Part shown: positions 1 through 64,000 of the stretch, piece by piece
How the letters are laid out: every line of letters starts with the position of its first letter
Position numbering within the stretch: the first letter of the stretch is position 1
Source of the DNA: Gammaproteobacteria bacterium
GTDB lineage: Bacteria; Pseudomonadota; Gammaproteobacteria; Nitrosococcales; Methylophagaceae
Length of the DNA: 64,000 nt
Reading direction: 5' to 3'
Assembly: GCA_029248745.1 (NCBI GenBank)
Contig: JAQWIT010000003.1
Span: 248,001 to 312,000, forward strand
The notes under the pieces: model-generated
What the model was told of the DNA's origin: nothing
What the model saw: only the letters and a program-made list of their open reading frames with translations
Database searches by the model: none
Made by a program: the position numbers and the translations under genes

Positions 1-915
1 GTATCGCTTGGCCTGAAACAAATGGGCGACGATCCTTGGAAAGACATTGCAAACCGATACCCGAACAGCAGCCGCATCCAAGGTAAAGTCACGAACATTG
101 CAGACTACGGTTGCTTTGTTGAAATTGAAGATGGTGTTGAAGGTCTTGTTCATATGTCTGAAATGGACTGGACAAACAAAAATGTACATCCATCCAAATT
201 AGTACAATTAGGCGATGAAGTGCCTGTGATGGTATTGGATATTGATGCAGAACGCCGTCGTATTTCATTGGGTATGAAGCAATGTCAATCTAACCCTTGG
301 GAAGAGTTTGCGATGACGCATAACAAGGGTGACAAAGTATCTGGTTCGATTAAATCAATCACTGATTTCGGTATCTTCATCGGACTAGATGGCGGCATTG
401 ATGGCTTGATTCACCTTTCTGATATCACTTGGGAAGAAGAAAACGAAGAAGTCGTACGTGACTATAAAAAAGGTGATGAGTTAGAAGCTGTTGTATTAGC
501 GATTGATCCAGAACGTGAGCGTATTTCTTTAGGAGTCAAACAATTACAAGATGACCCATTCTCTGAGTATATGTCTGAAAATCCACGTGGCAGTATCGTA
601 ACAGGTAAAGTCACAGAAGTTGATGCACGCGGTGCAACAGTTGAATTATCAGACGGTGTTGAAGGTTACATTCGTGTTGCTGACATTTCACGTGAACGGA
701 CTGAGGATGCAAGTAAAGTATTATCAGTTGGTGATGAAGTTGAAGCGAAGTTTACAGGTATGTCTCGTAAAGACCGGGCACTTACGTTATCTATTAAAGC
801 GAAAGATTCACAAGATGAAACTGAAGCATTGAAAGAGTACTCAAATGTCTCGGCAAGCAATAACACTACTTTAGGTGATTTGTTAAAAGAACAAATGGAT
901 CAAAAAGAGAGTTAA
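1..915 (+). CDS. rpsA: 30S ribosomal protein S1, 3' part (partial)
   Basis: This is the C-terminal half of ribosomal protein S1, which binds mRNA on the 30S subunit and helps unfold it for initiation. The frame is open from base 1, so the 5' end lies outside the window. Three S1 RNA-binding repeats are visible, at about codons 31-100, 116-187 and 202-275. They carry typical cores such as [30 protein letters not shown] and [15 protein letters not shown], and correspond to repeats 4-6 of a six-repeat S1. A strong hairpin terminator follows. ihfB comes next, as is usual in gammaproteobacteria. Confidence 0.97.
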
Positions 916-921
916 GCTAAG

Positions 922-955
922 AAAAGGAGCATCTGAGTGATTAGATGCTCCTTTT
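922..955 (+). terminator. rho-independent terminator after rpsA
   Basis: A 13-bp perfect stem (AAAAGGAGCATCT at 922-934 with AGATGCTCCTTTT at 943-955) has an 8-nt loop and ends in T residues, seven bases after the rpsA stop. The flanking A and T runs let it act in both directions. It separates rpsA from ihfB. Confidence 0.9.
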
Positions 956-1032
956 ATCTTAAGAAATTTGAAATAAAGCAGTGAATATAGAATCGGGGCA
1001 AAGCCTTGTCGCGGTTTTAAGGAATGCAAAAT

Positions 1033-1323
1033 ATGACAAAATCAGATCTAATTGAAATACTGTCCGAAAGACAATCATTATTGAACTACCGTGATGTCGA
1101 ACTAGCAGTAAAATTGATTCTAGAACAAATGAGTGAAAACTTATCTAACGGTGACCGTATCGAAATCCGTGGTTTTGGAAGTTTTACACTTCATCATCGT
1201 CCAGCCCGCGTAGGCCGAAACCCGAAAAGCGGTGAGTCAGTAACATTAGATGAAAAATACGTACCTCACTTTAAGCCAGGTAAAGAATTACGCGACCGAG
1301 TGAATAACGCGGCAGGCTTTTAA
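1033..1323 (+). CDS. ihfB: Integration host factor subunit beta
   Basis: IHF-beta pairs with IHF-alpha to form a sequence-specific DNA-bending protein used in recombination, replication and sigma-54 promoter architecture. The 96-residue product has the HU/IHF fold. It includes the [10 protein letters not shown] turn and the beta-arm GRNPKSG whose proline intercalates DNA, and ends near [15 protein letters not shown]. The ATG at 1033 was chosen over one at 1024 because AAGGA at about 1018-1023 is well spaced for it and the N-terminus MTKSDLIE matches the family. Its place behind rpsA is conserved. Confidence 0.95.
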
Positions 1324-1331
1324 AAAGTGTT

Positions 1332-1718
1332 ATGAAATTCAGTCAAGAAGATCCGACTGATGCCCAGTTAGTAAAATCTTATGACGATCACGCGGTTGTC
1401 ATACAAACTGGAACAAGCACTGAGCTAACCACGTTATGTCAGCCATTCATATTGACAGCTGAAAAATGTGATTTACATACGCAGTTAAATCCTATCGCAA
1501 ACTTAGCCGAAGACGATATTGCCTACTTCAAATCTCATGACATTGAAATCATCATTTTAGGGCAAACGGATGTAACCAGAATCTCACCCCAAATTATTGT
1601 TCAATTGGCAAAACAAGCGATCGGTTTGGAACAAATGCCAATCGGTGCCGCTTGTAGAACATACAACTTACTCGTTTCAGAAGGGCGTCGTGTTGCCCTG
1701 TATATCGATTTCAGTTAG
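1332..1718 (+). CDS. Mth938-like / DUF498 family protein
   Basis: This 128-residue soluble protein belongs to the Mth938-like (DUF498, NDUFAF3-related) family, whose bacterial role is not established. The signature is in the C-terminal half: IEIIILGQT, then MPIGAACRTYNLLVSEGRRV, which matches the family's conserved GAACRTYN..EGR stretch. It starts 9 bp after ihfB and probably shares its transcript. About 300 non-coding bases separate it from the cco locus. The family call is firm; the function is unknown. Confidence 0.8.
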   Translation: MKFSQEDPTDAQLVKSYDDHAVVIQTGTSTELTTLCQPFILTAEKCDLHTQLNPIANLAEDDIAYFKSHDIEIIILGQTDVTRISPQIIVQLAKQAIGLEQMPIGAACRTYNLLVSEGRRVALYIDFS

Positions 1719-2018
1719 TCGATCCTGACTCCTCTTCGCAAACTGTCATTACAGCGGTTTGTATCACAGATAAAATAGTTTAATTTTTAATTTAATTACC
1801 AGTCATAACTTATTGAATAATCTTTGTTCATCAATACATACATACAATTTGAATATTATCTCTATTGACGCATTACTGCGCAAAGTGGAAAATACCACAC
1901 AAAATGAATGGTTAATAAATTAAGACAATAGTGAGTATTTACAAACAGATTGTTGTCTTAGGATGAAAGCTGGAGTGAAACACGCTAGCTATAAAGTCTT
2001 CAATAATATAGGTCGATA
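1719..2018. other. 300-bp intergenic region upstream of ccoN
   Basis: No gene is visible here. The stretch is very AT-rich and must hold the cco promoter. A TTGACG hexamer at 1865-1870 sits in an imperfect palindrome (TTGACGCATTACTGCGCAA, 1865-1883), with a weak AT-rich -10-like stretch about 17 bases on. No complete FNR/ANR site (TTGAT-N4-ATCAA) was found, only an isolated ATCAA half near 1830, although cbb3 operons are usually under FNR/ANR control. Confidence 0.4.
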
Positions 2019-3440
2019 ATGCAAGAGCAGCAGCAATATAGTTTCGAAGTGGTGAAGTGGTTCACTTACATGGCAGTTGTTTACTTCGTTATAGGGACGG
2101 GAGTCGGGGTATGGATAGCAGCTGAATTAGCATGGCCAGCACTGAATTTTGATAATCCTTATATTAGTTTTGGGCGACTAAGACCTGTCCATACAAATGC
2201 CGTTATTTTCGCTTTCGGTGGTTCGACCCTCATGGCATCAGCTTATTATGTTGTGCAACGGACATCTGGCGTTAGACTGTGGAGCGATAAGCTAGCTTGG
2301 TTCAGCTTTTGGGGCTGGAATTTGGTTATTCTAGGTGCTGTTATTACTTTGCCACTAGGGCTGACACAGTCAAAAGAATATGCTGAATTAGAGTGGCCAT
2401 TAGATATTCTGATTGCTGCAGTTTGGTTAGCCTATACATTCAACTTCATCATGACCTTATCTATACGTAAGGTGTCACATATCTACGTGGCAAATTGGTT
2501 CTTTTTATCCATGATGGTGATGGTCACGTATCTACATGTAGTGAATAGCCTAGTGATTCCCGTCTCACTCTGGAAATCTTATTCTATTTTTTCAGGTGTA
2601 CAAGACGCGATGATTCAGTGGTGGTGGGGCCACAATGCAGTTGGCTTTTTCTTAACCGCGGGCTTCTTAGGCATTATGTATTATTTCGTGCCCAAACAAG
2701 CGAACAGGCCGGTCTATTCCTATCGTTTATCTGTGGTTCATTTTTGGGGATTAGCCTTTGGCTACGTTTGGCTAGGTGCTCATCATTTACAATACACGGC
2801 CTTGCCCGATTGGACGGGGTCGTTAGGTGCTGCTATCTCATTAGCGATGATTATTCCATCATGGGGTGGGGCAATTAACGGCTTATTCACACTCAACGGT
2901 GCATGGGATAAATTAAGAACGGACTATACGTTACGTTTTCTGGTTGTATCTTTAGCCTTTTATGCCATGTCGACGTTTGAAGGGCCAGTAATGTCTGCTA
3001 AAACAGTTAATGCTCTATCGCATTACACTGATTGGACAATTGGCCATGTTCATTCTGGTGCATTGGGCTGGGTAGCAATGGTGTCTGTCGGCGCAATTTA
3101 TCACATGGTAGAAAAGCTATGGAATACCAAAGTCTATTCAGTCAATTTGATTAATATCCATTTTTGGTTAGCGACGATTGGTACAGTTCTCTACATTACA
3201 TCAATGTGGGTATCAGGGATTATGCAAGGGCTAATGTGGCGTGCTTATGACGAATACGGCAATCTAACCTATACCTTTGTTGAATCACTGGCAGAAATGT
3301 TTCCGTATTACGCAATGCGTACAGTGGGGGGCTTTATCTTCTTTCTTGGTGCCTGCCTCATGTTATTCAATATTACGGTGACAATTAGAAAAGTCGAAAC
3401 CAATCCGGCGAGTGATATGTCTAACGTGGCGGTTATCTAA
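2019..3440 (+). CDS. ccoN: cbb3-type cytochrome c oxidase subunit I
   Basis: CcoN is the catalytic, membrane-embedded subunit of the high-affinity cbb3 oxidase; it reduces O2 to water and pumps protons. The 473-residue product has about 12 membrane segments. Expected metal ligands are visible: H58 and H345 for low-spin heme b, H343 for heme b3, and H205, H255 and H256 for CuB, with Y249 as the likely cross-linked tyrosine. The motifs are [26 protein letters not shown] and [10 protein letters not shown]. All positions are offset by two from the well-studied Pseudomonas stutzeri enzyme. It heads ccoNOQP. Confidence 0.97.
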
Positions 3441-3441
3441 T

Positions 3442-4122
3442 ATGTCAGAACAACAAGATAAAAAAACTATTTCTATACAGGAGCGTCTAGAAAAAAACAT
3501 CTGGGCTTTAGTATTGGCTACCGCGATGGTGTTGTCTGTAGGAGGTATTGTTGAAATCGTTCCTCTATTTTATTTGAAAACCACATTTGAAGACCAAGTA
3601 CATCCAGAATACGAAGAGTTATTGGGAGTACGGCCTTATACCGCGTTGGAATTGGCAGGCCGCGATATTTACCAACGTGAAGGCTGTTATTTGTGTCATT
3701 CACAAATGATCAGGCCTTTTAGGGATGAAAAAGATCGTTATGGCCACTATTCGTTGGCGGTGGAATCTAAATATGATCATCCTTTCCAATGGGGATCAAA
3801 ACGAACAGGACCTGATCTTGCTAGAGTTGGGGGGAAGTATTCAGACGAATGGCACATCCAGCATATGTTGGATCCAAGATCAGTCGTGCCAGAATCAGTC
3901 ATGCCAAGTTATCCATGGCTGAAAACGTCAAAAATTGATGGCTTAGGCATGGAAAAAAGACTAAAAGCGATGAAAGTGTTAGGCGTTCCCTATACCGAAG
4001 ATGATATCCGTACTGCGGCTATTGACGTCGAGGGTAAAACAGAAATGGATGCGATGGTGGCCTATTTACAAGTGTTGGGCACAATGGTGAAGTTCCAACC
4101 TGGTAGAGATTATCGTGACTAA
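3442..4122 (+). CDS. ccoO: cbb3-type cytochrome c oxidase subunit II (monoheme cytochrome c)
   Basis: CcoO is the membrane-anchored monoheme cytochrome c that passes electrons to CcoN. The 226-residue product has one N-terminal membrane helix (about residues 20-44) and one heme c site, CYLCH at 82-86, with a later methionine in SVMPSYPW as likely axial ligand. The ATG at 3442, directly behind the ccoN stop, gives MSEQQDKK; an upstream in-frame ATG inside ccoN (3412) is less likely. The 3' end overlaps ccoQ. Confidence 0.96.
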
Positions 4123-4324
4123 ATTACAAGCGTATTTTCAGACAGATTGGCAAGCGATGACAGCAACGGACTGGGTTGGGCTTATCATCAATGTCGTGAT
4201 CTTCATTGCGTTATTGGTTTTGTTTTACTGGGTATTCAACCCAAAAAATAAACAAAAATTAGAAGCACATCGGCACTTACCCTTTAGAGATGAAGGTAAA
4301 TCATCTGGAAAAAAGCATGGCTGA
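4115..4324 (+). CDS. ccoQ: cbb3 oxidase small subunit CcoQ/FixQ
   Basis: CcoQ is a small single-span protein that stabilises the cbb3 complex, especially the CcoP interaction. The 69-residue product has one membrane helix (about residues 22-41) followed by the family's [12 protein letters not shown] stretch and a basic tail. It starts with GTG at 4115 inside the last codons of ccoO, an 8-bp overlap that suggests translational coupling. It also overlaps the start of ccoP by a few bases. The product's order in the operon (N-O-Q-P) is the standard one. Confidence 0.9.
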
Positions 4325-5273
4325 AAAAGAAGAATACGAAAAAGTAAAAGATACTGGCCATAATTGGGATGGCATTACTGAATTGGACAATCCTCCACCA
4401 AGATGGTGGCTTAACGCTTTGTATCTAAGTGGTTTATTGGTGTTAGTTTATTTTATTCTTTATCCGTCATTACCTTTGGTTAATGACAGTACCAAAGGGT
4501 TATTAGGCTGGACTCAAATTAGGGAATATAAGCAAGATTTTGCAGCAATAGAGCAACGCCGAGCACCATATGAAGAAAAGTTTGCTCAAATGAGTATTAC
4601 AGAGGTGCTTGAAGACCCAGAGATGCTAAATTACATTCGTGCCTCAAGCAAAGTGCTTTATGGCGACAACTGTGCAGCTTGTCATGGTATTGGTGGTCAG
4701 CCTCCTCAAGCTGGGACCTATCCTGTTTTAGCAGATGATGACTGGCTGTATGGAGGTACGATAGACGATATTATGATGAGCATTGCGAATGGTAGAATTG
4801 GCCAGATGCCTGCTCATGACGGCGCGTTGACAGAACAAGAGGTTACGGATCTAACGCAGTTTGTCATAGACAGTGCTAATAGTCTTCCTAATGAAGCGGG
4901 TCGTATATTGTATGACCAATATGGTTGTGCAATGTGTCATGGCGATGATGCAAAAGGTGACAAATATGCTGGTTCAGCCGATTTAACAGATAAGATCTGG
5001 CGTTTCTCAGATACGGAAGAACAAATACGCCGCACTATCTTACATGGTGTTAATGATGGTTTTGATCCCCAAACTCGACTAGCTGTTATGCCTCAGTGGA
5101 GCGAAAAAATGGCGATCAAGTTAGAAATTAAAGCAGATGTCATTAATGCGGGTGAAAAGGTAGAAGAAATAAACTGGAAAGATGAATTAAATGGCAATGA
5201 GTCTGAACGGTTATCTGAAAGCGATATAAAGAAATTAGCGATTTATGTGCACCAATTAGGTGGTGGAGAATAG
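4317..5273 (+). CDS. ccoP: cbb3-type cytochrome c oxidase subunit III (diheme cytochrome c)
   Basis: CcoP is the diheme cytochrome c that receives electrons from soluble or membrane c-type cytochromes. The 318-residue protein has an N-terminal anchor (about residues 32-54) and two heme c motifs, CAACH at 119-123 and CAMCH at 204-208. The start at 4317 (MAEKEEYEK) has a GGA element seven bases upstream; the in-frame ATG at 4290 is an alternative. It ends the ccoNOQP structural operon; the assembly genes begin about 100 bp later. Confidence 0.95.
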   Translation: MAEKEEYEKVKDTGHNWDGITELDNPPPRWWLNALYLSGLLVLVYFILYPSLPLVNDSTKGLLGWTQIREYKQDFAAIEQRRAPYEEKFAQMSITEVLEDPEMLNYIRASSKVLYGDNCAACHGIGGQPPQAGTYPVLADDDWLYGGTIDDIMMSIANGRIGQMPAHDGALTEQEVTDLTQFVIDSANSLPNEAGRILYDQYGCAMCHGDDAKGDKYAGSADLTDKIWRFSDTEEQIRRTILHGVNDGFDPQTRLAVMPQWSEKMAIKLEIKADVINAGEKVEEINWKDELNGNESERLSESDIKKLAIYVHQLGGGE

Positions 5274-5380
5274 CGTTAGCAGTCTTTAACGACTAACTTT
5301 GTAGCATATAACAATAATAAATCAGAATATTAAGGTCGAGTGCCATTAAGACGAGTTAATATTCTAACTAGGTAAGCCAA

Positions 5381-6802
5381 GTGAGTGAATCTGGGCAACA
5401 AAATCAAAAACAAGCAGATAATATTTATCAGCAAACAGCCGATTGGCAACTTAATACCGGTGATATAAAGATCGTAGCTAAACGTCTGTTAGGACGTTTT
5501 AGAAGCCTAAAATGGCTTGCAATGTTGACGTGGCTACCCTTTTTTTTAGGCCCCTATATACGCTGGAATGGTCAACAGGCTATCCTCTTCGATATCCCAA
5601 ATAGACAGTATCATTTCTTTGATTTAACGGTTTATCCACAAGATCTATGGATGCTGGCCTTAACTTTAGTCTTTTTTGCTATTTTATTGGCAGCCGTTAC
5701 CAGTGTGGCGGGTAGAATATTCTGTGGTTACTTTTGTTTTCAAACGGTTTGGGCAGATATATTCACTTTAATTGAAGGAAAGTGTGAAGGTCAAACACCG
5801 AGCCAAGCCAGTAAATTCAATTCTACGCCATGGACCTTGAACAAGTTATTGAGAAAAACCGTTAAACACAGTTTATGGTTATTAATAGCCTTGCTAACCG
5901 GCCTGTCATTTACTGCCTGGTTCACAGATGCATTTCAACTTTGGCACGATTACCTGACTTTAGAAGCGGCCTTACCGGCCTGGATAGCATTAGCCGTTTT
6001 TACAACCGGTACGTATGTTTTAGCTGGGTTTATGCGAGAGCAAGTGTGTTTGTGGTTATGCCCTTATGCCAGAATTCAAGGCGTTATGGTGGACCAAGAT
6101 ACTATTCTGCCGCATTATGATCAGGCACAAGGTGAACCGAGAGCAAAACTAAGAAAGAGTGCTATAAAAGAAGATAAAGGTAGTTGTATAGATTGCAATT
6201 TGTGCGTAGCTGTTTGTCCAACAGGCATCGATATTAGGCAGGGCCAACAATTAGGATGCATCACCTGTGGACTCTGTATCGATGCGTGTGATGATGTTAT
6301 GACAAAAACAAATCAGCCGACAGGATTGATTCGTTATGCTTCCCATAAAGAAATTCATCACGATGCCAAACCTGTACAATTGTATAAGCGCCCAAGAGTC
6401 ATGGTTTACATCACAATAATGCTATTGGCACTGACAGGGGTGGTATCAGGCGTAACGGGTCTTTCTCCAGCAGAATTTAATGTGTTGCATGAGCGACAAC
6501 CTCTTTTTGTACGTTTAAGTGATGGCACGATTCAGAATAAATACACCTTAAAGCTACTCAACAAAACGCAACAAAATATGTTTGTGACAATCGATATTTC
6601 TGGTCTAGCAGGTGCTACATTGCATCAAGTAAAAATGACAGAAATTGAACCTGGAAAGGTCTTACCATTGACTGTGTTTGTTAGGTTACCAGAGGCTAGA
6701 TTGGAATCTGAAATTACGTCTATCACGTTTATTGCTAACATGAATGGCGAGATAGATAATAACTTAACTTATCAAAGTATGTTTCTAGCACCTAAACTAT
6801 AA
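5381..6802 (+). CDS. ccoG: cbb3 oxidase accessory Fe-S protein CcoG/FixG
   Basis: CcoG is a membrane Fe-S protein of cbb3 assembly, reported in other bacteria to act as a cupric reductase feeding Cu(I) to the copper chaperones. The 473 residues include several membrane helices. There is an early cysteine motif, GRIFCGYFCFQTVW, and two ferredoxin-type clusters, CIDCNLCVAVCP and CITCGLCIDAC, near residues 266-308. A C-terminal periplasmic immunoglobulin-like domain follows (from about residue 370). It starts with GTG at 5381 and begins the ccoGHIS set. Confidence 0.95.
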   Translation: MSESGQQNQKQADNIYQQTADWQLNTGDIKIVAKRLLGRFRSLKWLAMLTWLPFFLGPYIRWNGQQAILFDIPNRQYHFFDLTVYPQDLWMLALTLVFFAILLAAVTSVAGRIFCGYFCFQTVWADIFTLIEGKCEGQTPSQASKFNSTPWTLNKLLRKTVKHSLWLLIALLTGLSFTAWFTDAFQLWHDYLTLEAALPAWIALAVFTTGTYVLAGFMREQVCLWLCPYARIQGVMVDQDTILPHYDQAQGEPRAKLRKSAIKEDKGSCIDCNLCVAVCPTGIDIRQGQQLGCITCGLCIDACDDVMTKTNQPTGLIRYASHKEIHHDAKPVQLYKRPRVMVYITIMLLALTGVVSGVTGLSPAEFNVLHERQPLFVRLSDGTIQNKYTLKLLNKTQQNMFVTIDISGLAGATLHQVKMTEIEPGKVLPLTVFVRLPEARLESEITSITFIANMNGEIDNNLTYQSMFLAPKL

Positions 6803-6818
6803 ACGATGTGTTCACAGA

Positions 6819-7319
6819 ATGATTTCACAAAAAAACAAAGAGGCAATGAAAAATCCATGGGTGATAGGCCTATTATTGAGTTTTACAATTTTTTTGATTG
6901 GTAACGTCACATTTATTTATTTGGCATTTAGCCAAGCACCAAATTTAGTGTCTAGTGACTTTTATGAACGTGGCGAGCGTTATGAACAAACGCTAAGAAA
7001 GGCACAAAATGAAAAGCAATTAAATTGGACAGGTGTTTTAATGGCACCATATCAGATAAATCGAGATAAATTACAAACTTATGATGTCGTTGTACAAGGT
7101 AAAGAATCGCAGGTTATATCACCCAGCAGAGTCATTTTACACGCTTATCGACCTTCTGACGCTAGCGCGGATTTCCAAATTGAATTTGTTAGGCAACGGC
7201 CTGGCTTTTACCAAGCTAATATCGCATTTCCATTACAAGGTAGTTGGGATGTGATTGTAGAAGTAAAACAAAATGAACAACGTTTTTTACTAACCAAACG
7301 TCTGACAGTTTCGCCCTAA
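6819..7319 (+). CDS. ccoH: FixH/CcoH family assembly protein
   Basis: CcoH is a small membrane protein needed for stable cbb3 assembly. The 166-residue product has one N-terminal membrane helix (about residues 13-37, after NPWVIGLLLSF) followed by SSDFYERGERYEQTLRKA, the family's conserved YY.kG..y-type stretch, and a periplasmic beta-rich domain. It lies 16 bp after ccoG and 7 bp before ccoI. FixH proteins are poorly conserved, so the call rests on both sequence and position. Confidence 0.9.
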   Translation: MISQKNKEAMKNPWVIGLLLSFTIFLIGNVTFIYLAFSQAPNLVSSDFYERGERYEQTLRKAQNEKQLNWTGVLMAPYQINRDKLQTYDVVVQGKESQVISPSRVILHAYRPSDASADFQIEFVRQRPGFYQANIAFPLQGSWDVIVEVKQNEQRFLLTKRLTVSP

Positions 7320-7326
7320 GATAGAG

Positions 7327-9771
7327 ATGTCTGCTACTTGTTATCACTGCGGTTTAGATCTGCAAGCCGAATCTACATTTTCCGCAGTTATAGGGAATAG
7401 CGAGAAATCATTTTGCTGTCACGGTTGTCAGACCGTTTGCCAAACGATATATGATGCCGGGTTAGCCAGCTTTTATCAGAAGGCGCCAGAGACACAAATA
7501 CTAACCCCTCCAGCCGAAGACTTTGAATATAGTGATACGTCATTTTATGATTTAGAAGAAATCCAAGCTGACTATGTGAATCAGCAAGGTGAATTTAATC
7601 AGATTGAGTTATTGGTTGAGAATATCCACTGTGCTGCCTGTGTTTGGTTAATAGAAAAGTCTTTAAATGCGCAAGAAGGCCTAGAAGAAGCTCATGTGAA
7701 TTTCACGACTAAAAGGCTAAAGGTAGCCTGGCGGCCAAAAGATTTAAAGCTATCTAAAATATTCAAACTATTACAACAGATAGGTTATCAAGCGACACCT
7801 TTCGATAGTGATGAAGCGGAACAACAAGAGATAGCGACACATCGACAATTGGTTTATCGCATGGCTTTTGCAGGTTTTGCCATGATGAACATGCTTTGGG
7901 TATCCATTGCCTTATACACAGGTGCGGATCAAGGCGAATTCAAAATGTGGTTCTATTGGATTAGCTTTATCATTGCGACCCCAACTTTTTTATATGCTGG
8001 ATATCCTTTTATCAAACAGGGGCTAGGAGGACTAGTCAGGCGACAATTAACAATGGATTTACCCATTGCCATCGGTGCGACAGTAACCTATGCCTATTCG
8101 ACTTATGTATTGTTAGCACCAAGTAGTACAGGGCATATTTACTTTGATACTGTTGTGAATTTCCTTTTTGTCATCCTGGTCGGCCGTTATTTTGAAGCAG
8201 CAGCGAAAAGGAAAGCGTTGTCAGAGACCCATCGACTAATGACTTTACAGCCCAAACTAGCTACACGCATAGAAGCCGGTGAAAGTCAGGTCATCTCTAT
8301 AAAAACAGTGAAGGAAGGCGACATAGTTTTAGTGAAGCCAGGAGATAGTATTCCCGTTGATGGTAAGGTCATCTCAGGCGAAAGTGCGGTAGACGAATCA
8401 ATGTTAACAGGGGAATCCATTCCCATTGTAAAAACAGTGGGTGAGCACGTGATTGCTGGCAGTATTAATACTGAAGGGGCCTTGAAAGTCCAAGTAGAGC
8501 ATATATTAAACCAAACGGCCCTAGCCAAAATGTTACTGTTGATGGCTCAGGCGCAACAAGATAAAGCACCTATTCAGGCCTTAGCAGATAAAGTGGTGCC
8601 ATGGTTTGTTTTAGCCACGATAAGTTTAGCGGTTGTCACCTTTTTAATCTGGTATCGGATTGATGTCGAAAAAGCGTTATTAGCAGCAACATCTGTTTTA
8701 ATCATTACTTGTCCTTGTGCTTTAGGCCTGGCGACCCCGATGTCGATGGCAATCGCAACGGGAGTAGCTGCAAAAAATGGTGTAATACTAAAAAGTGGTA
8801 TGGCATTGCAGCAATTAGCACGTGTAAATCATATGATATTTGATAAAACAGGGACTATTACACAAGGAAAGTTAAGTTTGTGTTACAGCGAGCCGTCAGA
8901 GGGGGATACAGCGGAAAGACTATTACAAATAGCCGCCTCACTTGAGTCCTATTCGGAACATCCAATAGCAACAGCTATCGTGAGAGAGGCCAAAAAGAAA
9001 AACCTAAGTTTACAAGTCATAACACATTTCCAGAATGTGCCAGGCAAGGGTGTCAGTGCAGATATTGGGCAACAGCATTACTACATAGGCACACAAAACT
9101 ATCTTGAGGAAATCGGGGTGGAACTGGCTCCGAAATGGCTGGAAATGTTACAAAAGTGTGAACAAGAAGCGATTAGTACGATATTTATTGTTGAGGATAA
9201 TGTTGTTTCTGGCATGATGGGATTTCGCGATAAATTGAGGCCAGATGCGAGCTTGACGATAGATACACAAAGAAATGAGGGGCTTTTTGTCGAGGTGCTA
9301 AGTGGTGATAAAAAAGCAGTCGTCAAGGCAATGATGAAGAGGTTAGGTGGTTTAAATTACCAAGCCGAATTGTTACCAGAAGATAAAGTACGATTCATTA
9401 AAGCGAGACAGCAGCAGGAGAAGGTCATAGCAATGATTGGAGATGGCATTAATGATGCTGCAGCACTAACACAAGCTGATGTGGGCATTGCCATGTCCTC
9501 TGGTGTTGGAATGGCGGTTGAAGGTGCAGATATAGTATTGCCGCAAAATAAGCTGGCGAGTTTGTTAGTTGTTAAACATCTTGCAGAGAAAACCGACAAG
9601 GTGATTAAACAAAATTTAATGCTGTCGTTGAGCTATAACATCATTATGGTGCCTTTGGCCATGATGGCAATGATTAACCCACTAGTCGCTGCCGTAACCA
9701 TGCCAATCAGTTCACTATTTGTTATTGCAAATGCTAGCAGAATACAAACTAACAAAAAGGCTTCACGTTAA
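7327..9771 (+). CDS. ccoI: Copper-translocating P-type ATPase CcoI/FixI
   Basis: CcoI exports Cu(I) across the inner membrane for insertion into cbb3 oxidase. The 814-residue protein starts with a cysteine-rich segment (C5, C8, C30, C31, C34, C38), typical of FixI-type ATPases. A heavy-metal-associated domain with CAAC at 102-105 follows. Then come the actuator TGES (361-364), the membrane metal site CPC (462-464), the phosphorylation motif DKTGT (506-510) and the hinge GDGINDAAAL. The stop overlaps the ccoS start by one base (TAATG). Confidence 0.96.
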   Translation: MSATCYHCGLDLQAESTFSAVIGNSEKSFCCHGCQTVCQTIYDAGLASFYQKAPETQILTPPAEDFEYSDTSFYDLEEIQADYVNQQGEFNQIELLVENIHCAACVWLIEKSLNAQEGLEEAHVNFTTKRLKVAWRPKDLKLSKIFKLLQQIGYQATPFDSDEAEQQEIATHRQLVYRMAFAGFAMMNMLWVSIALYTGADQGEFKMWFYWISFIIATPTFLYAGYPFIKQGLGGLVRRQLTMDLPIAIGATVTYAYSTYVLLAPSSTGHIYFDTVVNFLFVILVGRYFEAAAKRKALSETHRLMTLQPKLATRIEAGESQVISIKTVKEGDIVLVKPGDSIPVDGKVISGESAVDESMLTGESIPIVKTVGEHVIAGSINTEGALKVQVEHILNQTALAKMLLLMAQAQQDKAPIQALADKVVPWFVLATISLAVVTFLIWYRIDVEKALLAATSVLIITCPCALGLATPMSMAIATGVAAKNGVILKSGMALQQLARVNHMIFDKTGTITQGKLSLCYSEPSEGDTAERLLQIAASLESYSEHPIATAIVREAKKKNLSLQVITHFQNVPGKGVSADIGQQHYYIGTQNYLEEIGVELAPKWLEMLQKCEQEAISTIFIVEDNVVSGMMGFRDKLRPDASLTIDTQRNEGLFVEVLSGDKKAVVKAMMKRLGGLNYQAELLPEDKVRFIKARQQQEKVIAMIGDGINDAAALTQADVGIAMSSGVGMAVEGADIVLPQNKLASLLVVKHLAEKTDKVIKQNLMLSLSYNIIMVPLAMMAMINPLVAAVTMPISSLFVIANASRIQTNKKASR

Positions 9772-9950
9772 TGGAAGTCATTTATGGTTTATTGCCAGGA
9801 ATGCTGATACTGGGTGTGGTTGGCGTTGTGGTGTTTATCTGGGCCGTTAAAACTGGTCAGTATGATGACTTAGATGGCGCGGGGCATAGGGTGTTACTAG
9901 ATGATGAAGATGAAGCAGAACAAAATAATGAGCAGGAAAAATTAAAGTAA
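9771..9950 (+). CDS. ccoS: cbb3 oxidase maturation protein CcoS
   Basis: CcoS is a small single-helix membrane protein required to mature the heme and copper cofactors of CcoN. This 59-residue gene begins with ATG at 9771, overlapping the ccoI stop. The translated start is MEVIYGLLPGMLILGVVGVV, one membrane helix, followed by FIWAVKTGQYDDLDGAGHRV and an acidic tail. The WAVKTGQYDDLDGA stretch is the family signature. It completes ccoGHIS. Confidence 0.93.
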   Translation: MEVIYGLLPGMLILGVVGVVVFIWAVKTGQYDDLDGAGHRVLLDDEDEAEQNNEQEKLK

Positions 9951-9951
9951 C

Positions 9952-10486
9952 GTGTTGAAAGTGAGCACCATAAAACAACGCTTAAAACTATGGTCAATAT
10001 ATACAACATTGGCCATTGTCGTTATTGCTGTGGCTGGTGTTTATAACAATATCCTTTTCTCAACAACACAGAAAGAACTCACAGAAAAAATAATCCCGAT
10101 CTGCGTCTTGGGCGTGAGGTGAACTATCTTGCTGCCATGCTAGCAACGCGAGAAAAACAATTATTAGTATCCAATCTATTAGAAGTGCCAACAGGTAAAG
10201 CAACGAGCCAAGAGTTTGGGCAGCAGCTAGATTTACATTGAAAAAGTTTAAAAGCTTTGTTGATGATGTGACTAAAGAAGGAGATGATGCCGCCATCGTC
10301 GATGCGATTTTAGCATTGTCAGGTCATTTAAACTTAGAAGTCGTCGCCGAAGGCATCGAAATGCCAGAACAATTAGCCTCATTGCAACAACGATAGTGTG
10401 ATCGAGGACAAGGCTATTACTTTAGTCGTCCATTACACTTTGAATCATTTGAGAGTTTCATCGGAAATAAACAAGTCGCGAGTTAA
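9952..10486 (+). pseudogene. Relic of a membrane-anchored EAL-domain signalling protein
   Basis: These are remains of a c-di-GMP signalling protein. A reading frame from the GTG at 9952 gives a basic start and one membrane helix (WSIYTTLAIVVIAVAGVYNN), then shifts frame near 10090 into a sensor-like stretch that stops at about 10241. From about 10239 a different frame encodes the end of an EAL phosphodiesterase domain: FVDDVTKEGDDAAIV, LEVVAEGIEMPEQL, then an in-frame TAG (10394-10396), then CDRGQGYYFSRPL and a stop at 10486. The middle of the sensor domain and most of the EAL domain, including its catalytic EAL loop, are gone. It cannot make an active enzyme. Confidence 0.85.
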
Positions 10487-10504
10487 TTGAGTAGGGTGCT
10501 AAAA

Positions 10505-10942
10505 CTAAACTTGTAGCCAAAAAGTAGCCGGTCCATCATTCACCAAAGAAACCTGCATATCCGCAGAAAATTCACCACAAGCAACAACAGGGTGTATGAG
10601 TCTTGCCTGATGACAGAGATGATCAAAGAGCCTTTCGCCGAGTTCAGGAGGAGCTGCACTAGTGAAGCTAGGGCGCAAGCCTTTCTGGGTATTAGCAGCT
10701 AATGTGAACTGAGGCACCAATAATAAACCGCCTTCAATATCCTGCAGTGATAAGTTCATATTACCATCTGTATCTTCAAATACACGATAGCCTAGCAAAC
10801 GCTTGAGTAATCGCTCAGCTTGGTCCTTTGTATCCTTCGGTTCAACGCCGACTAACACCAATAGACCTTGCTTAATTCGTGCAATCTCAAGGCTATTTAC
10901 CCTCACATGGGCGGAGGTGACACGTTGTAATAAACCAATCAT
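10505..10942 (-). CDS. dtd: D-aminoacyl-tRNA deacylase
   Basis: Dtd removes D-amino acids (and glycine) wrongly attached to tRNA, acting in the cytoplasm. The 145-residue length is typical. The catalytic-pocket motifs are present: [10 protein letters not shown], the SLQ-containing segment followed by [11 protein letters not shown], and the C-terminal [11 protein letters not shown] with the Gly-cisPro pair. Its ATG overlaps the stop of the upstream pip gene by 4 bp, so the two are probably translated from one message. Confidence 0.95.
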
Positions 10943-11922
10943 GATGCTGTCGTGATGAAAGAACCGAATTGAACTGCCATTGCATCTGTTGTGCTCACCA
11001 TCGCATCGATAATAGTGTCTTCATTTGAAGCGTGACCTGCCAAATGGACCATAAGAAGTTGGCTATCAGGCAAAGCCTGGTGTAGGGACCAAGCCTGCTG
11101 TGTTGGGCAAACCAAATCATATTGCCCCTGAATTACCCAAGTTGGAATAGCGGTCAGTGAGTCGATATCACTAAGTAAAGGTTTATCTGAAATGAAGCAG
11201 TTATTCAAAGCATAATGCAATTGAATACGATAATGCGCAACCAGTTGCGCTTCATCTAAAGTAATCTCATTTTCTTGTAATTCGAGGCGGCCAATAGTGC
11301 TTTGCCAGTGGTAAAGCGCATGAGCCGTTGCTAAGCTTTGATTAGCGTCTCCATTTTGTAATTGAGCCATAAAACAAGACAATGGTGACTTTCGTTGTTC
11401 AGGGTTTAATTGAGACATCAATGTTTGCCATTGTGCAGGAAAAAGTTGTGCAGCACCATGCTCGTTATAGACCCATTCAATATCCTGTTGGCGACCTAAA
11501 AAGATACCGCGTAACAGCATTGCTAAAACATGCTGTGGATATTGCTTTGCATAGCATAAGCCTAGTGTAGTTCCCCAGGAGCCAGCGAGTAAGATCCATT
11601 GATTTATATTGAGTTGCTGACGAATCGCTTCCATATCATCAATTAAATCCTGAGTCGTGTTATGGCTAAGTTCACCCAAAGGCTCGGAACGACCACAGCC
11701 ACGTTGATCAAATAGAATCAGATGATATTTTTCAGGATTAACAAAACGTCGGTGGTGAGGCCAACAGGCCGCGCCAGGCCCGCCATGTAGATAAAGTATG
11801 GGAATACCTTTAGGGTTTCCACAACATTCAAAATAAACCCTGTGCTTGACTGTATTCTCTGAAGGAGAAACGTCAATGTGGTCGCTGGCGTAAGGGGTAA
11901 GCTCAGGATAGAGCGGGCGCAT
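10939..11922 (-). CDS. pip: Proline iminopeptidase (alpha/beta hydrolase)
   Basis: This enzyme cleaves N-terminal proline from peptides and belongs to peptidase family S33. It has the oxyanion region [22 protein letters not shown] and the nucleophile elbow [10 protein letters not shown] late aspartate (QGQYDLVCP) and histidine (LAGHAS) complete the triad. The ATG at 11922 gives [11 protein letters not shown], which aligns with the usual family start; an in-frame GTG at 11946 would add eight residues. It is paired with dtd and divergent from sucC. Confidence 0.9.
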
Positions 11923-12091
11923 GACTTGTTTTCGTGGGTCAGACACGTCGAATTTAGCCCAGAATTAAAATATTGTATTAACTATATCATGACTAGAGAT
12001 GGTAATTAGTCTGGGTTTGCGAGAAAATAGTCAGTAAAGAATCATCATTTCAATTAAGGCATTTTGCCAAGAAAATAGGCATATTAAGTAT

Positions 12092-13264
12092 ATGAACCTG
12101 CACGAGTTCCAGGCCAAGCAATTATTCACCCGTTATGGGATACCAACACCACGTGGTCAAGTCGTCACCAGTGGGGCACAGGCGAGACAAGCCGCCGAAC
12201 AATTAGGCGGAGAGGTTTGGGTCGTTAAAGCACAAGTGCATAGTGGTGGTCGGGGCAAAGCGGGTGGTGTAAGAATCATTGATACGCTTGATGGCGTGGC
12301 TGATGCTGCTTATGACCTGTTAGGCCAGCGCTTAGTAACGCATCAAACATTACGACAGGGTTTACCGATAAATCAGGTTTTAGTAGAAGAACCTTCTGAT
12401 ATAGCCAGAGAACTATACCTTGCTGTCTTGACTGATCGTATCACCCAACGCATTGTTTTCATGGTGTCGGCACAAGGGGGAATGGATATAGAAGAAGTCG
12501 CAGACAAAACACCTGTAGCCATATTAAATTTATACATTAACCCTGTTGTCGGGCTACAGGCCTATCAATGTCGTAGAGCAGGATTTTTCTTAGGGTTAAC
12601 CGGTGATGCGTTTAAAGAGTTACAAAAAGTGATGCAAGGTTTATATCACTTGTATATCGAGAACAATGCTGACCTAGTAGAGGTAAACCCACTTGTTGTA
12701 ACGGGACAAAATAGCTTGCTGGCGGTTGATGCCAAGTTGAACCTGGATGCCAATGCATTATTTAGACATGCAGAACTGGCAGCTATGTTTGATCCTGCAC
12801 AAGAAGACGAAGCAGAAGTGGTTGCACAACAGCACGGCCTAAATTACGTTTCTTTAGATGGTCAAGTGGCATGTATGGTCAATGGTGCGGGATTAGCCAT
12901 GGCGACAATGGACTTAATTAAGCAAGAAGGTGGTGAGCCGGCTAATTTCCTAGACGTAGGAGGGGGCACAACAGCGGAACGTGTGGCCCAAGCTTTTAAA
13001 TTGATTCTATCTGACAGCAATGTCAAATCGATTTTGGTGAATATTTTTGGTGGTATTGTCCGTTGCGACTTGATCGCCGAAGGGATTATTCAAGCAGCAA
13101 AAGAAGTCGGTTTAACCTTACCCGTCATTGTGAGGTTAGAAGGAACAAATGCAGAACTAGGGCGAGAATTATTGGCTGGTAGTGGTATGACAATCCATGT
13201 TGCGCAAGATCTAACCGATGCAGCTAGACAATCGGTGATAGCAGCACAGGAGACAAATCAATGA
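12092..13264 (+). CDS. sucC: Succinate-CoA ligase (ADP-forming) subunit beta
   Basis: SucC, with SucD, interconverts succinyl-CoA and succinate with ATP or GTP. The 390 residues start with [18 protein letters not shown], then the ATP-grasp motif [12 protein letters not shown], and later [13 protein letters not shown] and [10 protein letters not shown]. Malate-CoA ligase (MtkA) is a close relative, but the [10 protein letters not shown] segment matches SucC better than the MtkA version I know. Unusually, it is not beside sucAB: it leads a coupled set with sucD (4-bp overlap), nadE and glnB. Confidence 0.9.
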
Positions 13265-14135
13265 GTATCTTAATTAACCGCAGTACAAAATTAATCTGCC
13301 AAGGGTTCACTGGAAAACAAGGGACTTTCCACTCTGAACAAGCCATTGCTTATGGTACAAACTTAGTTGGCGGGGTGACGCCAGGCAAGGGAGGGCAAAC
13401 CCATTTAGATCGGCCTGTATTTAATACTGTCAATGATGCTGTTGAAGCAACAGGTGCTGATGCTTCGATGATTTATGTACCCGCTGCATTTGCAGCAGAT
13501 GCAATTTTAGAAGCAGCAGATGCCGGTATTAAAATAATCGCCTGTATTACAGAAGGCATTCCAGTCCAAGATATGTTGCATGTTAAGCATGCATTAAAAG
13601 GCTATGGTGCCGTGCTCATTGGACCTAACTGCCCTGGTTTAATTACACCAGATGAATGCAAAATTGGCATTATGCCTGGCGATATTCACCTTGCAGGTAA
13701 AATTGGAATTGTTTCGCGTTCCGGAACATTAACATATGAAGCTGTACATCAAACGACACAAAATGGTCTAGGTCAAAGTACTTGTGTCGGTATTGGTGGC
13801 GATCCGATCCATGGCATGAATTTTATAGATTGTTTGGCATTATTCGAAGCCGATCCCCAGACAGAAGGCATTGTTATGGTCGGTGAAATTGGTGGCCAAG
13901 CCGAAGAAGATGCTGCTCAGTATATTAGCGAACATGTGACGAAACCCGTTGTCGCTTATATTGCTGGCTTAACGGCACCGGCGGGTAAACGAATGGGGCA
14001 TGCCGGCGCTATTATTAGTGGTGGTAAAGGAACAGCAGAAGCTAAATTAGCGGCATTAGAAGCAGCCGGTGTCATGATAGCGAATTCCCCAGCTGAAATG
14101 GGTGACACAATGCTTATTGCAATGGCAGCGCGTTA

Positions 14136-14136
<1 letters not shown>
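13261..14136 (+). CDS. sucD: Succinate-CoA ligase subunit alpha
   Basis: SucD binds CoA and carries the phosphohistidine intermediate. In its 291 residues I see the CoA-binding [14 protein letters not shown] near the start, then [20 protein letters not shown] and [12 protein letters not shown]. The active-site histidine lies in [18 protein letters not shown] (about residue 247). The ATG overlaps the end of sucC and the stop overlaps the nadE ATG by one base. As with SucC, a malate-CoA ligase role is possible but less likely. Confidence 0.92.
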
Positions 14137-16123
<1,987 letters not shown>

Positions 16124-16143
16124 AGAGAATAGCTGAATTCATC

Positions 16144-16170
16144 GACGCATCATGAACTTCATGATGCGTC
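16144..16170. terminator. Perfect palindrome between glnB and bamD
   Basis: GACGCATCATGAA (16144-16156) and TTCATGATGCGTC (16158-16170) form a perfect 13-bp inverted repeat with a single central base. It sits between two convergent genes, as a shared terminator would, but the trailing T run is weak (AGAAAGCTTTTG). A hairpin with so short a loop would fold with several central bases unpaired. Confidence 0.6.
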
Positions 16171-16186
16171 AGAAAGCTTTTGTCAC

Positions 16187-16975
16187 TTATTCAACGCTAG
16201 TTTCTCTCACTTCTGAGGTACCGGCATAATTAGGATAGTTAGTTTCTAATACCCGTAAAGTATCTTCCGCTAAGTCATCAAGCTCTAAGACTTTATAGGC
16301 TTTGGCAACAATCAATAAAGCATCAGGCATTGCAGGGGTTCGTTGATAATTTTCAATGACATACTTACCTCGATTCAGTGCCGCAATATAAGAGCCTCGT
16401 CGCATATAAAAGTGAGCGACATTGACTTCATAGCGCGATAAACGATTACGCAAATAGACAATACGTTGGCTGGCATCATCGCTGTATTGGCTTTTTGGGT
16501 AGCGGTTAATTAAATTATTAAAGTCTTGTAGTGCAAATTTTGCTGCACCTGGATCACGTTGTGATTCATCACGTGGAATATATCTTTCGACAATGCCGAC
16601 ATCACGTGTGAAATTAATTAAGCCGCGTAGATAAATGGCATAGTCCATATTCGGGTTTTGAGGATAGACACGAATAAAGCGATCAATGGTCGCTAATGCA
16701 TTTTCAGGGTCATCCCCTTTAAAATGAACATAGGCAGAATCAATCAATGCTTGCTGCGCGTAATCACCGAAGGGAAAACGGGCTTCTAGCTCACTGTAGT
16801 ATTTTAACGCCGTTACAGTATCACCTTCATCCATCGCTTTTTTGGCTTCGATATAGAGTTTTTCAACAGACCAACTTTCTTGTGGTTCAGGAATTGGGTC
16901 CGTATTGATATCCAACATTGAACAGCCTGATAGACTGAAAAGCCCAAAGAGTAGCAAGAAAGTATAATTTTTCAT
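16187..16975 (-). CDS. bamD: Outer membrane assembly lipoprotein BamD
   Basis: BamD is the essential lipoprotein of the Bam complex that folds outer-membrane proteins. The start at 16975 gives MKNYTFLLLFGLFSLSGC, a lipoprotein signal with C18 as the lipidated residue; an upstream in-frame start at 16996 would spoil it. The 262-residue product is made of TPR helices: AKKAMDEGDTVTALKYYSEL, RFPFGDYAQQALIDSAYVHF and NRYPKSQYSDDASQRIVYLR. It is transcribed towards glnB and diverges from the L,D-transpeptidase gene. Confidence 0.95.
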   Translation of the reverse strand: MKNYTFLLLFGLFSLSGCSMLDINTDPIPEPQESWSVEKLYIEAKKAMDEGDTVTALKYYSELEARFPFGDYAQQALIDSAYVHFKGDDPENALATIDRFIRVYPQNPNMDYAIYLRGLINFTRDVGIVERYIPRDESQRDPGAAKFALQDFNNLINRYPKSQYSDDASQRIVYLRNRLSRYEVNVAHFYMRRGSYIAALNRGKYVIENYQRTPAMPDALLIVAKAYKVLELDDLAEDTLRVLETNYPNYAGTSEVRETSVE

Positions 16976-17118
16976 GTTTAAAAAACAGATAACCAAAATA
17001 AGATGAGAGGTTGATTTTACTATTTTGTACTAAGAAGGTGTAATTAATTTGTTGCTCAGAGCGAATAAATAATTCCATGTACAATAGGTACCTTATCGAG
17101 ATAGATTGGGAAAATAAG

Positions 17119-18273
17119 ATGCGCGCATTATTCAGTGCTGCTTACTTGTGCTTATTGATGTCAACAAGCCATGCGACGACATTTAACTTAGAGACCGAAT
17201 CAACACGTGTTGTTGGCCACAACTTGATTGTATATAGCCGTGCACAAGATACTTTATTAGACATTGCACGTCGTTTTGATATTGGTTACAGCGAAATCGT
17301 CAGTGCAAATCCTGACTTAGATGTCTGGCTACCTGGTTTTGGTAAACGAGTTTTAGTCCCAAACCAATACATATTACCGGACGCACCCAAGGAAGGGATT
17401 GTGATTAACCTTGCAGAAATGCGCTTGTATTATTACCCGAAACCACTAGCAGGTCAGCCTAGGCAAGTGATTACCCATCCAATCGGCATTGGGCGAGAAG
17501 GCTGGCAAACGCCAATTGGTAAAACAAAAATTATCCAAAAGCGTAAGGATCCAACCTGGACGCCACCGGCATCGATTCATGCTGAACATGTAAAAATGGG
17601 CGACCCATTACCCAAGGTAGTTCCAGCAGGACCTGATAATCCGCTGGGCGCTTATGCGATGCGCCTTGGTATGCCAGGTTATTTATTACATGGTACCAAT
17701 AAGCCATATGGTGTGGGTTTACGGGTCAGCCATGGTTGTATTCGTTTATTTCCAGAAGATATTGAACAGCTCTTTGGTTTAGTGACCGTCAATACACCAG
17801 TGGAAATTTTATATCAGCCTTATAAGGCATCTATGCACAATGATAGCTTATATGTAGAAGCGCATGAGGCATATGAAGATATGACTGAAGAGCAAAATAA
17901 TATGACACCAATGGTGAAAGCGATCTTAAATGCCAAAGGGCGATTAGAAGATGACGACTGGTTGTTTGCTCAGGCGATGATTGACCAAAATCTGGGGATA
18001 GCGCAGAGAATTGGGCAAATTGAGCACAAAATGGTGGAAGATGTCTGGTTCTTACATTCAGGCATGATGACAAAAGAACTCAAAGAGGAGTTGAATCAAA
18101 CGATAGAAGAGATGGGGCTTGGTGATGCTTTTTGGCCTATAAGGGACGCGCAAGGCGAAATTTTAGTTGGGCCTTTTGAAACAAAAAACCAAGCAGAAAA
18201 GTTGGCAGATGACATCTATAATAAGACGGGTGAGCCGGTTTGGGTAACCTTAGTACCAGGTGATGTTTTATGA
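17119..18273 (+). CDS. L,D-transpeptidase (ErfK/YbiS family) with LysM-like and SPOR-like regions
   Basis: This periplasmic enzyme forms 3-3 peptidoglycan cross-links or attaches Braun-type lipoprotein to peptidoglycan. The start at 17119 gives a signal peptide (MRALFSAAYLCLLMSTSHA) with GGGAAAATAAG upstream. A LysM-like segment covers about residues 35-77. The YkuD catalytic domain follows at about residues 91-245, with LLHGTN and SHGCIRL (H205, C207). The C-terminal GPFETKNQAEKLADDIY looks like a SPOR-type peptidoglycan-binding end. The neighbouring Lpp-like gene makes a lipoprotein-anchoring role attractive, but that is inference. Confidence 0.9.
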   Translation: MRALFSAAYLCLLMSTSHATTFNLETESTRVVGHNLIVYSRAQDTLLDIARRFDIGYSEIVSANPDLDVWLPGFGKRVLVPNQYILPDAPKEGIVINLAEMRLYYYPKPLAGQPRQVITHPIGIGREGWQTPIGKTKIIQKRKDPTWTPPASIHAEHVKMGDPLPKVVPAGPDNPLGAYAMRLGMPGYLLHGTNKPYGVGLRVSHGCIRLFPEDIEQLFGLVTVNTPVEILYQPYKASMHNDSLYVEAHEAYEDMTEEQNNMTPMVKAILNAKGRLEDDDWLFAQAMIDQNLGIAQRIGQIEHKMVEDVWFLHSGMMTKELKEELNQTIEEMGLGDAFWPIRDAQGEILVGPFETKNQAEKLADDIYNKTGEPVWVTLVPGDVL

Positions 18274-18292
18274 TTTTCTAACAGGTAGAAAT

Positions 18293-18322
18293 AAAAAAGC
18301 CGAGAAATATCTCGGCTTTTTT
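18293..18322. terminator. Bidirectional rho-independent terminator
   Basis: A 7-bp GC-rich stem, GCCGAGA (18299-18305) with TCTCGGC (18310-18316), has an AATA loop and is flanked by six A and six T residues. It serves the L,D-transpeptidase gene and the convergent lipoprotein gene. Confidence 0.93.
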
Positions 18323-18352
18323 GCATTCATACTGCGTTGAGTAATAAGAAAC

Positions 18353-18631
18353 TTATTTGCTCATCGCTTTATGGAACATACGGTTAACTTTGGCATTTGC
18401 TTCATCAGCTGACGCTTGAGCAGAACGAGCAGTTGTTAACGCAGTGTTAGCTGTGTTTTCAACTTGTAATAGGTGAGCTTCGATTTTACCAACGTGTGCT
18501 TCAACGCGGCCGAAGTGATCTTTAACAGCTTGGATATCGCTGATGTCACTTAGTGTATGTGTGTGGCTTGCACATCCTGTCAATAATGCCAAAGGTAAAA
18601 CAAGTGCACCTAATTTTGTTAATGATTTCAT
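18353..18631 (-). CDS. Lpp/OprI-like alanine-zipper outer membrane lipoprotein
   Basis: This small lipoprotein probably forms a trimeric helical bundle linking the outer membrane to peptidoglycan. The 92 residues start with a signal ending LALLTGC (lipidated C20). A long helix follows, with HTLSDISDIQAVKDHFGRVE, then alanine-rich heptads (ANTALTTARSAQASADEANA), ending FHKAMSK. The terminal lysine is where Braun-type lipoproteins are joined to peptidoglycan. GAGGAG lies just upstream of the start. It is convergent with an L,D-transpeptidase gene. Confidence 0.85.
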   Translation of the reverse strand: MKSLTKLGALVLPLALLTGCASHTHTLSDISDIQAVKDHFGRVEAHVGKIEAHLLQVENTANTALTTARSAQASADEANAKVNRMFHKAMSK

Positions 18632-18860
18632 TCTATTCTCCTCAGTGTTTATAGTCTGTGAATATCATATTCAATTACATTGCTTCTAAGCAATATAGGT
18701 GGCAGGCTATCAGGAATTAATTAGGCTGTCCAACCGGATCAAACTTAATATGATGCGGAAATGATTTATTGTTATAATGCACGCCTCTGTTTGCTCCAAT
18801 AGATGCTGGTATCGAATTTGGGCTAACCCTCTGTTTTATTTGCTCTGGAAAAACTAGTTT

Positions 18861-19658
18861 ATGCATCCAATGCTGAATATCGCTATTCGTGCAGCGCGTA
18901 GTGCGGGTAACCTTATTATCCGATCACTTCAACATGTTGAACACCTTGAGGTGACAACAAAGGGCCGCAACGATTTTGTTTCTGATGTTGATCGGCTCGC
19001 TGAGCAAGAAATCATTAGCACTATTAAGAAAGCATATCCCGACCATGCCATTTTAGCTGAAGAATCAGGTGAAGCCGGTAAGAATGAGACCGTTTGGATT
19101 ATTGATCCTTTAGATGGTACTACCAATTTTTTACATGGTTTTCCGCATTATTGCGTTTCTATAGGCATTATGGTTAAAGGTCGAATCGAGCACGGTGTAG
19201 TTTACGATCCTTTAAGAGACGAACTATTTACAGCGACACGTGGTGCTGGTGCACAATTAAATGATCGTCGTTTACGCGTAACCAAACAAAAAAGTCTTGA
19301 AAACAGCCTAGTTGCAACAGGCTTCCCATTCAAATATCACCAACATTTCCCTGCATTCTCTAACATGGTTAGTACTATTTTTCCACAAGTAGCTGATTTA
19401 AGGCGAGGAGGTTCAGCGGCCTTAGACCTAGCTTACGTCGCTGCGGGTCGTGTCGATGGCTATTGGGAAATTGGACTACAAAAATGGGATCTGGCTTCAG
19501 GTATATTGCTGGTTGAAGAAGCGGGTGGCGTGGTAACAGACTTTATTGGCGGCAATGGCTACATTGAGCACGGCAATATTGTTGCGGGTAGCTTGGGTGT
19601 TCAACAAGCGCTACTTGATGAGATCAAACCTCACCTCACAGAAGAGCTCAAAAAATAA
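18861..19658 (+). CDS. suhB: Inositol-1-monophosphatase family protein SuhB
   Basis: SuhB is a Mg-dependent phosphatase that in enterobacteria also joins the rRNA antitermination complex. The 265 residues hold the metal-site motifs EESG (about residues 72-75) and IDPLDGTTNFLHGFP (about 86-100). The second signature is WEIGLQKWDLASGILLVEEA (about 206-225). LRRGGSAALDLAYVAAGR matches SuhB orthologues. It stands alone between an Lpp-like gene and typA. Confidence 0.95.
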   Translation: MHPMLNIAIRAARSAGNLIIRSLQHVEHLEVTTKGRNDFVSDVDRLAEQEIISTIKKAYPDHAILAEESGEAGKNETVWIIDPLDGTTNFLHGFPHYCVSIGIMVKGRIEHGVVYDPLRDELFTATRGAGAQLNDRRLRVTKQKSLENSLVATGFPFKYHQHFPAFSNMVSTIFPQVADLRRGGSAALDLAYVAAGRVDGYWEIGLQKWDLASGILLVEEAGGVVTDFIGGNGYIEHGNIVAGSLGVQQALLDEIKPHLTEELKK

Positions 19659-19719
19659 TCCTTTATTGCTGGCCAAGAGCTATCGCAATTGCATTTAAAT
19701 TAATCGAAGAACTGACATA

Positions 19720-21552
19720 ATGACATCAACAACACGAGAAATTAATAAACTCCGCAATATTGCCATCATTGCCCATGTCGACCATGGTAAAACAACATTG
19801 GTGGATCAGTTATTACGCCAGTCTGGTACGTTCAGTGAGCACGAAGAACTACAAGAGCGTGTCATGGACTCAAATGAGTTAGAGCGTGAACGCGGCATTA
19901 CCATATTGTCCAAAAATACAGCGATTTGCTGGAACGATTACCATATAAACATCGTCGACACACCGGGACATGCTGACTTTGGCGGTGAAGTAGAGCGTGT
20001 ATTATCGATGGTTGATTCTGTACTACTTTTAGTCGATTCATCTGAAGGACCGATGCCACAAACACGTTTTGTGACACAAAAGGCACTCGCACTCGGCTTA
20101 AAGCCGATTGTTGTCATTAATAAAATTGATAAACCCAGTGCGCGACCGAATTGGGTACTAGATCAGACTTTCGACTTATTCGCTAACTTAGACGCAACAG
20201 ACGAACAACTCGACTTTGATGTCATTTATGCTTCGGGCTTAAATGGTTTTGCAGGGCTGGAAGATACGGTCCGCGAAGGTGACATGACGCCTTTATTCCA
20301 ATTAGTTGTAGATAAAGTTGAGTCACCTAAAGTTGATGTGGATGGTCCATTCCGAATGCAAGTCACATCGTTAGATTACAACAGTTATGTCGGTGTTATT
20401 GGTGTCGGGCGTATTGAGCGTGGTCAAGTCAGCACCAATACGGCTGTGACTGTCGTGGATACTGAAGGCAAAACGCGTAACGGGCGTGTATTGAAAGTCA
20501 TGGGCTTTATGGGCTTACAGCGTGAAGAGGTTGCAACGGCACAAGCAGGTGACATTATTGCTTTTACCGGTTTAGATCCGCTAAATATCTCAGATACTTT
20601 GTGCGACCCTGAGGAAGTAGAAGCATTGCCACCATTAACTGTTGATGAGCCAACAGTAACAATGACATTCCAAGTTAACAATTCCCCTTTTGCAGGTAAA
20701 GAGGGTAAGTTCGTTACCACCAGACAAATTAAAGAACGTCTAGAAAGAGAGTTAATTCACAACGTGGCACTACGTGTTGAACAGATGCCAGAAGACCCCG
20801 ATAAATTCAGAGTGTCTGGCCGAGGTGAATTACATTTATCAGTTTTGATCGAAAACATGCGCCGAGAAGGATATGAAATGGGCGTATCTCGTCCTGAAGT
20901 AATTGTGCGTGAAGTCGACGGCGCTAAAGAAGAACCTTATGAATCAGTAACGGCAGATGTTGAAGCAGAACATCAAGGCACCATCATGGAAAAATTGGGA
21001 GAGCGTGGTGCTATTCTCAGTGACATGGTGCCAGATGGTAAAGGTCGTGTTAGGCTGGACTTTACAATTCCATCACGAGGCTTGATTGGTTTCCGGACAG
21101 AATTTCTGACTGCAACTCAAGGCACAGGTCTTATCTACAGTGTCTTTGACCATTATGCACCGGTGAAGGAGGGGGATTTTGGTAAACGCATGAACGGTGT
21201 ATTGATTGCTAATGGTGTAGGTAAAGCAGTTGCTTTTGCTATTTTCAACCTACAAGAACGAGGCCGGATGTTTATTGGACATGGTGATGAAGTATACGAA
21301 GGTATGATTATTGGTATTCACTCGCGTGATAACGATCTGGTTGTTAATCCCTTAAAAGGTAAACAGCTGACCAACGTTCGTGCATCGGGTACCGATGATG
21401 CAATTAACTTGACGCCGCCAATTAGAATGAGTTTGGAACAAGCCCTAGAGTTTATTGGCGAAGATGAGCTACTTGAAGTGACACCAGAATCATTACGAGT
21501 ACGAAAAAAATTATTGCTTGAGCATGAGCGTAAACGCGCATCACGTGGCTAG
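19720..21552 (+). CDS. typA: Translational GTPase TypA/BipA
   Basis: TypA is a ribosome-binding GTPase that helps 50S assembly and growth at low temperature or under stress. It is 610 residues, close to the usual length. The G-domain motifs are [13 protein letters not shown] (P-loop), [13 protein letters not shown] (switch I), [15 protein letters not shown] (G3) and [13 protein letters not shown] (G4). EF-G-like domains follow, then the TypA-specific C-terminus with [19 protein letters not shown] hairpin terminator follows the gene. Confidence 0.97.
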
Positions 21553-21573
21553 TTTTTAGCAAGTATTAAGAGA

Positions 21574-21603
21574 AAAGGGTATCCTTATCAGATATCCTTT
21601 TTT
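21574..21603 (+). terminator. rho-independent terminator after typA
   Basis: AAAGGGTATC (21574-21583) pairs with GATATCCTTT (21591-21600), with one G-T pair and a 7-nt loop. Further T residues follow. It ends typA transcription just before the PP0621-family gene. Confidence 0.85.
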
Positions 21604-21620
21604 ATGTGTAAGGTTTCACT

Positions 21621-21845
21621 ATGCGGATTTTGATTTTAATTGCTATAGGTCTATTGCTGTATCTGATCATTACTAATTTCCTACGTAAGCAAAAAAGACA
21701 ACAATCAGAGTCAATATCATCAGCTGAGAAGATGGTGCGTTGTAAGTACTGTAGCTTACATATACTCGAACAGGAAGCGATACAAGAAGGCAGTAACTTT
21801 TATTGTTCGCAAAGTCATTTAGAGGCGGATAAACAAGCAAAATAA
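21621..21845 (+). CDS. PP0621 family small membrane zinc-ribbon protein
   Basis: This 74-residue protein has one N-terminal membrane helix (ILILIAIGLLLYLIITNF) followed by a short domain with CKYCSLHILEQEA and a later cysteine in FYCSQSHLEA. That pattern fits the PP0621 family, whose function is not known. In many gammaproteobacteria the gene directly precedes pilS-pilR. Here it is followed by a wrecked pilS, so it is an intact survivor of that operon. Confidence 0.85.
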   Translation: MRILILIAIGLLLYLIITNFLRKQKRQQSESISSAEKMVRCKYCSLHILEQEAIQEGSNFYCSQSHLEADKQAK

Positions 21846-22182
21846 TAGCAGGGTTAACGCTCAAGTTTGATCCGCTTAATGATGCGACATCGTGGCGCTC
21901 ATTAACTGTTTTTGCCAGTTATCGTCTTTTTTTAGCGGCTATATTATTAGCCGTTTTTTATTTTGACTTAACGCCTAGTTTCTCAGGCGAATCAGTTCCA
22001 GTCTATACCGGTTCGTCGGGCAGATCTATTTTCTACTCGCTGTAGGTCTACTGTTTATGACGGTACAGCAGTGGCTTCCCTTTATGACCCAGACCAAAAC
22101 ACAACTACTGATAGATATCATTGTGATTACATTAGTCATTCATGCTAGTGGTGGACTCAAGACGAGCTCAGGCTCATCCTGA
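21845..22182 (+). pseudogene. pilS: Remnant of pilS (sensor kinase membrane domain)
   Basis: Two adjoining frames encode the N-terminal membrane domain of a PilS-type sensor kinase. The first (21845-22045) reads FDPLNDATSWRSLTVFASYR then membrane helices, ending in TAG at 22043-22045. A shift near 22030 opens a second frame (to TGA at 22180-22182), containing LLAVGLLFMTVQQWLPFM and DIIVITLVIHASGGLKTSS. Such a DII..HASGG segment ends the PilS membrane domain. The PAS and kinase domains and pilR are absent. The expected ATG overlapping the PP0621 stop reads ATA. Confidence 0.8.
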
Positions 22183-22401
22183 GTGGGGAAAATTCTGTTA
22201 ATAGAGCCTTGAATATGTCGCGAACGGAATTGTATTATGAGTTTATTTGAGGGTGCTTTGAGGATTGAATAAGGCATACTATTCTCCAGTTCTGCACTCG
22301 GCTTGCACCTGTGCACTAAATTGATAAAGACGGTAAGTCAATTTCAACTAACTTGATATTTGTAAGTCTTTGTTATCAAATTACTTTTGATTAAAGTAAA
22401 A
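22183..22401. other. Non-coding stretch downstream of the pilS remnant
   Basis: I see no gene, promoter of note or repeat here. It probably marks where the rest of pilS-pilR was deleted. The tRNA-His gene follows on the opposite strand. Confidence 0.5.
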
Positions 22402-22478
22402 TGGGGTGAGTGATGGGGCTCGAACCCACGACCACCGGAATCACAATCCGGGGCTCTACCAACTGAGCTACACTCACC
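22402..22478 (-). tRNA. tRNA-His (anticodon GTG)
   Basis: The minus strand folds as a 77-nt cloverleaf. It has the extra G-1 typical of tRNA-His, acceptor GTGAGTG paired with CACTCAC, and the D arm AGCTCAGTTGGTAGAGC. The anticodon stem CCGGA/TCCGG holds loop TTGTGAT (anticodon GTG), followed by the T loop TTCGAGC. The 3' CCA is encoded. Except for stem changes it matches the E. coli tRNA-His pattern. Confidence 0.97.
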
Positions 22479-22531
22479 ATAGCAATGACCCAGATTTAAC
22501 AGCTATCCGGCAATCATTCAGCAAGCGGGTA

Positions 22532-22559
22532 ATTCTACTGTCTTTATTTTTCTGGTCAA
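22532..22559 (-). promoter_or_regulatory. Sigma-70 promoter of tRNA-His
   Basis: Read on the minus strand, TTGACC (22554-22559) and TAGAAT (22532-22537) are separated by 16 bases. The predicted start is near 22525, about 47 bases before the mature tRNA, with a C/G-rich discriminator (ACCCGC) as in stringently controlled stable-RNA promoters. Confidence 0.7.
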
Positions 22560-22593
22560 GGAAAAGTTGAACTTTATCCTGAGTTCAGCTTAT

Positions 22594-24762
22594 TCAAGCC
22601 AATTCTAAATCGATTTTTTTCTCATCAAGATCGACACGAACAACTTTGACTCTGATCTTATCCGCTAATCGATAGCTTTGTCGTGTACGCTCGCCCATCA
22701 GACGGTGACCATTAGCATCAAATTCATAATAGTCATTTTTCAAGGCTGTGATGTGGACAAGACCTTCGATATAGATATCATTGAGTTCGACAAAAAGTCC
22801 AAATCCAGTCACACCACTGATAACGCCGTCATAGCATTCACCAACATGATCCTGCATAAACTCGCACTTCAACCAGTCAGCGACATCCCGAGTTGCTTCA
22901 TCGGCACGCCTACTGGCCATAGAACAGTGTTCACCTAACTGCACCATGTCTTTATGGGAATATGACCATTTGTTGATTTTCTTATTGTTGATTAGGTGAC
23001 AGATCGCACGGTGAACAAGCAAGTCGGGATAGCGACGAATCGGAGACGTGAAATGAGCGTAAGCCTCCAGAGCTAAGCCAAAATGACCCACGTTGTCGGG
23101 GTGATACACGGCCTGCTTCATGCTTCGAAGCATGACGGTTTGTAATAAATGGGCATCCTGACGTTGATGGGCTGCTTGTAGTAAGGTCGCATAGTCATGG
23201 GGGGAAGGGTCGTCACCGCCACCGAGCACTAAGCCTAATTCACCTAAGAATTCACGTAATCCGGATAACTTTTCAGCAGAAGGTGTTTCATGAACACGGT
23301 ATAAAGCGGGCAGTGTTTTACTTAATAAGAACTGCGCAGCTGAGACATTGGCAGCCACCATAAATTCTTCGATTAATCGGTGAGCATCATTGCTTTCTCG
23401 AGGAACAATTGCTTCAATTTTACGTTTGGAATCAAATAAAAACTGGGTTTCCGTTAGTTCAAAATCTATTGCTCCTCGTTGTTGCCTTGCGTTTAGCATA
23501 GCCTTAAAGAGTTGATACATGGTCTCTAAACTGGGCAGAACAGCACTATATTCAGACCGTAAACTGACATCGTCATCAACCAATATTGCGGCGACTTGTG
23601 TGTAAGTCAATCGCGCTTTTGAGTTCATGACACCTTGATGGAATTGGTGTGAGGTAACTTGGCCGTCATCATCAATGGTCATTTCACAGATTATACATAA
23701 GCGATCGACATTAGGGTTTAGGGAACAAAGGCCATTAGATAAAGCCTCAGGCAGCATTGAAATGACCTGACTAGGGAAATAAACCGACGTGCCGCGCTCC
23801 TGTGCATCTTGATCGAGCGGGCTATTAGGTGTGACATAATAAGAGACATCAGCAATAGCAACCCATAATCGCCAGCCACCGTTTTCTAATGCCACCGCGT
23901 GTACAGCATCATCGAAATCACGGGCATCTTCACCATCAATAGTGACTAATGGCATTTCACGTAGATCGAGACGATCTTTAATGGCATTAGCTGGAATAGT
24001 ATCACCATAAGATTCAGCTTGTTCTATGGCTTCAGATGACCAAGCATGTGGTAATTCAAAGTCGCGTAAGGCAATGTCTATTTCCATACCCGGTGCCATA
24101 TGGTCACCAAGGACAGTAACTACTTTGCCAAGAGGGGAACGGTGCCTGTTTGGGTGAGCCGTGATCTCAATTTCGACAATTTGACCTGCTTGTGCTGACA
24201 TTAATTGATCAGGTGGAATTAGAATATCTTGACTGATACGGCGGTTATTCGGAATAAGATAATAAACACCAGTGTCGCTGTGTAATCTCCCGACTATACG
24301 TTCATTGGCATGCTTAATAATTTCGACGATGGCGCCTTCTTTTCGGCCACGTCGGTCAATACCTGTTACACGAGCAACAGCGCGGTCGCCATGCAAAGCG
24401 ACTTGCATTTCACGTTGACCTAAAAATAAATCTTCTCCACCTTCATCAGGAATCAAAAAGCCAAACCCATCCTGATGGCCCATAATGCGGCCAGTAACGA
24501 GATTCATCTTTGACATAACGCCATAAGCACTTTTTCGGTTGCGGAGTAATTGGCCATCTCTTTCCATTGCTCTTAAGCGACGGCGTAAAGCTTCTGTTTG
24601 ATCTTCACCTGTCAATCCCAGAAGTTTGCCAATTTGACGACGGGTTAGCGGCCGGTCATTTTGTTTTAAGATTTCAAGGATGAACTCTCTACTAGGAATG
24701 GGATTATCGTATTTTTCTGCTTCGCGTGATGAAAAAGGGTCATGCACTTTTTTTTCCGACAT
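22594..24762 (-). CDS. rnr: Ribonuclease R
   Basis: RNase R is a 3'-5' exoribonuclease that degrades structured RNA and takes part in quality control. The start at 24762 gives MSEKKVHDPFSS; an in-frame start at 24804 has no support. Domains in order are a winged-helix segment (RPLTRRQIGKLLGL), cold-shock domains, the RNB catalytic domain with DGEDARDFDDAVHA and FTSPIRRYPDLLVHR, and a C-terminal S1 domain (GVISGVTGFGLFVELNDIYI). It ends at KKIDLELA, right after S1. At 722 residues it lacks the basic lysine-rich tail of E. coli RNase R (813 residues). Confidence 0.95.
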   Translation of the reverse strand: MSEKKVHDPFSSREAEKYDNPIPSREFILEILKQNDRPLTRRQIGKLLGLTGEDQTEALRRRLRAMERDGQLLRNRKSAYGVMSKMNLVTGRIMGHQDGFGFLIPDEGGEDLFLGQREMQVALHGDRAVARVTGIDRRGRKEGAIVEIIKHANERIVGRLHSDTGVYYLIPNNRRISQDILIPPDQLMSAQAGQIVEIEITAHPNRHRSPLGKVVTVLGDHMAPGMEIDIALRDFELPHAWSSEAIEQAESYGDTIPANAIKDRLDLREMPLVTIDGEDARDFDDAVHAVALENGGWRLWVAIADVSYYVTPNSPLDQDAQERGTSVYFPSQVISMLPEALSNGLCSLNPNVDRLCIICEMTIDDDGQVTSHQFHQGVMNSKARLTYTQVAAILVDDDVSLRSEYSAVLPSLETMYQLFKAMLNARQQRGAIDFELTETQFLFDSKRKIEAIVPRESNDAHRLIEEFMVAANVSAAQFLLSKTLPALYRVHETPSAEKLSGLREFLGELGLVLGGGDDPSPHDYATLLQAAHQRQDAHLLQTVMLRSMKQAVYHPDNVGHFGLALEAYAHFTSPIRRYPDLLVHRAICHLINNKKINKWSYSHKDMVQLGEHCSMASRRADEATRDVADWLKCEFMQDHVGECYDGVISGVTGFGLFVELNDIYIEGLVHITALKNDYYEFDANGHRLMGERTRQSYRLADKIRVKVVRVDLDEKKIDLELA

Positions 24763-25088
24763 AGCCGTTGCGTCTCTTGACCTTTGGCATCGCTTAAAGG
24801 GCACTAAGCCAAAGTAGGGTAAGAATGAATAAAATGAATAAAGACTATTCTAACGCCTATTTAAATAACTTGGTGATTTAATGCTTGAGAAGCAATTGAA
24901 TAGGAGCCCTATAAGAAGACCTTAAATGTGCACATGTGAACGAAAAATTGTCGAGTAAATCACCTTTTTACCAATGAAATTGGTTTTTTATGCCGATAAC
25001 GTAACAAGACGGTTGACCCTTGTTAGATACCTACTTTTAGAAATTATGAAAAAATTTAATGTTATTGCTTTAGGAACTGAAGAATATT
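24763..25088. other. Divergent intergenic region rnr / cheV remnant
   Basis: No gene is visible. A GCCGATAA octamer at 24992-24999, identical to the sigma-28 (FliA) -10 element, lies about 90 bases before the cheV remnant. The matching -35 (TAAAGTTT at 11 bases) is poor, so this may be a decayed flagellar-class promoter. An AT-rich TGTGCACA palindrome is also present near 24928. Confidence 0.4.
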
Positions 25089-26044
25089 ATGGCAAATTTA
25101 ATAGACTCAATTGATGAAAGAACGAAACTTACGGGTACGAATCATTTAGAAGTATTACTGTCTAGTCCCGGTACTAATGATGAAACGGGTCGTAATGAAG
25201 TGTTTGGTATTAATGTATTTAAAGTGCGAGAGGTACTGAACATACCTGAAATCACAACTGCACCAGAAGTGCCAGAGGGTGTGGAAGGGTTTGTTAGCCT
25301 TCGCGGAGATATGGTACCGATTATTAATTTATAAAAATTTTGTAATTTACCCTCTGCGGATGAACTTAGAATTCTTATGATTACAGAGTACAACCCACAC
25401 GTTCAGGGTTTCCTTGTTACAGCAGTAGATACGATTCAGCGTCTAAACTGGGAACAAGTTAAAGAGCCACCGCCGTTATTATCTAAACTCTTAGGTGGAC
25501 TGGTAACGGCGGTATCAGATTTGCAAGATGAGCGCCTAGTCATGATTATGGATGTTGAGAAAGTACTGGCTGATGCTGGTGGGTTCTATGAAGACATGAA
25601 AATGGAAAACATTCAGAAAAATTAAATCAGATAAGCAACACACTATTTCATTTGCCGATGATTCTGCGATTGCACGTAAGCAAATAACTCAAACGCTATA
25701 TCACATGGGTGTTAAATACATCCAGAATGTGTATGGGGCGAATGCCTGCGATGCTTTGGATAAAATGGCAACACGTTGTCAAGAAGATGGAACGGATATT
25801 ACGGATGAAATTCAATTAGTCTTGGCGGACGTTGAAATGCCAGAAATGGATGGCTATGTAGAACACAAAAAATTAAATCAGGTCCACGTTTACAGCATCT
25901 ACCGGTCATTATGCACTCGTCTTTAACAGCGGCTGCTAACCAAAATATGGGTAAAATATCGGTGCAGATGCCTATGTTCCAGTATTTGAGCCGCAGGAGT
26001 TGGCAGCAACGATGGAAGAGTTTTTTGCGGCAAATACGACCTAG
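25089..26044 (+). pseudogene. cheV: Decayed cheV (chemotaxis coupling protein)
   Basis: The order is that of CheV, a CheW-like domain followed by a receiver. The CheW part runs from MANLIDSIDERTKLTGTNHL to GDMVPIINL, where TAA at 25332-25334 interrupts the same frame, which then continues KFCNLPSADEL to VLADAGG. A frameshift near 25620 leads to the receiver (TISFADDSAIARKQ, LVLADVEMPEMDGY). Another near 25875 leads to LPVIMHSSLTAAANQNMG, and a third near 25955 to GADAYVPVFEPQELAATMEE with its stop at 26042-26044. One nonsense codon and three frameshifts make this a clear pseudogene. Every piece remains alignable, so the decay is recent. Confidence 0.92.
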
Positions 26045-26078
26045 TATAAAACTAAAACGCTTTATATAATGGGGTCAT

Positions 26079-26717
26079 ATGCGCCATATTAACTTCATAG
26101 ATAGTTTTGTTATTGAATGTGACAAAACCATAAAGACACTTTTAGGAAAGCCGGAGACCAGCAACAGGGAAGTCCCAGGTAACACCTTGAGTGAACCGGA
26201 ATTATCTGAAACCCAGAAAGAGCAGTCAATGCGCTTGATGCGCATCAATCACGCAGGTGAAGTGTCAGCTCAGGCCTTGTATCAAGGACAGGCCCTGACC
26301 GCTAAATTGCCTGAAGTGAAAGAGTCGATGGCGCAAGCAGCAACAGAAGAAAGTGATCATTTAGCCTGGTGCGAACAACGAGTCCATCAATTAGGTGGAA
26401 ATACCAGTATTTTTAACCCTATTTGGTACGCAGGGTCATTAGCACTGGGCGCTGTTGCTGGAAAAGTGGGTGATGAATGGAGTTTAGGCTTTGTAGCTGA
26501 AACTGAAACGCAAGTGGTGAAACATCTAGAGCAACACTTGGAGAAATTGTGTGAGGAGGATACGAAAAGTCGCGCTATTCTTGAGCAAATGCGTGAAGAT
26601 GAAGCACATCACAGACAGACAGCAATAGACGCGGGAGGTAAGGCGTTGCCAGAATATCTTAAGCAGACAATGTCTTTAGTTTCAAAAGTAATGATCGCTG
26701 CTAGCTACCGCCAATAG
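26079..26717 (+). CDS. coq7: 2-polyprenyl-3-methyl-6-methoxy-1,4-benzoquinone hydroxylase
   Basis: Coq7 is a di-iron hydroxylase that carries out the last ring hydroxylation of ubiquinone synthesis at the membrane. The 212-residue product contains the carboxylate-histidine motifs of a ferritin-like diiron protein: LMRINHAGEVSAQALYQGQ, ATEESDHLAWCEQR and REDEAHHRQTA. It is a single gene between the cheV relic and a PilZ gene. Its presence fits the cbb3 and ubiquinone-based respiration elsewhere in the window. Confidence 0.95.
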   Translation: MRHINFIDSFVIECDKTIKTLLGKPETSNREVPGNTLSEPELSETQKEQSMRLMRINHAGEVSAQALYQGQALTAKLPEVKESMAQAATEESDHLAWCEQRVHQLGGNTSIFNPIWYAGSLALGAVAGKVGDEWSLGFVAETETQVVKHLEQHLEKLCEEDTKSRAILEQMREDEAHHRQTAIDAGGKALPEYLKQTMSLVSKVMIAASYRQ

Positions 26718-26735
26718 CTAGACTAACGTTTAAAT

Positions 26736-27044
26736 TTAGGCTGTTTCCGATAAAGAAATAGAAACATGATAAAGGTTGCTATCCGTATCATCTGCTATGC
26801 AACGCACGACAGCTCCCTCTGCGACGAAAGGAGGCAGCTTTTCATTGCCAGGGTTCATAACAAGTGCTACTTCAGAACCTAATTCAACGGCTTCATCTGT
26901 TGTCATATAAAGACCAGTAGCACTTAAATTCTGACTGGTGCCATGATAGGCTTTGTCATCTTTGCCTCTGATAGTAAACGTGAACAAGGTATCGATACGC
27001 ACTCTAACAAAGCCTCGTTTCTCTTCATATATTTCGTCAACCAC
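26736..27044 (-). CDS. PilZ domain protein (putative c-di-GMP binder)
   Basis: PilZ domains bind cyclic di-GMP and control motility, pili or polysaccharide. The product is about 102 residues and is almost entirely this domain: EEKRGFVRVRI near the start (an R-x3-R-like motif), then NLSATGLYM (the usual D/N-x-S-x-x-G element) and later ALVMNPGN. GTG at 27044 is preferred because GGAG lies 7 bases upstream; a TTG at 27062 is the alternative. A degenerate arginine motif makes ligand binding uncertain. Confidence 0.75.
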   Translation of the reverse strand: MVDEIYEEKRGFVRVRIDTLFTFTIRGKDDKAYHGTSQNLSATGLYMTTDEAVELGSEVALVMNPGNEKLPPFVAEGAVVRCIADDTDSNLYHVSISLSETA

Positions 27045-27161
27045 TCTTACACTCCAAATCAATTGTTTAGCTCATTTATCTGTGATTTTATGCGAAATGA
27101 AATGTCAAAACTGTGGGCTATGTCTGACATCTGGTTAAATACTAGAAAAGAAATGTAAAAC

Positions 27162-27188
27162 TGTAGTTTCGAGATGAAGTGCCGATAA
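27162..27188 (+). promoter_or_regulatory. Sigma-28 (FliA)-type promoter
   Basis: TGTAGTTT (27162-27169) and GCCGATAA (27181-27188) are separated by exactly 11 bases. The FliA consensus is TAAAGTTT-N11-GCCGATAA, so 14 of 16 positions match, with a perfect -10. Predicted start is near 27195. It would drive the small exported protein gene downstream, placing that gene in a flagellar or chemotaxis-class regulon. Confidence 0.65.
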
Positions 27189-27193
27189 CTTAA

Positions 27194-27637
27194 TTGCAAA
27201 GTAAATGGGGAATAAAAGATGCGTATACACTCAACACAAAATTAGCTGGCTTAGTATTATTTTTAAGCTTAGGAACAGCAATACAAGCACTAGCAGTAGC
27301 TGATGTGCCTTTGGAGCCTATTTATTTTGAACCCCCTGTGATAGAGCGAAATGCTCAAATTGAGCAACTAAGTTGTGTTGGATTAGATAATACTATCCGT
27401 AATATGCAACCTTACCGTTATTCATATAGAGAACCCTTTTATGGAGATAATACAAATAAGGTAGTAGCAGCGATGGTGACTATGGATTTTGTACTCATAT
27501 TGCAAGGTTTAGCAGGTGTTGCTTGTCTTTGGTATTCAGCGACCGTAGAAGAAAAAGAGCAAAGTAGAATGCTCTTAGTAGAGCAGAGTACCGCTCTTTT
27601 ACAGCAGCTAAAAGCAGAAAAACAATGTTTTGAATAA
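27194..27637 (+). CDS. Unrecognised small membrane or exported protein; start uncertain
   Basis: I do not recognise this protein. It has a hydrophobic N-terminus ending LGTAIQALAVA that looks like a signal sequence, a proline-rich segment (PLEPIYFEPPVIER), a cysteine (QLSCVGLD), a second membrane segment (VLILQGLAGVACLWYSA) and a charged helical tail with a last cysteine. The open frame starts at TTG 27194, which has no ribosome site and falls at the predicted transcription start. The better start is ATG 27219 (GGGG upstream), but it reads MRIHSTQN then stop; one extra A in the AAAA run (about 27238) would join it to the frame. It may therefore be frameshifted or phase-variable. Confidence 0.5.
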   Translation: MQSKWGIKDAYTLNTKLAGLVLFLSLGTAIQALAVADVPLEPIYFEPPVIERNAQIEQLSCVGLDNTIRNMQPYRYSYREPFYGDNTNKVVAAMVTMDFVLILQGLAGVACLWYSATVEEKEQSRMLLVEQSTALLQQLKAEKQCFE

Positions 27638-27642
27638 ATGTG

Positions 27643-27654
27643 ATTTAGGACCAA
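27643..27654 (+). repeat. Left copy of a 12-bp inverted repeat flanking the WYEAN gene
   Basis: ATTTAGGACCAA here is the exact reverse complement of TTGGTCCTAAAT at 29056-29067. The pair encloses the repeat-protein gene and its terminator and nothing else. Confidence 0.5.
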
Positions 27655-27671
27655 AAAACGCAAGGTAAAAG

Positions 27672-27701
27672 TTGTCGACTGTGTAATATTTCATGTACTA
27701 T
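27672..27701 (+). promoter_or_regulatory. Possible sigma-70 promoter of the WYEAN-repeat gene
   Basis: TTGTCG (27672-27677) and TACTAT (27696-27701) are 18 bases apart, with a predicted start near 27708 and a short leader to the ATG at 27739. No sigma-28 element was found for this gene. The match is moderate. Confidence 0.4.
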
Positions 27702-27738
27702 CAATGATGATAATGATGTGTCTCGGGAGTGTTTTACG

Positions 27739-28881
27739 ATGAGTACAACAATAGACATCAATGCAAAATGGTTTGAGGGTAAGCAGGGAAAAGCATCAAA
27801 CAAGTCTAAAAAATGGTATCAGGCAAACCGAGTGACACCTTCTAAAACAATTGTGACGCCATGGTATGAAGCGAATAGCCAACCAACAAAGGCGACAGGA
27901 GCACCTTGGTATGAAGCAAATATGAGCGAACATTTAGATACTAAGAAAAAGTGGTATGAAGCCAATTTGAAAGCCGCGGTCAGTTCTGTTAAAGAGACTC
28001 GTCAAAAATGGTATGAAGCCAGTCAACGCGAAAATACAACGAGTACGACACCGTGGTATGAGGCTAACATGCACGTTGACCCACACGCTGATATTAAGAA
28101 AAAGTGGTATGAAGCCAACTTGGAAGCAGCACGTGCGAGTCAGGCGAAATGGTATGAAGCTAATCTAGTCGATACCAAAACGGATAAGCATTGGTATGAA
28201 TTCAGTGATGACAAAGTCAGCGATACCAAACAAAAATGGTATGAGGCTAATCTCGCTGCGGCACGACAAGCTAGGCAAAGCAGACCTTGGTATGGAGCTA
28301 ATGTAGTGGTAGATCCTCATGCTGATGTGAAGAAAAAATGGTATGAAGCCAACTTAGCACTCGCAAAAGAAAAGCAAATAAAAAGTAAATGGTATGAAGC
28401 GAATACCAGAACGGCACGTGCCAGTGAGAACAAATGGTACGAAGCAGCATCTAAGCCAACACCACAGGTTGAAACACCTTGGTATGAAGCGAACATGAAA
28501 CAACATGTTGATGCTAAAAAAAAATGGTACGAAGCGAATTTGGCTGCTGCCTTATATAATGTCAGAGAAACACGGCAGAAATGGTATGAAGCGAATCAAG
28601 CTTCATCACCAGACGATAATGCTACACCCTGGTATGAAGCGAACAAGCCAACAAGCGAACATGCTGATGTGAAGAAAAAATGGTATGAAGCTAATCTAGT
28701 GGCCGCGCGAACAACACGTACCAATAAGCCTTGGTATGAAGCCAATATTGCGGTTGATCCACATGCTGATGTGAAAAAGCAGTGGTATGAAACCAATATT
28801 GCTCTAGCTAGAAAACGAAATGTTAAAAAGAAATGGTTTCAAGCCAGTGCTGAAATGGCAAGAAAGAAACAAGACAAATAA
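27739..28881 (+). CDS. WYEAN-repeat protein (23 Trp-Tyr-Glu-Ala-Asn-type repeats), unknown function
   Basis: I recognise no family. The ATG at 27739 has CGGGAG nine bases upstream; GTG 27718 would add seven residues. The 380-residue product has no signal peptide, no membrane segment and no cysteine. It consists of 23 repeats, each with an invariant Trp: 15 are exactly WYEAN and the others are variants (WFEGK, WYQAN, WYEAS twice-like forms such as WFQAS, WYEFS, WYGAN, WYEAA, WYETN). Tryptophans are 14-19 residues apart, mostly 15 or 17. The residue before Trp is Lys in 14 copies and Pro in 7. Linkers after K-type copies look helical and basic (LAAARQARQ); those after P-type copies often read VDPHADVKK. 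It could be a multi-site binding or scaffold protein, or a multi-core peptide precursor; neither is shown. Confidence 0.85.
   Translation: MSTTIDINAKWFEGKQGKASNKSKKWYQANRVTPSKTIVTPWYEANSQPTKATGAPWYEANMSEHLDTKKKWYEANLKAAVSSVKETRQKWYEASQRENTTSTTPWYEANMHVDPHADIKKKWYEANLEAARASQAKWYEANLVDTKTDKHWYEFSDDKVSDTKQKWYEANLAAARQARQSRPWYGANVVVDPHADVKKKWYEANLALAKEKQIKSKWYEANTRTARASENKWYEAASKPTPQVETPWYEANMKQHVDAKKKWYEANLAAALYNVRETRQKWYEANQASSPDDNATPWYEANKPTSEHADVKKKWYEANLVAARTTRTNKPWYEANIAVDPHADVKKQWYETNIALARKRNVKKKWFQASAEMARKKQDK
27904..28731 (+). repeat. Internal five-unit duplication within the WYEAN gene
   Basis: Repeats 4-8 (residues 56-136) and 16-20 (residues 247-330) share the same order of linkers: an H-x-D-x-KK linker, then a 19-residue spacing ending ETRQ, then a Thr/Ser/Asn-rich linker ending in T-P, then a HAD[IV]KK linker, then L-x-A-A-R. 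The two blocks therefore arose by duplication of a multi-repeat segment. The codons for WYEAN vary (GCA, GCC, GCG, GCT; AAT, AAC), so the copies are not recent. Confidence 0.7.
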
Positions 28882-28926
28882 CATTAACGTTACAAGCCTG
28901 TAAATTAAGTTTAAAGGGATGCCAGA

Positions 28927-28960
28927 AGCCATCGTTGTATATGATACAGCGATGGCTTTT
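28927..28960 (+). terminator. rho-independent terminator after the WYEAN gene
   Basis: AGCCATCGTTGTAT (28927-28940) pairs with ATACAGCGATGGCT (28944-28957) around an ATG loop, with one G-T pair, followed by TTT. It gives the WYEAN gene its own transcript end. Confidence 0.85.
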
Positions 28961-29055
28961 CTCATTCAGGGCCCAGAATAATAGGGTCTACGTTTTATGA
29001 TGACGCTTATTTTGTCCCGGACTAAGTGACTGACGGAACAGACGAAATTAAGGAC

Positions 29056-29067
29056 TTGGTCCTAAAT
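29056..29067 (-). repeat. Right copy of the 12-bp inverted repeat flanking the WYEAN gene
   Basis: TTGGTCCTAAAT matches the left copy at 27643-27654 in inverse orientation. It also forms a small local hairpin (AGGAC-TTG-GTCCT), which could serve as a weak terminator for bamE on the minus strand. Confidence 0.5.
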
Positions 29068-29076
29068 AAAGTCAGT

Positions 29077-29838
29077 TTATTCGCCTAGGCCAACAGAATT
29101 TTTTAAACGTTGAAAAAAACTTGGCTCATCGGCTTCGGAAACTGACGCATCATCAACAGTATCAATTTCAACAGGCTCTGATACTTCTGGTGCTTCTTCT
29201 TTACTCATTCCTATAAAACGTTTGAGTAAGCCCGGTTTACTGTCTTCTTCAACTTCTTGTACGTCATCTTGGATATCAATCACATCTACGGAGTCAGTAA
29301 TACGATCAATAATGCCTTTTGATTGTGTTGGTACTGGAATAGGGCGGTCTTTAAATAAATCGACTTGTTCTTCAGCTTCATCAATCGATTCGTCGTCTTC
29401 CATCCCAATTTTTTCTTTAATTTCTTCGATTAAGCCTACTTTTTTGTTTGATAGAGGGACTACAACATCACTATCAACTTTCACAGTTTTAGGCATTTCT
29501 TCCCGTGCGACAATGCGGGTATCACCACTAAGGTAATCGAGTGTTTCACCTTCAAAATAAACTGTGATACGACGTTGTTCACGTTCACCATTTCCCGGGT
29601 GAAAGCTATAGATATAATCCCAGCGATTAGGGTGAAAGGTATCAATAATTAAAGGCGTTCCCATGACATAAGCCACTTGGTTTTTTGTCATGCCAGGTTT
29701 TAGCTGGCTAACCATATCTTGCGTTATATCGTTACCCTGTTGAATGTTAATACGGTAAACGCCAGGGATTTTATCTTTAGTGCAGCCCGACAGGAACAAA
29801 ACAAAAAACGAAAAAGTGTAAATGAGGACAGTTTTCAT
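29077..29838 (-). CDS. bamE: Outer membrane assembly lipoprotein BamE/SmpA with long acidic extension
   Basis: BamE is a lipoprotein of the Bam complex. The N-terminal part is standard: a signal ending FLFLSGC (C19), then the SmpA/OmlA domain with LKPGMTKNQVAYVMGTP and WDYIYSFHPGNGE, to about residue 115. The product is 253 residues, whereas E. coli BamE is 113. The extra half is acidic and carries four similar short amphipathic segments (about residues 134-145, 174-185, 202-212 and 239-251), such as VGLIEEIKEKIGM and PSFFQRLKNSVGL. The gene diverges from fur, as is common in gammaproteobacteria. Confidence 0.92.
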   Translation of the reverse strand: MKTVLIYTFSFFVLFLSGCTKDKIPGVYRINIQQGNDITQDMVSQLKPGMTKNQVAYVMGTPLIIDTFHPNRWDYIYSFHPGNGEREQRRITVYFEGETLDYLSGDTRIVAREEMPKTVKVDSDVVVPLSNKKVGLIEEIKEKIGMEDDESIDEAEEQVDLFKDRPIPVPTQSKGIIDRITDSVDVIDIQDDVQEVEEDSKPGLLKRFIGMSKEEAPEVSEPVEIDTVDDASVSEADEPSFFQRLKNSVGLGE

Positions 29839-29911
29839 TTATATTAGACATCTTAATTAATTACCAAACTGCGATGATACGCTAATCGCTCGGTTTCGAC
29901 GAGGCACTTTT

Positions 29912-30340
29912 ATGAGTATGGAAAGGCAAGATCTAAGAAAAGCAGGGCTTAAAGTCACTTTACCGAGATTAAAAGTCCTAGAAATTTTAGAAGTTACTGA
30001 GCAACGCCATTTGAGTGCGGAAGATGTTTATAAAGCATTATTAGAATCAGGTGAAGAAATTGGTTTAGCGACTGTCTATCGTGTATTGACTCAATTTGAA
30101 GGCGCAGGTTTAGTGTCTCGTTTAAGTATAGATGGTGGTCATGCCGTCTTTGAATTAGAAAATGGGGAGCACCATGACCATTTACTGTGCGTCAGTTGTG
30201 GTGAAATACAAGAATTTGTTGATGAAGTTATCGAAGAACGCCAGCATGCTATTGCGAAAGAAAAAGGCTTTCAAATGACGGAACACAGCCTATATATTTA
30301 CGGTATCTGTAAACGATGTCAGGAAGAGAGAAAGTACTAA
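29912..30340 (+). CDS. fur: Ferric uptake regulator Fur
   Basis: Fur is the iron-responsive repressor. The 142 residues include a winged-helix DNA-binding domain (RQDLRKAGLKVTLPRLKVLE; recognition helix in IGLATVYRVLTQFEGAGLV). The metal-binding dimerisation domain has GEHHDHLLCVSCGEIQEF, and a C-terminal CKRCQEERKY supplies the second cysteine pair. It diverges from bamE and converges with recN. Confidence 0.97.
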   Translation: MSMERQDLRKAGLKVTLPRLKVLEILEVTEQRHLSAEDVYKALLESGEEIGLATVYRVLTQFEGAGLVSRLSIDGGHAVFELENGEHHDHLLCVSCGEIQEFVDEVIEERQHAIAKEKGFQMTEHSLYIYGICKRCQEERKY

Positions 30341-30349
30341 TAACAGACT

Positions 30350-32020
30350 TTAAGGAGTTTGGCTCAACATTTCTTGGGCATGCGAACGTGTTGTTTCTGT
30401 AATAGTCACACCACCTAACATACGGGCAATTTCTTCAACGCGTTGTGTTTCAGTCAGCGCAATTAATTCAATAAAAGTCGTGTCTTTAAGTTGTTTTTTT
30501 GCGACTTGTATTTGCTGGTGCGCTTGAGAAGCAACTTGAGGTAAGTGGGTGATACAAATGACCTGCTGTGTTTTGGCCAAGGCACGCAAATGTTGGCCGA
30601 CGATTTCTGCAATACCACCGCCGATACCGACATCAACCTCATCAAAAACAAGGGTCGGAACGCTCCTTGTCCCGGCAGTTACAACCTGAATTGCCAAACT
30701 AATGCGCGCTAACTCACCACCTGAGGCTACTTTGCCTAGCTCGCCCGCCGCCTGTCCAGGATTGGTACTGACTAATAATTGGATACGATCAAAGCCAGTT
30801 TCATTGAAATGACCTTCTGGCATTGGGGTAATAACGAACTCTAATCGCCCACCGGGTATCGCCAATTGTTGAATGGTATTTGTGATTTCTTTTGCTAGTT
30901 GTGGTGCTGCCTTACATCTTTGTTTACGTACTTTCTCACACAGTGTATAGCACAGAGTCTTTTGCTCAATAAGCTGGGACTGTAATAGTGACTTTTGCTG
31001 ATCTCGCTTTGTTAATTGGGCGAGTTGTTCGCATAGTGTTGTGTAGTGTGAAGGGAGCGCCTCAATTTCAACTTGATGTTTTCGAGCCAGTTGATGCAAG
31101 GCAGCAAGCTCATTTTCAACCTCATCGAGCAATTGAGGGTCGAGGTCGGTACTATCGAGATAATGTCGTAATTCACTAGCAGATTCATCAATTTGAACGA
31201 CGGTTGAATTGAGTGCCTCGATGATATTGGCGAACTGAGGTTCAATATCAGCCAGTTCAGTGAGAGCAGATAATGTTTGGCTTACAATGCTATAGGCCGA
31301 GCCTTGTTCTTGTTCGGTTAATTGATGCAAGCTCGATTGTGCCGCTGACATCAATTGGGCGGCGTGGGCTAACTTTTGTTGATCACGAATTAACGATTGA
31401 ACATGTTCTTCTGTTAGATTTAAAGGAGAAAGTTCATTGACTTGGTATTGTAGTAAATCGAGCTGCGCAGCAGCTTGAGCAGATTGTTTGGCCTGCTCAT
31501 CGAGATCATGCTTAATAGCTTGCCATTGCGTGTATGCAGCAGAAAGTTGCTTCAACAGAGGTGTAGTACCCGCAACCGTATCGAGAAGTAGACGTTGTGT
31601 ATCGGAACGGACTAATGACTGATGGGCATGTTGGCCATGAATATCAATGCTATGCTCACTGATGATACGCAGTTGTGCCAGTGGTACTGATCTGCCGTTA
31701 ATATAGCCACGTGATGCACTATCACGTGAAATTGTACGTCTTAAGTAACACTGGCCATCATCATCTAATTCTTGCTCAAGAAGCCAGGTCTGTAGGTCTG
31801 GGTTTTGCTGAATATCAAAATGGGCCTCTATTTCAGCACGGTCATGGCCATGACGAATCATATTGGAATCAGCGCGATCTCCTAACACCAGGCCTAAGGC
31901 ATCAACTAAAATCGATTTTCCTGCCCCAGTTTCCCCTGTTAGTGAGGTCATACCGGAACTAAAGTCAATTTCAAGATCGTCAACCACAGCAAGGTGGCGG
32001 ACACTTAAATAGCTTAGCAT
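30350..32020 (-). CDS. recN: DNA repair protein RecN
   Basis: RecN is an SMC-like ATPase that works on double-strand breaks during recombinational repair. It is 556 residues. The Walker A motif GETGAGKSILVDALG is near residue 30, a long coiled-coil region rich in Gln, Leu and Ala occupies the centre, and the C-terminal part has the signature SGGELARISLA and Walker B TLVFDEVDVGIGGGIAE. It overlaps the 3' end of nadK by 7 bp, indicating one minus-strand unit. Confidence 0.96.
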   Translation of the reverse strand: MLSYLSVRHLAVVDDLEIDFSSGMTSLTGETGAGKSILVDALGLVLGDRADSNMIRHGHDRAEIEAHFDIQQNPDLQTWLLEQELDDDGQCYLRRTISRDSASRGYINGRSVPLAQLRIISEHSIDIHGQHAHQSLVRSDTQRLLLDTVAGTTPLLKQLSAAYTQWQAIKHDLDEQAKQSAQAAAQLDLLQYQVNELSPLNLTEEHVQSLIRDQQKLAHAAQLMSAAQSSLHQLTEQEQGSAYSIVSQTLSALTELADIEPQFANIIEALNSTVVQIDESASELRHYLDSTDLDPQLLDEVENELAALHQLARKHQVEIEALPSHYTTLCEQLAQLTKRDQQKSLLQSQLIEQKTLCYTLCEKVRKQRCKAAPQLAKEITNTIQQLAIPGGRLEFVITPMPEGHFNETGFDRIQLLVSTNPGQAAGELGKVASGGELARISLAIQVVTAGTRSVPTLVFDEVDVGIGGGIAEIVGQHLRALAKTQQVICITHLPQVASQAHQQIQVAKKQLKDTTFIELIALTETQRVEEIARMLGGVTITETTRSHAQEMLSQTP

Positions 32021-32883
32021 GTGAGTTTACGGCCCCATTCTAATTTGGCACGCAGAATAGAATAATGATCGTGATCTTCTAAATGCAATAGAGTAATCGT
32101 TTTTGGGTGTCGTTGAATGCGAATGGTATCACCTGGCTGAATAATATGGCCTGGGCGACCATCGCAACTCGCCATGCAACTACTCACCGTATTTTCACTG
32201 AGTGTAATATCAACGACACTATCAGCAGTAATGACTAAAGGGCGGTTGCTTAGGGTGTGAGGGCACACGGAAGCTAAAACTAAAACATCTAAATCAACAT
32301 CTAGAATAGGCCCACCTGCAGACATCGCATAAGCCGTTGAACCTGTTGGTGTTGCAACTAAAATACCATCGGCTCGCTGGCTGTTGAGAAAGCGGCCATT
32401 AATTGCAGTTTCAAATTCAATCATATGCAAACCTTGATAGGCATGGATAACGATATCGTTCATCGCAAGACCAAGAGGGTCATCATTGCCATTGATGGTC
32501 GCTTGCATTAAAAATCGCTTATCTTCTCGATACTCGCCGGCAAGAATTTGGGCTAGTTGGTTTTCAAGCTTATCTAATGTGACATCGGCAAGGAAACCGA
32601 GGCGTCCAACATTAATGCCAACAAGGGGTAATTCAGTACCAGCTAATGCGCGAGAGGCGGAAAGTAAGGTGCCATCCCCTCCAATAGCAATGGTTAAGTC
32701 ACAATGTTCAGGGAATGCTGATGTCGTTACGACATCAAGATTGGGTAAAAAGCTCAATGGTTCATTGATAACAACAGACAGCGCTTGTTTGGTCAGGAAT
32801 TGACTGACCTGAGTGACCGCATTTTCGAGAATAGGGTCATCTTTACGAATAAAGAGGCCGATACGTTTAAAAGGTTGATGCAT
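32014..32883 (-). CDS. nadK: NAD kinase
   Basis: NadK phosphorylates NAD+ to NADP+. The 289 residues include AIGGDGTLLSASR (the GGDG motif), VGINVGRLGFLAD, LAMNDIVIHA (NE/D motif region) and the nucleotide-binding TPTGSTAYAMSAGGPI. The nadK-recN arrangement is conserved in gammaproteobacteria. It diverges from ndk, another nucleotide-metabolism gene, across about 160 bp. Confidence 0.96.
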   Translation of the reverse strand: MHQPFKRIGLFIRKDDPILENAVTQVSQFLTKQALSVVINEPLSFLPNLDVVTTSAFPEHCDLTIAIGGDGTLLSASRALAGTELPLVGINVGRLGFLADVTLDKLENQLAQILAGEYREDKRFLMQATINGNDDPLGLAMNDIVIHAYQGLHMIEFETAINGRFLNSQRADGILVATPTGSTAYAMSAGGPILDVDLDVLVLASVCPHTLSNRPLVITADSVVDITLSENTVSSCMASCDGRPGHIIQPGDTIRIQRHPKTITLLHLEDHDHYSILRAKLEWGRKLTC

Positions 32884-33045
32884 AATGTCGGTGACGCGCC
32901 TTAGTTAAGGTGAGAAACTCATCAGTGTCGACTAATGAGTAAATAAGATAATTACGATAATTCTATCCCAATAGTTCTATCATGACAGCCATAAAATGCT
33001 AAAATAATATGATTTTCACTTAACTTTATACACTAAGGAAACACC

Positions 33046-33477
33046 ATGGAGATCGAACACACTATTTCTATTATCAAACCTGATGCTGTTGCAGCAAATG
33101 CAATTGGCGATATTTATGCCCGTTTTGAGAAAGCAGGTTTGAAAATTGTTGCTGCACGCATGGTTCATCTAAGCCAGGAGCAAGCTGAGGGTTTTTATGC
33201 AGAACATAAAGAGCGCCCATTCTTTGGTTCTTTAGTCAGCTTCATGACATCAGGTCCAGTCATGGTGCAAGTATTAGAAGGAGAAGGCGCTGTTTTGAAA
33301 AATCGCGACTTGATGGGCGCAACAAACCCAGCAGATGCGGATGAAGGGACAATTCGCGCTGATTTTGCTAAAAGCATTGACGAAAACGCTGTTCATGGTT
33401 CAGATTCATCAGACAGTGCAGCACGTGAAATTGCTTATTTTTTCACTGAAGATCAACTTTGCCCACGCACACGCTAG
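33046..33477 (+). CDS. ndk: Nucleoside diphosphate kinase
   Basis: Ndk balances nucleoside triphosphate pools by phosphate transfer through a histidine. The 143-residue length is usual. Motifs are [10 protein letters not shown] at the N-terminus and the active-site [20 protein letters not shown] with the catalytic histidine (about residue 119). It begins the ndk-rlmN-pilF-ispG-hisS series, which is a conserved gammaproteobacterial order. Confidence 0.97.
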
Positions 33478-33493
33478 GCACTAGATAGTATTC

Positions 33494-34588
33494 ATGGCAC
33501 GCACAAACCTATTCGGTTTAGACTTACCTAGTCTGGAAGCGTTTTTCACCGATATCGGTGAAAAACCTTTCCGTGCACGTCAAGTACTACAATGGATACA
33601 TCAATACCGCGTCACCGACTTTGATGTGATGACCAATCTCAGCAAAGCGTTACGTAAAACACTTGCTGAGAAAGCAACATTAGCTTTGCCAGAAGTGCTT
33701 GAAGAACACATTTCAACCGATGGCACCAGAAAGTGGATTATTCAGTTGGATGGCGGTAATGCGATTGAAACAGTTTATATTCCGGAGAATGATCGCGGTA
33801 CATTATGTGTTTCTTCTCAAGTCGGCTGCGCGCTAGCATGTACTTTTTGTTCAACAGCGCAACAAGGTTTTAACCGCAATTTAGAAGCCAGTGAAATCAT
33901 TGGTCAGTTGTGGATAGCTAATGAATATCTGGGGAAAGATCCAAAGGGTAACCGCATTGTCACCAATGTTGTGATGATGGGAATGGGAGAACCTTTGGCC
34001 AATTACAAGAATGTCATCAGTGCAATGAATTTGATGCGTGATGATTTTGCTTACGGTATTTCTTGGCGGCGTGTCACACTCAGTACTTCAGGTATGGTGC
34101 CGATGATAGATAAATTACGTGAGGATTGCCATGTCAGTCTAGCGGTATCTTTACACGCAGCGAATGACACACTACGTGATGAAATTATCCCGTTAAATAA
34201 AAAGTATCCGATTTCGGTCTTACTCGAAGCTTGCCAACGCTATGTTGCAGGACATAAGAGTCGTCATATTACGATTGAATACGTGCTGTTAGAAGGTATT
34301 AATGATTCAGAGCAAGATGCCAGAGATCTCATGTCTATCTTGAAAGGGTTACCGACAAAAATTAATCTAATACCTTTTAACCCTTTTTCAGGGACAAACT
34401 ACACCTGCTCGCCAAAACGGGTTATTAGTCGTTTCAAGCAACAATTGTTGGATGGTGGATATGTCGCTACCGTAAGAAAAACACGGGGTGATGATATTGT
34501 GGCGGCCTGCGGCCAATTGGCTGGTGAAGTACAAGATAAAACGCGTCGAACCCAACGCTTAAATGAAATTGAGTCTGTTACCGTCTAA
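33494..34588 (+). CDS. rlmN: Dual-specificity 23S rRNA/tRNA adenine-C2 methyltransferase
   Basis: RlmN is a radical-SAM enzyme that methylates A2503 of 23S rRNA and A37 of some tRNAs. The 364 residues contain the cluster motif CALACTFC (CxxxCxxC, about residues 113-120), the [11 protein letters not shown] segment, and the conserved cysteine near the end ([13 protein letters not shown]) that takes part in catalysis. Its stop overlaps the pilF ATG by one base (TAATG). Confidence 0.97.
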
Positions 34589-35369
34589 TGAAAAATTATC
34601 TACTCGTCGCCATACTATTTCTTTCAATGCTATCAGGTTGCCAAGGCCCAACTGGCAGTAGTAATGTTATACCAAATTCAACAATCGATGAATATATCAA
34701 GTCAGATAAGAAAGCGGCAGAACTTAATATGCAAATGGGTCTCAACTATTTTCAAAAGGGTGATTATGAAACCGCTTTAGGCAAATTGGAAAAAGCATTA
34801 AAGCAAGATCCAAGTTTAAGCGGTGCACATAAAACGATTGCAATTTCATATCAGCGACTCAATGAACAAGATAAGGATGAATATCATTATAAACAATCGG
34901 TTAGCTTAGCACCCAAGTACTCCGAGGCACAGAATAATTATGGTGTGTATTTATGCGGCCAAGGGCGCTATGAAGAATCAGTACCTCAGTTTTTAGCCGC
35001 GATTCAAAACCCTTTGTATCGAAGTCCGGGTCAAGCCCACGAAAATGCAGGTTTATGTGCTCGAGGTATCCCAGATATCGAGCGTGCAGAACAATATTTG
35101 CGTAAAGCATTACAAACTAACCCAAAGTTAGGTAAATCACTATTAGCGATGGCTGAAATAAGTTGCGAGCAAGGAGATTATTTAACCTCACCTGCTTATA
35201 TAGAACGTTATCGCAACGCTGCTAGATGGACACCACAGGCCCTAATGCAAGCAGTAAATACTGAAATCAAATTGGTGATAAAGATGCCGTGGCAAGTTAT
35301 AGCGTCCTACTACGAGGCAGTTTCCCTGATTCTGATGAGTCAAAACAGGTACAACGTGGCCAGTACTAG
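34588..35369 (+). pseudogene. pilF: Type IV pilus lipoprotein PilF/PilW, frameshifted near the 3' end
   Basis: PilF is an outer-membrane lipoprotein of TPR repeats that helps the PilQ secretin assemble. A lipoprotein signal (MLSGCQG) and at least five TPR helices are intact up to about residue 228. A single-base deletion in the TTGG run at about 35273 then breaks the frame. With one G restored, KLGDKDAVASYSVLLRGSFP continues to a TAG at 35367-35369, the family C-terminus. As it stands the frame instead runs 45 unrelated codons to a TGA at 35403. About 85 percent remains, so some function is possible. Confidence 0.8.
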
Positions 35370-35399
35370 TATGTGTCAAGAGATAAGAGAGCGTAGGGC

Positions 35400-36527
35400 A
35401 TGAGCCAAGACTATCAAGCCATTGCAAGACGCACATCCCGCCAGATTATGGTCGGCAATGTGCCTATTGGTGGGGGTGCGCCGGTTGCGGTGCAGAGCAT
35501 GACCAATACCGAGACCTGTGATGTCTCAGCAACAGTAGAACAAATTAAGCGCCTAGAAAAAGCAGGAGCCGATTTAGTTCGTGTTTCTGTGCCAACAATG
35601 GAAGCAGCTGAAGCATTTGGGAAAATAAAACAACAGGTCAATCTGCCGCTCATTTCTGATATTCATTTTGATTATAAAATCGCATTACGAGTTGCTGAAT
35701 TAGGCGTAGATTGCTTGAGGATTAATCCAGGTAACATTGGCCGTGAAGATCGTGTTAAAGCAGTAGTTGAAAAAGCACGAGACAATGATATTCCAATTCG
35801 TATTGGTGTTAATGCGGGGTCATTAGAAAAAGAGCTACAAAAGAAATACGGCGAACCGACACCAGAAGCTTTAGTTGAATCAGCGATGCGCCATATCGAT
35901 ATTTTAGATCGGCTTAATTTTCACGACTTTAAAGTCAGTATAAAAGCGTCAGATGTCTTTATGACGGTTCATGCTTATCGACAGCTCGCAGGCCAAATAG
36001 AACAACCTTTACATCTCGGTATTACAGAAGCAGGAGGCTTACGCTCTGGCTCAGTTAAATCAGCCATTGGTTTAGGTTTGCTGTTGTCTGAAGGCATTGG
36101 CGATACGATTCGTGTTTCCTTAGCAGCCGATCCTGTTGAAGAGATTAAAGTGGGCTTTGATATTTTAAAAAGCCTCAAGATACGCAACAAAGGCATTAAC
36201 CTGATTGCCTGCCCATCTTGTTCACGTCAACAATTTGATGTGATTTCTACGGTTAATACATTAGAAGCAAGATTAGAAGACATTATCGAGCCCATGGATG
36301 TTGCAGTAATAGGGTGTGTCGTGAATGGACCGGGTGAAGCTAAAGAGGCTGAGATAGGTCTGACTGGTGGTACGCCGAATTTGCTCTATGTCGATGGCAA
36401 ACCGAATCATAAAGTCGAAAATGAAGCCTTAGTTGATGAGTTAGAAAAAGAAATTAGGCAACGTATCACCCGTCAACAAGCACAAACCCATCCAGAAAAA
36501 GTGATTCCGATAAAGGACATAAGTTAG
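35400..36527 (+). CDS. ispG: 4-hydroxy-3-methylbut-2-enyl diphosphate synthase
   Basis: IspG (GcpE) is the 4Fe-4S enzyme of the penultimate MEP-pathway step, making HMBPP. The 375 residues start with a TIM-barrel domain ([33 protein letters not shown]). The Fe-S domain holds [11 protein letters not shown] and [17 protein letters not shown], giving the three cysteines. The gene's last base overlaps the hisS GTG. RodZ, often between pilF and ispG, is missing. Confidence 0.96.
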
Positions 36528-37783
36528 TGGCAGAGAGTATCCGTTCAGTTCGGGGAATGAATGACATTCTACCGGATGTGACACCGTATTGGCAGTCAGT
36601 AGAAGCAACGCTAAACAGCGTTTTATCCAGTTATGGTTATCAAGAAATCCGATTCCCAATTGTAGAAAAAACAGCCTTGTTCAGTCGTTCTATCGGTGAA
36701 GTAACAGACATCGTAGAAAAAGAGATGTATAGCTTCGAAGATCGCAACGGCGATGGCCTAACATTAAGGCCTGAAGGAACGGCAGGCTGCGTCAGAGCAG
36801 CAATGCAAAATGGTTTGATTCACCAAACGCAACGTCTTTGGTATATGGGCCCAATGTTTCGTCATGAACGACCACAAAAAGGCCGTTATCGCCAGTTCCA
36901 TCAAATTGGTGTTGAGGCCTACGGTTTTAATGGGCCCGATATCGATGCTGAAATGATCTTGATGACAGCACGTTTATGGAAACAGTTGGGCCTAACAGGT
37001 GTTACTTTACAAATTAACACATTAGGCTCAACAGAAGCTAGGCTAGCATATAGAGATGTCTTGATTGCTTATTTTGAAGCACATCAGGCGCAACTAGATG
37101 AAGATAGTCAACGACGATTGCATACAAATCCTCTGCGGATATTGGATAGTAAAAATCCTGAGATGCAGAAACTAAATGAAGGTGCGCCGAAATTATTAGA
37201 GCATCTTGATGAAGTTTCCGCACAAGCATTTAAAGCGCTATGCGAGCGCCTAGATCAAGCTGGCATAGCCTATGAAGTGAATTCAAGGCTTGTTCGTGGC
37301 TTAGATTATTATGGCAAAACAGTTTTTGAATGGGTGACCGATCAGCTAGGGTCTCAAGGGACAGTTTGTGCCGGCGGCCGTTACGATGGTTTAGTCAGTC
37401 AATTAGGTGGTAAAGGCGTTACAGCTATTGGTTTTGCGATAGGAATAGAACGTTTAATCGCTTTATTAGAAGCCACAAATGCCTTACCTGAAATTAAAGG
37501 GATGGATGCATATATCGTTGCTGTTGGTGAAGCTGCAGCAAAGCAGGCGCCGATCTTAGCCGAGCAATTACGTGATCAAATCCCGGATTTCAAGTTGATT
37601 ACGCATTGTGGTGGTGGTAGTTTTAAAAGCCAGTTTAAACAAGCAGACCGAAGTGGAGCACGTTGGACGCTGATTTTGGGTGAGGATGAAATAAGCCAAC
37701 AAGTGGTCAGTGTGAAAACGATGGCGACAGGCGAACAAGAAATGATTGCTTGGGATGCCTTAGCTGATTATTTACAATCTTAA
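36527..37783 (+). CDS. hisS: Histidyl-tRNA synthetase
   Basis: HisRS charges tRNA-His; the matching tRNA gene is 14 kb away in this window. The class II motifs are present in 418 residues: [12 protein letters not shown] at the start, [13 protein letters not shown], motif 2 [17 protein letters not shown], the histidine-specific [14 protein letters not shown] and motif 3 [11 protein letters not shown]. It starts with GTG at 36527, overlapping the ispG stop. It is distinct from the HisZ gene at 57 kb, which is a HisRS-like regulatory subunit. Confidence 0.97.
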
Positions 37784-37801
37784 AGAATTTAGAAGAAAAA
37801 T

Positions 37802-39442
37802 ATGACCCCTTTGAATACACCTGAATGGCGATCATTAGAGCGTCATTATTCTGATCTAAAATATGCATCAATGCGCGAAGAGTTTGCACTTGATGCGAGT
37901 CGTTTTGAGCATTTTTCATTAACAAGCGGCGATTTATTGCTCGATTATTCAAAAAATAGAATTACAAAACAAACGGTCGAAAAGTTAATTGCCTTAGCAA
38001 AATCTCTCGATTTATCGGGTTGGATAGAGCGGATGTTCTCTGGTGAGGCAATTAATACCACGGAAGGGCGCGCAGTTTCTCACATCGCCTTGCGTAATCG
38101 GAGTAATACGCCAATAAAGGTCGATGGCGAAGATATTATGCCAAGTATTAACGCCGTGTTAGCACAAATGAAACAGTTTTGTGATCAAGTGCATAGTGGG
38201 GAATGGTTAGGTTACACAGGAAAGAAAATTATCGATGTTGTGAATATAGGCATCGGGGGTTCAGACTTAGGCCCAGCAATGATCTGTGATGCATTGGAAC
38301 CTTACGGTGTAGGTGGTATGCATGTCCATTTCGTTTCGAATGTCGATGGCACAGATTTAAGTACAACGTTAGAAAATTTGAACCAAGAAACAACATTGTT
38401 TGTTGTTGCATCAAAAACGTTCACTACGCAAGAAACTTTAACCAATGCACAATCGGCTCGCACGTGGTTTTTACAGTCTGGGCAGCAAGCAGATGTTGCT
38501 AAACATTTCGTTGCTGTGTCGACCAATGCACAGGCAGTATCAGATTTTGGAATAGACACTGAGAACATGTTCGAAATTTGGGATTGGGTCGGTGGCCGTT
38601 ACTCCTTATGGAGTGCCATAGGCTTACCAATTGCATTGTATGTAGGAATGGAAAATTTTGAACGCTTACTCGATGGTGGTCATGAAATGGATAACCATTT
38701 CAAAAGCAAAGCGTTTGAAGAAAATATGCCAGTCATGATGGGCTTGCTAGGAATTTGGTATGTGAATTTCTTTGGCTCGCAAACACAAGCTATCGTACCT
38801 TATGATCATTCTTTGGCGCGTTTCCCGAGTCATATGCAACAGCTAGACATGGAAAGTAATGGTAAAGTAACAAATCGTTCCGGACAGCGTCTCAGTTATA
38901 AAACAGGGCCTGTTATTTGGGGAACGCCAGGTACAAATGGCCAACATGCTTATTTCCAACTTATCCATCAAGGTACGCAGTTAATTCCTGTTGATTTTGT
39001 ATTACCTGTTAACAGTCATTATCCAGAATGTGATCACCAATCAATTCTACTGGCCAATGGCTTGGCGCAATCGGAAGCATTGATGAAAGGTAAGTCAGCT
39101 GAAGAAGTACGAGCAGAATTAGTCAATGAAGGCCTAGAAGGGAGCGAACTAGAGTCCTTACTGCCACATAAAATTTTCCCAGGTAACCGCCCAAGCAATA
39201 CCTTGTTATTCCCACAGTTGACACCAGAAATGTTGGGTCAACTCGTTGCGTTATATGAGCATAAAGTATTTGTTCAAGGGGTTATTTGGAATATTAATTC
39301 ATTTGACCAATGGGGCGTTGAATTAGGCAAGCAGTTGGCTAAAGCCATCTTGCCGGATCTAAAGCCTGATAGCACAATATCGGCACATGATAGTTCAACA
39401 ACCAGTTTGATTAAATTGATAAGACAGTTAACGAAACGTTAA
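37802..39442 (+). CDS. pgi: Glucose-6-phosphate isomerase
   Basis: Pgi interconverts glucose-6-P and fructose-6-P. At 546 residues it matches the common bacterial form. The phosphosugar-binding motif [13 protein letters not shown], the first signature [13 protein letters not shown] and the second signature region [15 protein letters not shown] are all seen, with the catalytic Glu/His region [11 protein letters not shown] and [14 protein letters not shown]. It precedes the glycogen genes and could supply hexose phosphate to them. Confidence 0.97.
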
Positions 39443-39465
39443 TAAAATCTCTAAGCAGAACAAAA

Positions 39466-39486
39466 AAGAGGGCACTAATCCCTCTT
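39466..39486. terminator. Bidirectional terminator between pgi and glgB
   Basis: AAGAGGG (39466-39472) pairs with CCCTCTT (39480-39486) across a 7-base loop, with an A run before it, between two convergent genes. Confidence 0.75.
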
Positions 39487-39499
39487 ATATATGTATAAT

Positions 39500-41677
39500 T
39501 TAGATAACAGCCTTTTGAAGGACCAGACCAGATAGCGGTGGCAAATTCACAGAAATAGAATAGGGCCGGTTAGACCAAGGAATATTATCAACATCTAGTA
39601 CTGCGTAATTGCCGACATTACTGCCACCATAGAACCGTGAATCAGAATTCAATACAACCTGATATTGTGATAAATCAGGCACGCCAATACGATAGTTTTC
39701 ACGCGGCACGGGGGTGAAATTAAAGATAGTGATGACATATTGCTCTCCATCTTTTCTGATAAAACTTAGAATAGACTGTTCACGATCACTACAGTCCAAC
39801 CATTCGAACCCCTGTGGGTCAAATTCATGCCGATATAAAGCAGGTGTTTGTGTATAAAGCGTATTGAGATCTGAGACTAATGTTTGTATACCTTGATGTA
39901 ATGGGTAATCTAAAACATACCAATCTAATGATTTCTCACAGTTCCACTCAGTGCCTTGAGCAAATTCAGAACCCATAAATAATAGCTTTTTACCAGGATA
40001 GGTGAACATAAAGGTATAGAGCAAACGTAAGTTGGCAAAGCGTTGCCATTCATCCCCCGGCATTTTATTAATCATCGAGCCTTTACCATGTACGACTTCA
40101 TCATGAGAAAAGGGTAAGACAAAATTTTCAGTAAAGGCGTATAACAACCCAAAAGTTAAAGAATCATGGTGGTAGCGGCGGTGTATGGCGTCTTGCTGCA
40201 TATATTCTAAGATATCGTGCATCCAGCCCATATTCCACTTCATTGAAAAGCCAAGACCACCCATGTGTGCTGGGCGTGAAACCATGGGGTAAGAGGTCGA
40301 TTCTTCAGCGGTAATTAAGCAGCCAGGATGGGTCTGATGTAGAACAGTATTAAGGTGTTGTAAGAAAGCAATGACCTCAAGATTTTCACGGCCACCATGC
40401 TTATTCGGGACCCATTGATCAGCTTCACGAGAATAATCCAAGTAGAGCATCGAAGCGACAGCATCAACACGTAAGCCATCAATATGAAACTCTTCTAACC
40501 AGTACATAGCACTAGATAGTAGGAAGTTAGACACTTCACTACGACCATAATTGAAAATATAGGTCCCCCAGTCTTGATGTTCACCTTGACGTGGATCGGC
40601 ATGCTCATAAAGTGCACTTCCATCAAAGCGAGCTAAACCATGTGCATCTTTAGGGAAATGGCCAGGAACCCAATCTAAAATGACACCAATATCTTGCTGA
40701 TGACATTGATCGATAAGGTAACGTAATTCATCCGGCGTACCAAAACGACTGGTGGGTGCAAAGTAGCCCGTGGTTTGGTAACCCCAAGAAATATCGAGCG
40801 GATGCTCAGTAATTGGCAATAGTTCGATATGCGTAAAGCCTAGTGACTTGACGTAAGGGACTAAATCATCAGCCATTTCACGATAACTGAAGAACTCACC
40901 TTCCGCATTACGTTTCCATGACCCTAAATGAACTTCATAAACAGAATGCGGTTGGTGTAACCAATCAGCTGATGCGCGTTGTGCCATCCAAGGTTCATCT
41001 TGCCAATCGTGATTTGCGAGTGGTGCAATGACCGAAGCCGTACCAGGTCGCAGCTCAGATTGTTGCGCATACGGGTCCATTTTCGAATGTAATGAGCCAT
41101 CATCCCGGTTTCGAATCTCAAATTTATAAAGCTCACCAGCGGTGAGTTCTGGGATGAAAAGTTCCCATGTACCATTACCACCACGGACCCGCATAGGGTG
41201 GCATCGACCGTCCCACTGGTTGAATCCTCCCACCACACTAACACGTTCCGCACTTGGTGCCCAAGTGGCAAATAATACGCCTTTTATACCATCAACTTCG
41301 TGATGATGTGCGCCGAAAAAACGGTAAGCATGCCAGTGTTTCCCTTCTGAAAAAAGATGTAAGTCCAAGTCAGATAATTGTGGGGAAAAAGCATAAGTAT
41401 CAGAAGTTTGCGAAGAGGAACCATCACTTGCAAATCGATGTATTTTGTAGGGAAGAGCAAGTTTTTTTGAGGCACCAGACCATTGAAATAAATCAGTTCC
41501 TTCAATACGTTCTAGCGGTAGTATTTCATTTAGTGAGGCACTTTGCGTATCAGGTAAAAAGACAGTGACCGTCGACTGTTCAGCATCTGTATGCAAACCA
41601 AGGACTGAAAAGGGGTCATGATGACGCGCCTCTATGACTTTAACTAAATCATCAGATAATTTTTTTTCTAGAATCAT
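39500..41677 (-). CDS. glgB: 1,4-alpha-glucan branching enzyme (GH13)
   Basis: GlgB adds alpha-1,6 branches to glycogen. The 725 residues contain two CBM48-type N-terminal domains ([12 protein letters not shown] near the start; [20 protein letters not shown]). The GH13 barrel has [19 protein letters not shown] (nucleophile Asp) and [11 protein letters not shown] (acid/base Glu). [14 protein letters not shown] follows, and a C-terminal all-beta domain ends the protein. It diverges from glgC with under 100 bp between them. No glgA or glgP is in the window. Confidence 0.97.
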
Positions 41678-41771
41678 AGCGTTGAATTTCCAAATAAATT
41701 TTTTTGATGAATGTGAAATCCTATGGCAGTCTTATGGGTAGTTACGATTATTTACCGCTTGGAGTTATCCC

Positions 41772-43043
41772 ATGTCAACCAATAATAGCACGCGTTTTGT
41801 CAGTCGTCTTACTAGAGATACGGTGGCACTGATTTTAGCGGGGGGGCGAGGCTCGAGGCTGAAGCAATTAACAGATTGGCGAGCGAAACCGGCAGTACCG
41901 TTTGGTGGCAAATTTAGAATCATCGATTTCCCATTATCAAATTGTATTAATTCCGGTATTCGGCGTGTTGGAATACTCACGCAATACAAATCACATTCAC
42001 TTATCAGACATGTACAACAAGGATGGGGCTTCATGCGTGGCGAACTTGGTGAGTTTGTAGAGCTTCTACCAGCATCTCAGCAAACAGCACAAGAAGGTTG
42101 GTATGCAGGCACGGCTGATGCTGTTTATCAAAATGTGGATATCTTACGCACGCATGGGCCAAAGTATGTTGTTATTTTGGCAGGCGACCATATTTATAAA
42201 ATGGATTATGGTGACATGCTAGCTGCACACGTAGAAAAACAAGCGGACATGACAATTGGCTGTCTGCAAGTACCGGTAGAAGAAGCCAGAGCATTCGGTG
42301 TCATGTCGGTAGATGAATCATTAGGGGTTAAACGGTTTGATGAAAAACCGGACTCTCCTAATGCGATTCCGGGAAAAGAAGGCATTGCACTGGCATCAAT
42401 GGGTATTTATGTATTCAGCGCTGATTTCTTATACGACCAATTAATCAAAGATGCAGCCAATAGCGATTCGACGCATGATTTCGGCCACGATATTATTCCA
42501 AAGCTAATTGAAAGCCATAAAGTGGTGGCATTCCCTTATAAAGACGTGCAAGGCAATGATCCTGGTCACTGGCGAGATGTAGGAACAATAGATGCTTTTT
42601 GGGCGGCTAACTTAGAATTAATTGGTATTACACCCGAATTGAATTTATATGACGACGATTGGCCAATTTGGACTTATCAAGCTCAACAACCCCCCGCTAA
42701 ATTTGTTTTCGATGATGATGGACGACGGGGAACTGCCGTCGATTCGATGGTATCAGGTGGCTGTTTAATTTCTGGCTCAACAGTCAGACACAGTGTCCTA
42801 TTCTCAAATGTAAAAGTACACAGTTATGCAGTTGTCGAAAACTCGGTTGTTTTGCCTAACGTCAGTATTGGGCGCAATTGTCGCTTAAATAAAGTGGTTT
42901 TAGACAAAGGGTGTGATTTACCACCTGATACAGTCATCGGCGAAGATCCAGTCGAAGACGCTAAGAAATATGAAATCTCACCAAATGGTGTTGTGCTTGT
43001 TACACCAGAAATGCTGGGTCAAACCAATAAACATGTCAGATAA
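41772..43043 (+). CDS. glgC: Glucose-1-phosphate adenylyltransferase
   Basis: GlgC makes ADP-glucose, the committed step of glycogen synthesis. It is 423 residues, with the nucleotidyltransferase motif [45 protein letters not shown], and [13 protein letters not shown] left-handed beta-helix domain ends the protein. It overlaps the downstream GH57 gene by 11 bp, so the two products are translationally linked. Confidence 0.97.
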
Positions 43044-44715
43044 ATTAAAAGTCGTCCTATGCTGGCACATGCATCAGCCACAATACAGCGAGCCATTAGG
43101 GGGGATGTATCAGTTACCTTGGACATACCTCCATGCAATAAAAGACTATGTAGATATGGCATGGCATTTAGAAAATATTCCCAATGCCAAAGCTGTTGTG
43201 AATTTTTCACCAATATTAATTGAACAAATAGCCGATTACGATGAACAGCTAAAGTCGCGTTTTAAAGGGACGGGTCGTTTAAAAGACCCTTTGCTAATCG
43301 CGTTAGACTCACCGATACAACCCGTTCACATTGAAGAACGCAAAACATTAATTTTGGCGTGTTTACGGGCGAATGATGAAAAGCTAATTGCACCCTTCCC
43401 TCATTTTGCAAAATTGGCCACGATGGCGCGCGAGTTATTGGATCAAAGTGATCGCTTAGCTTATGTTAACGACCAATTTATGATCGATTTATTGGTTTGG
43501 TACCATCTGGCATGGATGGGAGAATCAGTTAGACGTAGCGATATCCGTATTCAAGCGATGATGAAAAAAGGCAAGCATTTTGATTTTCATGATCGCAGGC
43601 ATTTAATGACAGTCATTGGTGAGTTATTAGATAACCTCATTCCACGTTACCGTCGTTTAGCTGAATCAGGTCGGGTTGAATTGTCTCTTACACCTTATGC
43701 TCATCCGATTGTACCGTTATTGTTAGATATCAATTCAGCCTCAGAAGCGATGCCTGATGTCGGGTTACCGGAGATTGCGAGCTATCCAGGTGGTGAAGAA
43801 CGTGCACATTGGCATATGGATGAAAGCTTACGTGTTTTCGAATCCTTTTTTGGATTTAAGCCAAAAGGGTGTTGGCCATCAGAAGGGGCTGTATCAGCAG
43901 ATACATTAAAACTGGTTGGTCAACATGGCTTCAAATGGGCTGCGACGGGTGAAAATGTACTTCGAAACAGCCTTAGCAAATCTGATATGGCAGATGCCAA
44001 CATCCATAAACCATACAAACTAATTGAAGAAGGACCTGCTTGCTTTTTCCGAGATGATGGTTTATCAGATTTAATTGGCTTTAACTACACAACGTGGTCA
44101 GCAGAAGATGCCGTATCAGACTTTATTAATCACTTAACTACAATTAAAGTAGAAACAGAGGGCGATAAAGATCGGGTGGTCTCTATCATCTTAGATGGTG
44201 AAAATGCATGGGAATACTACTCTTATAATGGCTATTATTTCTTACAAGGTTTATATCAACAACTGGCCGATCATCCAGAACTCGAATTAACGACTTTTTC
44301 AGATTGTTTAGCGCAAAATGTTGTTGCAAGTGCATTACCTGAATTAGTAGCAGGCAGTTGGGTCTACGGTAGTTTTTCTACTTGGATTGGTGACCCAGAT
44401 AAAAATAGGGGTTGGGACCTGTTAAGTCAGGCAAAAAAGACATTTGATCGTGTGGTAACTGAGCGGACTTTTGATGCTGATACCATGACTGCTTTATTAC
44501 GCCAACTGGCTATATGTGAAGGATCAGATTGGTTTTGGTGGTTTGGTGATTACAATTCAGGCGATAGTGTGAGCGATTTTGAGCGTTTATTCAGATTACA
44601 TTTATCAAATTTATATCAAATGTTAGGCGAAGAAGTGCCACAAGTATTATCAGAAGTTGTTTCACATGGTGGAGTGGGTATTGAACAAGGTGGTACGATG
44701 CGGCGTGGGGGATAA
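43033..44715 (+). CDS. Glycoside hydrolase family 57 protein
   Basis: GH57 enzymes act on alpha-glucans as amylases, glucanotransferases or branching enzymes. The start at 43033 ([18 protein letters not shown]) lies inside glgC; a longer frame from 42913 is an overlap artefact. The 560 residues hold the GH57 landmarks HMHQP, the nucleophile segment [10 protein letters not shown] and the acid segment [11 protein letters not shown]. It ends one base before the malQ GTG. The exact reaction is not decidable from motifs; its place suggests glycogen remodelling. Confidence 0.88.
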
Positions 44716-46164
44716 GTGAGCCAGCAAGCAGCTGTTTTTAACCGACGAAGAGGCGGAGTACTATTACATATTACGAGTTTGCCAACAGGGACAATTGGCA
44801 GTGATGCCTACCGTTTTGTTGATTTCTTAAATCAAGCGGGTATGACCATTTGGCAAATGTTGCCACTCGGGCCAACGCATGGCGATAAATCCCCTTATCA
44901 ATGCTTATCGGCACATGCTGCGAATAATGCGCTTATCTGTACCGAACAATTGCATGCACAGGATTGGATAAAGCGACCGTTGCCTGAAAATGATATCAGA
45001 AGTATGTTGAAGGCAGCTTATCAGCAATTTGAACAGCATGCCTCTGAAGCCGAAAAAAGCGCGTTTGGCTTATTTTGTCAGCAACACCAAAATTGGTTAC
45101 AGGATTATGTCTTATTTTGTGAAATTCGAGAATCACAAGAAAACAAGGCTTGGTTTGATTGGCCAATAACATTACGTGATCGCGAGCAAATAGCGCTCTA
45201 TGACTTTGAACTTGAGCATCTAAGCGCTTTGAGCATTAGAAAGTTCGAACAATTTATATTTTCTAACCAATGGCAGGATTTAAAACAATATGCCAATGAT
45301 AAAGACGTTCTCCTTTTTGGCGACATGCCTATTTTTGTTGCACATGATAGTGCTGATGTTTGGGCGAATAGACATCTCTTCACATTAGATGAGTTAGGGC
45401 AAGCCACACGCGTTGCAGGTGTTCCGCCAGATTGTTTCTCAGAAACGGGGCAACGTTGGGGTAATCCACTTTATGAATGGTCAAAACACCAAACAGAAGA
45501 TTATCAATGGTGGCAAGATAGATTAAACACGCAACTCGCCTTATTCGATTTGATTCGAATAGACCATTTCAGAGGGTTTGAAGCCTGTTGGGAAATTCCA
45601 GCCAGTTGTGAAACAGCCATTGATGGACAATGGGTCGCTGCGCCTGGCGAGGCATTATTCGATAAAATGCAGACTGTCTTTGGTGATTTACCCTTGATCG
45701 CAGAGGATTTAGGTATTATCACGCCAGAAGTAACGGCATTAAAAGAGAAATATGCCATGCCTGGTATGAAAATATTGCAGTTCGCTTTTGGCGGCGGTGC
45801 TGATAATCCTTATTTACCACATCACCATGAAACGGACTCAATCGCTTACACGGGAACACATGATAACAACACTACCCTAGGTTGGTATCACACATTAGAT
45901 GAGCAGACAAAAGCGCATATGACGGATTACTTTGGACATCAGGATGAAGATGTTGTCTGGCAATTAAATCGCACTGCGTTACAATCAATTGCACAGCTAG
46001 CCATCTTGCCTATGCAGGATATTTTAGCCCTGGATGGTGAACACAGAATGAACGTTCCTGGTACAACCGAAGACAATTGGCTATGGTCCTTCCAATGGGA
46101 CTGGTTACAACAGGGTTGTCATGAACGCTTAAGACATTTAAATGAACTATACGGACGATCGTAA
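44716..46164 (+). CDS. malQ: 4-alpha-glucanotransferase (GH77)
   Basis: MalQ transfers maltodextrin segments between chains. The 482-residue, plant-DPE1-like short form shows GVLLHITSLPTGTIGSDAYR, the catalytic-Asp region RIDHFRGFEACWEIP, PLIAEDLGIITPEV (Glu) and AYTGTHDNNTTLGWY. It starts with GTG directly after the GH57 stop and completes the glgC-GH57-malQ operon. gcvH begins 1 bp after its stop. Confidence 0.95.
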   Translation: MSQQAAVFNRRRGGVLLHITSLPTGTIGSDAYRFVDFLNQAGMTIWQMLPLGPTHGDKSPYQCLSAHAANNALICTEQLHAQDWIKRPLPENDIRSMLKAAYQQFEQHASEAEKSAFGLFCQQHQNWLQDYVLFCEIRESQENKAWFDWPITLRDREQIALYDFELEHLSALSIRKFEQFIFSNQWQDLKQYANDKDVLLFGDMPIFVAHDSADVWANRHLFTLDELGQATRVAGVPPDCFSETGQRWGNPLYEWSKHQTEDYQWWQDRLNTQLALFDLIRIDHFRGFEACWEIPASCETAIDGQWVAAPGEALFDKMQTVFGDLPLIAEDLGIITPEVTALKEKYAMPGMKILQFAFGGGADNPYLPHHHETDSIAYTGTHDNNTTLGWYHTLDEQTKAHMTDYFGHQDEDVVWQLNRTALQSIAQLAILPMQDILALDGEHRMNVPGTTEDNWLWSFQWDWLQQGCHERLRHLNELYGRS

Positions 46165-46165
46165 T

Positions 46166-46549
46166 ATGGCAAATTCTGAACAATTAAAATATGCAAAATC
46201 ACATGAATGGGTACGAGTTGAGGATAATGGCGACTTAACCATTGGTATTACAGAACATGCCCAGGATCAATTAGGCGATGTTGTGTTTGCAGATTTACCT
46301 GCAGTTGGACAGAGCTTGGCTGCACAACAAACCTGTATGTTACTCGAGTCAGTTAAAGCGGCATCAGATATTTATATGCCAGTTTCGGGCAAAATTATTG
46401 CTGTTAATGCAGCGCTAGAGGATGCCCCAGAGAATATTAATGAAGCGCCTTATAGCGATGGCTGGTTATTTAAAATAGCACCGGATGATATAGCAGATAT
46501 TGAGGGGTTATTATCTCTCAGTGAATATGATGCATCACTGGACGAATGA
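46166..46549 (+). CDS. gcvH: Glycine cleavage system H protein
   Basis: GcvH carries the lipoyl arm of the glycine cleavage system. The ATG at 46166 (MANSEQLKYAKSHEW) gives 127 residues, near the usual length; a start at 46142 inside malQ is unlikely. The lipoylated lysine is K64 in LLESVKAASD. It lies apart from gcvT and gcvP, which are not in the window. It is functionally linked to glyA (60.5 kb) through one-carbon metabolism. Confidence 0.95.
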   Translation: MANSEQLKYAKSHEWVRVEDNGDLTIGITEHAQDQLGDVVFADLPAVGQSLAAQQTCMLLESVKAASDIYMPVSGKIIAVNAALEDAPENINEAPYSDGWLFKIAPDDIADIEGLLSLSEYDASLDE

Positions 46550-46553
46550 AATA

Positions 46554-47654
46554 TTACGCTGAATGAATACTGCCTAAAATGACAGCATGTTTTGCACCCG
46601 TCACAGAAGGCAAATTACCGGTTTTTTGATTCATCGTGCGATAAGCTAACCAAGCAAATGCTGCAGCTTCAACCCAGTTTGGGTCAAGGCCTAACGCTGC
46701 TGTACTAGAGACAGCGACATTACCTAATTGCGATGCTAAAGTCTGAGTCAATTGGTCATTATGAACACCACCACCACAAATATAAACGGTTTGAGGCGTA
46801 TATTGTTTAACACTATTAGCAATAGAGAAGGCGGTAAACGCGTTTAAAGTCGCTTGAACATCAATAGCAGCAATGTTTTCTCCGAATTGTGCCAGCTGCT
46901 TTTCTAGCCAACCTATATTAAAATATTCACGCCCCGTACTTTTAGGAATTGTCTGGCTAAAATAAGGGTCGCTAAGCATTTTCATTAATAACACGTCATT
47001 AATTTGGCCATTCGAAGCCCAATTACCATTCTGGTCATAAGCCTGACCTAATTGCTGATATATCCATGCATCCATCAGACCATTGCCAGGGCCAGTATCA
47101 AAACCAATCACCTCTTGCTTGGGATTAAGTATTGTTACGTTGGCAATACCACCGATATTTAAAATAACATTCGTTCGTTCTGGCGTTGAAAACAAAGCCT
47201 GATGAAAGGCAGGAACAAGCGGAGCACCTTGACCTAAAGCAGCAATATCACGCTGACGAAAGTCAGAGACAGTTGTAATTTGAGTGATTTCCGCAATCAC
47301 ATTAGCATTGCCAATTTGCAGACTAAAAGGTAGTTCACCGTCAGGACAATGATAGATAGTCTGGCCGTGACTACCTATGGCAATAATCTCACCAGTTTGT
47401 ATATCAGTTTGTGATAATTGTGTATTGATCGCATGGCCAATGAATTGGCCTAATGCAACGTCAAGCTCACCAAAGTTCTTTAGGTGACAATGACTGTCGT
47501 TAATTAAACGTTTTAAAAGCAAATGTAATGAAGAAGGAAAGTTGAAAGTTGTTGCTGAGATAACAGTACAATCAGCATCTTTTTTAATATCAACAATAGC
47601 AATATCAACGCCATCAAGGCTAGTGCCAGACATGATTCCAATATAATAGGCCAT
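46554..47654 (-). CDS. anmK: Anhydro-N-acetylmuramic acid kinase
   Basis: AnmK phosphorylates 1,6-anhydro-MurNAc recycled from peptidoglycan, opening the anhydro ring. The 366 residues begin with the ATP-binding GIMSGTSLDGVDIAIVDI. They also contain GSHGQTIYHCP, NIGGIANVTIL, GFDTGPGNGLMDAW and YICGGGVHNDQLT. It is downstream of an M23 endopeptidase gene, an arrangement seen beside tyrS in many gammaproteobacteria. Confidence 0.96.
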   Translation of the reverse strand: MAYYIGIMSGTSLDGVDIAIVDIKKDADCTVISATTFNFPSSLHLLLKRLINDSHCHLKNFGELDVALGQFIGHAINTQLSQTDIQTGEIIAIGSHGQTIYHCPDGELPFSLQIGNANVIAEITQITTVSDFRQRDIAALGQGAPLVPAFHQALFSTPERTNVILNIGGIANVTILNPKQEVIGFDTGPGNGLMDAWIYQQLGQAYDQNGNWASNGQINDVLLMKMLSDPYFSQTIPKSTGREYFNIGWLEKQLAQFGENIAAIDVQATLNAFTAFSIANSVKQYTPQTVYICGGGVHNDQLTQTLASQLGNVAVSSTAALGLDPNWVEAAAFAWLAYRTMNQKTGNLPSVTGAKHAVILGSIHSA

Positions 47655-47663
47655 AACTAATGC

Positions 47664-49142
47664 CTAATCATTATCATTTTGTACAACGGCGGTATCTTGT
47701 AGTACATTTAACTGAGCAAGGAGAGGCGCAGCTTGCTCTTTAAATTCTGCCCGGTACTTTTTAGGTAAAGGTTCTGCCTTGGGTAAAGCAACGGTAAGCG
47801 GATTACGGTGAACACCATTGACACGAAATTCGTAGTGTAAATGGGGGCCTGTAGCCAAACCACTACTGCCAATATAACCGATGGTTTGTCCCTGCCTAAC
47901 ACGTTGCCCAGTTCGCAAGCCTTTCTTATAACGAGACATATGTGCGTAGAGTGTTGTGTACTTACCGCCATGTGACAAAATAACCGTGCGGCCATAGCCA
48001 CCTTTCCTACCTTTAAATGCCACTTTACCATCACCGGTTGCTAAAATAGGTGTGCCGGTTCTAGCAGCATAATCGACACCTCGATGAGGACGGTTAGTCT
48101 TTAAAACTGGGTGTTTTCGATTAGGATTAAAGCGAGAGCTGATTCTAGATAATGGCACAGGCGTTCGTGTAAAAGTTTTACGCATACTATGGCCTTCAGG
48201 GGAATAATACTGGCCTCGGCCTTCAGCATCAGAAAAGCGAACCGCACGAAAAGTTTTACTCCTGTTAGTGAACTCAGCAGCTAAGATTTCACCATCAGCA
48301 ATTTTTTCACCGTCTAGATAATGTTCACCGTAAATAAGTTTAAAGTGGTCGCCTTTGCGTAAGTCGAGAGCAAAATCAATATCCCAACCAAAAATATAAG
48401 CCATCTCCATAATGACTTTATCTGATAAGCCGGCTGTTAAGCCAGAAAGGAATAAGGAGTTTTCAATTTCTCCTGTGACATGTTGTTGCTTAACATCGAC
48501 ATCGCGAGTTTCCATTTTTGCTTCATAACTTTCTTCGAGCTTATTAATATAAAACGTGTTTAAAGGATCTAAGACGATTTTCAATGCTTCAAGTGATTTA
48601 GCTTCTTCATTTGGTAGAGTACCAAAATGAATGATTTGTCCTGGTTTGAGATTAAGTAAGGGTTTTATATCTGATTTATCAAGTTGTGTGACGTTATAAA
48701 CATCTCTTGCTGTTAATCCAACACGAGGGAAAATCAGTGATAAATTATCGCCCGACTTCACTGTGATTTCTTCCCAGTTCAATTCAACATCATTAGTTGC
48801 TTCATTGGGTTCATCTACCAATAGTAATGGTCCTTGAATTACAATTTCCGCTTCAACTTCAGAGGGCAATTCAGATAATTCTGAACTGATAAGTGGGACT
48901 GTAGTGTTGACAGGTAAACTTGTTCTAACCTGTTCAGCAGCTGGTAACCCAGGTAAATCGATAACGTTAGATTGTAAGGAAGGAGTTTGTTGATCATCAG
49001 AAGTGATGAAACTCGTCAATGAAAAAATGAGTATCCCTAATACGAAAAAAAAGGCGATATAACGGTAACGAGAGAAATAATTCGCTTTATCTGAAAAGAG
49101 GGCATGGTGCTTAGAGGGCCGGACTAGTCGGTTTCGTTTCAT
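47664..49142 (-). CDS. M23 family peptidoglycan endopeptidase (MepM-like)
   Basis: This is a membrane-anchored murein hydrolase that probably cuts peptide cross-links. The ATG at 49142 gives MKRNRLVRPSKHHAL, then a membrane helix (about residues 29-46). An OapA/LysM-like region follows (ITVKSGDNLSLIFPRVGL), then the M23 domain with NRPHRGVDYAARTGTP (His and Asp zinc ligands) and GLATGPHLHYEFRVNG (HLH). A start at 49244 would add 34 residues and crowd the divergent tyrS promoter. anmK follows after 9 bp. Confidence 0.92.
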   Translation of the reverse strand: MKRNRLVRPSKHHALFSDKANYFSRYRYIAFFFVLGILIFSLTSFITSDDQQTPSLQSNVIDLPGLPAAEQVRTSLPVNTTVPLISSELSELPSEVEAEIVIQGPLLLVDEPNEATNDVELNWEEITVKSGDNLSLIFPRVGLTARDVYNVTQLDKSDIKPLLNLKPGQIIHFGTLPNEEAKSLEALKIVLDPLNTFYINKLEESYEAKMETRDVDVKQQHVTGEIENSLFLSGLTAGLSDKVIMEMAYIFGWDIDFALDLRKGDHFKLIYGEHYLDGEKIADGEILAAEFTNRSKTFRAVRFSDAEGRGQYYSPEGHSMRKTFTRTPVPLSRISSRFNPNRKHPVLKTNRPHRGVDYAARTGTPILATGDGKVAFKGRKGGYGRTVILSHGGKYTTLYAHMSRYKKGLRTGQRVRQGQTIGYIGSSGLATGPHLHYEFRVNGVHRNPLTVALPKAEPLPKKYRAEFKEQAAPLLAQLNVLQDTAVVQNDND

Positions 49143-49270
49143 CAAAAACTCTAAATTTGGTGCATAATTAGCGTCATATTCTCTCAGTATTTCTAACTTA
49201 ATGGAAGTCCCCATTCCGTTAGTGTGTGATACCATTCGCGCCATAGAATGTTCAAACTTGGAGATAAGGC

Positions 49271-50467
49271 ATGATTCCTGTTCAAATAGCGATGGCAGAA
49301 ATACGTCGTGGAGCGGAAGAAATATTAGTCGAAGCAGAATTGATCGAAAAACTTGAAACTGGACAACCCCTTCGTATTAAGGCTGGTTTTGATCCGACAG
49401 CACCCGATCTCCATTTAGGCCATACAGTACTGATTAATAAATTACGCCAGTTTCAACAAATGGGTCATACGGTCATTTTTTTGATTGGGGATTTTACTGG
49501 CTTGATAGGTGACCCCACAGGTAAGAGTGCAACACGTCCGCCATTGAGTCCTGAAGAAATAGCAGCCAACGCAAAAACCTACAAAGAGCAGGTATTCAAA
49601 ATTCTAGATCCAGCGAAGACAGAAGTGCGTTTCAATTCAGAATGGTTTGCTGATAAAGGCGCTGACTTCATGATTAAATTAGCAGGCCAGTTGAGTGTGG
49701 CTCGTATGCTTGAACGTGATGATTTCAAAAAACGGTTTAAGACGAACCAATCCATCTCAATCCATGAGTTCCTCTACCCGCTCGTGCAAGGCTATGACTC
49801 TGTCGCTTTGAAGGCTGATGTTGAGCTGGGTGGTACTGATCAAAAATTCAACTTATTAATGGGTAGAGAACTTCAAAAAGGTGAAGGCCAAGCAGCACAG
49901 GTAGTGATGATGATGCCATTGTTGGAAGGACTAGATGGCGTTAAGAAAATGTCTAAATCACTAGACAATTATGTCGGTATAACGGAAGCACCTGGCATGA
50001 TGTTTCAAAAAATTGTGTCTATTCCAGATTCATTGATGTGGCGCTGGTATGAGCTACTCTCTTTTAAAACGATTGAAGAGATTGAGGCATTGAAAACTAG
50101 CATCAAAAATGGTGTTAATCCGCGAGATGTGAAGATTGAGCTCGCTAGTGAAATTGTAGCTCGTTTCCATGGTGAGGAAGCCGCAGCCAATGCTCATAAG
50201 GGCGTAGGCAATGTCATTACAACGGGTGAAGTGCCAGAAGGTACACCAGAAGTTGAAGTTGATTTAGAAGGACAAGCTGAACTCGCAATCAGTGCTGTTA
50301 TTAATAAAGCCAACTTAACTGCAAATTCAGCACAAGCCAGAGACATGCTGAAAAATGGCAGTGTAAAAGTAGAATGGGAAGTGGTAGAGCCAACGCTGAA
50401 GCTCACAGCGGGTAAATACTTAATTCAGGCGGGTAAGAAGAAAATTGCCTGGGTACTTCTAAAATAA
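49271..50467 (+). CDS. tyrS: Tyrosyl-tRNA synthetase
   Basis: TyrRS charges tRNA-Tyr. The 398 residues contain the class I motifs HLGH (in [14 protein letters not shown]) and KMSKS (in [14 protein letters not shown]), and a C-terminal S4-like RNA-binding domain ([16 protein letters not shown]). It is the shorter TyrZ-like length class rather than the 424-residue E. coli type. GGAGATAAGG precedes the ATG. It diverges from the M23 endopeptidase-anmK pair. Confidence 0.96.
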
Positions 50468-50480
50468 AAAGTCTTATAAA

Positions 50481-50725
50481 TTAAAAGAAGCAGTGCTTAC
50501 CAAGATTACCTTTATATTCTATATGGTTGAGTTCACCACGCCACTGCCCATCAAGCGCTTCAATGATGTCTTCGAGTTGATCTTGTTGTGTTGTTAAGGT
50601 TTTTTATCAATATCATAATAACTGTCGTCAGTAATCTGTTCGCCGCGCTACTAATATGCTGGAGAATGTTGAGTATAAGCACTAAATAGAATGGATAAAA
50701 CAATAAAGAATAAATGACGAAACAT
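50481..50725 (-). pseudogene. Broken gene for a small exported protein
   Basis: An excellent ribosome site (AAGGAG, 8 bases before the ATG at 50725) leads into a signal peptide, MFRHLFFIVLSILFSAY. Two consecutive TAG codons follow, then RGEQITDDSYYDIDKK, and a frameshift into TTQQDQLEDIIEALDGQWRG and ELNHIEYKGNLGKHCFF with stop at 50481. The protein would have been about 80 residues. I do not recognise it; the DGQWRGEL segment suggests a small beta-sheet domain. It fills most of the gap between tyrS and rho. Confidence 0.65.
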
Positions 50726-50959
50726 GGATTGCTCCTTGTGATAAAGCCACCTTGATTATGCATATCTTAATACGATTTGGTTTACTGAATAATCATTAAT
50801 GTTAAACAGTCCAAGAATATTTTGGGTTTAGTGTAGATTTCACTTTATTTTATTGTTATATTGTTAGAAATTCTGAAAAACCCCCGTATTAAAGTTAATT
50901 GCACCTATTGCGTGCCCAAATCCAACTATCTCTATAAAAAATCCCATTTTAGGTAATAC
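50726..50959. other. Leader/promoter region of rho
   Basis: No gene. It is AT-rich and ends in a leader with short runs (CCCCC at about 50881, AAAAAA before the start). Long leaders upstream of rho are common because rho regulates its own transcription, but no defined attenuator hairpin was found. Confidence 0.4.
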
Positions 50960-52219
50960 ATGAATCTAACAGATCTAAAGAAGCAGTCCGCTGCTGAATT
51001 GATGGAACTTGCCATCTCAATGAAGCTAGAAGGCCTAGCGCGTAACAGAAAACAAGATTTAATCTTTGCCATTGTGAAAGAACATGCCAAAAATGGCGAT
51101 GATGTTTATACCGAAGGCGCATTAGAGTTATTACCAGATGGTTTTGGTTTTTTAAGATCTCCTGAAGATTCTTATGTTGCTGGTCCAGATGATATTTATG
51201 TTTCACCGAGTCAAATTAGACGCTTTCATCTAAGAACGGGTGATACGCTACGCGGTAAAATTCGGGCACCTAAAGACAGTGAGCGTTATTTTGCGTTAGT
51301 TAAAGTTGATGAAATCAATTTTGAAAAACCAGAAAACACTAAAAACAAAGTCCCATTTGAAAACTTAACACCATTATTCCCTAATGAGCGTTTTACATTA
51401 GAACGGGGAAACGGTAGTACAGAAGATTTAACACCTAGGGTTGTAGACCTAGCAGCACCGATTGGTAAAGGCCAACGTGCTTTGATTGTTGCACCGCCAA
51501 AGACAGGTAAAACCATGATTTTGCAATCTATTGCACAATCAATTGCTGCAAATCACCCAGATAGTTATCTTATTGTTTTACTGATTGATGAACGCCCTGA
51601 AGAAGTCACAGAAATGCAACGATCGGTACAAGGTGAAGTCGTATCAAGTACGTTTGATGAGCCTGCTTCACGCCATGTACAAGTGGCTGAGATGGTGATT
51701 GAAAAAGCTAAGCGCCTAGTTGAACACAAGCATGATGTTGTGATTCTATTAGACTCAATCACCCGTTTAGCAAGGGCCTATAACACCGTAGCACCTTCAT
51801 CAGGTAAAGTACTAACTGGTGGTGTTGATGCTAATGCATTACAACGACCGAAACGCTTCTTTGGTGCAGCACGTAATGTAGAAGAAGGCGGTAGTCTAAG
51901 TATTATCGCAACCGCGTTGGTAGAAACAGGTTCTCGGATGGATGAAGTTATCTTCGAAGAATTCAAAGGTACGGGTAACCAAGAATTACAGCTTGAACGT
52001 AAACTTGCAGATCGTCGTATGTATCCCGCTATCAATGTGACACGTTCTGGTACACGTCGTGAAGAGTTGTTAACCAATGAAGGTGATCTACATAAACTGT
52101 GGGTATTGCGTAAGATCTTGGCACCAATGGAGCCGATCGAAGCAATGGAATTCTTGTTGGATCGTTTGAAGGCGACTAAAACGAATGCTGAATTCTTTGA
52201 TTCGATGAAGCAGGGTTGA
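50960..52219 (+). CDS. rho: Transcription termination factor Rho
   Basis: Rho is the hexameric RNA helicase that ends transcription. It is 419 residues, the E. coli length. The N-terminal RNA-binding domain includes [20 protein letters not shown]. Walker A is [16 protein letters not shown] and Walker B is [16 protein letters not shown]. The Q-loop and R-loop residues lie in [20 protein letters not shown]. It overlaps the miaA start by 4 bp. Confidence 0.98.
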
Positions 52220-53175
52220 TCGAACTATACCAAAACAGTTTACCGCCGGCCCTGTTTATCATGGGCCCAACTGCGGCCGGAAAAACCGATCTTGCTTTAA
52301 CGATAGCCGCATCACTTCCTGTAGAAATTATCAGCGTTGATTCTGCGTTAGTCTACCGCGGAATGGATATTGGAACAGCAAAACCTGAACCAGAAGTACT
52401 AGCGCAATTTCCACATCATTTGGTTAACATTATAGAGCCATCTGCACATTACTCGGTAGGTGGCTTTAGGCGTGATGCTTTAGCATTAATGGCTGATATT
52501 ACGCAGCGAGGAAAGATACCACTTCTTGTTGGTGGCACAATGCTATATTTCAAAGCATTGCAAGAGGGTTTAGCTGTTTTACCACAGGCTGATAAAGCGA
52601 TTCGTCAGCATTTAGATGATGAAGTAGAACAGTTCGGTTTAAAATACTTACACGATCGTTTGACGCAAATTGACCCTGTATCAGCCAAGCGTATTCATCC
52701 AAACGATCCGCAACGTCTTCAACGTGCATTAGAAGTTTACGAAATTACAGGCAAGTCTTTGACCGAATTAACGGAAAAGAGCCAATCCGAAATACCTTAC
52801 CGCCTTACTAAGGTTATATTAAGCCCCTTTGACAGAAGCATACTTCACAGTCGTATTGAGAAACGCTATCAAATCATGATGGAAATGGGATTTCTCGATG
52901 AAGTGAAATCTCTCTATGAGCGTGATGATTGTCATGCAGACCTACCGTCTATCAGAGCTGCTGGCTATCGTCAGGTGTGGCAACACTTAGCAGGCGATCA
53001 TGATTTAGATACATCTATTGAAAAGGCAGTTATAGCGACCAGACAAATGGCTAAAAGGCAGCTGACGTGGTTAAGGGCGCAGGATGATACAACCTGGTTT
53101 GATACCAGTGAAGGGTTACCAATTTCACAAATTATGTCCCTTTTATTAGACCGAATTCCTGAATTAAGGAATTAA
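52216..53175 (+). CDS. miaA: tRNA dimethylallyltransferase
   Basis: MiaA adds the isopentenyl group to A37 of tRNAs reading UNN codons. The 319 residues contain the P-loop [45 protein letters not shown] and [14 protein letters not shown]. It appears to start with TTG at 52216, within the rho stop (TTGA); no other start fits the N-terminus, so coupling to rho is likely. It precedes hfq, as in most gammaproteobacteria. Confidence 0.94.
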
Positions 53176-53178
53176 AGC

Positions 53179-53206
53179 TTGACGATTTATTTTGTCTACC
53201 TAGAAT
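53179..53206 (+). promoter_or_regulatory. Sigma-70 promoter of hfq
   Basis: TTGACG (53179-53184) and TAGAAT (53201-53206) are spaced by 16 bases, about 60 bases before the hfq ATG. An internal promoter for hfq between miaA and hfq is typical. Confidence 0.55.
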
Positions 53207-53263
53207 AAGTGATAGGCCCTACCTTTCATATGGGTTAATAAGAACAACAGCTCGGAGAGAAAG

Positions 53264-53479
53264 ATGACAAAAGCACAATCATTACAAGATCCTTTTCTAA
53301 ATGCATTGAGAAGAGATAATACGGCAGTGTCGATTTATTTAGTCAATGGCATTAAACTACAAGGGCAAATTGATTCGTTTGACCAATTCGTCATTTTATT
53401 AAAAAACTCGGTTAACCAAATGGTATATAAGCATGCCATTTCAACGATAGTGCCCGCGCATAATGTTGTGATCGAATAA
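53264..53479 (+). CDS. hfq: RNA chaperone Hfq
   Basis: Hfq is the hexameric chaperone for small RNAs. The 71-residue product is nearly all Sm fold: [40 protein letters not shown] and the Sm2 motif [15 protein letters not shown]. The C-terminal tail is almost absent, shorter than the E. coli 102 residues. GGAGAG precedes the ATG. It leads into hflX-hflK-hflC. Confidence 0.97.
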
Positions 53480-53499
53480 ATCCTGAGGAGAGTATCTGA

Positions 53500-54642
53500 T
53501 TGTTTGATCGTCATGACAGTAACGCGGCATTTGATACATCAAAACCAATAGAAGCTGTTGTTCTCGTACATCTTAATTTTAATGACAGAAACTTTGACGA
53601 ATCAGAGCAAGAATTCATTGAACTGGTTAATTCAACTGGCGCCAGAATAGCCAAGATGGTACATGGTAAACGTCGAGCGCCAGACAGTAAGTTTTTTGCA
53701 GGCACAGGAAAAGTTGATGAAATCAGAGAACATGTTGCCGCCAGTGATGCTGCCGTGGTTATTTTCAACCACGAGTTATCACCAAGCCAAGAAAGAAATT
53801 TAGAAGCAAAGCTACAGTGTCGCGTTATCGCGAGGACAGGACTTATTCTGGATATTTTTGCTCGACGAGCGCGATCTCATGAAGGTAAACTGCAAGTCGA
53901 ACTTGCTCAACTCAAACACCTTTCTACACGCCTAGTCCGAGGTTGGACCCATCTAGTAAGACAAAAAGGCGGTATCGGCTTGCGTGGGCCCGGTGAGACC
54001 CAACTTGAGACAGATAGGCGGTTATTAGGTCAAAGGATTAAGTCTCTTAAAAAACAGTTGACCAAAGTGCGTTCTCAGCGCGAACAAGGTCGCCGTTCTC
54101 GACAAAGAGCTGATATTCCAGTTGTATCACTGGTGGGTTATACCAACATGGGTAAATCAACCTTGTTCAATAGAATGACAACATCGGAAGTCTATGCTGA
54201 TGACAGGTTGTTCGCGACCTTAGATCCAACCTTACGCCGTTTGAAGTTAATGAATACCGAAGCTTTAATTATGGCAGATACTGTAGGGTTTATTAGAAAG
54301 TTACCACATGACTTAGTCGAATCATTTAGTTCAACGCTTGAAGAAACCCGCAGTGCCGCATTGTTACTCCATGTCGTCGAAGCAGGCGCATCAGATAGAG
54401 AAGAGTTGATGTCTCAAGTGAATGAAGTATTACATGAAATCGATGCTGATGAAGTCCCACAGGTGATCGTATGTAACAAGATAGATAAGCTAGAAGATCA
54501 TCAGGCCAGAACAGATCGAGATAAAGATGGCCGAATTTGGCGTGTTTGGTTATCAGCCCATACCGGTGAAGGCATTGAGCTATTACGACAAGTTCTGCAG
54601 GAATATTTTCCAGAGCAAGAACAATTCACGATAGAAAATTAG
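53500..54642 (+). CDS. hflX: Ribosome-associated GTPase HflX
   Basis: HflX splits stalled or stress-damaged 70S ribosomes. The 380 residues have the HflX N-terminal domain (RRAPDSKFFAGTGKVDEI and GPGETQLETDRRLLGQRI). The G domain follows with VGYTNMGKSTLFNRMT, the switch segment ATLDPTLRRL, ADTVGFIRKLPH and NKIDKLE. It starts with TTG at 53500, with TGAGGAG about 9 bases upstream. Its position after hfq is standard. Confidence 0.95.
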   Translation: MFDRHDSNAAFDTSKPIEAVVLVHLNFNDRNFDESEQEFIELVNSTGARIAKMVHGKRRAPDSKFFAGTGKVDEIREHVAASDAAVVIFNHELSPSQERNLEAKLQCRVIARTGLILDIFARRARSHEGKLQVELAQLKHLSTRLVRGWTHLVRQKGGIGLRGPGETQLETDRRLLGQRIKSLKKQLTKVRSQREQGRRSRQRADIPVVSLVGYTNMGKSTLFNRMTTSEVYADDRLFATLDPTLRRLKLMNTEALIMADTVGFIRKLPHDLVESFSSTLEETRSAALLLHVVEAGASDREELMSQVNEVLHEIDADEVPQVIVCNKIDKLEDHQARTDRDKDGRIWRVWLSAHTGEGIELLRQVLQEYFPEQEQFTIEN

Positions 54643-54816
54643 CGTATTCTGCACAATAGACCTTGTTAAATTGAACTTTCATCCCCAGTTTGTTGACATA
54701 CTATGTGTAATAAGGGGAATGTTGTTGAATCAACGGTTCCCTATTGCAGCTTATGTCCGTAGAATAAGCATGTTTGTGTTTTAATGAATCTAAAATTTCT
54801 CAGCTTGGAGTGCTAA

Positions 54817-56013
54817 ATGGCTTGGAACGAACCTGGTAAAGGCGATAAAGACCCGTGGGGCAACCGTGATGACAAAGGCCCGCCTGATATAGATGAAGTG
54901 GTGCGTAAGATGCAGCGCAAGTTAGGCGGTATTTTTGGGGGTATTTTTGGCGGCGGTGGCTCAACCAGTGATACTGGGGGAGACAGTGGTGGTACTATGG
55001 GCTTTGGGCTCATTTTATTGGTCGCTTTCATTGTTTGGCTATTATCAGGTATTTACATTATCGACCCTGCCGAACGAGGTGTCGTTCTACGGTTCGGTCA
55101 GTACCAAGATGTAACTGAGCCGGGTCCACATTGGCACTTGCCAACGCCAATCGAGCGTGTTGAAATCGTTAATGTAGCTCAAAGTAGGAATGCTGAAATT
55201 GGCTATCGTTCAACGACAGGCCGTGTGGGTAGCACGATTCATTCAGAATCGTTAATGCTGACAAAAGATGAAAATATTGTTGATCTCAAGATTGAGGTTC
55301 AATACAGGGTTAAAGATGCAGCCTATTATCTATTTAACGTCAGAAACCCAGACTTAACATTACGCCAAATGACAGAAAGTGCGGTTAGGGAAACAGTAGG
55401 GCAGTCTGATATGGACTTTGTATTGACTGAAGGCCGTAGTGAAGTGGCAAGCCGAACTGGCAGTAACTTGCAAGGTATGTTAGACGACTTACAAACAGGG
55501 TTAGAGGTCACGAGTGTCAATATGATTGATGTTCAGCCGCCGGAGCAGGTTCAATCTGCTTTTGCTGACGTTGTTAAAGCGCGTGAGGATGAAGTAAGAC
55601 AAAAGAACGAAGCGGAAGCTTACGCTAACGATATCGTCCCGAAAGCACGTGGTGCGGGGTTCCGTTTAATACAAGAAGCCGAAGCGTATAAGAGTCAAGT
55701 TATTGCGCAGGCAGAAGGTGAGACGAGCCGTTTCCTTCAAGTGATGAATGAGTATCAAAAAGCGCCTAATATTACGACTGAAAGGTTGTACTTAGATGCA
55801 ATGGAGTCCGTCTATACAAGAAGTCAAAAAGTGATGATTGATGTCGATGAAGGCAGCAACAACATGCTGTACTTACCGCTTGATAAAATGCGTAGTATGA
55901 CACCTATTATTCAAAATAATAGTAGTGCCAATAATACGAAAAACTATCCATCATCCAGTTCGTCATCAATGGGTCAACGACCTACTGATGCCCGTATTAG
56001 AGGAGGTCGCTAA
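54817..56013 (+). CDS. hflK: FtsH protease modulator HflK
   Basis: HflK, with HflC, forms a periplasmic SPFH cage around FtsH. The 398 residues begin with a glycine-rich segment (MAWNEPGKGDKDPWGNRDD and a Gly run), then one membrane helix (LILLVAFIVWLLSGIYI). The SPFH domain starts IDPAERGVVLRFGQYQDV, and a coiled-coil follows (EAEAYANDIVPKARG). hflC begins 2 bp after its stop. Confidence 0.96.
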   Translation: MAWNEPGKGDKDPWGNRDDKGPPDIDEVVRKMQRKLGGIFGGIFGGGGSTSDTGGDSGGTMGFGLILLVAFIVWLLSGIYIIDPAERGVVLRFGQYQDVTEPGPHWHLPTPIERVEIVNVAQSRNAEIGYRSTTGRVGSTIHSESLMLTKDENIVDLKIEVQYRVKDAAYYLFNVRNPDLTLRQMTESAVRETVGQSDMDFVLTEGRSEVASRTGSNLQGMLDDLQTGLEVTSVNMIDVQPPEQVQSAFADVVKAREDEVRQKNEAEAYANDIVPKARGAGFRLIQEAEAYKSQVIAQAEGETSRFLQVMNEYQKAPNITTERLYLDAMESVYTRSQKVMIDVDEGSNNMLYLPLDKMRSMTPIIQNNSSANNTKNYPSSSSSSMGQRPTDARIRGGR

Positions 56014-56015
56014 AA

Positions 56016-56879
56016 ATGGCTCGTATTAACACAATTATTTTTCTAGCTATTGCGGCATTTATTATAGTCAGTTCATCTATCTTTTTCGTCGAAGAACGTG
56101 AAAAAGCGATCTTATTGAGACTGGGTCAAATTGAACGTGCCGATTATCAGCCGGGTATTCATTTCAAAATTCCATTTGTCAACAACGTGAAATTTTTTGA
56201 TGGACGAATCTTAACGCTGGATGCGACGCCTGCTCGTTACTTAACAGGCGAAAAGAAAAACGTATCAGTTGACTCTTTCGTTCTGTGGCGTATTGATGAC
56301 GTAGCAACATATTTTGAATCAATGGGTGGTAATGAAGCAAGAGCACAATCGCGTATTGCCCAAATCGTTAAAGATGGACTACGTGGTGAATTTGGTAAAA
56401 GAACAATCAAACAATTAGTATCTGGTGATAGGGTATCTCTGGTTTCAGAAATGATGTTATCAGCTAATGCTATTGCTAAAGACTTCGGTATTGAAATTGT
56501 TAATGTACGGATTAAGCGCATTGACTTACCAAGTGAAGTTAGTTCGTCAGTTTATACACGTATGGAAGCGGAACGTGAGCGGGTTGCTAGTGAATTACGT
56601 TCACAAGGTGCAGAAGAATCGGAAAAAATCCGTTCAGATGCCGATCGTCAACGTACGATTATATTAGCCGACTCAAGACGTGGAGCTGAAATTCTACGAG
56701 GTGAAGGTGATGCAACGTCGACTGAAGTTTATGCTAAAGCCTACGAACAAAATGCTGAATTCTACTCGTTATACCGTCGTCTGAATGCGTATAAAAACGT
56801 GTTCAATGGTAACGATATGCTAGTAATTGAGCCGAAAGGGGAATTCTTCACCCAGTTTGATAGTACGACAAAACAATAG
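56016..56879 (+). CDS. hflC: FtsH protease modulator HflC
   Basis: HflC is the partner of HflK. The 287-residue product has an N-terminal membrane helix (IIFLAIAAFIIVSSSIFFV) and an SPFH domain beginning EEREKAILLRLGQIERADYQ. A helical C-terminal region (RMEAERERVASELRSQGAEE) follows. It is followed after 3 bp by a DUF2065 gene, a common third member of this locus. Confidence 0.96.
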   Translation: MARINTIIFLAIAAFIIVSSSIFFVEEREKAILLRLGQIERADYQPGIHFKIPFVNNVKFFDGRILTLDATPARYLTGEKKNVSVDSFVLWRIDDVATYFESMGGNEARAQSRIAQIVKDGLRGEFGKRTIKQLVSGDRVSLVSEMMLSANAIAKDFGIEIVNVRIKRIDLPSEVSSSVYTRMEAERERVASELRSQGAEESEKIRSDADRQRTIILADSRRGAEILRGEGDATSTEVYAKAYEQNAEFYSLYRRLNAYKNVFNGNDMLVIEPKGEFFTQFDSTTKQ

Positions 56880-56882
56880 ACC

Positions 56883-57080
56883 GTGAATGAAACGCTGCTT
56901 GGAAGCCTGTTCATAGCAACAGCGCTGATGTTGGTCATTGAAGGTATAATGCCCTTTATCAATCCCGTCATGTTTCGGCGATCACTAATACAATTGATAG
57001 GAATGAGTGACCAAACCTTAAGGATCATAGGCTTATTAAGCATGTGTTTCGGTTTAGGCTTACTATATTGGGCACATTAA
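56883..57080 (+). CDS. DUF2065 family small membrane protein
   Basis: This 65-residue protein has two predicted membrane segments (LLGSLFIATALMLVIEGIMP and IIGLLSMCFGLGLLYWA) with FINPVMFRRSLIQL between them, the pattern of DUF2065 (YjeT-like). The function is unknown. It starts with GTG, 3 bp after hflC, and is 4 bp from hisZ. Its consistent link with hflKC suggests a role in the membrane complex, but that is inference. Confidence 0.85.
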   Translation: MNETLLGSLFIATALMLVIEGIMPFINPVMFRRSLIQLIGMSDQTLRIIGLLSMCFGLGLLYWAH

Positions 57081-57084
57081 CAAA

Positions 57085-60439
<3,355 letters not shown>

Positions 60440-60549
60440 CGTTATTTATTTCCATTTTTGAGCTGATAAAACAGCTAGTGTGCCATAGTTAACACTAAAC
60501 AGATAAGTTAGAATAGAGAACTATTTTACTGTAGAAGCAGGGGAAGTCT

Positions 60550-61803
60550 GTGTACAAGAAAAACATGACCATCGCTGGTTTTGATGATGAACTATTTGCT
60601 GCGATTAAGTCTGAAAATCAACGCCAAGAAGATCATATTGAATTAATTGCATCAGAAAATTACACCAGTCCGCGTGTAATGGAAGCGCAAGGCTCGTTAT
60701 TAACCAATAAATACGCAGAAGGTTACCCAGGCAAACGTTACTACGGCGGCTGTGAATACGTAGATTCAGCAGAACAACTTGCGATTGACCGTGCGAAGAC
60801 TTTATTTGGTGCCGACTATGCAAATGTACAACCCCATTCGGGTTCTCAAGCAAATGCTGCCGTTTATCTCGCTTTATTACAACCAGGTGATACGATTTTG
60901 GGAATGAGTCTGGCGCATGGTGGTCATTTAACCCATGGTTCTAAAGTCAGTGCATCAGGTAAAATTTATAACTCTGCTTCATACGGCATCAATTCCGAAA
61001 GCGGTGAAATTGACTACGATGAAGTCGCTGCCTTAGCGAAAGAACATCAGCCTAAAATTGTGGTAGCGGGTTTTTCTGCTTATTCACGTATTGTTGATTG
61101 GCAACGCTTTAGAGATATCGCAGATTCAGTCGGCGCTTATCTATTGGTTGATATGGCACATATTGCAGGTTTAGTGGCAGCAGGTCTTTATCCTAATCCA
61201 GTACAAATTGCAGATGTGACAACAACAACAACGCATAAAACACTACGTGGACCACGTGGTGGTTTAATTTTAGCGAAAGCGAATCCTGAGATTGAGAAAA
61301 AACTTAATTCAGCAGTATTCCCGGGTTTCCAAGGTGGACCATTGATGCATGTCATTGCTGCCAAAGCCGTTGCTTTCAAAGAAGCAATGCTGCCAGAATT
61401 TAAGTCGTATCAACAGCAAGTCATTAAAAATGCACAAGCGATGGCTAAAGTCTTTATGGCTCGAGGTTATGATGTCGTGTCTAAGGGCACGGATGATCAT
61501 TTGTTTTTAGTGAGTTTTATCGACGCAGGGTTAACAGGTAAAGATGTTGATGCATGGTTAGGTAATGCGTTTATCACGGTTAATAAAAATGCGGTGCCAA
61601 ATGACCCGCAATCACCGTTTGTCACATCAGGTATTCGTGTTGGTACACCCGCGGTAACAACGCGTGGCTTTAATGAACAAGACTCTGAAGCACTAGCAAC
61701 ATGGATGTGTGATGTTATCGGCAGTGGTGGCGATGAGACAGTGATTGAAACAGTGAGAGAGAAAGTCAAAGCTATTTGCCAAACTTACCCTGTTTACTCA
61801 TAA
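60550..61803 (+). CDS. glyA: Serine hydroxymethyltransferase
   Basis: GlyA interconverts serine and glycine with tetrahydrofolate, feeding one-carbon metabolism. The 417 residues show [36 protein letters not shown] and the PLP lysine in [19 protein letters not shown] at 60550 aligns with the E. coli start (M-x-K-x-x-M), although an ATG at 60565 is possible. glyA next to nrdR-ribD is a conserved gammaproteobacterial order. Confidence 0.96.
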
Positions 61804-61890
61804 TTCAGAACTTGAAGATAAAGCTAGAGTCTATTGCTATACATAGGGCAAAAGGCGTTATAGCATGATGGAAATGGTTGGATACGGCAA

Positions 61891-61908
61891 CTGTGCGATG
61901 CTGCACAG
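61891..61908 (+). other. Short hairpin between glyA and nrdR
   Basis: CTGTGC (61891-61896) and GCACAG (61903-61908) form a 6-bp stem with a 6-base loop, ending 23 bases before the nrdR ATG. There is no T run, so it is more likely a leader structure or chance than a terminator. Confidence 0.3.
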
Positions 61909-61930
61909 CCAGAATCAAGGATCGTAGTGT

Positions 61931-62404
61931 ATGCGTTGTCCCTTTTGCGGTGCTGATGACACAAAAGTCATTGACTCCCGTTTATCGGCGGAAGCCGACT
62001 CAATACGTCGTCGCAGGACTTGTACTGGGTGTAACGAACGCTTTACAACTTATGAGACGGTAGAGTTAACTTTACCCCGGTTAATCAAGCGTGATGAATC
62101 ACGGGCCTTGTTCGATGAGAGTAAACTCAGAGCAAGTTTTTTAAGAGCACTAGAAAAGCGTCCTGTAAATACAGATGCCGTTGATAGTGCAGTGAATGGG
62201 ATCATCCATCGTTTAAGAGCCACCGGTGAACGCGAAGTGGCGAGTCGTTTAATTGGCGATTGGGTGATGGATGCATTACGCGAACTGGATGAAGTCGCAT
62301 ACGTTCGTTTTGCATCGGTTTACCGAAGCTTCCAAGATGTGAATGCATTTCGTGAAGAGATTGAACGGATGGAAAATACCTCAGAATCGGTTAAGAAGGA
62401 TTAG
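61931..62404 (+). CDS. nrdR: Transcriptional repressor NrdR
   Basis: NrdR represses ribonucleotide reductase genes in response to dATP/ATP. The 157 residues start with a zinc ribbon [20 protein letters not shown] and [12 protein letters not shown], giving four cysteines. An ATP-cone domain follows ([20 protein letters not shown]). No NrdR boxes were found in its own upstream region. It is followed 5 bp later by a small zinc-ribbon gene. Confidence 0.96.
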
Positions 62405-62409
62405 ACGAT

Positions 62410-62631
62410 ATGCTAAGAGTGATTGTTTTTTGTGATGTCTGTAACCCTCAAGGGATCCGTTATATTGAGCAGCAACACAACTCCGAAGATGGTGATGAGG
62501 GCGGGCGAAGAATTACAGATGGCCGTGCGTGGTATGAGGGATCTTTGACAGAAGCAGAACAAACCGGTTGGGTCATCGACGATGACAAGCACATCTGTCC
62601 AAAATGTGAAGCGCGCCGAAACAAAAGCTAA
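62410..62631 (+). CDS. Small CxxC...CxxC protein of unknown function
   Basis: I do not recognise this 73-residue protein. It has a first cysteine pair in FCDVCNPQG and a second in HICPKCEARR, consistent with a zinc ribbon wrapped round an acidic middle part (SEDGDEGGRR, GRAWYEGSLTEAEQ). It is encoded between nrdR and ribD and its stop overlaps the ribD ATG by one base (TAATG), so it should be made with RibD. The coupled position argues that it is a real gene. Confidence 0.75.
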   Translation: MLRVIVFCDVCNPQGIRYIEQQHNSEDGDEGGRRITDGRAWYEGSLTEAEQTGWVIDDDKHICPKCEARRNKS

Positions 62632-63725
62632 TGTCCCATGAATCGATGATGGCCCGTGCGCTGATTCTAGCAGAGCGAGGGCTTTACACAACAGCACCTA
62701 ACCCAAGAGTCGGATGCGTCATCGCTAAAGATGACGAGGTATTGTCTGAAGGCTGGCATCAAAAAGCGGGTGAACCTCATGCGGAAATTAACGCATTGAA
62801 TCAATTGGATGATAAATCAGCACTAGGTGCTGACTGTTATATTACGCTAGAACCTTGTAGCCATACTGGACGAACACCCCCTTGTGCTGATGCCTTAATC
62901 AAAGCAGGTATTAAACGGGCTTTTATCGCTATGGCCGACCCAAACCCATTGGTTGCAGGTAACGGCATAAAAAAACTAGAACAAGCAGGCATAACGGTTG
63001 TGACAGGTTTACTACAGCAGCAAGCTGAGGCCCTAAATCGAGGGTTCTGCCAGCGAATGAGACAAAACAGGCCCTATATTAGAAGTAAAATAGCCATGAG
63101 TCTTGATGGGCGTACCGCGATGGCCTCGGGAGAAAGTCAGTGGATAACAAGCCCTGATGCGCGACAAGATGTGCAAAAGTTACGAGCACAAAGCGGTGCG
63201 ATTGTCACAGGCATAGGCACGGTCTTAGCGGATGACCCATTGATGACGGTACGACCTTCACAATGGTATCCACAAGGACAAACAGTCAGACAACCGTTAA
63301 GAGTGGTTGTTGACAGTCAGTTTAAAATACCTAAGACAGCTAAGATACTGAGTGCTGAGGGTGAGATATGTATCGCAACCTGTAGCGATAAGAGCAAAGA
63401 GAATATTGCGGCCATTAAATGTCAGTACTTAGACGAACAAATTGACCTAACTGAGTTAATGAGTGAATTAGCAAAACGTGAGATTAATGATGTGCTGATT
63501 GAAGCAGGGCATCAGCTGAATGGCGGGCTTTTGAAAGCAGGTTTGATCGATGAGTTGGTGATTTATATGGCACCCAAATTAATGGGTAATAATGCGAAAG
63601 GGTTATTTCACTTACCGGCATTGAAGAAGATGTCGGAATGTATCGATCTGACGATTAGTGATATCAGAGCGGTAGGGTGCGATTGGCGTATTACCGCTAA
63701 ACCCAATCATTCTGAAAAAAATTAA
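62631..63725 (+). CDS. ribD: Bifunctional riboflavin deaminase/reductase RibD
   Basis: RibD carries out the second and third steps of riboflavin synthesis. The 364 residues have an N-terminal deaminase domain with HAEINAL and LEPCSHTGRTPPCADALI (zinc ligands). The C-terminal reductase domain has RSKIAMSLDGRTAMASGES and DVLIEAGHQLNGGLLKAGLI. It is translationally coupled to the upstream 73-residue gene and followed by ribE. Confidence 0.97.
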   Translation: MSHESMMARALILAERGLYTTAPNPRVGCVIAKDDEVLSEGWHQKAGEPHAEINALNQLDDKSALGADCYITLEPCSHTGRTPPCADALIKAGIKRAFIAMADPNPLVAGNGIKKLEQAGITVVTGLLQQQAEALNRGFCQRMRQNRPYIRSKIAMSLDGRTAMASGESQWITSPDARQDVQKLRAQSGAIVTGIGTVLADDPLMTVRPSQWYPQGQTVRQPLRVVVDSQFKIPKTAKILSAEGEICIATCSDKSKENIAAIKCQYLDEQIDLTELMSELAKREINDVLIEAGHQLNGGLLKAGLIDELVIYMAPKLMGNNAKGLFHLPALKKMSECIDLTISDIRAVGCDWRITAKPNHSEKN

Positions 63726-63743
63726 CGACAACGAGGACAAACC

Positions 63744-64000
63744 ATGTTTACCGGCATTATTGCAGCATTAGGTAAAGTACAAGCCATTGACGCAAAAGGC
63801 GGTGATGTCAGTTTAGATGTTGCGATGCAAAAGTTAGATCTTTCCGATGTCATATTGGGGGATAGCATTGCGATTAACGGTGTTTGTCTAACCGTAGTTG
63901 AAATCAATGATAAACAACTTGTGTTTGATGTCTCACGTGAGACACTAGACAGAAGCAGTTTAGGCACATTAAAAACAGGTTCACAAGTGAACTTAGAAAA
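63744..64000 (+). CDS. ribE: Riboflavin synthase subunit alpha, 5' part (partial)
   Basis: Riboflavin synthase joins two lumazine molecules to give riboflavin. The ATG at 63744 has GAGGA upstream. The visible 85 codons begin MFTGIIAALGKVQAID, the family N-terminus. GDSIAINGVCLTVV and FDVSRETLDRSSLG follow. The gene runs past the window end. It is 18 bp after ribD. Confidence 0.96.
   Translation, partial: MFTGIIAALGKVQAIDAKGGDVSLDVAMQKLDLSDVILGDSIAINGVCLTVVEINDKQLVFDVSRETLDRSSLGTLKTGSQVNLE

Follow-up and report, generated by a model that had tools for sequence, protein, structure and literature searches.

EPYC1 and CsLinker, linkers of the algal pyrenoid, are repeat chains, present in close relatives only, whose regularly spaced helices lie in weakly ordered linkers, and both are proposed to act as multivalent cross-linkers (PMC11570498). 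Repeated helical elements 20–120 residues apart were the criterion used to find pyrenoid linkers (PMC11570498). Among bacterial proteins, the N-region of CsoS2, a disordered scaffold of the alpha-carboxysome, carries a short repeated helical motif that binds Rubisco (PMC10614612). The protein described here, an array of WYEAN repeats from Methylophagaceae, resembles EPYC1 and CsLinker in its repeat chain, in the predicted arrangement of its helices, in its restriction to close relatives and in the cross-linking role that we propose for it; however, its copies lie closer together and are more numerous, and no family or structure match connects it to them. With the CsoS2 N-region it shares the repetition of a short, putatively helical motif, whereas CsoS2 has four motifs of another sequence as well as shell-binding parts. 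The repeat locus showed no carboxysome genes, and searches of Pfam, NCBIfam and PDB revealed no homology to CsoS2 or to the EPYC1 family. On the best reading, the WYEAN protein may be a functional analogue of EPYC1, CsLinker and the CsoS2 N-region. To our knowledge, no Rubisco partner is to be expected in RuMP methylotrophs.

The gene lies in a window, i.e. the whole stretch of DNA that was analysed, of 64,000 nucleotides (Table 1). A first-pass annotation, made from the sequence alone, had described a frame of 380 residues with 23 Trp-centred motifs, 21 of them starting with WY and 15 reading exactly WYEAN, spaced by 14–19 residues and free of cysteine. All of these counts were reproduced: the two remaining units read WF, and the gaps between successive Trp residues are 15, 16, 15, 15, 19, 15, 17, 15, 14, 15 and 17 residues for the first eleven and 17, 17, 15, 15, 15, 19, 16, 17, 17, 17 and 17 for the others. 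The protein is basic (K+R = 67 versus D+E = 48; pI 9.5), and across 2000 shuffles of the same composition WYEAN occurred at most once per sequence. The ribosome site and the gene's own probable terminator, both announced earlier, were found as well; the terminator hairpin folds with −29 kcal/mol (z = −6.8) and was not picked up by a simple terminator scan. A search of the locus for structured RNA in Rfam gave no match.

Table 1. Features of the repeat locus, numbered from the first letter of the window
Feature	Position	Strand	Description and basis
coq7	26079..26717	+	Pfam COQ7; fixed upstream landmark by synteny
PilZ-domain protein	26736..27062	-	Pfam PilZ; frequent upstream neighbour by synteny
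A2, predicted exported protein	27194..27637	+	147 aa; EPIYFEPPV motif, two invariant Cys; usual upstream neighbour
Ribosome-binding site GGGAG	27725..27729	+	Sequence; ATG 9 nt downstream
WYEAN repeat protein gene	27739..28881	+	380 aa, 23 Trp units, 15 exact WYEAN; ATG at 27739, last stop base at 28881
First super-repeat, residues 42-230	27862..28428	+	Internal duplication alignment
Second super-repeat, residues 233-378	28435..28872	+	Shortened copy of the first
Probable intrinsic terminator	28924..28960	+	17-bp hairpin, 3-nt loop, then T-rich tail
bamE	29077..29838	-	Pfam BamE; fixed downstream landmark by synteny

The number of 23 copies holds, yet the copies are not free-standing units; alignment of the protein with itself arranges them in two tandem super-repeats. 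The same layout, with super-repeats of about 130–190 residues each, is found in most long members of the family, and members with 15–16 Trp residues consist of a single array. Among 633 pooled units, W is present in all (1.00), Y in 0.86, E in 0.74, A in 0.80 and N in 0.84, and there is little information outside of this contiguous pentad. K, P or H can precede the pentad; it is unchanged after K or P and kept less strictly after H, and many Trp units directly follow KKK. The commonest gap between Trp residues is 15 residues (272 of about 600 gaps). The best conserved stretch lies within the first super-repeat, at residues 57–95, with the invariant columns PWYEANMxxHLDxKKKWYEANLKAAVxSVxxTRxKWYEA.

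Comparison of the window gene with its close orthologues gives a dN/dS of 0.08–0.09 overall, with 0.02 in the WYEAN pentads versus 0.11–0.14 in the linkers. Family members carry 12–29 Trp residues in about 200–430 amino acids, and the 28 members that were aligned all lack Cys and have a pI of 8.9–9.8 at a net charge of +6 to +30. Almost all units of the close orthologue L003 pair best with the counterpart at the same position; in distant members this one-to-one pairing is lost for many units, while residues 57–95 remain nearly invariant throughout the family. Since positions match in L003 and this stretch is kept family-wide, the units are not freely homogenised. The linkers, too, show positional conservation between genera. 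Such position-specific identity of the repeats exceeds the needs of a plain array of stickers; it counts against a purely generic linker and may indicate a specific assembly.

Methylophagaceae are a family of methanol and methyl-sulfide consumers. A search of 192 genomes recovered orthologues in 53 of the 57 Methylophagaceae genomes included and in no other genome, at a single locus flanked by coq7 and bamE; by their named records, the carriers belong to Methylophaga or to uncultured relatives listed under Piscirickettsiaceae. A restriction to one strain, which would have spoken against the first-pass annotation, is thereby ruled out. Four genomes of the family gave no copy of the gene: the reduced genome G029 of 1.1 Mb, G022 with 1.2 Mb at 84% completeness, G051 at 85% completeness, and G031, which belongs to a separate genus and is 97% complete. 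With a profile built from the 28 members, no true relative was detected in sampled, overlapping sets of 369 genomes of the class and 398 of the phylum. Two matches were rejected as distant relatives: G438 yielded an ordinary pentapeptide-repeat protein and G399 the tail of a DEAD-box helicase with SKKRWGN repeats. This C-terminal helicase tail (L080, 4501-6078) is in itself a run of SSxDxSRDSKKRWGN-like repeats.

Searches of Pfam, NCBIfam, PHROGs, PADLOC, the PDB sequences and Foldseek gave nothing credible, which bears out the earlier statement that no family with such a repeat is known; a literature search for "WYEAN" returned unrelated words only. The array is superficially similar to the Trp/Tyr-rich helical repeats of Sel1 and TPR proteins, and a Sel1 chain was hit weakly in a profile search (E = 0.051). 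However, the Sel1/TPR unit comprises 34–36 residues versus 14–19 in the WYEAN array, no solenoid is predicted, and the 28 members show scattered weak and unrelated Pfam matches but none to TPR or Sel1, so that membership was rejected. Weak matches to pentapeptide repeats arise from the common letters EANL, although the array has no five-residue period. An origin from phages or mobile elements was rejected as well, as the viral contigs, phages and plasmids that were searched hold no relative of the gene. No DNA coding for WYEAN occurs outside of the repeat gene in 11 genomes; therefore the pentad is not a tag shared with other proteins, and no client carries it. The WYEAN repeat proteins are thus a real, conserved and lineage-specific family without a known relative in the searches made.

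AlphaFold2, run on the monomer with an alignment of 28 rows, drew seven long unpacked helices (residues 57–98, 116–143, 162–180, 195–237, 248–288, 308–328 and 343–379) with weak linkers between them, at a mean pLDDT of 58.7 and a pTM of 0.19. No residue reaches a pLDDT of 90 and 129 residues fall below 50, yet most residues are drawn as helix; given this low confidence, only the lack of a predicted packed fold is taken as evidence. A Foldseek search with the model yielded no match. In this low-confidence model the helix starts are 33–60 residues apart, i.e. within the range of 20–120 residues by which pyrenoid linkers were found (PMC11570498). The linkers had been called basic and amphipathic before. 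They are basic but not measurably amphipathic, as the hydrophobic moments of the predicted helices are not above those of shuffled sequences (14–79% of the shuffles reach the observed value). For this reason a phasin-like or amphipathic coat protein was dismissed as unsupported.

The locus is framed by coq7 on one side and by bamE and fur on the other. A2 adjoins the repeat gene in 20 of 21 fetched loci and in the window. It is undetectable in the reduced genome G018, where the repeat gene and a beta-carbonic anhydrase are kept; hence A2 was rejected as an obligate partner. Distant relatives of A2 in other Gammaproteobacteria (loci L062–L079) have no repeat gene alongside. The A2 family as such extends over several families of Gammaproteobacteria and has no name in Pfam or NCBIfam. 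The beta-carbonic anhydrase (Pro_CA, PF00484) lies downstream of the repeat gene on the same strand in 18 of the 21 fetched loci and in G018, in most relatives between the repeat gene and bamE, and is absent at the locus in the window, L042 and L051. Because some carriers lack one or the other next to the repeat gene, neither the carbonic anhydrase nor A2 is an obligate client encoded at the locus, and the synteny is perhaps historical, since no neighbour is indispensable and relatives of A2 occur without the repeat gene.

A metallo-beta-lactamase-fold protein often intervenes at the locus, and a LonB/LonC-like protease is often found upstream of A2. Some relatives carry, in place of the Lon-like gene, genes for an OmpA-like protein, a response regulator and a histidine kinase (L047, 3323-7363), which may resemble a dedicated-sortase regulatory set. 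A CheV-like gene (CheW domain plus receiver) at 25089-26030 (+) of the window is split into several short frames; it is intact in relatives, e.g. at L044, 2119-3081.

Based on this dataset, we hypothesize that the WYEAN protein is a cytosolic, lineage-specific multivalent scaffold which presents a linear motif and cross-links a partner, a reading to which we give about an even chance. The repeat array, the strong constraint, the variable copy number and the occurrence in Methylophagaceae only, among the genomes searched, are observed, and the helices are predicted to be unpacked. A contiguous pentad that stays invariant after K and P, and largely after H, is what a linear motif recognised by a partner would typically look like. 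In the proposed mechanism, a basic and loosely structured chain would present 12–29 copies of (K/P/H)-WYEAN on short helices separated by flexible linkers. Each pentad would dock weakly to the same site on an oligomeric or polymeric partner, and one chain could cross-link many copies of this partner into a cluster or condensate. Because all pentads would dock at the same site, the copy number would be free to change while the sequence of the pentad stays fixed. Binding, clustering and a protein as the partner, as opposed to self-association or nucleic acid, we infer. The dN/dS of 0.02 in the pentads, the range of 12–29 Trp residues while the pI stays at 8.9–9.8, and the confinement to close relatives argue for a scaffold; the motif spacing of 14–19 residues, tighter than in known linkers, the low confidence of the model, the lack of WYEAN-coding DNA outside of the gene in 11 genomes and the positional identity of the repeats argue against it. 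The helical multi-site binder or scaffold proposed in the first-pass annotation thus gains from the conserved pentads, the variable copy number, the unpacked helices, the positive charge, the selection and the lack of a known family, and loses its amphipathic character.

A partner may also be a nucleic acid or another polyanion (nucleoid, RNA or polyphosphate), with the charged Lys runs and stacking or cation-pi contacts of Trp and Tyr as the means of binding. All 28 aligned members are basic and KKK stands ahead of many Trp residues, which fits a polyanion binder; however, the pentad stays constant over a five-fold range of net charge, its invariant residues include E but not K, and the K at position −1 is swapped for P or H in many units. 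Polyphosphate in particular is disfavoured, since G031 and G022 encode polyphosphate kinase but lack the repeat gene, so that the kinase does not track it. We regard a polyanion binder as rather unlikely. Quite doubtful, in our opinion, is a self-assembling structural protein whose helices pair via stripes of Trp and Asn to form a filament, a lattice or the coat of a granule. The order of the super-repeats, kept across genera, and the dominant spacing of 15 residues, which is near four helical turns, would suit such an assembly, but the hydrophobic moment is no higher in the real sequence than in shuffles, the helical phase from Trp to Trp is only half coherent because gaps of 17 and 19 residues are common, and the AlphaFold2 model, of a monomer only, shows no packing. 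A scaffold made specifically for the neighbouring beta-carbonic anhydrase, with a role in the handling of CO2 and bicarbonate in C1 metabolism, is suggested by the frequent presence of this enzyme downstream, even in G018, where A2 is undetectable. We consider it very improbable: the window gene is strongly constrained although the enzyme is missing beside it, and bamE and fur are conserved equally, which may indicate plain synteny.

The first-pass annotation had also proposed a multi-core peptide precursor and had noted, as a point against it, the lack of a radical-SAM maturase beside the gene. The latter is true of the loci, where no maturase of any kind was found in those read, but it is incomplete, as an unlinked pair of MNIO and DUF2063 genes exists elsewhere in the genomes. 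In this reading the WYEAN pentads of a ribosomal peptide precursor would be modified, e.g. by the MNIO of the genome, and perhaps excised. The short invariant core in each repeat fits a precursor, an MNIO (PF05114) is present in 4 of 4 carriers tested and in 51 of the 57 genomes of the family, and in 3 of 3 loci read it stands with a DUF2063-like partner and without an adjacent bufferin-like precursor. Some MNIOs target a C-terminal Asn or Asp, or a Phe residue (PMC12452194). As residues other than Cys can be modified, and as the pair lacks an adjacent precursor, this reading is kept at low weight. On the other hand, there is no leader, because the first Trp unit of the aligned members stands at about residue 10; Cys and a signal peptide are absent; the linkers are conserved across genera; MNIO is not linked to the repeat gene and occurs in G031 and G022, where that gene was not found; and a SPASM radical-SAM protein is absent from the carriers G000 and G018. 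The MNIO-modified precursors bufferins, MovA and ApyA are comparable in that the carrier genomes hold MNIO and DUF2063, whereas the WYEAN protein has neither their leader nor their Cys, nor a linkage to MNIO. The proposal is weakened accordingly, and we give a multi-core precursor hardly any credence. The DUF2063-like gene follows the MNIO gene in three loci, at L095 3556-5149 (G000), L096 4401-5997 (G018) and L097 3879-5454 (G038), and was confirmed by Pfam for G000.

To return to the linear-motif scaffold, the gene is near-universal, confined to a single locus and strongly constrained in a family of marine methylotrophs, and it has no known relative. If it encodes a client-binding linker, this would be a rare bacterial example outside of carboxysomes, with a uniform sticker of five residues present 12–29 times, and the natural variants in copy number would allow the effect of valence on clustering to be studied. 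Methylophaga aminisulfidivorans and M. lonarensis are cultured hosts, so that the question is directly testable. As a far-reaching and improbable extension, the WYEAN array could build a hitherto undescribed membraneless compartment of methylotrophic bacteria in which an enzyme central to C1 or CO2 metabolism is clustered, a shell-less and independently evolved counterpart of the pyrenoid linkers; such an enzyme comes to mind because the locus usually holds a carbonic anhydrase. Hexulose-phosphate synthase, like polyphosphate kinase, does not track the repeat gene, as G031 and G022 have both enzymes but not the repeat gene. In the reduced genome G029, no hexulose-phosphate synthase exceeds the family cut-off and polyphosphate kinase is a broken trace. 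Most of the family genomes tested hold two hexulose-phosphate synthase genes about 2.5 kb apart (in G000 at C9:6158-9452, and likewise in others).
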